Assembly: GCA_012838275.1 (NCBI GenBank)
Contig: DUPO01000033.1
Span: forward strand, 1 to 35,301
Origin: Spirochaetales bacterium
GTDB taxonomy: Bacteria; Spirochaetota; Spirochaetia; Sphaerochaetales; Sphaerochaetaceae
Direction of reading: 5' to 3'
Length of the DNA stretch: 35,301 nt
Of the stretch, positions 1-35,301 are shown in pieces. The position numbers were made by a program, and so were the translations under genes. Each line of letters starts with the position of its first letter. The first letter of the stretch is position 1. The notes under the pieces are model-generated. The model was not told the origin of the DNA. It saw only the letters and a program-made list of their open reading frames with translations, and did not search any database.

Positions 1-3
1 GAG

Positions 4-32
4 TTGATAGTTTATGGGTATTAGTTAATACT
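4..32 (+). promoter_or_regulatory. candidate sigma-70 promoter abutting the first gene
   Basis: A -35-like TTGATA (4-9) is separated by 17 bases from a -10-like AATACT (27-32). Only six bases lie between the -10 and the ATG at 39, so transcription would start on or next to the start codon. No Shine-Dalgarno sequence is present: the only AGG (33-35) is three bases from the ATG. This suggests a leaderless mRNA. The reading frame stays open to the window edge upstream, so a longer protein cannot be fully excluded. Confidence 0.4.
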
Positions 33-38
33 AGGTAC

Positions 39-248
39 ATGGCATCAATACAAAGTGAAGTTTTAACATTGCAAGAGTGTTCAAAGTATCTGAAGATCGC
101 GGAGTCCACGATTTATGTTCTTGCGCGTAATGGACGAATCCCGGCACAAAAAGTAGGCAGGAACTGGCGTTTCAGTAAAGACGCTCTAGACAGATGGCTG
201 GCAGGTGAAATCATCCTCAAGACCTCCGTAGAGAAAGTTCAAAACTAG
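39..248 (+). CDS. excisionase-family helix-turn-helix DNA-binding protein
   Basis: This 69-residue protein is almost entirely one MerR-like/excisionase HTH (helix_turn_helix type 17). Residues about 9-56 read LTLQECSKYLKIAESTIY, then GRIPAQKVGRNWRFSKDALDRWL, the standard pattern of the family: helix, recognition helix, wing with G-R-W-R, final helix. Such proteins bind DNA; some are phage or transposon excisionases, others are free-standing regulators. No integrase or other mobile-element gene lies beside it in the window, so a phage role has no support here. The gene has no ribosome binding site and lies directly against a promoter-like sequence. It ends 46 bases before a bidirectional terminator. 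Family assignment is firm; target and role are unknown. Confidence 0.85.
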   Translation: MASIQSEVLTLQECSKYLKIAESTIYVLARNGRIPAQKVGRNWRFSKDALDRWLAGEIILKTSVEKVQN

Positions 249-286
249 CTGAGAATTCTTTTCAGATAGGTTAAATTTACACACTA

Positions 287-331
287 CCAAGCACAAAGAG
301 AGACTTCATTTAAGTCTCTCTTTATACTTGG
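287..331. terminator. bidirectional intrinsic terminator
   Basis: A perfect 12-bp stem (AAAGAGAGACTT at 295-306 with AAGTCTCTCTTT at 312-323) closes a five-base loop. An outer helix (CCAAG 287-291 with CTTGG 327-331) adds five pairs after a 3x3 internal loop. The stem is A-rich on its left and T-rich on its right on either strand, so it can serve both the plus gene ending at 248 and the minus gene ending at 366. Confidence 0.85.
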
Positions 332-365
332 CAAACAGAATGAGATCAGAGAGCTATTTCAGCCA

Positions 366-1085
366 TCACTCTTCACTATCCTCATACGCATCATAACCAT
401 ACTCTTCTTTCGCCCCAGCATATGCAGTCTCAAACGAGGTGAATTTTCCCAATACTGACAGTTCCTTGTAATCAAGGACAAAGAACCCATTATAAAATTC
501 GAAGATATCGTACGTGGTAATCTCATCCATCCCTTCGCCTTGTTCATAACTACCATCAAAGTCAGCATTCATCTCAATGAAATCAAACAGACCCGCATCG
601 GCAATATAATCCACTTCTTCATCATTGGCCTTGCGGTCCAACAGGCAGACACTGACATAGTCGATCTCCTCATAGGGCTCTTTACCTATGGCAGCATATT
701 CTGAAGCAAACAAAGCGGTCTCCACTGATGAGAATATACCTTTGACAGAGTACTCAATGGGGGAGACAACATAAAAATCCTTAGCAAACTCCATGATATA
801 ACTGACCTCAGGTATCACGCCTTCCTCAGCAGAACTGAATAAGGTTTTCTTGAACTCCCCTTCATCAAGAAACCAGTAGCACAAATCTGCATCAAAATAG
901 ATTTCCGTTTCCTCATCCTTTTCACGGGGAAAGGTAAAGGATGACAGGCTTGCAGGTAAGCCAGGTACTATCATCATTTCGCCAAGCTCCTCTTTTTTAC
1001 TGTTTCGGACATTATTGTTTTCTACTTCGATCATATCTGTATCTAGCGTATTGCTTGGGTCTTCACCATTGCTACCATATTGCAT
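366..1085 (-). CDS. uncharacterised acidic protein with an internal duplication
   Basis: I do not recognise this 239-residue protein. The chosen start (MQYGSN) has AGAGG seven bases upstream; the frame runs further, but that part has no ribosome binding site and overlaps the likely leader. The protein is very acidic and rich in aromatic residues, with no signal peptide or membrane segment. Two halves are related. SYIMEFAKDFYVVSPIEYSV then KGIFSSVETALFASEYAA matches TYDIFEFYNGFFVLDYKELSV then LGKFTSFETAYAGAKEEY, giving about 50-residue repeats near residues 120-170 and 185-235. Each has the shape beta, beta, 'G-x-F-x-S-x-E-T-A', helix. An upstream stretch (YFDADLCYWFLDEGEF) could be a third, worn copy. 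It is probably a cytosolic adaptor-like protein; function unknown. Confidence 0.75.
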   Translation of the reverse strand: MQYGSNGEDPSNTLDTDMIEVENNNVRNSKKEELGEMMIVPGLPASLSSFTFPREKDEETEIYFDADLCYWFLDEGEFKKTLFSSAEEGVIPEVSYIMEFAKDFYVVSPIEYSVKGIFSSVETALFASEYAAIGKEPYEEIDYVSVCLLDRKANDEEVDYIADAGLFDFIEMNADFDGSYEQGEGMDEITTYDIFEFYNGFFVLDYKELSVLGKFTSFETAYAGAKEEYGYDAYEDSEE

Positions 1086-1249
1086 ATTCATTCCTCTTTG
1101 TATGCCTGAACTCACAGGACACCTGATAGGAGTATACGACACCAACAGCCAAAGGAGATAGAGAGCAGATAGCTATTTCCTTTAGGAATCGTTTGAATCA
1201 TATGCCTCGTATAAAGGCAAAACGCATTAGTATATTGCCCTGAAATGAT

Positions 1250-1290
1250 GAAAGGGAAGCTGTTTTGAGCAGCTTCCCTTTCTCTTTAAT
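1250..1290 (+). terminator. strong hairpin, plus-oriented by its T tract
   Basis: A perfect 13-bp stem (GAAAGGGAAGCTG at 1250-1262 with CAGCTTCCCTTTC at 1270-1282) encloses a seven-base loop and is followed on the plus strand by TCTTTAAT. On the minus strand the following bases (ATCATTTCA) are less U-rich. It may be a second minus-strand terminator behind the ATPase gene, or it may end an unrecognised short plus-strand transcript. Confidence 0.6.
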
Positions 1291-1293
1291 GCC

Positions 1294-1327
1294 TACCAAA
1301 ACACCGAAGGCCGCTCTCGCGGCCTTC
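1294..1327 (-). terminator. intrinsic terminator of the RecA-like ATPase gene
   Basis: GC-rich nine-base arms GAAGGCCGC (1306-1314) and GCGGCCTTC (1319-1327) close a four-base loop. On the minus strand the stem is followed by GGTGTTTTGG. It begins ten bases after the stop codon of the ATPase gene. Confidence 0.8.
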
Positions 1328-1336
1328 AGCTGAACA

Positions 1337-2044
1337 TTATTGGGAGATGAGCATCGTCTTCGGGTCAAGACTGACACCCATGAGTTTCCCTTTTTGCGAG
1401 GTGCGGGACTTCACCAAGGTCATCACTACCTTATCACGATCCTCATTGTAGATAAGGCCGATGAGCACATCGATCAGATTGGTATACTTTTGCATGGTAT
1501 TGGGAACACCAAACTCATCGTAAGCAACATCTGCACGAACAGGAGATACACTGAACCATACTTCCAGGTTCATATCCAAAGCAAACTGCTTGATTTTCTT
1601 TACATCATCTTCAGTGGCTACCGTAAGCTTGTAACCATCAAACAAGATTGCATCCGCTTTAAAAGAACCATGCTTGATGAGGGTTTCCAAACTGGAGAGC
1701 ACCTTATCGATAGTGACGTTCTCCTGACTGAAATTCATCACTACACGGTTAGATAGAATGTTATTATACACAGAAGCTGCATCAGCTAGGCTTCTTCCTT
1801 CAGAAACTTCACGAAACACTTCCTTATACCAGTTGATGACATGTTCGACGTTCCCGGAAAAGGAGACGTGAATGACATGCTGACCTCTCAGAAGCTTATC
1901 TGTGGCTAGGTGTACCAAGCACGCTGTCTTACCTACACCATGACGCGAAACAAGTACGCCGAGATTACCACGACCGAGTCCTCCATCAAGGGATTCCTCA
2001 AAAACACGAAGCGGACTCAAGTCGTTCAATTCTTGGATTTCCAT
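1337..2044 (-). CDS. RecA/KaiC-like P-loop ATPase
   Basis: The 235-residue product is a single RecA-fold ATPase domain. The P-loop is SRHGVGKTA at residues 33-41, within the GNLGVLVSRHGVGKT context typical of KaiC/DnaB-like proteins that start with a 'G-x-l-x-v' strand. A Serine stands where the first Walker A glycine is usual. A Walker B-like strand follows near residue 132 (ADAILFDGYKL). The chosen ATG has GGGAGGTG eight bases upstream. Earlier in-frame codons would overlap the fusA terminator, so the longer form is rejected. There is no partner domain, signal peptide or membrane span. The gene stands alone between two terminators. Family-level call is reasonable; substrate and role are unknown. 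Confidence 0.7.
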   Translation of the reverse strand: MEIQELNDLSPLRVFEESLDGGLGRGNLGVLVSRHGVGKTACLVHLATDKLLRGQHVIHVSFSGNVEHVINWYKEVFREVSEGRSLADAASVYNNILSNRVVMNFSQENVTIDKVLSSLETLIKHGSFKADAILFDGYKLTVATEDDVKKIKQFALDMNLEVWFSVSPVRADVAYDEFGVPNTMQKYTNLIDVLIGLIYNEDRDKVVMTLVKSRTSQKGKLMGVSLDPKTMLISQ

Positions 2045-2129
2045 ATTGCTCACCTCCCAGAAAATTTGTTGTTCTACCCCCAGTATACTATAAAAAAGTT
2101 CAGTTGGGTAGGAATTTGCACTGTAGGGG

Positions 2130-2175
2130 GCCTCTAAATAAAACACCCCTTTGCAAAGGCTACTCTGCAAAGGGG
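2130..2175 (-). terminator. intrinsic terminator of fusA
   Basis: Perfect ten-base arms CCCCTTTGCA (2146-2155) and TGCAAAGGGG (2166-2175) with a ten-base loop, followed on the minus strand by TGTTTTATTTAG. It lies 23 bases after the fusA stop codon. Confidence 0.9.
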
Positions 2176-2198
2176 GTATATATTTGGTGCAAGACAGG

Positions 2199-4307
2199 TT
2201 ATTTCTGCTCTTTCTTGCGCTTTTCCTGATACTCTTTCTTCAGTTCTTCCGAGACGCCCATTGGCACCTTGCCGTATTTGCTGAGCTCCATGGAGAACTC
2301 ACCCTTACCCTGAGTCAGGGAACGGAGAGTTGTGGAATACCCGAACATTTCTGAAAGGGGAACATCAGCATAGACTGTGCACATTGCATGGTCTTCAGTA
2401 GAACTGATGATGATACCACGTCTCTGGTTGACTGAAGCAAACAGACTTCCCTGGAACTCTGTGGGTGCTACAACCTCAACCTTCATGATAGGTTCGAGGA
2501 TAACAGGGTGGGCCTTTTCAAACGCCTCCCTGAAAGCATTGAGAGCTGCGGTCTGGAAAGCCTGGTCAGAGGAGTCGACTGCGTGCCAAGCACCATCGTT
2601 AACCACAGCCCTGACACCAAGAATGGGGAACCCGACCTGGGAGCCCTTCTTCATTGCAAGCTGGAAGCCCTTATCACAAGCGGGGATGTACTCGGTAGGA
2701 ATCGTCCCACCCTTAATCTCATCACCAAACTCGTAATCCTTGGGATCCTCACCCTCAACAGCTTCCGCAAGAGGCTCGATATATCCGGCGACACGGGCAT
2801 ACTGACCTGAACCACCGGTCTGCTTCTTGTGGGTGTAGTTGAATGCTGCACGCTCGGTGATAGCCTCGCGGTATGCAACCTCTGGCTCTCCGATCTCCAC
2901 TTCAGCCTTATACTCACGCTTCATGCGTTCGACATACACTTCAAGGTGCAGTTCGCCCATTCCCTGGATGATGGTCTGATTGGACTCAGAGTCAACGTAG
3001 GTGTGGAATGTGGGGTCTTCCTTGGTAAAGCGGTTGAGAGCCTTACCCATATTGTCGGCAGCCTTCTTATCAAGCGGCTTGATAGCCAATGATATGACAG
3101 GGTTAGGCACATACATGGAGCTGAGGGAGTAGTTCAGCTTGGGGTCACAGAAGGTATCACCGGAAGCACAATCTACGCCAAAGAGGGCTGCAATTTCACC
3201 GCAACCTGCTTCGACAAGGTCTTCCATGTTGTTGGCGTGCATTCTGATAAGTCTTCCAACCCTGAACTTCTTACGACTTCGGGTATTGAAAAGCTCGTCA
3301 CCCTTCTTCACCTTTCCCTGATAGACACGGATGTAGGTGAGCTGACCATACTGGCCATCCTCAAGCTTGAAAGCAAGAACGACAGGAGGGAGGTTCTCGT
3401 CTGAAGGAAGAATAATCTCCTCTTCATTGTTATCAAGGTCCAGAGCCTTGTTTGTCACTTCACCGGGGTTGGGAAGATAGCTGACCACTGCATTGAGAAG
3501 AGCTTGGATGCCCTTGTTCTTATAAGCGGTACCCATAAGGACAGGAACGAGCTGCAAGGCAATGGTTGCCTTTCTGATCTCAGTATTGAGAAGCTCTTCG
3601 GTGAGGGTCTCCTCAAGCATTGCTTCCATGACTGCGTCAGAACACATGGAGACACTGTCAAGCATCTCTTCACGTTTGGCCTTGGCCTCATCAAGCAGCT
3701 CGGCAGGAATCTCTGCTTCACGCATCATGTCCTGGGCAGGACCGTCATCAAAGTAGAGAGCTTTCATTGTGACAAGGTCCACAACACCCTGCATCTTATC
3801 TTCAAGCCCAATGGGAATCTGCATGAGAACTGCGTTCAATCCAAGCTTTTCGACCAGCTGCTTCTGGACCCTGTAAGGGTTTGCTCCAGTGCGGTCACAT
3901 TTGTTGACAAATGCAATTCGGGGAACATGATACCGTTTCATCTGACGGTCAACTGTGATCGACTGGCTCTGCACACCTGCGACAGAACAAAGCACAAGCA
4001 CAGCGCCATCGAGAACGCGCAAGGAACGCTCGACTTCAATGGTGAAGTCAACGTGTCCCGGAGTATCGATGATGTTGATCTCAGTCTCCTTCCACATAAC
4101 GTTTGTTGCTGCGGAAGCAATTGTAATTCCACGTTCTCGCTCAAGCTCCATGCTATCCATGGTAGCCCCAACGCCGTCCTTACCACGAACTTCATGTATT
4201 TCGTGGATTCTATTGCAGTAGTAGAGGATGCGTTCGGTGAGAGTAGTCTTACCCGAGTCAATGTGGGCACTAATTCCGATGTTCCTCATGTTTTGCAAAT
4301 CAGCCAT
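2199..4307 (-). CDS. fusA: elongation factor G, mitochondrial/spirochaetal (spd) type
   Basis: This 702-residue translational GTPase moves tRNAs and mRNA through the ribosome after peptide bond formation. GTPase motifs are in order: G1 AHIDSGKTT (residues 14-22), G2 RGITI (about 59-63), G3 DTPGH (about 81-85) and G4 NKCD (about 135-138). Domains II-V follow, including [14 protein letters not shown] in domain IV and the domain V ending [19 protein letters not shown]. The N-terminal stretch [24 protein letters not shown] matches the mitochondrial EF-G1 / bacterial 'spd' subgroup much better than ordinary EF-G1, which has D-x-A-T-x-M-D-W-M. From family knowledge, spirochaetes with this form usually carry a second spd EF-G for ribosome recycling. 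AGAGG lies nine bases before the ATG. The gene is monocistronic, divergent from the HIT gene, and ends in a good terminator. Confidence 0.97.
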
Positions 4308-4484
4308 ACTATTAAACCTCTATAATCTAGAATAAAAGCGATGCTGCAGTATCTCCTGCAACTTTAAATTTCCGTTATTGAAAGAGCCTGCTGTTTCCTG
4401 TATACCCATATACTGCAATGAGGAAGGGATAAAAACACGGGCCCGCAAACTACTGAATGTGTAGCGTACCTTGTGGATAATATT

Positions 4485-4515
4485 ACAATAGGGATTTTTG
4501 TGCAATCCCTATTGT
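4485..4515. repeat. perfect 12-bp inverted repeat in the fusA/HIT divergent region
   Basis: ACAATAGGGATT (4485-4496) and AATCCCTATTGT (4504-4515) are perfect reverse complements around a seven-base spacer. No T tract follows on either strand. It lies in the 265-base gap between divergent fusA and the HIT gene, which suits an operator or an mRNA leader hairpin better than a terminator. I see no convincing fusA promoter in this gap; TACAAT at 4551-4556 is a possible -10 for the HIT gene. Confidence 0.7.
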
Positions 4516-4572
4516 CAACACAATCCTTTTCCGACTAGATAATTGTATGCTACAATGTCGTTGAGGTGTGCC

Positions 4573-4974
4573 ATGAAAACTGTTTTCACTAAAATTCGGG
4601 AGGGCGAGATACCCTCCGTAAAACTGCATGAAGATGCATTTTGTACCGTTATCTTGGACATAAACCCTGTCCACAAGGGGCATCTTTTGGTCATTTCCAG
4701 CGAGCCCTACCCCACATTCAGCGAGTGTCCCCCGCAGACACTGCACCATCTTATGGATATCGCACAACAGGCCGACAAGAAACTTCGTACCACCCTCGGC
4801 TGTGATGGGACCAATCTGGTAATCAACAACGGAAAGGCAAGCGGACAGGAGGTGCCGCACCTCCATATCCACATCATACCCCGCTACAACAATGACGGGC
4901 AGAAGTTCGGATTCACAAAAGAGACCTATGCTGAGGGCGAGATGGCCAAGTATGGGGAACAGTTGAAATTCTGA
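4573..4974 (+). CDS. HIT-family nucleotide hydrolase (HinT-like)
   Basis: This 133-residue protein is a complete HIT (histidine triad) domain. The catalytic motif PHLHIHIIPR is near residues 95-104, preceded by the usual NNGKASGQEV and, at the N terminus, the family pattern F-x-K-I-x-x-G-E-I-P. HinT-like enzymes hydrolyse the phosphoramidate bond of nucleoside 5'-phosphoramidates in the cytosol, though the true bacterial substrate is often unclear. The start MKTVFTKI was chosen because GAGGTG lies four bases upstream; an earlier in-frame ATG at 4543 lacks one and would lie upstream of the likely transcription start. A -10-like TACAAT lies at 4551-4556, with a weak -35. Two bases separate its stop from the next gene, so the two are probably translationally coupled. 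Confidence 0.93.
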   Translation: MKTVFTKIREGEIPSVKLHEDAFCTVILDINPVHKGHLLVISSEPYPTFSECPPQTLHHLMDIAQQADKKLRTTLGCDGTNLVINNGKASGQEVPHLHIHIIPRYNNDGQKFGFTKETYAEGEMAKYGEQLKF

Positions 4975-4976
4975 CT

Positions 4977-5258
4977 ATGAAAGCATGCCACCACTGCCAT
5001 GCAGCAATAGATGCATTCTTGACCATAGGCACCCACACCCTCTGCCCGAACTGTGACAACCCCCTGCACAGTTGCTATAACTGCAGATTCTACAGCCCTG
5101 GATCTTACCACGACTGCCTTGAAGGGGTCGATGAACTTATTATAGAAAAAAAAGAAGCTAACTTTTGTGATTTCTTTATGCTGGGCAATGACAGCTCAGA
5201 TGAAGAACGAAAAAAAGCTGATGCAAAAAAACGGGCTGAAGCCTTCTTCACCACCTAA
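4977..5258 (+). CDS. small Cys-rich (zinc-ribbon-like) protein
   Basis: This 93-residue protein is probably metal-binding. Cysteines come in pairs: CHHC at residues 4-7, CPNC at about 23-26, then C-x-N-C (CYNCRFY), YHDC and NFC, so there are eight or more potential zinc or Fe-S ligands in the first 67 residues. The C-terminal 25 residues are highly charged and probably helical (SSDEERKKADAKKRAEAFF). It starts two bases after the HIT stop codon with no ribosome binding site of its own, which suggests translational coupling. I recall similar short proteins as conserved hypotheticals in spirochaetes, but cannot name a family. Function unknown. Confidence 0.8.
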   Translation: MKACHHCHAAIDAFLTIGTHTLCPNCDNPLHSCYNCRFYSPGSYHDCLEGVDELIIEKKEANFCDFFMLGNDSSDEERKKADAKKRAEAFFTT

Positions 5259-5268
5259 GGAACCTATC

Positions 5269-6726
5269 ATGAAAAGACGACGAACCATCATCCTGCTCTT
5301 CACCCTCCTACCCCTGTTGTTTCTGGGTTGTCAGACCTACACGGCAGCAAAAGGAATGGCAACAATTGAACCCATACCCTCAGTTGTTGAAGAGAAGACC
5401 ATCACCAAATACTCCCCGGCACTGATAGAGAGTGAGAGAAGAATAGCCGCCCTTACCCTGGAAAAGGAAAAGTTACACCTTGAAGCCCAGGCAAAAGCAG
5501 ACCAGATTCTTGAAATGGAGCAGCAGAACGTTCTGCTTGAAACAGAAATTTTTGAGTTGCAGAGCCTCATAGAGGAGAACAGGACACTCCAGCAGGAGCA
5601 GAAAGAGCAGCGCCTGCGCATAGAGGAAGAATTGGCTGAGCAAGAGAAGCTAAGACTCTCCCTATTGCAGGAGCTCAGCGACGAACGTGATGCCCTCGAA
5701 ATGGAAACCCGTATGCTCAAGGCTCAGCTTGAAGAGAAGACACTTACCATCGAGGAGAAGAATCGCCTCGAACAGGAACGAAGCGAAGAGGCTAAACGAC
5801 TGGAGCAGGAACGATCGGCAAAACGCCTTGCACTGGAAGCTGAGGAGAAACGTATCGCCGCTGAGAATGAGGAGAGGCGCATCGCCATGGAAAAGGAGTG
5901 GAGACAAATCCCACCACTGGACCAGATCACCTATCCCAGGCTCTATAAGACGGACAAACCCACCACCCTCGCAAACGAGGGGGAGAAGCTGCGCGCACTC
6001 ATGCTCCCATTGGATGATGTCCCATGGAAAGACAGCAAGGTGGTCCTTGAGGCAAGCAAGAGCATCAGCGACCTGGATGTCCCCGTTGTCTTTGTGACCG
6101 GCCATATGGAAAATGTGATAGCCCTAGTCAAGGAGATGCGCTCGAATGCCGCCCTTTTCAGCACAGGAGCGATAATAACCAGTTTCCCGATTCTAGAGAT
6201 GAGCAACTTTGGCGCTGAAATCCAGTATCAGCAGGACAAGACCCTGCAACTCGTGGTGGCTAACCTTCCGGAATACCAGGTCGTGAGAGATCTCGTCGGA
6301 GGAAGGGAGTGGCAAACGACACAGAAGAGCGTCACTGCCGCCAGGCTGGGCCATCTCCAACAGATGCTTGGGGAGGGATCCCTCACAGTAGCCACCCTCC
6401 TGGGAGCTTCCCTGTACGAACCATCGTATCGTGACTGGAACACCTTCAGCCCTGTAGGGTATCGCCAGACTGACTACCTCTGGCCACTTTCAGAATTTCT
6501 GGAGAGCGAAGGATTCTATGATACCTACAGGCTCACACACTTCAGTGAGGCGACCAATGCCGGCAATACCATCATCACTCCAGAATGGGGTGAACGGGTT
6601 GATTTCATCTACAGCAGAAAGCTCCTCCCCCTCACATCAACGATGCTGACCATTGGAGGGGAGTCGGTTCCTGACGAGAGCGGCATCTCACGCTTTGGCG
6701 TGCTGGGGACCTTCCTGGTCCCCTGA
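5269..6726 (+). CDS. coiled-coil lipoprotein with a degenerate EEP-like domain
   Basis: The 485-residue product begins with a lipoprotein signal peptide (MKRRRTIILLFTLL, lipobox LFLGC, Cys at residue 21); Phe at -3 is unusual outside spirochaetes. Residues about 45-215 form a long Glu/Gln/Arg-rich coiled coil. Residues about 225-485 resemble the endonuclease/exonuclease/phosphatase (EEP) fold: STGAIITSFPI matches the family's 'G-x-A-I-x-S-x-F-P-I', then LQLVVANL, ARLGHLQQML, LLGASLYEPSYRDW and ERVDFIYSRKLLP. Catalytic positions look lost: the family's G-D-F-N is G-A-S-L, and the final S-D-H is S-R-F. It therefore looks like a pseudoenzyme on a stalk, tethered to a membrane. AAGG lies eight bases before the ATG. 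It is third in the HIT set. The lipoprotein call is strong; the EEP call is inference. Confidence 0.75.
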   Translation: MKRRRTIILLFTLLPLLFLGCQTYTAAKGMATIEPIPSVVEEKTITKYSPALIESERRIAALTLEKEKLHLEAQAKADQILEMEQQNVLLETEIFELQSLIEENRTLQQEQKEQRLRIEEELAEQEKLRLSLLQELSDERDALEMETRMLKAQLEEKTLTIEEKNRLEQERSEEAKRLEQERSAKRLALEAEEKRIAAENEERRIAMEKEWRQIPPLDQITYPRLYKTDKPTTLANEGEKLRALMLPLDDVPWKDSKVVLEASKSISDLDVPVVFVTGHMENVIALVKEMRSNAALFSTGAIITSFPILEMSNFGAEIQYQQDKTLQLVVANLPEYQVVRDLVGGREWQTTQKSVTAARLGHLQQMLGEGSLTVATLLGASLYEPSYRDWNTFSPVGYRQTDYLWPLSEFLESEGFYDTYRLTHFSEATNAGNTIITPEWGERVDFIYSRKLLPLTSTMLTIGGESVPDESGISRFGVLGTFLVP

Positions 6727-7359
6727 TCAGGACTTGTCCTCTTTGGAACTCGGCTCTCCGACAACCTCAGCCACACCCTCGATAGTGGTGGCTGAGCTGG
6801 CCCCATATTGTCTGGTGAGCTTCCTCACCCTCATGGACCATACGAACATCCCGATTCCAGAAGCGAGAAGCACAACCCCGACCAACTTGAGGAGCAAACT
6901 TCCTATCTGGGTCGGGAAGGCGAAGAACAGGATTGCAAGTACAATGGAAAAAAGCGCTTCTGAGAGCAAGGGGGCAACACTTACATTGCCCTTGCGCAAG
7001 AGAAATGCCTGGATGACCGATATGAGGGCAGAGACCAACAGCTGTGCGCCTAGTATGTAGAGAAGGATATGCGTACCGAAATTCTCTGTGAACAAGGAAA
7101 GAATTACAACCAGGACACCGATGGCGATATTGACGAGCCCCTTGATCGCCAAGGCACTCTTGTTACGGGGTCCCAATGCATACAGGCGCATTGATATGAG
7201 GGAGTTGATCCCTGTAACCACCATCCCCCCTCCGAGCAGTGCGACAAAAGCCTTTGCAAACGACTCACCCTGAAACATCATGTAGATGCCAAGTATTGAG
7301 AGTATGGTAGCAAGCACTGCAGTTGTGTTAAGGTGCCTTTTCATAAATGAATCTGACAT
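6727..7359 (-). CDS. HdeD/DUF308-family membrane protein
   Basis: This 210-residue inner-membrane protein has about six hydrophobic segments arranged as paired hairpins. Examples are TAVLATILSILGIYMMF, AFVALLGGGMVVTGINSLI, VNIAIGVLVVILSLF and LLKLVGVVLLASGIGMFVW. Small-residue and Gly-rich spans such as these are typical of the DUF308 (HdeD-like) family, whose E. coli member is an acid-resistance protein of unclear mechanism. The soluble C-terminal tail is short and acidic. GGGAG lies seven bases before the ATG. Its stop codon abuts that of the convergent lipoprotein: the two stops form TGATCA with no base between. No terminator is visible. Family call is good; function is uncertain. Confidence 0.8.
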   Translation of the reverse strand: MSDSFMKRHLNTTAVLATILSILGIYMMFQGESFAKAFVALLGGGMVVTGINSLISMRLYALGPRNKSALAIKGLVNIAIGVLVVILSLFTENFGTHILLYILGAQLLVSALISVIQAFLLRKGNVSVAPLLSEALFSIVLAILFFAFPTQIGSLLLKLVGVVLLASGIGMFVWSMRVRKLTRQYGASSATTIEGVAEVVGEPSSKEDKS

Positions 7360-7383
7360 GACAATCTCCCTTTTCTGGTATTA

Positions 7384-7412
7384 TTTACAGACCAACCATT
7401 TTTCTTTATGGT
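7384..7412 (+). promoter_or_regulatory. candidate promoter of the HAD hydrolase gene
   Basis: TTTACA (7384-7389) and TATGGT (7407-7412) are separated by 17 bases. Transcription would start near 7419, giving a leader of about 33 bases that includes AAAGGAG (7434-7440). Confidence 0.45.
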
Positions 7413-7451
7413 ACAGGGAGCGACAAAGCAAGTAAAGGAGTATAGGCACCG

Positions 7452-8168
7452 ATGTACAGATATCTTTTTTTTGATGCAGATGGGACACTCTTTGACTTCG
7501 ATGAAGCTGAAAACCGCGCTTTCTACCTGATGGCGGAAAAGCTTGGTCTCGATGCGACACACGAGCAGTTGGTAAAGTACAAAGCCTGCAATGAAGCGTG
7601 CTGGAAGGCCTTTGAACGGTCAGAACTTACGCAAGCAACCCTGAAGATCAAACGGTTCGAGGATTTTTTCGCTTCCGAAGGGCTTGTGCTGGACCCGGCA
7701 CTTGCAAGCAGGACATACCAGAGCTACCTCTCGGAACAAGGCATCCTCTATGAGGAGAGCCGACCTCTCCTGGATGCGCTCGTTGAGCGCGGCTACACAC
7801 TCTTCCTTGCCTCGAACGGCATTGCCCATGTGCAGCGAGGCCGCCTTGCCCAATCAGAAACGGAGAGATATTTCAAGGATATCTTCATCAGTGAGGAAAT
7901 CGGGGCGCAAAAGCCGGACAAGCAGTTTTTCTCTGTCATGCTGGAAAGGACCGGCTTGGAATCGAAAAAGAAAGAGTGCCTTATGATCGGTGACAGCCTG
8001 AGCAGCGACATCCAGGGAGGGATATCCTTCGGTATGGACACGCTGTGGCTTAACAAGGATGGGGCGCACAAGAACTGTACGGGCCTGAAGCCTACGTACG
8101 AGATACACGCCTTGGCTGAAATGTTACATTTGTTCGGGATCCCTACTGAACGTTCTCCACGGCCTTGA
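7452..8168 (+). CDS. HAD hydrolase, YjjG-like pyrimidine nucleotidase
   Basis: The 238-residue protein is a haloacid-dehalogenase-superfamily phosphatase with a helical cap. Motif I is FFDADGTLFDFD (residues 6-17, nucleophile Asp8), motif II is LASNG (about 118-122), motif III uses the Lys in GAQKPD, and motif IV is MIGDSLSSDIQGG. The motif I form D-A-D-G-T-L-F-D-F and overall length match the YjjG/YfnB subfamily, whose studied members dephosphorylate nucleoside 5'-monophosphates, including non-canonical pyrimidines. AAAGGAG lies eleven bases before the ATG, a slightly long gap. The last 26 bases overlap the end of the convergent FKBP gene. The superfamily is certain; the substrate is inferred. 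Confidence 0.88.
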   Translation: MYRYLFFDADGTLFDFDEAENRAFYLMAEKLGLDATHEQLVKYKACNEACWKAFERSELTQATLKIKRFEDFFASEGLVLDPALASRTYQSYLSEQGILYEESRPLLDALVERGYTLFLASNGIAHVQRGRLAQSETERYFKDIFISEEIGAQKPDKQFFSVMLERTGLESKKKECLMIGDSLSSDIQGGISFGMDTLWLNKDGAHKNCTGLKPTYEIHALAEMLHLFGIPTERSPRP

Positions 8169-8955
8169 GCTCGACCTGCACAATGAGCAGGCTATTAGGA
8201 TATATGCTCGGGGTCCCTTCCTTGCCATATCCGAGATCGGGATGGATCCAAAACTGATATTTCGAACCTTCGCTCATCAGCTTCACACCCTCGACAAACC
8301 CGGGGACTCCTATTGCCTTCAGCTGAAATCGGGAGGGGTGGCCTCGCTCGTAGGAGGAGTCCACAACCTGACCGTTGAGCAGGATCATCTGGTAATCGAG
8401 TTCAACCATCTGTTCCCCTGTGGGCTTGGCTCCCTCGCCCTCTGTAAGGACCTTATACTGCAAACCGGAGTCGGTAACCTTTACTCCCTTCTGGCCCTTG
8501 TTGAGCTGAAGGAAGGATTCTGCCCGTTCAAGGTTTTCACGGGCGATGGCATCCTGCTCCATCTGTGCAATCTCCAACATCTTGTTCTGCACTTCATAGA
8601 GAACTTTGCTCATCTCTTCCTGTGAGAAGTACCCCGAACCAGTCTGGGCGTCGAGGGCACCCTTGGCAAAGAATTCACTGTCAAGTTTATCAAAACCCTG
8701 CTCTCTCATGGTGGAGAAGAGCATATACCCATAGGTGTAGCTAAAGCGCTCATCCAGAGATACGGGTTTCGGCTTGTCCTTGATGGAGTCTGTGACAACC
8801 ACCTCTGTTTTTGTCTGGACGACCGGGGTATTGGGTGTTATCGCCGGAATTGCAGCAGAGGCGTTCACCACTGGCGTTTCTTCTGATCGGCCACAACTGA
8901 CTAGAGAGAGCATTGCGATACAAGAAAAGATGCAAATAAGGAAAAAATTCTTCAC
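8143..8955 (-). CDS. FKBP-type peptidyl-prolyl isomerase lipoprotein
   Basis: The 270-residue product is an exported lipoprotein that should catalyse cis-trans isomerisation at proline and assist envelope protein folding. A signal peptide (VKNFFLICIFSC) ends in lipobox LVSC, with Cys at residue 21. An FkpA/Mip-like N-terminal dimerisation region follows (SYTYGYMLFSTMREQGFD to FLQLNKGQKGV), then a C-terminal FKBP domain: GLQYKVLTEGEG, VDSSYERG, PGFVEGVKLM, SKYQFWIHPDLGYG, SLLIVQVEL. The start is the GTG at 8955 with GGAAGG seven bases upstream; the longer frame to 8994 would place 13 residues before the signal peptide. It is monocistronic, with its own candidate promoter carrying an inverted repeat. 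Confidence 0.92.
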   Translation of the reverse strand: MKNFFLICIFSCIAMLSLVSCGRSEETPVVNASAAIPAITPNTPVVQTKTEVVVTDSIKDKPKPVSLDERFSYTYGYMLFSTMREQGFDKLDSEFFAKGALDAQTGSGYFSQEEMSKVLYEVQNKMLEIAQMEQDAIARENLERAESFLQLNKGQKGVKVTDSGLQYKVLTEGEGAKPTGEQMVELDYQMILLNGQVVDSSYERGHPSRFQLKAIGVPGFVEGVKLMSEGSKYQFWIHPDLGYGKEGTPSIYPNSLLIVQVELKAVENVQ

Positions 8956-9029
8956 GGCACAACCTTCCGTTGCAGGGGTTTTGCCTCCTGGCACTACGCT
9001 GAAAGACAGGGAGTGCGCTAGCTTGGTTC

Positions 9030-9057
9030 AGTATTGTCATTCACCCCGAGATGACAA
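9030..9057 (-). promoter_or_regulatory. FKBP gene promoter with overlapping inverted repeat
   Basis: On the minus strand, TTGTCA (9057-9052) and AATACT (9035-9030) are 16 bases apart, with the start expected near 9023. A perfect inverted repeat, TTGTCAT (9034-9040) and ATGACAA (9051-9057) with a ten-base spacer, covers the -35 and touches the -10, which would suit a repressor. The rest of the 205-base gap to the fumarase gene (8956-9160) holds no other feature I can support, including no clear terminator. Confidence 0.5.
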
Positions 9058-9160
9058 CAACTACCAAGCGGAGGCTTGCATACAGGAAACTTTACCGCAC
9101 ATACCGCTTAACGTCCAGTAAAACATTACAAATCTGCTCTGTGCAGGTGCAAATATCGCC

Positions 9161-9685
9161 CTAGCGTGAGAAAACGCTTGTCCCGTTGCTGTCGATAGCT
9201 ACGACCACAGGAAAATCCTCTACCTCCAGGAGCAGAAGAGCTTCAGGGCCCAACTCAGGAAAAGCCAGGGTTTCCACCTTCCTGACGGTCGAGGCATAGA
9301 GTGCGCCACAGCCGCCGAACGCCTGCAAGTAGAGAGCCCGGTTACGTATGATGGAGGAGATTACAGCTTCACTTCTCGGACCCTTGCCAACCATGACCCT
9401 AAGGCCCTCATCCAGAAGACGGGGTGCAAACGGGTCCATACGGGCACTTGTAGTTGGGCCGCATGCTCCCAGAGGAAACCCTTCGGGAGCGGGAGAAGGC
9501 CCCATGTAGTAGATCGCCTGCCCCTGTAGCACGATAGGGAGCTTCTGGTTATTTTCCAAGAGATCGAAAAGCCTGCTATGCACCTGGTCCCTTCCCACAT
9601 AGATCGTCCCACTGAGCAACACCTGGTCGAATGCCCTCAAGGAGAGCAAGTCGCTCTCTGCAATCGGTAGTTGAATCTTACGCAT
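9161..9685 (-). CDS. fumarate hydratase class I, beta subunit
   Basis: This 174-residue protein is the C-terminal half of a two-subunit, oxygen-sensitive Fe-S hydro-lyase. It works with the adjacent alpha subunit to interconvert fumarate and malate. Family marks are LSGTIYVGRDQVHSR, LGACGPTTSARMDPF and AFGGCGALYASTV. The ATG at 9685 has GGGAGGGGG three bases upstream and overlaps the alpha stop by eight bases, so translational coupling is likely; an earlier start adds only six residues. It is the last gene of the long minus-strand run. An L-tartrate dehydratase role (same family) cannot be excluded from sequence, but fumarase is more likely in a fermentative cell. Confidence 0.9.
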   Translation of the reverse strand: MRKIQLPIAESDLLSLRAFDQVLLSGTIYVGRDQVHSRLFDLLENNQKLPIVLQGQAIYYMGPSPAPEGFPLGACGPTTSARMDPFAPRLLDEGLRVMVGKGPRSEAVISSIIRNRALYLQAFGGCGALYASTVRKVETLAFPELGPEALLLLEVEDFPVVVAIDSNGTSVFSR

Positions 9686-10541
9686 CTTCCCCCTCCCAGA
9701 CAATCTCTGCCTTACGATCTGCCCAACAGTTGATGGAAACGGAGAGAGGCATCCCGGCTATATGGGTAGGCTCCTCCTCGATGGCCACATGCAAGGCGGT
9801 CACCCTGCCTCCAAAACCCCCGCCGCCTATCCTAAGGGTCTGGACAGCCGCGAGAATATCCTCTTCAAGCTTGGCATAGGATGGATCGGCGTGTGCTATG
9901 CGCGCATCCCTGAGCAGGGCTCGCTTGCTCAGATATGCTGAGCGCTCCATAGTACCGCCGATGCCCACACCAAGGAATATGGGAGGGCAAGGCTTCCCTC
10001 CGCCCAGGCGCACTATATCACAGACTGCGTCGATGACAGCCTTAGGCCCTCCTGTCGGGTTGAGCATCCTCACAGAGCTGCAGTTCTCACTGCCAAACCC
10101 CTTGAGAAGCACCCTTATGGTAAGGCCTTCTCCATCGACAAGGTTCCAGTGGATTATAGGAGGGAGATTGTTTTGGGTATTTTTTCGGGTAAAGACAGGG
10201 TCGGTGACCACCGAGCGCCTATAGTATGCCTTCTCTACAGCATCAAGGGCCCCTTCGTTGATGGCTTTCTCAATCTTGGAGGGCACTAGCGGGCATGATC
10301 TGCCCAAATCCACAAAAAACACGAACATACCGGTGTCCTGGCACATGGGCAGGAGATTCTTATCAGCTATCTTTAGATTTTCCAGGATGGCATCAAAGAC
10401 CGCCAAGCTTGTCTTGCCTGCGACATCGGAGGCGTTTTTTGCCTCCTCTTCCCTCCCCTGTCTTATACAGGAAAGGACATCCGAGGGTAGCCTGACTACC
10501 GCTTCTTGCAACGCTTCACTAATTTTCCTTGAGAGTTTCAT
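9678..10541 (-). CDS. fumarate hydratase class I, alpha subunit
   Basis: The 287-residue protein carries the [4Fe-4S] site of class I fumarase. The three expected cysteine ligands are visible: PMCQDTG (about residue 67), GKPCPPIFLGVGIGGT, and INCWADRKA near the C terminus. LPPIIHWNLVDGE and GGGGFGGRVTALHV are further family marks. The start was placed at 10541 because GGAAGGTG lies seven bases upstream; this overlaps the end of the vanZ-like gene by 23 bases. The longer frame to 10568 has no ribosome binding site. Together with the beta subunit it forms the intact enzyme, which single-chain E. coli FumA holds in one polypeptide. Tartrate or another hydroxyacid remains an alternative substrate. 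Confidence 0.92.
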   Translation of the reverse strand: MKLSRKISEALQEAVVRLPSDVLSCIRQGREEEAKNASDVAGKTSLAVFDAILENLKIADKNLLPMCQDTGMFVFFVDLGRSCPLVPSKIEKAINEGALDAVEKAYYRRSVVTDPVFTRKNTQNNLPPIIHWNLVDGEGLTIRVLLKGFGSENCSSVRMLNPTGGPKAVIDAVCDIVRLGGGKPCPPIFLGVGIGGTMERSAYLSKRALLRDARIAHADPSYAKLEEDILAAVQTLRIGGGGFGGRVTALHVAIEEEPTHIAGMPLSVSINCWADRKAEIVWEGEDA

Positions 10542-11040
10542 CGGGGCCCACCTTCCAATTAGGATCATATAACCATGGGCGGGTCGAGAAGTAGTTGCCT
10601 ACCAGATTGAGCAGGACCAGTGCCAAGGCCAAACCTACCACCAGTCCCATACAATCAGCGGCCAAGTCCATCCACTCGCGGGAACGCCCGAAAAATGGTT
10701 GGAGCATCTCGACCATAAAGCCCAAAAGCAATCCGAGTACCAGTGTCTTGATGATGGAAGGGCCAGCCCAAGAGGAGAGGTGGAGGGTTGAACGAGTTTT
10801 TCTACCATCCTTTCTGGTCTTTCCTGAACCTGGGATCTGCAGCGTAGCGTAGAACAAGGAGAATCCAAGGCAAGCATAGGCAAGCATGTGGTCCCCCTTA
10901 TCTGCAAAAGGAATCCATGTGAAGCTTGGATAATTCTCCGCAGGTATGAATGAGAAATAAAGGATGGCAAACACTACAAAAACAGAGAGGGTAATCCCCA
11001 CTGTCCTGAGTATTGTCTGTAACGGAAGCCGGTTTTTCAT
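10519..11040 (-). CDS. VanZ-like membrane protein
   Basis: The 173-residue protein has about four membrane segments and the VanZ-family landmarks: FIPFADKGDHMLAYACLGF-like text (WIPFADKGDHMLAYACLGF), then GFMVEMLQPFFGRSREWMDLAADCMG. These match the family's D-K-x-x-H-x-x-x-Y and E-x-x-Q...R...D signature. VanZ of enterococci raises teicoplanin resistance, but most family members are uncharacterised. The ATG at 11040 has AGGGG eight bases upstream and overlaps the radical SAM stop codon in an ATGA, so coupling is likely. A charged insert (about residues 75-95, RKDGRKTR) lies between segments two and three. Function unknown. Confidence 0.8.
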   Translation of the reverse strand: MKNRLPLQTILRTVGITLSVFVVFAILYFSFIPAENYPSFTWIPFADKGDHMLAYACLGFSLFYATLQIPGSGKTRKDGRKTRSTLHLSSWAGPSIIKTLVLGLLLGFMVEMLQPFFGRSREWMDLAADCMGLVVGLALALVLLNLVGNYFSTRPWLYDPNWKVGPDETLKEN

Positions 11041-12032
11041 GTCAAATCCCCTTGCCACACATCCCGCTCTTCCATTGTCTTTTCGAGAAGAGAAAGAAAT
11101 GCGCTCTTGTCCGGAAACGTCCTTGGAGCCACCAACCTATGATTAGGAGTCTCGCATATAAGCCGTTCCACCACAATGTCTTTTTTCAAATGTCTAAGAA
11201 TCCAAATGCTGTTTTCCACATGCCTTCTCAGGGAGGGCACACTGACCTCCCCCTGTGCATACCAGTCGTACAGCCTCGTACCCCCACAAACATGGAGGTT
11301 GTGAATCTTGACAGCTTCGCTTTCAGCCTTATTGATCCACAGGCAGGTCTGTTTGAAATCACCTTGGGTTTCTCCCGGCAGACCTACCACTATATGAGTA
11401 CAAACACCAATACCGCGGGAATGTAACGCTTTTGCACTAAGAATATAACAATCTGCATCATGTCCGCGGCCGATCCGCTTCAACGTCTGGGGATTGGAGC
11501 TCTGAAGGCCGAGTTCGACCCACACTTTGCTGACACGGCTCTTGTACCCCTTTAGCAGGTTTAGCACCTCATCGGTGATACAGTCCGGCCTGGTGGAGAT
11601 GATAAGTTCTGTAAACGGACCCTCATCCAGGGCGGCATCATAGAGCGCCTTCAAGGTAGCGACATCTGCATACGTGTTGGTCCATGCCTGGAAGTAGGCA
11701 CTGAACAGCTCAGCCTTGTAGCGGCGTTTCAAAAAGGAACGGCCGCGCTCTATCTGGTCTTTGAGGGAGGAACATCGCTGCTCAAGGGAGAGCACGGCGA
11801 TCGGGGCTGTTTTGCTGAGCTCCTCATCAAAAGGGCTTGCATGAGTAAAAGAACTCTCACCCGATCGTTGGTACATCGCACTTGCGCCGGTTCCATCACA
11901 AAAGGCACAGCCTCCTGCCCTGCCCTCATCACGGTTAGGACAGGAGAAGCCCGCATCAAGGCCTATACGGTAGACCCGCTTGGAGTAGACTGATTCAAGA
12001 TACTGGGCATACCCCCTCCAATGCTTTCTCAT
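11037..12032 (-). CDS. radical SAM protein, YhcC family (TIGR01212-like)
   Basis: The 331-residue protein is a radical S-adenosylmethionine enzyme. The cluster-binding cysteines occur as CPNRDEGRAGGCAFC (residues about 31-45), a spaced motif typical of the YhcC/TIGR01212 group, rather than the usual C-x3-C-x2-C. Other marks are FQAWTNTYA, LIISTRPDCI, WVELGLQSS, GRGHD and HIVVGLPGE, which resemble the Elp3/YhcC radical SAM core. The reaction of YhcC is not established to my knowledge. The start overlaps the patatin stop by one base (TGATG), so translation is probably coupled. It lies between the patatin and vanZ-like genes. Confidence 0.88.
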   Translation of the reverse strand: MRKHWRGYAQYLESVYSKRVYRIGLDAGFSCPNRDEGRAGGCAFCDGTGASAMYQRSGESSFTHASPFDEELSKTAPIAVLSLEQRCSSLKDQIERGRSFLKRRYKAELFSAYFQAWTNTYADVATLKALYDAALDEGPFTELIISTRPDCITDEVLNLLKGYKSRVSKVWVELGLQSSNPQTLKRIGRGHDADCYILSAKALHSRGIGVCTHIVVGLPGETQGDFKQTCLWINKAESEAVKIHNLHVCGGTRLYDWYAQGEVSVPSLRRHVENSIWILRHLKKDIVVERLICETPNHRLVAPRTFPDKSAFLSLLEKTMEERDVWQGDLT

Positions 12033-14269
12033 CAGAGGATTTCTATAGCCAATGAGACCTGACCGAGGACACTTGCTCCGAACCGTATGATCACATCCCC
12101 CAAAGGGGTCTGCAATCCCATGCCCATGCTCAAGCCGAAGTCAAAATCAACAGGGGAAGAGAGCCAGGGGTCAAAGGGGTAGGAAGAGGGTGGGACAAGA
12201 TAGGGATCGTAACGGTCTGTCACAATAATCTTTGCTGTTGTCTGCAAGAAGGAGTCAAATCCTAAAAATTCCCCAATGGCATACTGGTAGAGCGCGCCTA
12301 TCTGGGCAACATCCCGTTTCAAAGAACCTGCACTGTATCCCGGGAATGCGTTCAGCCCGCCGATATCTACATAAGATGAGAGAAGCGGATAAGGCATACG
12401 CATCATTGCCAGATGAATATCGTAGCCGATTGAAGATTTGCTGCCAATGACGAACCGTTGTCTCCAAGCGGCCTGCAGACCGAACACAGCCCTTTCATAC
12501 CTTCCCAATGTGCTCCAGAACTCACCGCGCACACCAGTGGAGGCAAATATCGATAATTGAGTATCCCAGACCAATGATGCATACAAGGATGGGACAGCAA
12601 AGAACTGCGTTTCCCACCGTGTGTCATACAGAAAGACCAAGTCAACCAACCCACCAAAATTCAGCCTCCCATAATCAAGGAACCTGTAATCCATACCCAG
12701 CTCCATAGTGAAGCCCTTATCCAGTGCTACCTCCCTCTGCCCGTTCACCATACTGTTCAGCGGGGAGAAACCACCACCTTCATAGGCAATGGAGAAGTCC
12801 AAGTCCAAGGATGCATAGGGTGAGACATAGAAGGGATAGAGAGCGGAGAGCTTCAACTTGGAAGTCTGTCCGAGCGTGGCCAATATCTCCATGGAGAAAT
12901 CTGAGTCCATCATATTGGAAATGCGGGCATTTACCCTAGCATCCGCAGAGAGCCAGGCACCACCGTTGGGCGTGTTGTTTGCGATGCCGGTGCTTCCGGA
13001 AACACCTAGGCTGATATTGGAGTCACTCTTCTTCAGGGACTGGATGACTATGATGAGCTCGCCCTCCCCTTCACTGATGGTTGCCATCTGGTAGGTGGCT
13101 GAGGAGAGGCGGTAATGTTTCTTGATAAGGGCAAGGGAGTGAGAAAGCTCCAGTTTCGTCCCATCATCCAGCGGCCGGCCGGCAAACATGGAAAAATGTT
13201 CCTTTTGTGGAATATCTGCAGCAGGAAACAGCGAAACGTCAACTACCTGCACGTCACTTATGAGAGGATCACCTTTGAGCAGGTAGGTACCATCTCTTCC
13301 CTTCTCTTTGAACAGCAGAGGCCGGTCTAGGGAAATACGGTTGGCAAGAGTCTTGAACTCCTCTTCCTTTTCATCACAGGCCCTCTCCCCCTCCCGTATG
13401 ATCTGCTCGGGTTTCGAAAAGTCGAGGGCGAGGACCTTAGTGAGGTCGGGACATATCAGCAGGTCTGCAAGTTGGTGCTGGGGTTTCGCCCCAATCTGAT
13501 TGATCAGCACCATTGTCTGCATAAGCATGCTGGAGAAAGATCCCATCAGGTCCTCAGCACTCTGGATGGTTGCATTCACATCACAGGCGATCACGATATC
13601 ATAACCGAGGTCCTTGGCTGCCTGTATCGGCAAGTTATCCACAATGCCGCCATCGACGGCGTAGGTGCCATCGGGCTGGGGATAAGGGTCAAAAATGATG
13701 GGTATGGAGATACTTGAACGGACCGCTGTTATCAGCGAGCCCCTCGCGTACAGAATCTTCTCCCCTGTTGCAACATTGGCTCCGACACACCTGAAGGGAA
13801 TTTCAAGATCATCAAAATCCATGTCATCGGGGAGTTTGGAAAAGACCGAGGCGAGCAACTCCATGACCTTCTGATCACCAAGCAGGCCCGGAGAGGTCCC
13901 GACTCCCTGCTTATCAAAACCTAGGGAGAAGACATTGCTGTGGGTCGGTTCGAACGCCCGGGCTATATCATAGGCAGAGCTGAAGGAGCTCTCCAGAAAC
14001 ATTGTGGAAAAATTCGGAGCCTCAGCAAAGGCCCTAATCTCCTTGGGACTATACCCGGCAGAGTAGAGTGAGCCCACAAGTGCCCCCATACTGGTTCCAA
14101 GAATCATATCTATGGGGATGCCATGCTTCTCTACGGCCTCCAGCACCGCAATATGTGCAAGACCTCTTGATCCCCCTCCGGAGAGCACCAGGGCCACAGT
14201 CGGTCTGGAGGCAAAGAGAGAGAGAGTGCACAAGAGAACAACAAGCAAAGAGAGCGCTCGCCTTTTCAT
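12032..14269 (-). CDS. patatin-like phospholipase with POTRA and outer-membrane beta-barrel (type Vd-like)
   Basis: The 745-residue protein has a signal peptide (residues 1-20), then a patatin lipase domain: oxyanion loop SGGGSRG (30-36), nucleophile elbow GTSMG (Ser60) and catalytic VDGG (Asp206). About residues 320-410 look like a POTRA domain (SDVQVVDVSLFP, then LALIKKHYRLS). The remaining 330 residues are amphipathic beta strands that end at the C terminus in VSLAIEIL. This order and length match PlpD-type (type Vd) autotransporters, so the lipase is probably sent to the cell surface. Release or retention cannot be told. The start lies two bases after the fmt stop. Finding it inside a translation-gene operon is odd. 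Confidence 0.9.
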   Translation of the reverse strand: MKRRALSLLVVLLCTLSLFASRPTVALVLSGGGSRGLAHIAVLEAVEKHGIPIDMILGTSMGALVGSLYSAGYSPKEIRAFAEAPNFSTMFLESSFSSAYDIARAFEPTHSNVFSLGFDKQGVGTSPGLLGDQKVMELLASVFSKLPDDMDFDDLEIPFRCVGANVATGEKILYARGSLITAVRSSISIPIIFDPYPQPDGTYAVDGGIVDNLPIQAAKDLGYDIVIACDVNATIQSAEDLMGSFSSMLMQTMVLINQIGAKPQHQLADLLICPDLTKVLALDFSKPEQIIREGERACDEKEEEFKTLANRISLDRPLLFKEKGRDGTYLLKGDPLISDVQVVDVSLFPAADIPQKEHFSMFAGRPLDDGTKLELSHSLALIKKHYRLSSATYQMATISEGEGELIIVIQSLKKSDSNISLGVSGSTGIANNTPNGGAWLSADARVNARISNMMDSDFSMEILATLGQTSKLKLSALYPFYVSPYASLDLDFSIAYEGGGFSPLNSMVNGQREVALDKGFTMELGMDYRFLDYGRLNFGGLVDLVFLYDTRWETQFFAVPSLYASLVWDTQLSIFASTGVRGEFWSTLGRYERAVFGLQAAWRQRFVIGSKSSIGYDIHLAMMRMPYPLLSSYVDIGGLNAFPGYSAGSLKRDVAQIGALYQYAIGEFLGFDSFLQTTAKIIVTDRYDPYLVPPSSYPFDPWLSSPVDFDFGLSMGMGLQTPLGDVIIRFGASVLGQVSLAIEIL

Positions 14270-14271
14270 TG

Positions 14272-15216
14272 TTACCCTAACTTTGTTCCTAGGAACGTAC
14301 GATTACCTGGTAGGAATGAGACCCAGTCCATCTCCTTACGTTTTTCCATCTGCATCCGGTCGATCCAGAGCAGACCATCGCCTGTGGCTATCGCTACACC
14401 CCTGCCTTTCTGCTTGGCGACGACCGTGCCTACCGCTGTCCCCGGGGGCACAGGATCTGAAGAGGCATCCTTGCGCAGACCGGTGACTGAGGTGATATAG
14501 AGAGTCTCCCCTTCAAAAGTGGTGTGGGCCTTTGGCCAAGGGTTCATAGCCCTTATCTGGGCATGGATATGTGTTGCAGGGAGGTTCCAGTCGATTCGGG
14601 CCATCTCGCGCGATATGAGGGTGGTATAGGTAGGCACACCCTCCTGGGGGACAAACAAGGCAGAACCGTCCTCTACCTTCTTCAGGGCCTGTACGGCAAG
14701 ACCAGCGGCTCTCTCTTTGACTATGTCAGTCAGGGACAGGGTGGTCTCATCGCCTTGGAGGGGGAAGGACTCACTGTGCAGCAGATCCCCGCTGTCCATC
14801 TCGGCAGCAAGGCGCTGGATACTTATTCCGGTTCTTTCAAACTGGTTGAGAATCGCCCCTTGGATAGGGGAAGGTCCCCTCAATAGAGGCAGAAGGGAGG
14901 GGTGTATGTTGAGTTTTTCCCCTGAAAACAGTGATAGGAACCGTGGTCCGAATATCTTGCCATAGGCAAAGCAGACTAGGGTGTCGCAACCATAGGAAGA
15001 GACCAGGTCCCTCGCTTCGGTACGCAATCTATCAGGCTGCAAAACGGGTAACCCGAGACTCAGGGCCTCCACCTTTACAGCAGAAGGGAGCAGGGTCTTT
15101 CCCCTCGACCCTTTCTTGTCAGGATTGGTCAGTACCGCAGCCACATCAAAGTGTTCGGCGAGGGCGCGTAAGGTGGGCACAGCAATCTCGGGAGTCCCTG
15201 CAAACAGGATCCTCAC
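14272..15216 (-). CDS. fmt: methionyl-tRNA formyltransferase
   Basis: The 314-residue enzyme transfers a formyl group from 10-formyl-tetrahydrofolate to initiator Met-tRNA. The N-terminal MRILFAGTPEIAVPTL is the standard opening. The folate and catalytic motif reads LNIHPSLLPLLRGPSPI (Asn and His near residues 107-109), with the catalytic Asp in AEMDSGDLL (about 144). The C-terminal tRNA-binding OB-like domain begins near residue 205. The length is normal. Its ATG overlaps the def stop in an ATGA, so the two are coupled, the classical def-fmt pair. Confidence 0.97.
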   Translation of the reverse strand: MRILFAGTPEIAVPTLRALAEHFDVAAVLTNPDKKGSRGKTLLPSAVKVEALSLGLPVLQPDRLRTEARDLVSSYGCDTLVCFAYGKIFGPRFLSLFSGEKLNIHPSLLPLLRGPSPIQGAILNQFERTGISIQRLAAEMDSGDLLHSESFPLQGDETTLSLTDIVKERAAGLAVQALKKVEDGSALFVPQEGVPTYTTLISREMARIDWNLPATHIHAQIRAMNPWPKAHTTFEGETLYITSVTGLRKDASSDPVPPGTAVGTVVAKQKGRGVAIATGDGLLWIDRMQMEKRKEMDWVSFLPGNRTFLGTKLG

Positions 15217-15719
15217 GCCTTGCGCCTCTTGCGTGGGCGGTTTCTCTTCTCGTAAGCCTTCACCATGCTCTCCCTCTCCTCAGCGCTAAGGCGGTCGATG
15301 AACAGTGTGCCGTTGAGATGGTCGTTCTCGTGTTGGATCGCCCGTGCAAGCAACCCATCCGCCTTGACGGTAAACGGTTTCCCTTCAATGTCCTGAGCCT
15401 GCACATTGACCCTTGCAGGACGGACAACATCATGCCAGACACCGGGTACGGAGAGGCAACCCTCTTCTGCACAATCGGTCTCTATGGATGTTTCCAGTAT
15501 TTGAGGGTTTATATATGCTCGTTTCTCCACTCCGTGGATGTTTATCACAAAAAGACGCAGCGATACGCCTACCTGAGGGGCGGCAAGGCCGACTCCATCA
15601 GCTTCGGACATAGTTTCAAACATGGCATCGACAAGGACACGAAGGCCGCTATCGAATTTGGTTACTGGTTGGCACTTCTCTGTGAGTACCTCTTCCCCAA
15701 GGGTGTATATATCTAACAT
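15213..15719 (-). CDS. def: peptide deformylase
   Basis: The 168-residue metalloenzyme removes the N-formyl group from new proteins. All three signature motifs are present: GVGLAAPQVG (about residues 42-51), EEGCLSVPG (about 84-92) and QHENDHLNG (about 129-137), whose Cys and two His bind the metal. The start MLDIYTLG has no Shine-Dalgarno sequence, but a strong promoter ends nine bases before it, so the mRNA may have a leader of only a few bases. A nine-base inverted repeat flanks the start codon. It follows priA by 40 bases and overlaps fmt; priA-def-fmt is a common bacterial order. The basic tail RNRPRKRRKA is noticeable. Confidence 0.96.
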   Translation of the reverse strand: MLDIYTLGEEVLTEKCQPVTKFDSGLRVLVDAMFETMSEADGVGLAAPQVGVSLRLFVINIHGVEKRAYINPQILETSIETDCAEEGCLSVPGVWHDVVRPARVNVQAQDIEGKPFTVKADGLLARAIQHENDHLNGTLFIDRLSAEERESMVKAYEKRNRPRKRRKA

Positions 15720-15757
15720 GGTAGATATATGATACCAACACAAGAGTCCTCGGTCAA
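15707..15757 (-). promoter_or_regulatory. strong internal promoter of def with inverted repeat over the start codon
   Basis: On the minus strand TTGACC (15757-15752) and TATCAT (15734-15729) are 17 bases apart, each one base from consensus. Transcription would start near 15722, two to four bases before the ATG. ATATATCTA (15707-15715) and TAGATATAT (15722-15730) form a perfect nine-base inverted repeat with a six-base spacer that contains the start codon. It could be an operator or, if longer transcripts read through from priA, a weak hairpin over the start. Confidence 0.65.
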
Positions 15758-15759
15758 CG

Positions 15760-17733
15760 CTACAACATTTGCAAAGGGTCTATATCGACCTCCACATAGA
15801 TGCCGGAAGGGGCTGTGTAGTGCTCCAGGACATGGGACACAACCTTATGGGCCGAGGAGGCGTCACTGCCCATCACCAGGATATGATTTCGCCAGTTCGA
15901 TGCGATCTTCTCCAGGGGGCATTCGCTATTGCACATCACTGAGGGAGAACCCTCACCCTTGTAGGTTGCAATAGCGGCTTCAAGCAGGCTTTCCAGCTTA
16001 TCGGCCTCAGCACTGACCTTCTCCCTATTCCTGCCTCTCAGGACCAGGTTGATCAGACGGGTATGGGGGGGGAACCCGGTCTCCTCGCGCATAACAAGCT
16101 CCTGGTCAAAGAAAGCATCCACTTCCCTGTGCTGCGCATAGAGCACTGCAGCATTTTCGGGGTGGAAAGTCTGAATGATGACCTGGCCCTGGTCATTATA
16201 CCGTCCGGCTCTGCCCGAGACCTGCATCAAGAGCGAAAACGTACGCTCCTGGGAGCGGAAATCAGGAATATTCATACCACTATCCGCCAGGACGATCCCG
16301 ACAAGCTCCACTCCAGGAAAATTGAGCCCCTTGGCAACCATCTGGGTTCCCAACAGGATATCGACTTCCCCCTTGCGAAACTGTTCCAGGACCTCATGCA
16401 TATGCTTCTTATCCTTGGCACTGTCAGTATCGAGGCGCCTGATACTCGCCTGAGGGAAAAACATACGCACATCCTGTTCGACCATCTCAGTACCGAAGCC
16501 GCTGTAACCAACATCAAGGGAGTGACATTCAGGACAGACTTGTATCGGTTTCCTACGGTACCCACAGTAGTGGCAGATCATCTCCCCCTTGCCCTGATGA
16601 AAGGTCAGGGAGACGGAACAGTGGGGACACTGCATGTCGTAGCCACAGCTTTTACAATGGAAAAAATAGGAGAATCCCCTTCGGTTCAGGAAGAGGATCA
16701 CCTGTTTCTTACGGGCCAAGACAGCCTTGATTTCAGCTAAAAGCTTCTTGCTGATGGTATGCTTCTCCCCTTGCATATCCACAACACGGACCTTTGGGGG
16801 AACTCCCCCTCCCACCCGGCTATCGAGTCGCAGCGCCTTTACCTGCCCCTTCTTCATCATGCTCCAAGCTTCAAGGGATGGGGTGGCACTACCCATGACC
16901 AGGATGGCCCCCTCCTCACGGCAGCGCTGCTGTGCCACCTGGCGTGCATGGTAACGCGGGGTATTGCCGCTCTTGTAGCTGTTCTCGTGTTCCTCATCGA
17001 TGATGATCATGCCCAGATTCTCAAACGGGGCAAAGACCGCACTGCGTGCGCCTATGGCGAACAGAACCTCCCCGCTTCGAATTCGTTTCCACTGGCTCAG
17101 ACGCTGACTCGGAGTGAGGGCGGAGTGAAGGATGGCAACCTTGTTTGCGAACCTGTTGGTCACCTGCCTCGCAAGCTGGTGAGTAAGGGTAATTTCAGGT
17201 ACAAGGTAGATGACCGACCTACCCTGAGCGATCATCGCCTCGGTACAGCGAAGAAAGACTTCGCTCTTGCCGCTGCCTGTTATCCCGTAGAGATAGTACA
17301 TGGCATCTTTCGCAGCATTGATGGTCTCGATGGCCGCCTGCTGGTCAGCAGATAGGTTCATTACCTCGCGTATGGTCTCATCGTCCTCAACGGCTAAGGC
17401 GGGGGTGCTGCTGTCACGCCTACCGCCAGGAATCATCATGCTCAGGGCTTCTCCCTGGCTGCAAAGGTAGAAACGGCTCATCCATAAGGCAAGCTCTACA
17501 GATTTGTCTCCATAGAGGCTCACCTTGTCGATGACCCGTTTGATATCCTTTACCTGATAGGGAGCTTCAAAATCATCCGCCAGACCGATTACATAGCCTG
17601 TCATCTCCCGCTTTCCGAACGGGACGACTACCCGCACCCCGACACCGACACTCTCTAGCAGTTCCTCGGGTATAGCATAGGTGAAGCTCTGCTTTACGGG
17701 GACATCTAGGACGAGGTGGGCAAACTTGCTCAT
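15760..17733 (-). CDS. priA: primosomal replication restart helicase PriA
   Basis: The 657-residue helicase reloads the replisome at stalled forks. An N-terminal 3'-DNA-binding region (residues 1-105) opens VKQSFTYAIPEEL. Walker A is GITGSGKSE (150-158) and the DEEH box is IIIDEEHENSYK (near 245). A zinc-binding insert has the expected eight cysteines as four pairs: CKSCG, CPHC, CHYCG and CPEC. Helicase C motifs follow, including LGTQMVAKGLNFPGV and QVSGRAGR. Family members are usually about 730 residues, so this one is on the short side. It overlaps the stop of the upstream uracil-DNA glycosylase gene in an ATGA. Confidence 0.97.
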   Translation of the reverse strand: MSKFAHLVLDVPVKQSFTYAIPEELLESVGVGVRVVVPFGKREMTGYVIGLADDFEAPYQVKDIKRVIDKVSLYGDKSVELALWMSRFYLCSQGEALSMMIPGGRRDSSTPALAVEDDETIREVMNLSADQQAAIETINAAKDAMYYLYGITGSGKSEVFLRCTEAMIAQGRSVIYLVPEITLTHQLARQVTNRFANKVAILHSALTPSQRLSQWKRIRSGEVLFAIGARSAVFAPFENLGMIIIDEEHENSYKSGNTPRYHARQVAQQRCREEGAILVMGSATPSLEAWSMMKKGQVKALRLDSRVGGGVPPKVRVVDMQGEKHTISKKLLAEIKAVLARKKQVILFLNRRGFSYFFHCKSCGYDMQCPHCSVSLTFHQGKGEMICHYCGYRRKPIQVCPECHSLDVGYSGFGTEMVEQDVRMFFPQASIRRLDTDSAKDKKHMHEVLEQFRKGEVDILLGTQMVAKGLNFPGVELVGIVLADSGMNIPDFRSQERTFSLLMQVSGRAGRYNDQGQVIIQTFHPENAAVLYAQHREVDAFFDQELVMREETGFPPHTRLINLVLRGRNREKVSAEADKLESLLEAAIATYKGEGSPSVMCNSECPLEKIASNWRNHILVMGSDASSAHKVVSHVLEHYTAPSGIYVEVDIDPLQML

Positions 17734-18485
17734 CTTGACCTGCCAGGGAGGGTGAGGTTGAGAAAGGCCGCGACCTTCTTCAGGTCTTCCCAGACAGGCC
17801 GTTTGAGCTCTTCCATATTGCGAAGCACACCAGCAGGGTGGTAGGTAACCAGGACAGGAACCCCCTCATAACGGTAAAAACGGCCACGAAGCTCACCCAC
17901 TCCCTTATCGGTATCGAGAAGGGCCTTGCTGGCAACTCCTCCTATCAGAAGAATAAGCTCAGGCTTAACAAGGCGGATCTGCCTTCTCACAAAGGGAAGG
18001 CAGCTGGATATCTCATTGACATGGGGAGTGCGGTTCTCCGGAGGACGGCATTTTATAATGTTGGAAAGGTAGACATTGGTCTCTCTGGACAAGCCAAGGG
18101 GGGTAAGCCAGGTATCCAGGTACTGCCCTGCCTTACCGACAAAAGCTCTTCCGGTGGCATCTTCATCCGCTCCCGGACTCTCTCCGATGACAAGAAGACG
18201 GGAAGGAAGGGCTCCCTCCCCAAAGACCGTATGTGTGCGAGTTTCGCATAAGGGGCAGCGGGTGCACTCCTGTACCATCCGCACCAGCTGCTTCATGGAG
18301 GCTCCCTCGGGAGCGTCCTTGTCCAGGGGGAGGGGAAGTATCTCATCTACCAGGGATGAGAAATCCATCACTGGACTTGGAGTGACCTCTTTGCCCGTAA
18401 TCATCTCCTCGGCCTGGTCACAATAGTATAGGAACTGTTGCAAATCTTGGGCGAGTGCCTCTCTCTTCTCTTCTATATTACTCAT
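17730..18485 (-). CDS. uracil-DNA glycosylase, family 4 (Fe-S)
   Basis: The 251-residue enzyme should excise uracil from DNA. The family 4 marks are present: N-terminal cluster cysteines in ECTRCPLC, motif A GESPGADED, FVGKAGQYLD, the second cysteine pair in IIKCRPPENRTP and SSCLPF, and motif B TYHPAGVLRN. Residues 1-70 form a mostly helical, acidic extension before the core. The start at 18485 (MSNIEEK) has GAGG nine bases upstream and overlaps the truA stop by eight bases; the open frame to 18638 lies wholly within truA and is rejected. It precedes priA, and both serve genome upkeep. Confidence 0.93.
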   Translation of the reverse strand: MSNIEEKREALAQDLQQFLYYCDQAEEMITGKEVTPSPVMDFSSLVDEILPLPLDKDAPEGASMKQLVRMVQECTRCPLCETRTHTVFGEGALPSRLLVIGESPGADEDATGRAFVGKAGQYLDTWLTPLGLSRETNVYLSNIIKCRPPENRTPHVNEISSCLPFVRRQIRLVKPELILLIGGVASKALLDTDKGVGELRGRFYRYEGVPVLVTYHPAGVLRNMEELKRPVWEDLKKVAAFLNLTLPGRSR

Positions 18486-19323
18486 GTTGTTGTTCCTCAA
18501 ACCAGGCATACTCCTCAGGATCGTAGGAGATGGCGTAGAAGTAGAGCCCCCATGGGGCGGCTGTCCTGCCTGAACGCCTGCGGTCATGGCTTTCCATGAT
18601 CTCCTTGAAAGTGGCGGCATCGACTCCCTTTTCTGCAAATTCCAACATGGAACCTACCAGCGAACGGATCATCCTATACAGAAAGGCATTGCCGCTGATG
18701 GTGTAGGTCAGCACCTTGGAGCCAAAGCGGTCCACCTCATATGTCCAGTATGATTCATAGATATCTCTCCATCGGCTCAAGGACTTGTCTCCACGGGCCG
18801 TAAAAGTAGTGAAGTCATGGGTTCCCTGTATATGTGCGGCATATGCATTGAGCAGCCCGATGTCGGGAAATTTCCTGACCTTTGCCACTTGCTTGATATC
18901 AAAGGGTGTCATCTCCCTCTCTTGCTTAATGTAGTAGCGGTACTTGCGGCCCATCGCTGTAAAGCGGGCATGGAAGGAGCCATCCACCTCACGGCTCTCC
19001 ATAATCCTGATATCAGTGGGGAGCAACCTGTTGAGTGCAACGGCAAAGACCTTCCCGTCGATGCCCTGGTTGTAGGTATCGAAATGACAGACCTGAGCCA
19101 GGGCATGCACCCCGCTATCTGTCCGGCCACTACCTACAAGAGTGACCTTCTCCCCTATCATATTCTGGATTTCCTGTTCGATACGATCGGAAATGCCCAA
19201 ACCGTTTGTCTGTTTCTGCCACCCATTGTAATGTTGCCCATCATAGGCAACGGTCATGCGGATACGTCGCACCCCCTCTTCCAAGGGTAACAAAGGGGGT
19301 CTCCTCCAGTCAGTGCGCGCCAT
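18478..19323 (-). CDS. truA: tRNA pseudouridine synthase A
   Basis: The 281-residue enzyme makes pseudouridine at positions 38-40 of tRNA anticodon stems. The catalytic motif GSGRTDSGVHA (catalytic Asp) is near residues 62-72, followed by CHFDTY. The RNA-binding segments MTVAYDGQHYNGWQKQ and MIRSLVGSMLEFAEKG are clear. The ATG at 19323 was chosen because AAGGTGG lies five bases upstream; the GTG at 19332 lies inside that site. The start overlaps acpS by 14 bases. About 20 residues precede the usual TruA start, so a later start is possible but has no better ribosome binding site. Confidence 0.95.
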   Translation of the reverse strand: MARTDWRRPPLLPLEEGVRRIRMTVAYDGQHYNGWQKQTNGLGISDRIEQEIQNMIGEKVTLVGSGRTDSGVHALAQVCHFDTYNQGIDGKVFAVALNRLLPTDIRIMESREVDGSFHARFTAMGRKYRYYIKQEREMTPFDIKQVAKVRKFPDIGLLNAYAAHIQGTHDFTTFTARGDKSLSRWRDIYESYWTYEVDRFGSKVLTYTISGNAFLYRMIRSLVGSMLEFAEKGVDAATFKEIMESHDRRRSGRTAAPWGLYFYAISYDPEEYAWFEEQQHE

Positions 19324-19687
19324 CTGAGCCACCTTGCAACAGCACTACAGCGCTGGCTACCGGGGGGTCATGGGAGATGGAGAGAAGGATGGTACGATTC
19401 CCCACCATAGTCTTGGCAGTGCCATGGAGCACCATGAAAGGTTTGCCACTCTCTGTCGCATCGGTTTGGATATCAGATGGGCGCATGCCTGCCATCCCTG
19501 TCCCCAGTGCCTTGCCCAGCGCTTCCTTTGCAGCAAACCTGCCGCTCAGGTATTCACTCTTGCGTTTGGGCCCCAGGGTAAGGGCATAGGCAACCTCTTC
19601 AGGGTGGAAGAGACGCTTGAGCACACTCTCCGAAAGAGAGTCCATACGAGAGATGTTTACAATGTCGATACCGATACCCTCAACCAT
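19310..19687 (-). CDS. acpS: holo-[acyl-carrier-protein] synthase
   Basis: The 125-residue enzyme attaches 4'-phosphopantetheine from CoA to acyl carrier protein, which switches on fatty acid synthesis. The two family motifs are VEGIGIDIVNISRM at the N terminus (metal-binding Asp near residue 8) and GRFAAKEALGKALGTG (about 49-64), followed by LLSISHDPPVASAVVLL near the end. The ATG at 19687 has AAGGCGG six bases upstream; a GTG one codon earlier overlaps the upstream stop in a GTGA and is an equal alternative. Confidence 0.95.
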   Translation of the reverse strand: MVEGIGIDIVNISRMDSLSESVLKRLFHPEEVAYALTLGPKRKSEYLSGRFAAKEALGKALGTGMAGMRPSDIQTDATESGKPFMVLHGTAKTMVGNRTILLSISHDPPVASAVVLLQGGSDGAH

Positions 19688-20091
19688 CACTGTCCGCCTT
19701 GCCGCTTGAAGAGGATCCTATGCTCACTGGGATTGGGTGCAACGGAGACCCCTCCGCTTTCGAAGACATTCTCCTCATAGATCAGCACCACAGGAGCCCT
19801 GGCTATGCCCTCCTCCTGTACAAAAGAAAAATTGATGCTTGCCTTGATGGAGTTGGGGTCGATCAGATAGATGACATCCTCATTGCCTCGGATCTCAATC
19901 TCTACTGATTCGGGGACCAGGCTCAAGGCCTCGTAACCGCTAGGCAGGTGCACGTCCAAGGGAATCGTCACCACACGTGCTCCAACAGTCGAGTACTGGA
20001 TGAAGAGGTAGATGAATATGGCAAAGACCAGTGATATTACTTTCGCTGGCCAGTGGTAGAGCATGTTTTGCAGATGCTTATTCAGTTTCAT
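19687..20091 (-). CDS. single-domain YbbR/CdaR-like protein
   Basis: The 134-residue protein has one N-terminal membrane span (VISLVFAIFIYLFIQYS, residues about 18-34) followed by one YbbR domain (VVTIPLDVHLPSGYE, then SVEIEIRGNEDVIYLIDP). In Firmicutes, CdaR has several YbbR domains and controls the diadenylate cyclase CdaA. This copy follows cdaA directly, overlapping it by 14 bases, but carries only one domain. The start at 20091 has GGAGG nine bases upstream; the longer open frame lies inside cdaA. A regulatory role on CdaA is inferred from position and family. Confidence 0.85.
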   Translation of the reverse strand: MKLNKHLQNMLYHWPAKVISLVFAIFIYLFIQYSTVGARVVTIPLDVHLPSGYEALSLVPESVEIEIRGNEDVIYLIDPNSIKASINFSFVQEEGIARAPVVLIYEENVFESGGVSVAPNPSEHRILFKRQGGQ

Positions 20092-20899
20092 CGCTGCTTG
20101 CCTCCTGCAACAACTCCTCAGGAGTGATTTCGTGATAGCTGAAGAGGGCGAGAAGCATCCTCTTGATAGTGCTTGGTTCGAGATCATAGTAGAGGTTGGC
20201 ATTGTAGGTCATGCTTATTGCCCCGGTCTCTTCACTGACTATGAGGACTACCGCATCGGACTCCTCAGCCATTCCCAAGGCAGCCCTATGACGGGTACCA
20301 AAGCTTTTCTTGATGTCAGTCTGCTCACTGAGGGGCAGGTAGCAGCCTGCTGCAACGATCCGTCCGTTCTGGATGATCATGGCCCCATCATGCAAGGGTG
20401 TATCATGGTCGAAGACAGTGAGGACCAGAGACGTCGACAAGTCGGCATTCAGCTTGGTCCCGCTGTCTATGATATTTTTAATGCCTAAGCGGCGGGGGAA
20501 GACTATGAGAGCCCCCCTTCTCTTGTTGACCAGGACATTGCATGCATTGAGGATGCTGTCTATCTGGTCCCCACTGGTTGTCTGGGTCCCGATCCTAAAG
20601 AGCCTGCTCCGCCCGCTCCACAGTTGGGTGAAAGAGCGCCTCAATTCAGGCTGGTAGATTATGCAGATAAAAATGGTAAGAGGGATGGCGAGCACTTTGA
20701 ATACCCACAACAACACTTCAAGGGCGAGTATGTAGCTTATTGCATAGGCAGAGAAGATGACGACAAGCACCTTCACTATCTGCAGGGCCTTCGTCTGCGC
20801 TATGGCATCATAAAAGCGATAGAACACCCATGCCAACACCCCCACCTGCAAGGCGGGGCGAAGGAAAGCGAGTATGTTTTGCACTACTTCAGAGAACAT
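20078..20899 (-). CDS. cdaA: diadenylate cyclase CdaA
   Basis: The 273-residue membrane enzyme makes cyclic di-AMP from two ATP. Three hydrophobic segments (within residues 10-85) precede the DAC domain. The catalytic motifs are TPLHDGAMII (DGA at 171-173) and GTRHRAALG (201-209). IIYQPELRR marks the junction, as in other CdaA proteins. The family's usual partner CdaR follows, but the common third gene glmM is absent; acpS comes next. AGAGG lies seven bases before the ATG. The glpK stop is only ten bases upstream, so cdaA is probably cotranscribed with glpK. Confidence 0.96.
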   Translation of the reverse strand: MFSEVVQNILAFLRPALQVGVLAWVFYRFYDAIAQTKALQIVKVLVVIFSAYAISYILALEVLLWVFKVLAIPLTIFICIIYQPELRRSFTQLWSGRSRLFRIGTQTTSGDQIDSILNACNVLVNKRRGALIVFPRRLGIKNIIDSGTKLNADLSTSLVLTVFDHDTPLHDGAMIIQNGRIVAAGCYLPLSEQTDIKKSFGTRHRAALGMAEESDAVVLIVSEETGAISMTYNANLYYDLEPSTIKRMLLALFSYHEITPEELLQEASSDETE

Positions 20900-20909
20900 C
20901 CATATACCT

Positions 20910-22421
20910 CTATTCTTCCTTGTCGGAAGAGACCCAATCGAGTGTTCGACTCACAGCCTTTTTCCAAAGACGTTGCTTTTCATCACGTACGGCCTTATCC
21001 ATGGTAGGCGACCAGCGTGTCTCTTCCTGCCAATATGAGGAAAGATCATCAACACTCTTCCAGACCCCTACAGAGAGTCCGGCTGCGTAAGCGGCCCCCA
21101 GTGCAGTAGTCTCCACAACCAAGGGGCGGATAACAGGGATACCCAGAAGATCAGCTTGGAACTCCATCAGCGGGGTACTGTTTGTCAAACCCCCATCCAC
21201 CTTCAAGGTAGTCATACGGATATTGCTGTCACTCTCCATCGCCTTGAAAATATCGTTAGCCTGAAAGGCCGTCGCCTCAAGGATTGCCCTGCAAAGGTGT
21301 GCTCTGGTTGCAAAGCCGGTAAGCCCTGCAATTACCCCCCGTGCATCCGAGCGCCAGTATGGTGCGAACAGGCCGCTGAAGGCAGGAACTATGTATACAC
21401 CGCCGCAGTCTGGCACAGAGGTGGCCAGCTTGTCCAGTTCCTGGGGGTCGGAGACAATCTTCAGATTGTCCCGGGCCCATTGGACCAAGGAGCCTGCAAC
21501 CGCAACGGAACCTTCGAGGGCATATACAGGTTTCGCATCGCCTAGCTGGTAAGCAACTGTCGACAGAAGCCCGTTATCGGAATAGACAAGCTTCTCCCCA
21601 GTATTGACCAGCAGGAAGCATCCGGTGCCGTACGTGCTTTTGCCCAGGCCTTTGGTAAAGCAGGCCTGTCCGAAGAGAGCCGCTTGCTGGTCCCCTAGAA
21701 TTCCACAGACGGGCACCTCCGCGCGGAGAGGTCCGCTTGGTGCTGTCTTGGCATATACCACCCCTGAGGAGGGGACGATAGTGGGGAGGGCCTGTTTGGG
21801 GATATTGAAAAGTGCCAGCAGTTCTTCATCCCACTGACAGGTGCTTATGTTCATCAGCATATAACGCGAGGCATTGGTGACGTCGGTAACCAGGACCTTG
21901 CCTCCGCTGAGGTTCCAGGTCAACCAGGTGTCAATGGTCCCGAAGACAACCTCGCCCCTTTCCGCTTCTTCCCGCAGGCCGGTGACATTGTCCAAAAGCC
22001 AGGCGATCTTTGAGGCCGCGAAATACGGGCTGAATATGAGCCCGCTTCTCTCGCGCAACCAGAGTGCATCCACTTTCTCCTTCAAGGAGTCGATCAGTGG
22101 TGCGCCACGCAAATCCTGCCATACGATCGCATTATGCCAGACCTTTCCTGTCTTGGGATTCCACGCGATGATGGTCTCCCGTTGGTTGGTGATGCCTATG
22201 CCCAGGATATCAGAGCCTTTTGCCCCTACTTTCTTCATTGCCTTGACGATACAAGTGCCGCTGTTGTCCCATATTTCCCAAGGGTCATGCTCAACCCACC
22301 CAGGTTGGGGGAAAATTTGCTGGTGCTCAAGCTGCTCAGAGGCAATATTTGCCCCCTTCTCATCAAACAGAATAAAACGGGTACTGGTAGTTCCCTGGTC
22401 CAACGCTCCGATATACTTCAC
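20910..22421 (-). CDS. glpK: glycerol kinase
   Basis: The 503-residue enzyme phosphorylates glycerol to glycerol-3-phosphate. FGGY-kinase marks are present: GALDQGTTSTRFILFD at the N terminus, GITNQRETIIAW, GILGDQQAALFGQACF, YGTGCFLLVNTG and LKVDGGLTNS. The start is the GTG at 22421, with a perfect AGGAGG six bases upstream; the ATG 15 bases earlier overlaps that site and the longer frame has no support. It is the first gene of the long minus-strand run and has its own promoter. No glycerol transporter or GlpD is next to it; a glycerophosphodiesterase lies about 6 kb away. Confidence 0.97.
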   Translation of the reverse strand: MKYIGALDQGTTSTRFILFDEKGANIASEQLEHQQIFPQPGWVEHDPWEIWDNSGTCIVKAMKKVGAKGSDILGIGITNQRETIIAWNPKTGKVWHNAIVWQDLRGAPLIDSLKEKVDALWLRERSGLIFSPYFAASKIAWLLDNVTGLREEAERGEVVFGTIDTWLTWNLSGGKVLVTDVTNASRYMLMNISTCQWDEELLALFNIPKQALPTIVPSSGVVYAKTAPSGPLRAEVPVCGILGDQQAALFGQACFTKGLGKSTYGTGCFLLVNTGEKLVYSDNGLLSTVAYQLGDAKPVYALEGSVAVAGSLVQWARDNLKIVSDPQELDKLATSVPDCGGVYIVPAFSGLFAPYWRSDARGVIAGLTGFATRAHLCRAILEATAFQANDIFKAMESDSNIRMTTLKVDGGLTNSTPLMEFQADLLGIPVIRPLVVETTALGAAYAAGLSVGVWKSVDDLSSYWQEETRWSPTMDKAVRDEKQRLWKKAVSRTLDWVSSDKEE

Positions 22422-22443
22422 ACAAGGCCTCCTCATTACGCCT

Positions 22444-22472
22444 AGTATAACTTCTTGCCCCCTTTTTTGAAA
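22444..22472 (-). promoter_or_regulatory. candidate promoter of glpK and the long operon
   Basis: On the minus strand a good -10 TATACT (22449-22444) lies 17 bases from a weak TTTCAA (22472-22467). Transcription would start near 22437, giving a leader of about 16 bases that holds AGGAGG. The weak -35 may indicate an activator. Confidence 0.5.
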
Positions 22473-22553
22473 GCCAAAAAGGCACCTAAGCGCCTCACTT
22501 CGCAAACAGGCGGGCCAGCCTTGCATTTTGCTCTATGGAAGAGGGGAGCATTG

Positions 22554-22562
22554 TGATATACT
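22554..22562 (+). promoter_or_regulatory. extended -10 promoter abutting the DRTGG gene
   Basis: TGATATACT is an extended -10 (TGn plus TATACT, hexamer at 22557-22562). No good -35 lies 17 bases upstream (TATGGA), as is common for extended -10 promoters. Seven bases separate it from the ATG at 22570, so the mRNA would be leaderless or nearly so; no Shine-Dalgarno sequence is present. Confidence 0.5.
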
Positions 22563-22569
22563 AACCACC

Positions 22570-22914
22570 ATGAAACTGAAAGAAATACTTGAATGTGTCG
22601 ATGGAAAATTGGTCTGGGGAGAGTCCCATCTGGAAGATGAGGTAAAACGAGGATTTGCAAGCGACCTGATGAGTGATGTTCTCACCATTCTGGAAGATGA
22701 CATCATCCTCATTACGGGCCTGTCAAACAACCAATCCATCAGAACGGCAGAGATGAGCGATATAAGCAATATCCTCCTGGTGCGCAACAAACGCCCAAGT
22801 CAGAACATGATCGATATGGCGAAAGAACTGGACATATCGCTCTCTTACACCCCCTACTCCCTATTTAAGGCGAGCGGATTATTATTTGCAAAAGGACTGA
22901 AACCGGTATATTGA
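22570..22914 (+). CDS. DRTGG-domain protein
   Basis: This 114-residue protein appears to be one DRTGG domain, a small alpha/beta domain found in phosphotransacetylases and near hydrogenase genes, and thought to be a ligand sensor. Supporting text: MKLKEILECVDGKLVWGES, then SDLMSDVLTILEDDIILITG, SNILLVRNKRPSQNMIDMAKE, DISLSYTPYSLFKASGLLF. The alternating strands and the 'D-L-M-S-D-V' turn match the free-standing form that precedes an HATPase and an FeFe-hydrogenase-like gene in fermentative anaerobes. It heads a three-gene operon and probably helps control the downstream sensor. The mRNA looks leaderless. The domain call is good; the ligand is unknown. Confidence 0.8.
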   Translation: MKLKEILECVDGKLVWGESHLEDEVKRGFASDLMSDVLTILEDDIILITGLSNNQSIRTAEMSDISNILLVRNKRPSQNMIDMAKELDISLSYTPYSLFKASGLLFAKGLKPVY

Positions 22915-22915
22915 G

Positions 22916-23326
22916 ATGCATGAAGAATTCACCGTCCCTTCCAAAGACTTTTCGGTAGCAGGTGAGGCTTCAAGCAAGATAAAACGCATCTTGAAGCAAC
23001 TCAACATACCGCCACAGAGAATCAAGCAGATCATCGTCGCCGTCTTTGAGGCGGAGGTGAATGTCATTGCGCACTCCTATGGGGGGAAGGTAATCTGTGA
23101 TATTGAGGAAGAGAGGGTTCAGATTGATGTCATCGATACCGGTCCCGGCATAGAAAACCTGGACCTAGCCATGACAGAGGGGTGGTCAACCGCCACCAAT
23201 GAGGTAAGGGAGATGGGATATGGTGCCGGGATGGGGCTGCCAAATATCAAGAAAAGTTGTGATGAGCTGAAGATCTATACGAAAAAGGGAGACCATACGC
23301 ATATCTCCATGCGTTTTACCCTATAA
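22916..23326 (+). CDS. GHKL ATPase, anti-sigma-factor (RsbW-like) type
   Basis: The 136-residue protein is a lone HATPase_c domain. The N box is VFEAEVNVIAHSYGG, the G1 box is DTGPGI (near residue 79), and the G2 box is GYGAGMGLPNIKKSCD. Lone domains of this kind, such as RsbW and SpoIIAB, are serine kinases or binding partners that control sigma factors or anti-anti-sigma factors. It has no histidine kinase dimerisation region. It begins one base after the DRTGG stop, with no clear ribosome binding site, so translation is probably coupled. No sigma factor or STAS gene is adjacent, so the target is unknown. It probably relays the state of the hydrogenase-like protein. Confidence 0.9.
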   Translation: MHEEFTVPSKDFSVAGEASSKIKRILKQLNIPPQRIKQIIVAVFEAEVNVIAHSYGGKVICDIEEERVQIDVIDTGPGIENLDLAMTEGWSTATNEVREMGYGAGMGLPNIKKSCDELKIYTKKGDHTHISMRFTL

Positions 23327-23336
23327 GGAGCGCAGG

Positions 23337-24686
23337 ATGGACAACCTTCCATTTCACCACTCACTGCATGTTATAGAAGAGAAATGCAAAGGCTGTACGC
23401 ACTGCATGAAACGGTGTCCGACCAAAGCGATACGCATCTCCGGCGGCAAGGCAAGAATTTACAGCGACCTTTGCATCGACTGCGGCCAATGTATGGCGGT
23501 CTGCCCCAATGATGCCATTGATGTCGAGCAGGACTCCTTCGAACAGCTGAATGATTACAACTACCGCATAGGAATAGTCCCTGCGGTCTTTTTTGCGCAA
23601 TTTCCTGACACGTTCTCCCATGAACAGATATGCTCAGCCCTCTACGAGTCGGGCTTCACCCATCTCTACCTATCTGAAACGGGCATCGACATACTGGATA
23701 AGCTCGGCGCCCCTGAGATAGAGCATCAGCTGCCCCTGATAAGCAACTTCTGCCCGTCGGTGCAACGCCTGATCCAGATACGTTTCCCCCTGCTTCTTGA
23801 AAACATGAGCCGTGTCCGTCCCCCCGCCCAGATGGTAGCCCTCTTTGCAAAGAAAGAGCTGGAGGGTCAGAGTGACTCCATAGGTATATTCTACCTCACC
23901 CCCTGTGCCGCCAAGATTGCCCAGATAAAGACCAAGGGCTCGGAGGATAACAGTCTCTTCCAGGGAGTCATCAACTTCGATACGGCCTACAACAGGGTGA
24001 GGTCCTTCCTCGAGAAACACAAGAACCAGAAGCTTGTAGGAGAGCCTGCCACCCTATCCTTTCCCACCGTCACCCGCAAGGCCAGCCAGTGGAGCATGGT
24101 CAAGGGGCAGAGCAACACCCAAGGCGGGCGATCCCTCTCAGTCGATGAAGTGCATAATGTCATAGAGTTCCTCGACCTGCTTGAACAGGAAGATGACATC
24201 AATCTGGAATTCCTCGAACTTGATGCGTGTGCGGAGGGGTGTCCCGGGGGCATCCTCACGGTGCGTAACCGATTCTTGGCAAGTGAGCGCCTCAGGCACT
24301 GGTCACAGACCCTGCCCAAGGTGCTCCCCCCATCACTGATCAAACGCATCAATGACCAGAGCGACTTCCTGTCCAAGAACCTCTACCTCGACCCACCACA
24401 GCCCAAGGGGGGCATGAAGCTGGATCAGGATATAGGCAAGGCGCTCTACAAGCTGGAAAAGGTGCGGCAGATACTCGCCGTCCTTCCCGGTATCGACTGC
24501 GGGCTCTGCGGGTCTCCGACCTGCAGATCCCTAGCAGAAGACATAGCCCAGAAGGAAGCGAGCATACGTCAGTGTGTGGTGCTCAAGCTCAAGGATCCCA
24601 AGGAGCTCAATGCTCTTGCCAAAATCTGGGGAGAACGCCCTAGAGGGGCAGGCGCCGCGAAGGACGGTCAAGGGCAGGGTTCTTAG
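23337..24686 (+). CDS. sensory-type [FeFe]-hydrogenase-like iron-sulfur protein
   Basis: The 449-residue protein has two [4Fe-4S] ferredoxin motifs (CKGCTHCMKRCP at 17-28, CIDCGQCMAVCP at 46-57), then an FeFe-hydrogenase H-cluster domain. The three loops are present in reduced form: L1 NFCPS (Cys139), L2 LTPCAAK (Cys190) and L3 DACAEGCPGG (Cys298, Cys302), so all four H-cluster cubane ligands are kept. Phe138 replaces the first Cys of the catalytic T-S-C-C-P motif, which relays protons in real enzymes. A C-terminal four-Cys Fe-S domain (CGLCGSPTC to CVVLK, residues 388-413) follows. This order matches sensor-like hydrogenases, but with no PAS or phosphatase domain. AAGGAG lies six bases before the ATG. 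The end overlaps the convergent M16 gene by 47 bases. Confidence 0.88.
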   Translation: MDNLPFHHSLHVIEEKCKGCTHCMKRCPTKAIRISGGKARIYSDLCIDCGQCMAVCPNDAIDVEQDSFEQLNDYNYRIGIVPAVFFAQFPDTFSHEQICSALYESGFTHLYLSETGIDILDKLGAPEIEHQLPLISNFCPSVQRLIQIRFPLLLENMSRVRPPAQMVALFAKKELEGQSDSIGIFYLTPCAAKIAQIKTKGSEDNSLFQGVINFDTAYNRVRSFLEKHKNQKLVGEPATLSFPTVTRKASQWSMVKGQSNTQGGRSLSVDEVHNVIEFLDLLEQEDDINLEFLELDACAEGCPGGILTVRNRFLASERLRHWSQTLPKVLPPSLIKRINDQSDFLSKNLYLDPPQPKGGMKLDQDIGKALYKLEKVRQILAVLPGIDCGLCGSPTCRSLAEDIAQKEASIRQCVVLKLKDPKELNALAKIWGERPRGAGAAKDGQGQGS

Positions 24687-27597
24687 CCTTCTCCGTCTCC
24701 AAGAGCTGCATACCTGCTATTGCTACAAACGAGTCTTCAGCTTCAGCATTGGCCAACAAGGCCTTGGCTCCCTCATTGAGGTGCTCACTTGTCATGCCGA
24801 GAAGCTGGTTGCGTCTCATCATTCTGAACTCATCGGTAATATTATATAGGATTCTCCTGAAAGACAGGATCGAACTCTGCGCCGGGGAGAGAGGACGCAG
24901 GTCATTGCCCACCGTGGTGATGAGCGCATTCTCTATATCCTTTTCCTCAATTGCCTTTGTCGTATAGATCTCAAGGGTCTTGATGAAATCAGCCAAGGTA
25001 CCTGCAATGCGGGGGTCCCTGTAGGAACTGAAGAAAAAGAGCTCCTCCATGACATCAGCATGAGCTGTGACCCCATAGGCACCACCTTGGGCTCGAATCT
25101 TCTCCCAAAGCTCATTGCCAGTGATAATCTGCCCAAGCAACACTTGTGCAGCCTGTTCGTCGGTTCCCCGCTTGCTTGAACGCAGGACGTAAGCCGTATA
25201 GCTGACAGTGGATGGAAGACGATACAGCTCCACCGCATGGGTAATGCCCTGACTCACCTTCTCATAGGAACGCAACAGAGGCTCTGTCGGCTCCTTCTCA
25301 TCAAAGAGGCGGAGGAACTTCTCGTATTCAGGAACAAGGGTCGGGGCAAGCTCATCATCGCAACCAAGGTTGAGAATTAGACGACTTCTGTTGTTCAGCT
25401 TCTCCTGTAAGGCTTTGAACTCGCCTGCTACCAGAAACAGCTGCTCGTCGTGCAGGTTCTCTAGGAAGAACCACTGGTCAAGGCCTGCTAGCTGTTCGCC
25501 TTCATATTGCACCGAACTGAAGATCGAAGAAGCTGCCAGGGAAGCAAAGCTATGGGCTGAAAAGGTGATGCTGTCAGTATAGTCGCCCTTGAGGTTTGCC
25601 AAGGCAGCCTGCAGCCGTTCGATATCCCCTACATTCGCTTCAGTTAAGAGGGTATGCAGAAACGTGAGTGCTTCACTGAAATCCTCAGCCAGCGTACGGG
25701 TCCTGCAGACCATCATCATCCTGTCGGGCCCTTCATGTGATGAGCCCATCTCAACGTAGAGGTTGGTGTCCCCGGTCAGACTCTTGAGCTTGTTTGCAAC
25801 CTTCGGATACTCCATCTCCCCTATTCCTGTCATTTGCAGCAGGCGGATATAGAGCGGCAGAAGCAGCAGTTCACGTTCGGTAAGATCCTCAAGGTGGAAA
25901 GCAAAATCAGCATAGGCTATCTTGTTGCAGAACATCTTCTTCAGGTACAGGGGCCTTCCTGCGATTTTCAGCTCTTCGTATGTATTTGGCTCTATGGTGG
26001 AAGGGAGGTCCTCCAGCTTGAGGTAGGGCACCTTATCCTTGTCCTCCTGGGTGTCACCTGCAAGTTCGAACTGCAGGAACTTCTCATTTTGCTGGGCAAG
26101 GGCTTTCAAGCCTTTCTTGCCCAGGGCCTGAGCCTGTGACTGTGCATATTTCTCAATGGCTGCAGTCTCACGCTTTTCATGTTCGCTATCAGCTTTGACA
26201 GTGACCAGACAACGGTGAGGGTTGTCCAACAGGTGCTTTTGTATCCACTGCTCAAAATAGCGAGGGTTCTCAAGAAGGGCATCCTCCAACGCCTGTAAGG
26301 GAGCTGAAAGGCCGATGGTCTTTGAGGGGGAGTGATCGACGAGCCACCCTTTGAGGGAACGTATCAGGGCACGGAAGCCGTTGGGGAACCCACCGGGAAT
26401 CTCTTGTTGCTTGAAGCGCGAACGTTTCATCGATGAGGCGATGATATCAGCATCGAGGCCTTTGGCCACGATCGCCTCAAGCGAGGAGAGGATGAGGTCC
26501 TCTGCCTCTTCAGCCCTCTCCCCATCAATACCCTTGAAACCGACGGTGAACGGCATCTCCCTGAAGTCGCTGCTCATACCGCTTTCCGGCGAGATATCCT
26601 TGCCGAGTTTCGAATCGAGCAAAGCCTTGTAGAGCGGTGCCCCGGGATTACCCAGAAGGATATCAACCAAGGTCGAGAGGGTGACCAGGGAGAGAGGGTC
26701 GCTGGCTTCGCAAGTCGCCCAGGAGAGGACCACCGAATCGTTCTGGCTTCCTTGCTCCTCCCCCTCTTCGACAGGGCTGGTAAAGGTTGTCTTGCGAGGC
26801 ACGTTCCAAGCTTCGGAGAGAGGGGGAAGGCTGTCGACATTAAGCTTGGCGTAGGAACGCAGGTATTCACTGTCCAGCATCTTTAGCTTCTCGCCTACAG
26901 CCATGTCGCCATAGATGAAGAGCTTGCAGTTTGAGGGGTGATAAAACATGCTGTAAAAAGCCAGGAACTGCTGATAATTCAGTTGGATTATGTGTTTGGG
27001 ATCCCCTCCCGAATTGAAGGAGTAGGGTGTATCGGGGAAGAGGGAGCGTACGCTGTTGCGTCCCACGATGGTATCATGGTCGGCACCCCCTCCAAGCATC
27101 TCATTGTAGACAACCCCTTCAAAATGACAGGTATCCCCATCACAGATCATGCGCACACCCTCCTGCTGGAAGGTCTCCTCACGCAGCAGCGGGGCAAACA
27201 CCGCATCGGTATAGACTGAAAAAAGGTTGTCAAAATCCTTCTTGAGGGGACTGGCGGCAGGATACATCGTCCTGTCGGGGTACGTCATGGCATTCATGAA
27301 AGTATTGGTACTTCCCTTGAGCAGGGTCATGAATGGGTCACGCACCGGATATTTCTTCGATCCTGCCAGGCAGCAGTGCTCAAGAATATGTGCTATGCCA
27401 GCATCATTGTTAGGCAGTGTCCTAAATACGTAGCTGAAGAAGAGTTCCTTATCGTCATTGACTACCTGGTAGACTTCCATCTCAGTGGCTATATGACGAA
27501 ACAGATACCCCGTAGCCTTGTACTCCTCAAGTGGGGAGACCTCAGTCAGGACAAAACCAGAAAACTCATCTCCAACGGCCCATTCTCTTTCGCTCAT
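24640..27597 (-). CDS. M16C metallopeptidase, presequence protease (PreP/Cym1)-like
   Basis: The 985-residue protein is a zinc peptidase of the insulinase superfamily. The inverted zinc motif HILEH (H-x-x-E-H, near residue 72) sits in GIAHILEHCCLAGSKKYP, followed by GSTNTFMNAMTYPDRTMYP, and the distal Glu lies in EGVVYNEMLGG. Size and the M16C-associated middle region match PreP/Cym1, which degrades short unstructured peptides inside a closed chamber. There is no signal peptide, so it should be cytosolic. The ATG at 27597 has GGAG ten bases upstream; a TTG seven codons earlier is possible. A candidate promoter shares its -35 with nfo. Confidence 0.94.
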   Translation of the reverse strand: MSEREWAVGDEFSGFVLTEVSPLEEYKATGYLFRHIATEMEVYQVVNDDKELFFSYVFRTLPNNDAGIAHILEHCCLAGSKKYPVRDPFMTLLKGSTNTFMNAMTYPDRTMYPAASPLKKDFDNLFSVYTDAVFAPLLREETFQQEGVRMICDGDTCHFEGVVYNEMLGGGADHDTIVGRNSVRSLFPDTPYSFNSGGDPKHIIQLNYQQFLAFYSMFYHPSNCKLFIYGDMAVGEKLKMLDSEYLRSYAKLNVDSLPPLSEAWNVPRKTTFTSPVEEGEEQGSQNDSVVLSWATCEASDPLSLVTLSTLVDILLGNPGAPLYKALLDSKLGKDISPESGMSSDFREMPFTVGFKGIDGERAEEAEDLILSSLEAIVAKGLDADIIASSMKRSRFKQQEIPGGFPNGFRALIRSLKGWLVDHSPSKTIGLSAPLQALEDALLENPRYFEQWIQKHLLDNPHRCLVTVKADSEHEKRETAAIEKYAQSQAQALGKKGLKALAQQNEKFLQFELAGDTQEDKDKVPYLKLEDLPSTIEPNTYEELKIAGRPLYLKKMFCNKIAYADFAFHLEDLTERELLLLPLYIRLLQMTGIGEMEYPKVANKLKSLTGDTNLYVEMGSSHEGPDRMMMVCRTRTLAEDFSEALTFLHTLLTEANVGDIERLQAALANLKGDYTDSITFSAHSFASLAASSIFSSVQYEGEQLAGLDQWFFLENLHDEQLFLVAGEFKALQEKLNNRSRLILNLGCDDELAPTLVPEYEKFLRLFDEKEPTEPLLRSYEKVSQGITHAVELYRLPSTVSYTAYVLRSSKRGTDEQAAQVLLGQIITGNELWEKIRAQGGAYGVTAHADVMEELFFFSSYRDPRIAGTLADFIKTLEIYTTKAIEEKDIENALITTVGNDLRPLSPAQSSILSFRRILYNITDEFRMMRRNQLLGMTSEHLNEGAKALLANAEAEDSFVAIAGMQLLETEKAKNPALDRPSRRLPL

Positions 27598-27624
27598 TGC
27601 TCTTATGCTCCTATTCAAGGGGGA

Positions 27625-27653
27625 ACACTACCATGAGAATAGGTGATTGACAA
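27625..27653 (-). promoter_or_regulatory. candidate promoter of the M16 peptidase gene
   Basis: On the minus strand TTGTCA (27653-27648) lies 17 bases from TAGTGT (27630-27625). The -10 is weak, but keeps the three best-conserved bases. The start would be near 27618. Its -35 overlaps the -35 of nfo on the other strand. Confidence 0.45.
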
Positions 27654-27679
27654 CCCTTGGGTCAAGGACTACCCTTGGG
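27647..27679 (+). promoter_or_regulatory. nfo promoter with direct repeats
   Basis: A perfect -35 TTGACA (27647-27652) lies 17 bases from TACCCT (27670-27675), which keeps the T, A and final T of the -10 consensus. Six bases then lead to the ATG at 27682, so the mRNA would be leaderless. The 9-mer ACCCTTGGG occurs twice, at 27653-27661 and 27671-27679, 18 bases apart, in the spacer and over the -10. CCTTG and CAAGG (27655-27667) also form a small inverted repeat. These could be an operator. Confidence 0.45.
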
Positions 27680-27681
27680 CT

Positions 27682-28536
27682 ATGCTATACATAGGAAGTC
27701 ACACAAGCATCGCAGGGGGTTTGGAGAATGCAGCCATCGAGGCTAGCAAGCTTGGAGCCACGGCTTTTGGCATGTTCACCAAGAACCAACGCCAGTGGGC
27801 AGCGAAGCCCATCACAGAGGAGCAGAGCTCCAAGTTCAAGCGGACCCTCAAGGAACTCGGTTATTCCTCCGAGCAAGTCCTCCCCCACAACAGTTATCTG
27901 ATAAATCTGGGCAATCCCGACGACCAGAAGCGAAGGCAGAGCCTTGACGCCTTTATCGATGAGCTGGAGAGGGTCAGGACCCTTGGTTTGGACATGCTGA
28001 ATTTCCACCCCGGATCGCATGTTAACAAGATAGACCGCAAAGGCAGCCTATCCCTGGTCTCTGAAGCTCTGGATGAGGCTCTCAGCTCCACTGAAGGGGT
28101 GCGCCCCATAATTGAGACGACTGCAGGCCAAGGAAGCAACCTGGGCTCCACCTTCGAGGAGATCGCAGAACTGCTTGCAATGAGCCGCTATCCCGAACGC
28201 CTGGGAGTCTGCATCGACACCTGCCATATTTTTGCCGCAGGCTATGATCTGAGAAGTGAAGAAGCCTTCCATAAGACCTTTGAAGAATTTGGCCGGGTAC
28301 TAGGGTTCGACAAGCTTTCAGGCATGCATCTCAATGATGCCAAAATAGCATTGGGAAGCAAGCTGGACCGCCATGAAAGCCTAGGCAAGGGACAGCTGGG
28401 CATGGAGCCCTTCATCCGCATTGCACAGGATCCACGATTCAGGGGCATTCCCCTGGTCTTGGAAACCACCGACAGCTCACTCTGGGCCGAAGAGATCGCA
28501 CTGCTCCAACGCTATGCAAAGAGAGAGAACTCATGA
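27682..28536 (+). CDS. nfo: deoxyribonuclease IV (endonuclease IV)
   Basis: The 284-residue AP endonuclease cuts DNA at abasic sites. It has the TIM-barrel family motifs: YIGSHTSIAGGLENA at the N terminus, FTKNQRQW, LPHNSYLINLGNP (metal-binding His), LNFHPGSH, ETTAGQGSNLGSTFEE, GVCIDTCHIFAAGYD, MHLNDAKIALGSKLDRHE and LVLETTD. Length is normal. The start MLYIGSH fits the family; the frame extends 13 codons upstream to a GTG, but that stretch holds the promoter. No ribosome binding site is visible, consistent with a leaderless mRNA. It overlaps the next gene in an ATGA. Abasic-site repair pairs naturally with the family 4 glycosylase at 17,730. Confidence 0.96.
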   Translation: MLYIGSHTSIAGGLENAAIEASKLGATAFGMFTKNQRQWAAKPITEEQSSKFKRTLKELGYSSEQVLPHNSYLINLGNPDDQKRRQSLDAFIDELERVRTLGLDMLNFHPGSHVNKIDRKGSLSLVSEALDEALSSTEGVRPIIETTAGQGSNLGSTFEEIAELLAMSRYPERLGVCIDTCHIFAAGYDLRSEEAFHKTFEEFGRVLGFDKLSGMHLNDAKIALGSKLDRHESLGKGQLGMEPFIRIAQDPRFRGIPLVLETTDSSLWAEEIALLQRYAKRENS

Positions 28537-29285
28537 TACACAAGAACCTCCCTTTTCCCAAACCTCTGCTTTTTGGCCATCGCGGCTACTCCAGCCTGAA
28601 ACCTGAGAATACACTTGCCGCTTTTCAGCTCTGTATTGAAAAGGGGATACCCGGTATCGAGCTTGATGTGCAGCTTTGCAAGACAGGCGAGCTGGTCATA
28701 GTCCATGATGACAATATGAAAAGGGTCAGCGGCAAAGACTCCCTGGTAAAGGATCTTACCTTTGATGAACTGAGAAGCCTCGATGTGGGAGAGGGGGAAC
28801 AGGTGCCCCTGCTAAGCGAGCTCTTTGAGCTTTGTGGTGATTCCCTATATTATGACATTGAGTTGAAAGTGCCTGGACTGGACGATGGGGGCATTGCAGT
28901 GAAGACTTGGCAGACTATCCAGGCCTTTGGCATGGAGCAGAGGTGTATGGTCTCCTCCTTCAACCCTTTCGCTCTGCTGAAATTCAACAGGGCAAGCAAA
29001 AAGGCCATCCCAAGTGCCGTCATCTTTGATGAGAGCCCAGCGGTTCCCAAAATCTTCCATCATGGATGGGGAAGGCATATCGCCCGGTGTTCCTATCTCA
29101 AGCCACCCATAGCGCAAGTCGATGAGGCATTTGTGAAAAAGTTCAAAACCCGGAAGCACTACCCTCTCTGCATCTGGACCGTAGATGATTTCGCTGAAGG
29201 AAAGCGCGCACTCGACCTGGGCATCGATGGTATTATAAGCAACGATCCCGCCCTGTTCCTTCCCCTCGTCACATCAGAAAAATGA
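28533..29285 (+). CDS. glycerophosphodiester phosphodiesterase
   Basis: The 250-residue protein is a GDPD-family TIM barrel that hydrolyses glycerophosphodiesters to glycerol-3-phosphate and an alcohol. Motifs are FGHRGYSSLKPENTLAAF (catalytic His near residue 16), GIELDVQLCKTGELVIVHDD (metal-binding Glu and Asp, catalytic His), and a third ligand in YDIELKVPG. LCIWTVDD and GIDGIISNDP close the domain. No signal peptide is present, so it is probably cytosolic, acting on imported or internally released diesters. It is coupled to nfo by an ATGA overlap. Its product would enter the same pool as that of GlpK. The last 12 bases overlap the convergent lipoprotein gene. Confidence 0.93.
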   Translation: MIHKNLPFPKPLLFGHRGYSSLKPENTLAAFQLCIEKGIPGIELDVQLCKTGELVIVHDDNMKRVSGKDSLVKDLTFDELRSLDVGEGEQVPLLSELFELCGDSLYYDIELKVPGLDDGGIAVKTWQTIQAFGMEQRCMVSSFNPFALLKFNRASKKAIPSAVIFDESPAVPKIFHHGWGRHIARCSYLKPPIAQVDEAFVKKFKTRKHYPLCIWTVDDFAEGKRALDLGIDGIISNDPALFLPLVTSEK

Positions 29286-30686
29286 GGAGAGCAGCAGCGA
29301 TGAGCTGATCTGGCCAAAACGCCTGAAGGCCTTCTTCTTCGCATCTTCCGCAAGAGGGGCAAAAGCTACAGCTTCCACTTCGAGGGTATCGGAGAGCAAC
29401 AGCCGCTTGGACATGTCCCACAGCTGTATGCTACCGGTGACCACCACAACACTCTGGTCCCCTATCTGACTCTCATCGACCACACCGGCTTTTCCCCTCA
29501 CCACCAGGTTTGTCCCGGGTGCCTTTAGGGCGACCTCATCATACAGGTCCCCCTCCTCCTCCTGGATGAGGGATACAGGCGAGATGGTGACACCCCTGCT
29601 GTCATACAGCTCAAGCAGTGCAGAGAGGGCCTCCTTGGTGTTTCGGAGGGTCCCGGTATACTCATACTCGCGTATGTCTCCTATTATTTTCTTTGAAGCA
29701 AAACCCGAAACGAGCGAGTAGGAAAAATCAATGCCGTGCTTGTCCAACGCTTGCTGTAAAGGCTCCAGGGTTTCCTGAGGAATCCGTTCTGCCAACGTGA
29801 GCATTGCTGAGGAAAAGTCAACGGAGAACCGGATGGACCCGTTGCCCACCAGCCCATAATTGTACGGCACGAACTGGATGAATCCTTCTGAAGCGGTATT
29901 GAACAAGAGTGAGTCGGCATACCGCGCGCCCAGACTGTTCAAGGCATCAAACTCAGCTACCACCGGGGCATTGAGCACCTTCGGCGAGAGCAGACGGCTC
30001 CTTCTTCGCAGCTGGACAGTCGCAGTTGCCTGAAGCGGATCGCTCTTGCTCAAGGAAAACTTCAGGGCATTGATAAAAGTAATGCTCTTGGCAAGCAGGG
30101 CATCAAGTTCATACTTCTTGTTGGTGACAGGACCTTCTGAAGCGATGAGGGCGGCATCGAAATAGAGCATGATGGCCTCGATGTCATTGTTTGCCCTGTA
30201 AGCTGAGTCAGCCTTACGTATCAAGGCTGCTATATCCTCGTCCCGCTGAAGAACGGCATTGTACACGCTTGTACGCTTGGATTCGAGTTTTGCCGTGTCG
30301 GCAGTTGCAAGCAGATAATACTGGGAAGGGGAGCGGGAGTCACTCTTAGAGTATTCGTTGACGATGTTCAGCCCGAAATCCTCGATGGCATCGGTGGTGG
30401 TCAGCTCACGGTAGTAGAGGTCCTGTACCGGCTCCCCAATAAAATCCGACACCTGTTTGAGTATGTCCTCATACGCCATAAGCTTGGCGTTAAAAATAAG
30501 CTGGGTATTTCCTTTTCCTACAAAAGCAGTCCTGTTGGAAGAGACCACGGGGTTGTAGACCCATGAAGGGATGCCTTCCACTTGAGAACGCACCAAATTG
30601 GAGAACGAGGTGCAGGAGGAGAAAAGCACCAGCACTATCAGCGCCATCACCACTCCCAAACCAAACCGCCGGTATCTATGTTTCAT
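29274..30686 (-). CDS. LPP20-like lipoprotein
   Basis: The 470-residue protein has a lipoprotein signal peptide (MKHRYRRFGLGVVMALIVLV, lipobox LFSSC, Cys at residue 25; Phe at -3 as in spirochaetes). The first mature region, PSWVYNPVVSSNRTAFVGKG followed by an Ala-rich helix, resembles the LPP20 lipoprotein family. The rest is mixed alpha/beta: a TPR-like helical section (residues about 140-210), then strand-rich text to the C terminus (VRGKAGVVDE, VVVVTGSIQLWD). The start at 30686 has AGAGG nine bases upstream; the first ATG, three codons earlier, touches that site. It follows the outer-membrane protein gene by 12 bases, so the two may act together in the envelope. Function unknown. Confidence 0.8.
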   Translation of the reverse strand: MKHRYRRFGLGVVMALIVLVLFSSCTSFSNLVRSQVEGIPSWVYNPVVSSNRTAFVGKGNTQLIFNAKLMAYEDILKQVSDFIGEPVQDLYYRELTTTDAIEDFGLNIVNEYSKSDSRSPSQYYLLATADTAKLESKRTSVYNAVLQRDEDIAALIRKADSAYRANNDIEAIMLYFDAALIASEGPVTNKKYELDALLAKSITFINALKFSLSKSDPLQATATVQLRRRSRLLSPKVLNAPVVAEFDALNSLGARYADSLLFNTASEGFIQFVPYNYGLVGNGSIRFSVDFSSAMLTLAERIPQETLEPLQQALDKHGIDFSYSLVSGFASKKIIGDIREYEYTGTLRNTKEALSALLELYDSRGVTISPVSLIQEEEGDLYDEVALKAPGTNLVVRGKAGVVDESQIGDQSVVVVTGSIQLWDMSKRLLLSDTLEVEAVAFAPLAEDAKKKAFRRFGQISSSLLLSSFF

Positions 30687-30698
30687 CGTTTGCATCCT

Positions 30699-31724
30699 CT
30701 ACCAAGTGTACGCCAAGCCAAGCTGCATGAACAGACCCGAGCTAAAGCTCACCTGCTCAGACACCCAATGTTTGTTCCCTATCCCAAGGGCGAGTGAATA
30801 GCCCTGCATTCGATAGCTATAGGTAAGGAGAGCACTGCTTCCATAAAGCAAGACACCATCAGAGAGTGAGTAGCCGAGACCCAGGCTACACTCCATTGCG
30901 AGGGAGCTGTTACGCCAGAAGCCTGAATAAAGACCGAAGACCATCGATAGGGGCAGAGCGGCAGCAACCCCAGCCCTTCCGTACAGGTTGGAAGGAGAGA
31001 GGCTCTCACCACTGAGGTCGATCCCACTGCCCAATACAAGCATGAAGGGATGGATGCCGATATCCTGGCTGTAGGAGGCATCAACGGCAAACCCTCTCCC
31101 TGCCGAAAGCAAGCTGGAGAAAGAGAGTCCTACTGATTTTCCCTTCTGCTGCGCCAGTCTCATGCCGGGCAGAAGTTTTTTCCCACCGGTTGAGACAAGG
31201 AGGGAGACCGGCTCCTCCTGAGAAACCTGTTGCACAACCGCAGTCCCCCACCTGCTACCCTCTGCATCAAGTCCCTTATAGTGCTCCCCCCTACGCAGGG
31301 AAGCAAGAGAGGCATACCCCCGATCATAGACATGATCTATACTCAGCCCAGGCTCCGTCCCAATGAGGGTTAGCCCATCATAGAGAAGTAGCGAAGAGAG
31401 CTTCTCCTCCAGATCCTTCTCAAGGCGCCTGGGGCCCTTGCCTCGGGCATTCAGGCAGAGCTGAAGCTCACTCCCTTCATAGCTGAAGAGCAGATCTACA
31501 GTGAGGGCATTCGCCTCTTCTGCAACCAATCCTTCAACGGTCACGGAGAGCTCCCCTTCCCCGTCGATGCGGCTGAGCAGGGAGTGGGTGGCTACACGTT
31601 CGACTACCTCTCTCACCAGATTATACGAAGCGCCCTCCTCTGCTGCAGCAACCACAAGAGTCGGTCGGGCAGACAGGGAGAAGAGAGACAACAGTATCAT
31701 GGTGAGCAGTAGGATACGCTTCAC
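30699..31724 (-). CDS. probable outer-membrane beta-barrel protein
   Basis: The 341-residue protein has a clear signal peptide (MKRILLLTMILLSLFSLSA, cleavage near residue 19). Residues about 20-185 form a periplasmic-type soluble domain (TLVVAAAEEGASYNLVREVV, then GELSVTVEGLV). From about residue 190 alternating strands look like a small barrel: GLSFSSLLSAG, FAVDASYSQD, YGRAGVAAALPLSM, LAMECSLGLGYSLS, ending in an aromatic residue (GLAYTW), as many barrels do. I do not recognise the family. The start is a GTG that overlaps the pepT stop in a GTGA. It is the middle gene of pepT / barrel / lipoprotein. Confidence 0.72.
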   Translation of the reverse strand: MKRILLLTMILLSLFSLSARPTLVVAAAEEGASYNLVREVVERVATHSLLSRIDGEGELSVTVEGLVAEEANALTVDLLFSYEGSELQLCLNARGKGPRRLEKDLEEKLSSLLLYDGLTLIGTEPGLSIDHVYDRGYASLASLRRGEHYKGLDAEGSRWGTAVVQQVSQEEPVSLLVSTGGKKLLPGMRLAQQKGKSVGLSFSSLLSAGRGFAVDASYSQDIGIHPFMLVLGSGIDLSGESLSPSNLYGRAGVAAALPLSMVFGLYSGFWRNSSLAMECSLGLGYSLSDGVLLYGSSALLTYSYRMQGYSLALGIGNKHWVSEQVSFSSGLFMQLGLAYTW

Positions 31725-32965
31725 TTCTCAGATCCCACCTTGATGATCTCCTTGACGAGCCTTGCGCTGTCCACCATGGCCGGGAGGGCCGCCCATTCAA
31801 ACCTGGAATGGAGGTTATGCCCACCGGTGAATATGTTGGGACAGGGTATCTTATGCTCATTGGCCATTCGGGCACCATCGGTGCCTCCTCTGATCAGAGC
31901 CTCCTGAAGATTCATACCCAGGCGTCTGCCCGCCTCATGCAGATTGTCCATGGCGATGGGCTTTTCCTTAGCTATCATGGCCATGTTGTAGTAGACATGC
32001 TTTGCCTCTACGGTGATTTTCCCCTTCGGATAGAGGGCTTCGGCACTCTTGGCCAAGAGGTGCAAAGCCTCAATCCTATGGTTTAGAATATCCAGGTCGA
32101 AATCCCTCAAGTAGATGGTAAGGTCCACCTCAGTTGCTGTTCCGCTGATGGTGTGGGCACAGTAGTAGCCATAGCGCCCATCAGTAGCCTCGGGGCTCTC
32201 CACCTGCGGCAGGGCATTTATATAGAAGGCTGCCATGGTAAGGGCATTGACCAGCCTTCCCCGCGCTGCACCCAGGTGATAACTCACCCCGGAAAAGTGT
32301 ACGTTGACCGTAGCGGCATTGAAGCATTCGCTCTCCACTTCAAAGCGTTTGCCACCATCGACGGTGTAGCAGTATGCACAATCAATCTTGTCGTAGGGAA
32401 AGCTGTCCATCCCCGCTCCGGTCTCTTCATCGCTGGTAAAGATCAGTTCCAAGGGACCATGCTTTATGCTGGGGTCGCTGGCCAGTCTGTTTGCAACTGA
32501 CATGATGATCGCGACACCAGCCTTGTCATCGCTGCCTAACAAGGTGGTACCATCGGTAACTATGAGAGTCTCTCCCTTATACTGGGCAAGTTCCTCGTTA
32601 TCTTCAACCTTGATCGTGTACTCCTTGTTCAAGGGAATATCCAGGCCATCGTAGGATTCGATGACCCGAGGTTTGACACCATTGCCAGGGACATCGTCAG
32701 CGGTGTCGACATGAGCCATAAAGCCAATGGTAGGCACCTCGTAATCGAGGTTGGAAGCCATGCGGGCGATGACGACTCCTGTCTTGTCGATATGAATGTC
32801 ATCGATGCCCATCTTTTTGAGTTCAGAGACAAGCAGGTTCAACAGGTCCCACTGGCCATCGGTGGAAGGGCTCTTTGTGGCAACGGCCGTGTCGTCACTC
32901 ATAGTATCTATGGCAGCATATCGTAAGAATCTCTGAAGGATCTCTTCAGCAAAAGCAGTTTTCAT
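31721..32965 (-). CDS. pepT: peptidase T (tripeptide aminopeptidase)
   Basis: The 414-residue M20B zinc peptidase removes the N-terminal residue from tripeptides in the cytosol. Motifs are FLRYAAIDTMSD at the N terminus, FMAHVDTADD (first metal His and catalytic Asp), GSDDKAG (bridging Asp), TSDEETG (catalytic Glu and metal Glu), YTVDGG and the distal GGHNLHSRFE (metal His). Length matches E. coli PepT. TAGGAG lies six bases before the ATG and forms part of a 12-base palindrome. It heads a three-gene run and follows a terminator, with its own promoter. With the M16 peptidase it forms a likely peptide-salvage capacity. Confidence 0.97.
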   Translation of the reverse strand: MKTAFAEEILQRFLRYAAIDTMSDDTAVATKSPSTDGQWDLLNLLVSELKKMGIDDIHIDKTGVVIARMASNLDYEVPTIGFMAHVDTADDVPGNGVKPRVIESYDGLDIPLNKEYTIKVEDNEELAQYKGETLIVTDGTTLLGSDDKAGVAIIMSVANRLASDPSIKHGPLELIFTSDEETGAGMDSFPYDKIDCAYCYTVDGGKRFEVESECFNAATVNVHFSGVSYHLGAARGRLVNALTMAAFYINALPQVESPEATDGRYGYYCAHTISGTATEVDLTIYLRDFDLDILNHRIEALHLLAKSAEALYPKGKITVEAKHVYYNMAMIAKEKPIAMDNLHEAGRRLGMNLQEALIRGGTDGARMANEHKIPCPNIFTGGHNLHSRFEWAALPAMVDSARLVKEIIKVGSEK

Positions 32966-32971
32966 GTATTT

Positions 32972-33013
32972 CTCCTATAGGAGCATTATTCCACAAAGAG
33001 AACCCGTGAGCAA
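32972..33013 (-). promoter_or_regulatory. pepT promoter with palindrome over the ribosome binding site
   Basis: On the minus strand TTGCTC (33013-33008) and AATAAT (32990-32985) are 17 bases apart; the start would be near 32978. A perfect palindrome CTCCTATAGGAG (32972-32983) covers the expected start point and the ribosome binding site, and could be an operator. Confidence 0.5.
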
Positions 33014-33029
33014 CAAGCAAAGCCGGTCT

Positions 33030-33059
33030 AGCAGAAAGAGACCCTCCGAAGAGGGCCTC
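33030..33059 (-). terminator. intrinsic terminator with a UUCG loop
   Basis: On the minus strand GAGGCCCTC and GAGGGTCTC (one G-U pair) form a nine-base stem closed by the very stable C(UUCG)G tetraloop, followed by TTTCT. It lies 17 bases after the stop codon of the membrane lipoprotein gene. Confidence 0.9.
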
Positions 33060-33076
33060 ATCCTTTGAAAAACAAC

Positions 33077-33934
33077 TCAAACTTTAAAATTATACTTCTT
33101 GAGCATAGGCTTCACCATGTCGATGACATTATACAGGGCAAAGACACAGATAATGATCCCCGTCACCACAAACCCCCGCTTCAGGGTTGTCCCCACAGAG
33201 ATCATACTGGCTGCGAGTGCATAAGAGACCTCCGGTTCGGTAGTGACCGAGATCAGCCAATCATTGAATGACTCGTCAAGATCGCCACCGAACTGGTAGT
33301 AGCGCCAGATCGACATGATGGTACTGGCAACGACACCCGTAGCTACCGCTATGGCTGTCGCAGCTGATATCTTCCCCCAAAACACAACACTGGGAATGCA
33401 GGCGTAGACTACTCCTGCAGTGAACAGCACGGTGGTGCGTGTCAGCAGTTTCTGCATATCCTTCCAGAAGGGGGCTCTCTGGGAGGGTGAGAGTGCCCTT
33501 GAAAAATGCTCTGCCTCCGAAAGCATCAAGGAGCGATTCTCGGCAAGTTTCTGCTCAAGGGATGCCATCTCCTCCTCACTGATCAGAGATCTGGCAAACT
33601 CAACGACATTCTGAGCCTGATCGGCTGCATCCAGATCATTTACAGCATAGCAGAACTCCATGTACTGCCTACCCTGTTCCTCGCTGAGGGTGCTCTGGAC
33701 AATATCGAAACCCGTATATTCGTCACTGGAGAGAGCTCGGCTAAGGTCCTCCTCGAGATACTCCCAAACCACTCCTTTTTGCTCGTCAATGATACGAGCT
33801 ACGGTAGGAAAAAGCTCCTTGTCAGTAATCTTCGCCTTGGTTTGCGCCTCCCACCCCATCGAACACCCCGATAACGGGATGACCAGCATCACCAATACAG
33901 TCCAGTTCAGGATGCATTGCACCTTCTTTTCCAT
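33077..33934 (-). CDS. lipoprotein with a hydrophobic C-terminal membrane region
   Basis: I do not recognise this 285-residue protein. It starts with a lipoprotein signal (MEKKVQCILNWTVLVMLVIP, lipobox LSGC, Cys at residue 24), then an acidic helical region to about residue 165 (ITDKELFPTVARIIDEQKG, EEEMASLEQKLAENRSLML). Three hydrophobic segments follow: VLFTAGVVYACIPSVVFWG, AIAVATGVVASTIMSIW, and FVVTGIIICVFALYNVI near the end. A lipid anchor combined with several membrane spans is unusual, and the call depends on the lipobox being used. The start has AAGGAG six bases upstream; the longer frame overlaps the upstream gene. It ends in a UUCG terminator and is probably cotranscribed with the gene before it. 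Confidence 0.7.
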   Translation of the reverse strand: MEKKVQCILNWTVLVMLVIPLSGCSMGWEAQTKAKITDKELFPTVARIIDEQKGVVWEYLEEDLSRALSSDEYTGFDIVQSTLSEEQGRQYMEFCYAVNDLDAADQAQNVVEFARSLISEEEMASLEQKLAENRSLMLSEAEHFSRALSPSQRAPFWKDMQKLLTRTTVLFTAGVVYACIPSVVFWGKISAATAIAVATGVVASTIMSIWRYYQFGGDLDESFNDWLISVTTEPEVSYALAASMISVGTTLKRGFVVTGIIICVFALYNVIDMVKPMLKKYNFKV

Positions 33935-33980
33935 AGTACACTCCTTATGTTTCTTGCCATGACGACTCAATCTAGTTTTC

Positions 33981-34520
33981 TCAGAAGTTGGGGATGGAAA
34001 GGAATTCCCATCCGAACAGGACACTGAAGCGAAATTTGGAACGGTCGGGAAACGTACGTGAAACCAGTTCGTACTCGTCTTCGAAGACCCCGCTAGGGTC
34101 TCTCACAGACAACCTCGGCTCAAGGTATAAGGCCTTACCAATACGCCAGGTATAGCCGAAGGCAACCTCATTAAGGTAGAGAATACCCCCTTCCGGTTTG
34201 TCGGCACCGCTGAAAATGCCGATCTGCAGAAGGGATACCGAGAGATACGCTCCGTTTCCAAAGGGGTGGTAATCAAGAAAAAGGCCTGTCTCCCAGAGCC
34301 TTGCCTCGTTGTAGAGGAGGTCGCTGGTCAGACTGAGGGGAATACGGAGGGAAAACTCCTCATCGAGATGCAATCTCACTACCGATTCAGCTTGCAAGGT
34401 GGGCAAAAACAGTGCATCAAAACTCCTAATGTCCAAGCAAACGGAGAGAGAGCTCCCCTCTTTAGCGCCTGCAGAAAAGAGAGCCAGCATCATGACTGTC
34501 GCCAACACGGCTTTTTTCAT
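33981..34520 (-). CDS. small secreted/outer-membrane beta-rich protein
   Basis: The 179-residue protein has a signal peptide (MKKAVLATVMMLALFSAGA). The mature part is a chain of alternating amphipathic strands: SVVRLHLDEEFSLRIPLSL, LWETGLFLDYHPFGNGAYL, SVSLLQIGIFSG, EVAFGYTWRIGKALYLEPRL, FRFSVLFGWEFLS. It ends in Phe, as expected for an eight-stranded outer-membrane barrel or similar fold. I cannot name a family. The ATG at 34520 has GGAGGAG about five bases upstream; the frame to 34679 is open, but its extra 53 residues would precede the signal peptide. The next gene starts 46 bases downstream. Confidence 0.72.
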   Translation of the reverse strand: MKKAVLATVMMLALFSAGAKEGSSLSVCLDIRSFDALFLPTLQAESVVRLHLDEEFSLRIPLSLTSDLLYNEARLWETGLFLDYHPFGNGAYLSVSLLQIGIFSGADKPEGGILYLNEVAFGYTWRIGKALYLEPRLSVRDPSGVFEDEYELVSRTFPDRSKFRFSVLFGWEFLSIPNF

Positions 34521-34650
34521 CTCACTCCTCCTGCCACCCACCCTACCACCGCGATAAACAGGAGAGAATTCACCAAACTTACTACTCAAAACAGTGAAGA
34601 GCTCACAGTCCAAAATAATTCCGGCTCCGAATATGCCCAACAAATCCTCA

Positions 34651-34677
34651 GAAAACAAAACATTTCTGTCTGTTTTC
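34651..34677. repeat. 7-bp inverted repeat
   Basis: GAAAACA (34651-34657) and TGTTTTC (34671-34677) are perfect reverse complements with a 13-base spacer. They lie in the 269-base region between the divergent genes at 34520 and 34790 and could be an operator half-site pair. It is short and A+T-rich, so chance is possible. Confidence 0.35.
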
Positions 34678-34738
34678 ACAAATTAAGGAGGTTCTAAGGC
34701 GCATAATTTTCTTTTTTTGAACTCTTGTGCTAGACTTG

Positions 34739-34760
34739 TAGGGCGACTGCCCTATTTTTT
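34739..34760 (+). terminator. hairpin plus T6 just upstream of the last gene
   Basis: TAGGGC (34739-34744) and GCCCTA (34749-34754) close a GACT loop and are followed by six T residues, a textbook intrinsic terminator for the plus strand. No plus-strand gene lies upstream, so it would end a leader, an RNA or antisense read-through. Confidence 0.7.
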
Positions 34761-34768
34761 GTTATACT
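34760..34768 (+). promoter_or_regulatory. extended -10 promoter of the last gene
   Basis: TGTTATACT is an extended -10 (hexamer TATACT at 34763-34768), directly after the T tract of the hairpin. Transcription would start near 34775, just before AAGGAG (34778-34783). No good -35 is seen at standard spacing. Confidence 0.45.
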
Positions 34769-34789
34769 TACTAGAGCAAGGAGCTTAGT

Positions 34790-35301
34790 GTGAATAAAAC
34801 TCGGTCAATTATACTTATTGTTGTTGCCTGTATTGTAGTGCTGGGAGGTACCTACTGGTACTTTGGTATGCAAAAGCCGAAAACCCAGGAAGGGGCAACC
34901 ACCCCGGCGGTAGTCGACCCTGTAAAAAAGGAGCCAACAATTGCCAAGGAGAGCCCGGTTGTCCCGCCCCCAGCTGTAGAAGAAATGACCTCCCTCCCTA
35001 AGGCCGCCGTCGAACAAAAGCAAAAGACGGCCACAGCTGAAAAACCAACCATGAAGGACAAGGATCTCCCCACAACGGAGCAGAAAGCAAAACCAATTCC
35101 CTCTCCAGTCGCTCCTATCATTACCATGGCAGGAGGCTTCTCCCTTCCTACCCTGGAGGTCAGGGGTGAAGAAGAGCCCATTGTACAAGAGACGCTCACT
35201 TCGGTACTGGTCAGTGAAGCTTTGCCAAAAAGGGAGAGAACACAGCCCCTAGAAGAGGACGTATCGGCCCTCCCTTCTGACCTTGCCAGTGAAGATGTGG
35301 C
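34790..35301 (+). CDS. membrane-anchored protein with a Pro/Lys/Glu-rich linker (partial, runs off the window)
   Basis: The gene starts with GTG, with AAGGAG six bases upstream, and stays open for 170 codons to the edge. A short basic N terminus (VNKTRS) leads into one membrane span (IILIVVACIVVLGGTYWYFG, residues about 7-26), with no cleavage site or lipobox, so it is probably a signal anchor with the rest in the periplasm. Residues 27-170 are low-complexity and rich in Pro, Lys, Glu and Thr (VVPPPAVEEM, KQKTATAEKP, KDKDLPTTEQKAKP), like the extended linkers of TolA- or SPOR-type envelope proteins. Any folded domain lies outside the window. Function unknown. Confidence 0.8.
   Translation, partial: MNKTRSIILIVVACIVVLGGTYWYFGMQKPKTQEGATTPAVVDPVKKEPTIAKESPVVPPPAVEEMTSLPKAAVEQKQKTATAEKPTMKDKDLPTTEQKAKPIPSPVAPIITMAGGFSLPTLEVRGEEEPIVQETLTSVLVSEALPKRERTQPLEEDVSALPSDLASEDV

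Follow-up and report, generated by a model that had tools for sequence, protein, structure and literature searches.

The locus described here raises the question of whether three tightly packed genes, the last of which encodes an H-cluster-type protein, form a sensor of hydrogen or redox state and, if so, through which protein the signal would leave. The genes lie in a 35,301-nucleotide stretch of DNA (the window) from the draft genome of a Sphaerochaeta-like spirochaete (2.36 Mb in 229 contigs, 95% complete); within the species collection, Sphaerochaeta MAGs are its nearest kin.

Gene content of the locus

The first gene of the trio (22570–22914, + strand) encodes a 114-amino acid protein with a Pfam DRTGG domain. 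The second (22916–23326, + strand) encodes a stand-alone HATPase of 136 amino acids (P0002), and the third (23337–24686, + strand) the 449-amino acid H-cluster-type protein, HydS. The intergenic gaps are 1 nt and 10 nt, and Pfam supports each gene, so the tight packing reported in the preliminary description holds; its operon start at 22554, however, is out of frame with the conserved start ATG at 22570. The trio is flanked by a glycerol-kinase-like gene, glpK, and by a large M16-type peptidase-like gene, both on the − strand and both named from sequence. A promoter and terminator scan at the trio gave matches about as frequent as in shuffled sequence. Comparison with the nearest relative (88–95% amino acid identity) gives dN/dS values of 0.04–0.07 for the trio genes, which indicates that they are real, functional, and under purifying selection.

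The DRTGG protein scores 27.9 bits against a Pfam cut-off of 25.2. Its AlphaFold2 model has a pLDDT of 94, and the best PDB match is 2ioj, the DRTGG protein AF1212, with a TM score of 0.85. The CBS-DRTGG pyrophosphatase regulator of Clostridium perfringens (3l2b, 3l31) has the same fold at a TM score of about 0.74. Unlike either of these, the window protein is free-standing, carries the conserved motif SDLMSDVLT, and is encoded in a hydrogenase operon. We found 29 invariant positions among 20 homologues, and S35 and T39 within the motif are invariant. Judged by their conservation, these two residues are candidate phosphorylation sites, and the DRTGG protein may be a kinase substrate.

The HATPase matches HATPase_c_2 (E 1.1e-10). 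Its best NCBIfam match is SpoIIAB, at 56.5 bits and thus below the equivalog cut-off of 135, and a sequence search against solved structures returned no match. The motifs E45-x3-N49, DxGPGI (D74-x-G76), and GAGMG (G101/G103/G105) are invariant in 14 homologues. It shares with the SpoIIAB/RsbW anti-sigma kinases a stand-alone GHKL ATPase form and the E-x3-N, DxGxG, and G-rich motifs, but it falls below the family cut-off, its neighbor is a DRTGG gene, and no short STAS partner was found in the genome. It is of the SpoIIAB/RsbW-like GHKL type and is probably a kinase or switch protein.

Family and fold of the H-domain protein

HydS matches Fe_hyd_lg_C (PF02906; E 5.3e-17) and the FeS family PF04060 (E 1.6e-12), and Pfam also places two Fer4 clusters at the N-terminus, which the preliminary description had not mentioned. 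The layout is therefore two N-terminal [4Fe-4S] sites, an H-domain at about residues 76–310, and a C-terminal Cx2Cx4Cx16C cluster at 388–413. The four cysteines expected to hold the H-cluster cubane (C139, C190, C298, and C302) are present as first described and are invariant in 23 aligned homologues, as are the ligands of the C-terminal cluster (C388, C391, C396, and C413). The diiron-site residues K193 and C302 are kept. The alignment also confirms loss of the relay cysteine: residue 138, at the position of the CpI proton-relay Cys299, is Phe, and all 23 aligned members of the trio clade have Phe or Tyr there. T188 stands at the position of CpI M353. The AlphaFold2 model has a mean pLDDT of 79 and adopts a true [FeFe]-hydrogenase fold; its Z score is about 30 against CbA5H and about 28 against CpI. 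A fold unable to hold the diiron site, which the preliminary description had named as one thing that would count against it, is thus not what is predicted. Some active-site loops of the model are low in confidence, as can be the case when a structure is predicted without its metals.

HydS is a putative sensory [FeFe]-hydrogenase of the group D (M2e) type. The model of this group, TamHydS of Thermoanaerobacter mathranii, has no PAS domain and a C-terminal four-Cys cluster (PMC8163306, PMC13104023), and the published residue traits are loss of Cys299 and replacement of Met353 by Ser or Thr (PMC8163306). HydS has the H-domain with its four cysteines, the two N-terminal sites, and the C-terminal Cx2Cx4Cx16C motif in the same domain order, without PAS; Cys299 is lost, with Phe rather than Ala as a variant, and T188 supplies the hydroxyl residue at the M353 position. 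Around the C-terminal cluster, D387 (directly preceding its first cysteine), S393, E401, and D402 match in spacing D378, S384, E392, and D393 of TamHydS (PMC13104023). A HATPase gene flanks the TamHydS gene as well (PMC8163306). The proton relay is where the window protein departs. Mutation of E252 in TamHydS almost eliminates H2 oxidation, and E289 and D265 are further relay residues (PMC10407848). The latter two are kept as E294 and D270, whereas the E252 position is occupied by Q258; Gln is found in the eight tree rows of the window's genus clade (the window protein itself plus seven relatives), against Glu in the other trio-clade rows and in the Firmicute-type references. Glu252 is published as highly conserved rather than as a mark of group membership.

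Maximum-likelihood analysis places the trio clade (100/100) with the Firmicute-type group D references and outside groups A and C; these references are proxies from a plasmid collection, assigned by published residues rather than by HydDB, and TamHydS itself lies outside the tree. Architecture, residues, and tree together support the sensory type proposed in the preliminary description, from which we infer the signaling role. The trio is a real and conserved unit, probably for signaling, and represents an unusual variant within a known family. Its layout, first taken as a new minimal design, is the published group D architecture, since that group was already known to lack PAS and to carry a C-terminal Fe-S motif. 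What is new, at the level of aligned sequences, is the aromatic residue at the relay cysteine position throughout the trio subclade (23/23), where the characterized enzyme has Ala.

The group C (M2f) proteins, such as HydS of Thermotoga maritima, HydS of Ruminococcus albus, and HfsB of Thermoanaerobacterium, resemble the window protein in their N-terminal clusters, C-terminal Fe-S cluster, signaling neighbors, and an H-domain mostly without the relay cysteine. They differ in having the C-terminal PAS that defines the group, and in adjoining a SpoIIE phosphatase and a second HydA-like gene. Pfam finds neither a PAS nor a phosphatase domain in HydS, in agreement with the preliminary description, while the group C protein of the same genome gives a PAS match. 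The C-terminal four-Cys domain had been thought to stand in place of PAS; it is common to group C too and so is no replacement. That group C protein belongs to a complete operon on contig C120 (L040:5919-11826), consisting of a Rex-like regulator, HydS with PAS, SpoIIE, a ferredoxin, and a second HydA-like protein, in the layout of the hfs/hydS operons of Clostridia.

Our preferred reading, held with moderate confidence, is that the three genes form a stand-alone sensor unit built on a group D [FeFe]-hydrogenase, in which HydS gates an ATPase/kinase acting on the DRTGG protein. HydS would use its Fe-S chain, and also its H-cluster if this is matured, to read H2 or the reduced-ferredoxin/redox state. 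It would then change conformation and thereby gate the stand-alone GHKL ATPase; as a probable Ser/Thr kinase, the ATPase would in turn act on the DRTGG protein. The latter would be the output and would alter hydrogen or redox metabolism, most likely through binding to a partner enzyme or a nucleotide-like ligand. What the analysis shows is fold, group, domain composition, conservation, and linkage, along with DRTGG genes that have outlasted the other two; sensing, kinase activity, phosphorylation, and target are proposed. The published group D architecture and residue traits count for this model, as do the tree placement, the conserved gene order, the intact catalytic motifs of the HATPase, and the DRTGG-only loci described below; the Gln at the relay Glu252 position and the lack of HydE, HydF, and HydG above cut-off in the window genome count against it.

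Maturases and the diiron subsite

The preliminary description had also tied its reading to the presence of the maturases HydE, HydF, and HydG. None was found above cut-off in the window genome, a 95%-complete draft, and the H-cluster of HydS may therefore not be complete. All three are likewise absent from all six same-genus genomes, five of which are single-contig and 98–100% complete, so this expectation failed both in the window genome and in five single-contig relatives. Of 61 genomes of the family, 5 have HydG above cut-off, 10 have HydF, and 8 have HydE. It was a surprise that most trio-bearing genomes of the family lack the known cofactor-building enzymes: 17 of the 21 with a verified trio are without all three, and four of these 17 are single-contig. 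The draft state of MAGs weakens single maturase absences but not the single-contig pattern. HydS-D is no commoner where HydEFG is present (4/11) than where it is not (17/50; Fisher p = 1), and no positive association between the two was found. A search for empty HydEFG sites, using flanks from genome G063, gave nothing longer than short matches in most HydEFG-less genomes, and the majority of these were to a single repeated gene.

These absences bear on a reading that we regard as possible but doubtful, in which HydS of this organism senses redox state and has no diiron subsite. The fold and the [4Fe-4S] cubane would be kept, the protein would report the redox state of ferredoxin rather than H2, and the pocket, left empty, would be capped by the aromatic residue that replaces C299. 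The 17 trio-bearing genomes without HydEFG, four of them single-contig, are in line with this, as is the independence of HydS-D frequency from the maturases. So are the Phe or Tyr in 23/23 trio-clade members (the Firmicute-type references have Ala), the Q258 of the window's genus clade, and the finding that position 298 of CaHydA tolerates only Asp for high activity (PMC3485046). However, K193 and C302 of the diiron site are retained, and the aromatic residue occurs in HydG-bearing species as well. HydG is present in 12 of the 26 trio-bearing genomes reached via the species collection, including the isolate Sphaerochaeta halotolerans and all six Bacteroidota, and the aromatic residue therefore does not preclude maturases. 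Furthermore, these HydEFG-less genomes still encode canonical group A HydA, and a lack of maturases is therefore not in itself peculiar to HydS. For the HydEFG-less Sphaerochaetaceae, we put forward only tentatively a HydS that is diiron-free (or obtains its diiron by another route) and aromatic-capped, signaling through the kinase to DRTGG as a previously unrecognized output. The frequent lack of HydEFG beside intact hydrogenase genes, single-contig genomes included, calls for either an unknown maturation route or a hydrogenase fold that works without its hallmark cofactor.

PF02906 proteins occur in 61/61 family genomes, and the group A HydA proteins that we read keep the TSC[CS]PxW, MPC, and M[AGT]C-type motifs. 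Group A PF02906 genes were seen in the HydEFG-less window genome (G000; contig C211, L042:3660-8787) and in the single-contig HydEFG-less genomes G002, G023, G049, G055, and G059. The canonical TSCCPxW/MPCTAKK/MACRGGC set is found in group A HydA read from HydEFG-less genomes. In a second HydA type the motif is TSCSPGW, where Ser replaces the residue equivalent to Cys300, a cubane ligand in CpI. It is encoded on contig C139 of G000 (L041:8675-10504) and also at L045-L048, L053, L054, L057, L059, L068, L069, L073, L120, and L122, and is thus spread family-wide and in one Firmicute. HydG calls in MAGs need care. The MAG G062 (the source of L007) carries a trio nearly identical to that of the single-contig, HydEFG-less G002, and its contig C445 (L126) carries HydGFE 99% identical to that on contig C434 of G063 (L127); this is a possible case of mis-binning.

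Linkage of the trio and its proposed output

The DRTGG, HATPase, and HydS genes are adjacent at every related locus covered by a contig, with the exception of a distant Syntrophorhabdus match (L032), and their order is kept in Sphaerochaetaceae, in Bacteroidota including Parabacteroides, and in the Clostridium-class genus Subdoligranulum. The co-occurrence on which the preliminary description had relied is thus seen at nearly all complete related loci. In Bacteroidota, the trio is followed by DRTGG2-PHP-HATPase and then, in non-Parabacteroides loci that are long enough, by Fd-HydB-HydA. In genus g7 of the Sphaerochaetaceae, it is followed by PHP, HydC, HATPase, ferredoxin, HydB, and HydA. A 2012 survey had placed monomeric sensory hydrogenases upstream of bifurcating hydrogenases, often with a kinase gene in between (PMC3561251). 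The trio heading a HydABC operon in Bacteroidota and g7 counts for the sensor-unit model. The window trio differs from the TamHydS locus in standing away from HydABC, in that most of its carriers in Sphaerochaetaceae lack HydEFG, and in its DRTGG link, which is not described in the papers searched; our literature search found no paper that names a DRTGG partner of hydrogenases.

Two side observations concern these loci. The g7 loci L115, L116, L120, and L146 hold a different group D operon, of the Firmicute type (DRTGG-HATPase-HydS-PHP, with HydABC following on contigs of sufficient length), whose group D proteins have Ala at the C299 position, and this operon was possibly acquired by transfer. 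Both gyrA and a Clp protease gene are present on the record L121 (NZ_OY725779.1), which is therefore probably a piece of chromosome despite its label as a plasmid of Parabacteroides distasonis.

The same linkage makes it unlikely that HydS is a slow catalytic hydrogenase or electron-transfer enzyme with the small genes as assembly or regulatory helpers. TamHydS, a group D enzyme, does turn over H2 in both directions (PMC8163306). Nevertheless, HydS is strictly linked to the GHKL ATPase, both relay residues (at the Cys299 and Glu252 positions) are lost in the window protein, and there is no electron-partner gene at the trio locus, the HydABC operons of the genome being separate from it.

We also consider unlikely a classical RsbW/SpoIIAB partner switch, in which a STAS antagonist would release the HATPase, itself both kinase and anti-sigma factor. 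SpoIIAB is the best NCBIfam match, the HATPase motifs are intact, and the genome encodes three sigma70-type factors. On the other hand, the match lies far under the equivalog cut-off (56.5 vs 135 bits), and no sigma gene is linked to the trio. A STAS search of the 95%-complete draft gave a single match, in a 556-amino acid frame that is probably a SulP-type transporter, and no short anti-anti-sigma protein. This frame is too long for a SpoIIAA-type protein, so the classical switch lacks a key part, and the RsbW-like anti-sigma output of the preliminary description is left unsupported. The only SpoIIE phosphatase of the window genome sits in the separate group C operon on contig C120. Among the family genomes, DRTGG and SpoIIE tend to occur together (21/27 against 14/34; p = 0.005), a comparison that counts five DRTGG-only genomes and ignores kinship. 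The group C SpoIIE was rejected as an obligate antagonist of the trio kinase: genomes G009, G015, G027, and G031 have the trio without it, and the phosphatase is therefore at most optional.

The papers searched name no signal output for group D sensory hydrogenases, and the most recent of those on TamHydS finds that H2 does not reduce its C-terminal cluster (PMC13104023). A second surprise of the analysis is that the DRTGG gene outlives the other two. In G037, of the same genus, and in G018, G034, G046, and G053, of genus g18, the stretch from DRTGG to the M16 peptidase gene lacks precisely the HATPase and HydS genes, and DRTGG is retained at 54–77% identity. These DRTGG-only loci lie at L113:6743-7087, L114:7761-8105, L142:4197-4538, L143:4554-4898, and L145:3104-3445. 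Survival of DRTGG through the loss of its partners in two lineages suggests that it serves as the output and has a function independent of them, the HATPase and HydS together being its input. Together, the trio and the DRTGG-only loci offer a concrete, testable output protein. Although the window genome lacks maturases and two lineages lack kinase and sensor, it is very improbable that the trio is the decaying relic of a lost hydrogen system, given dN/dS values of 0.04–0.07 and metal-ligand cysteines that are invariant.
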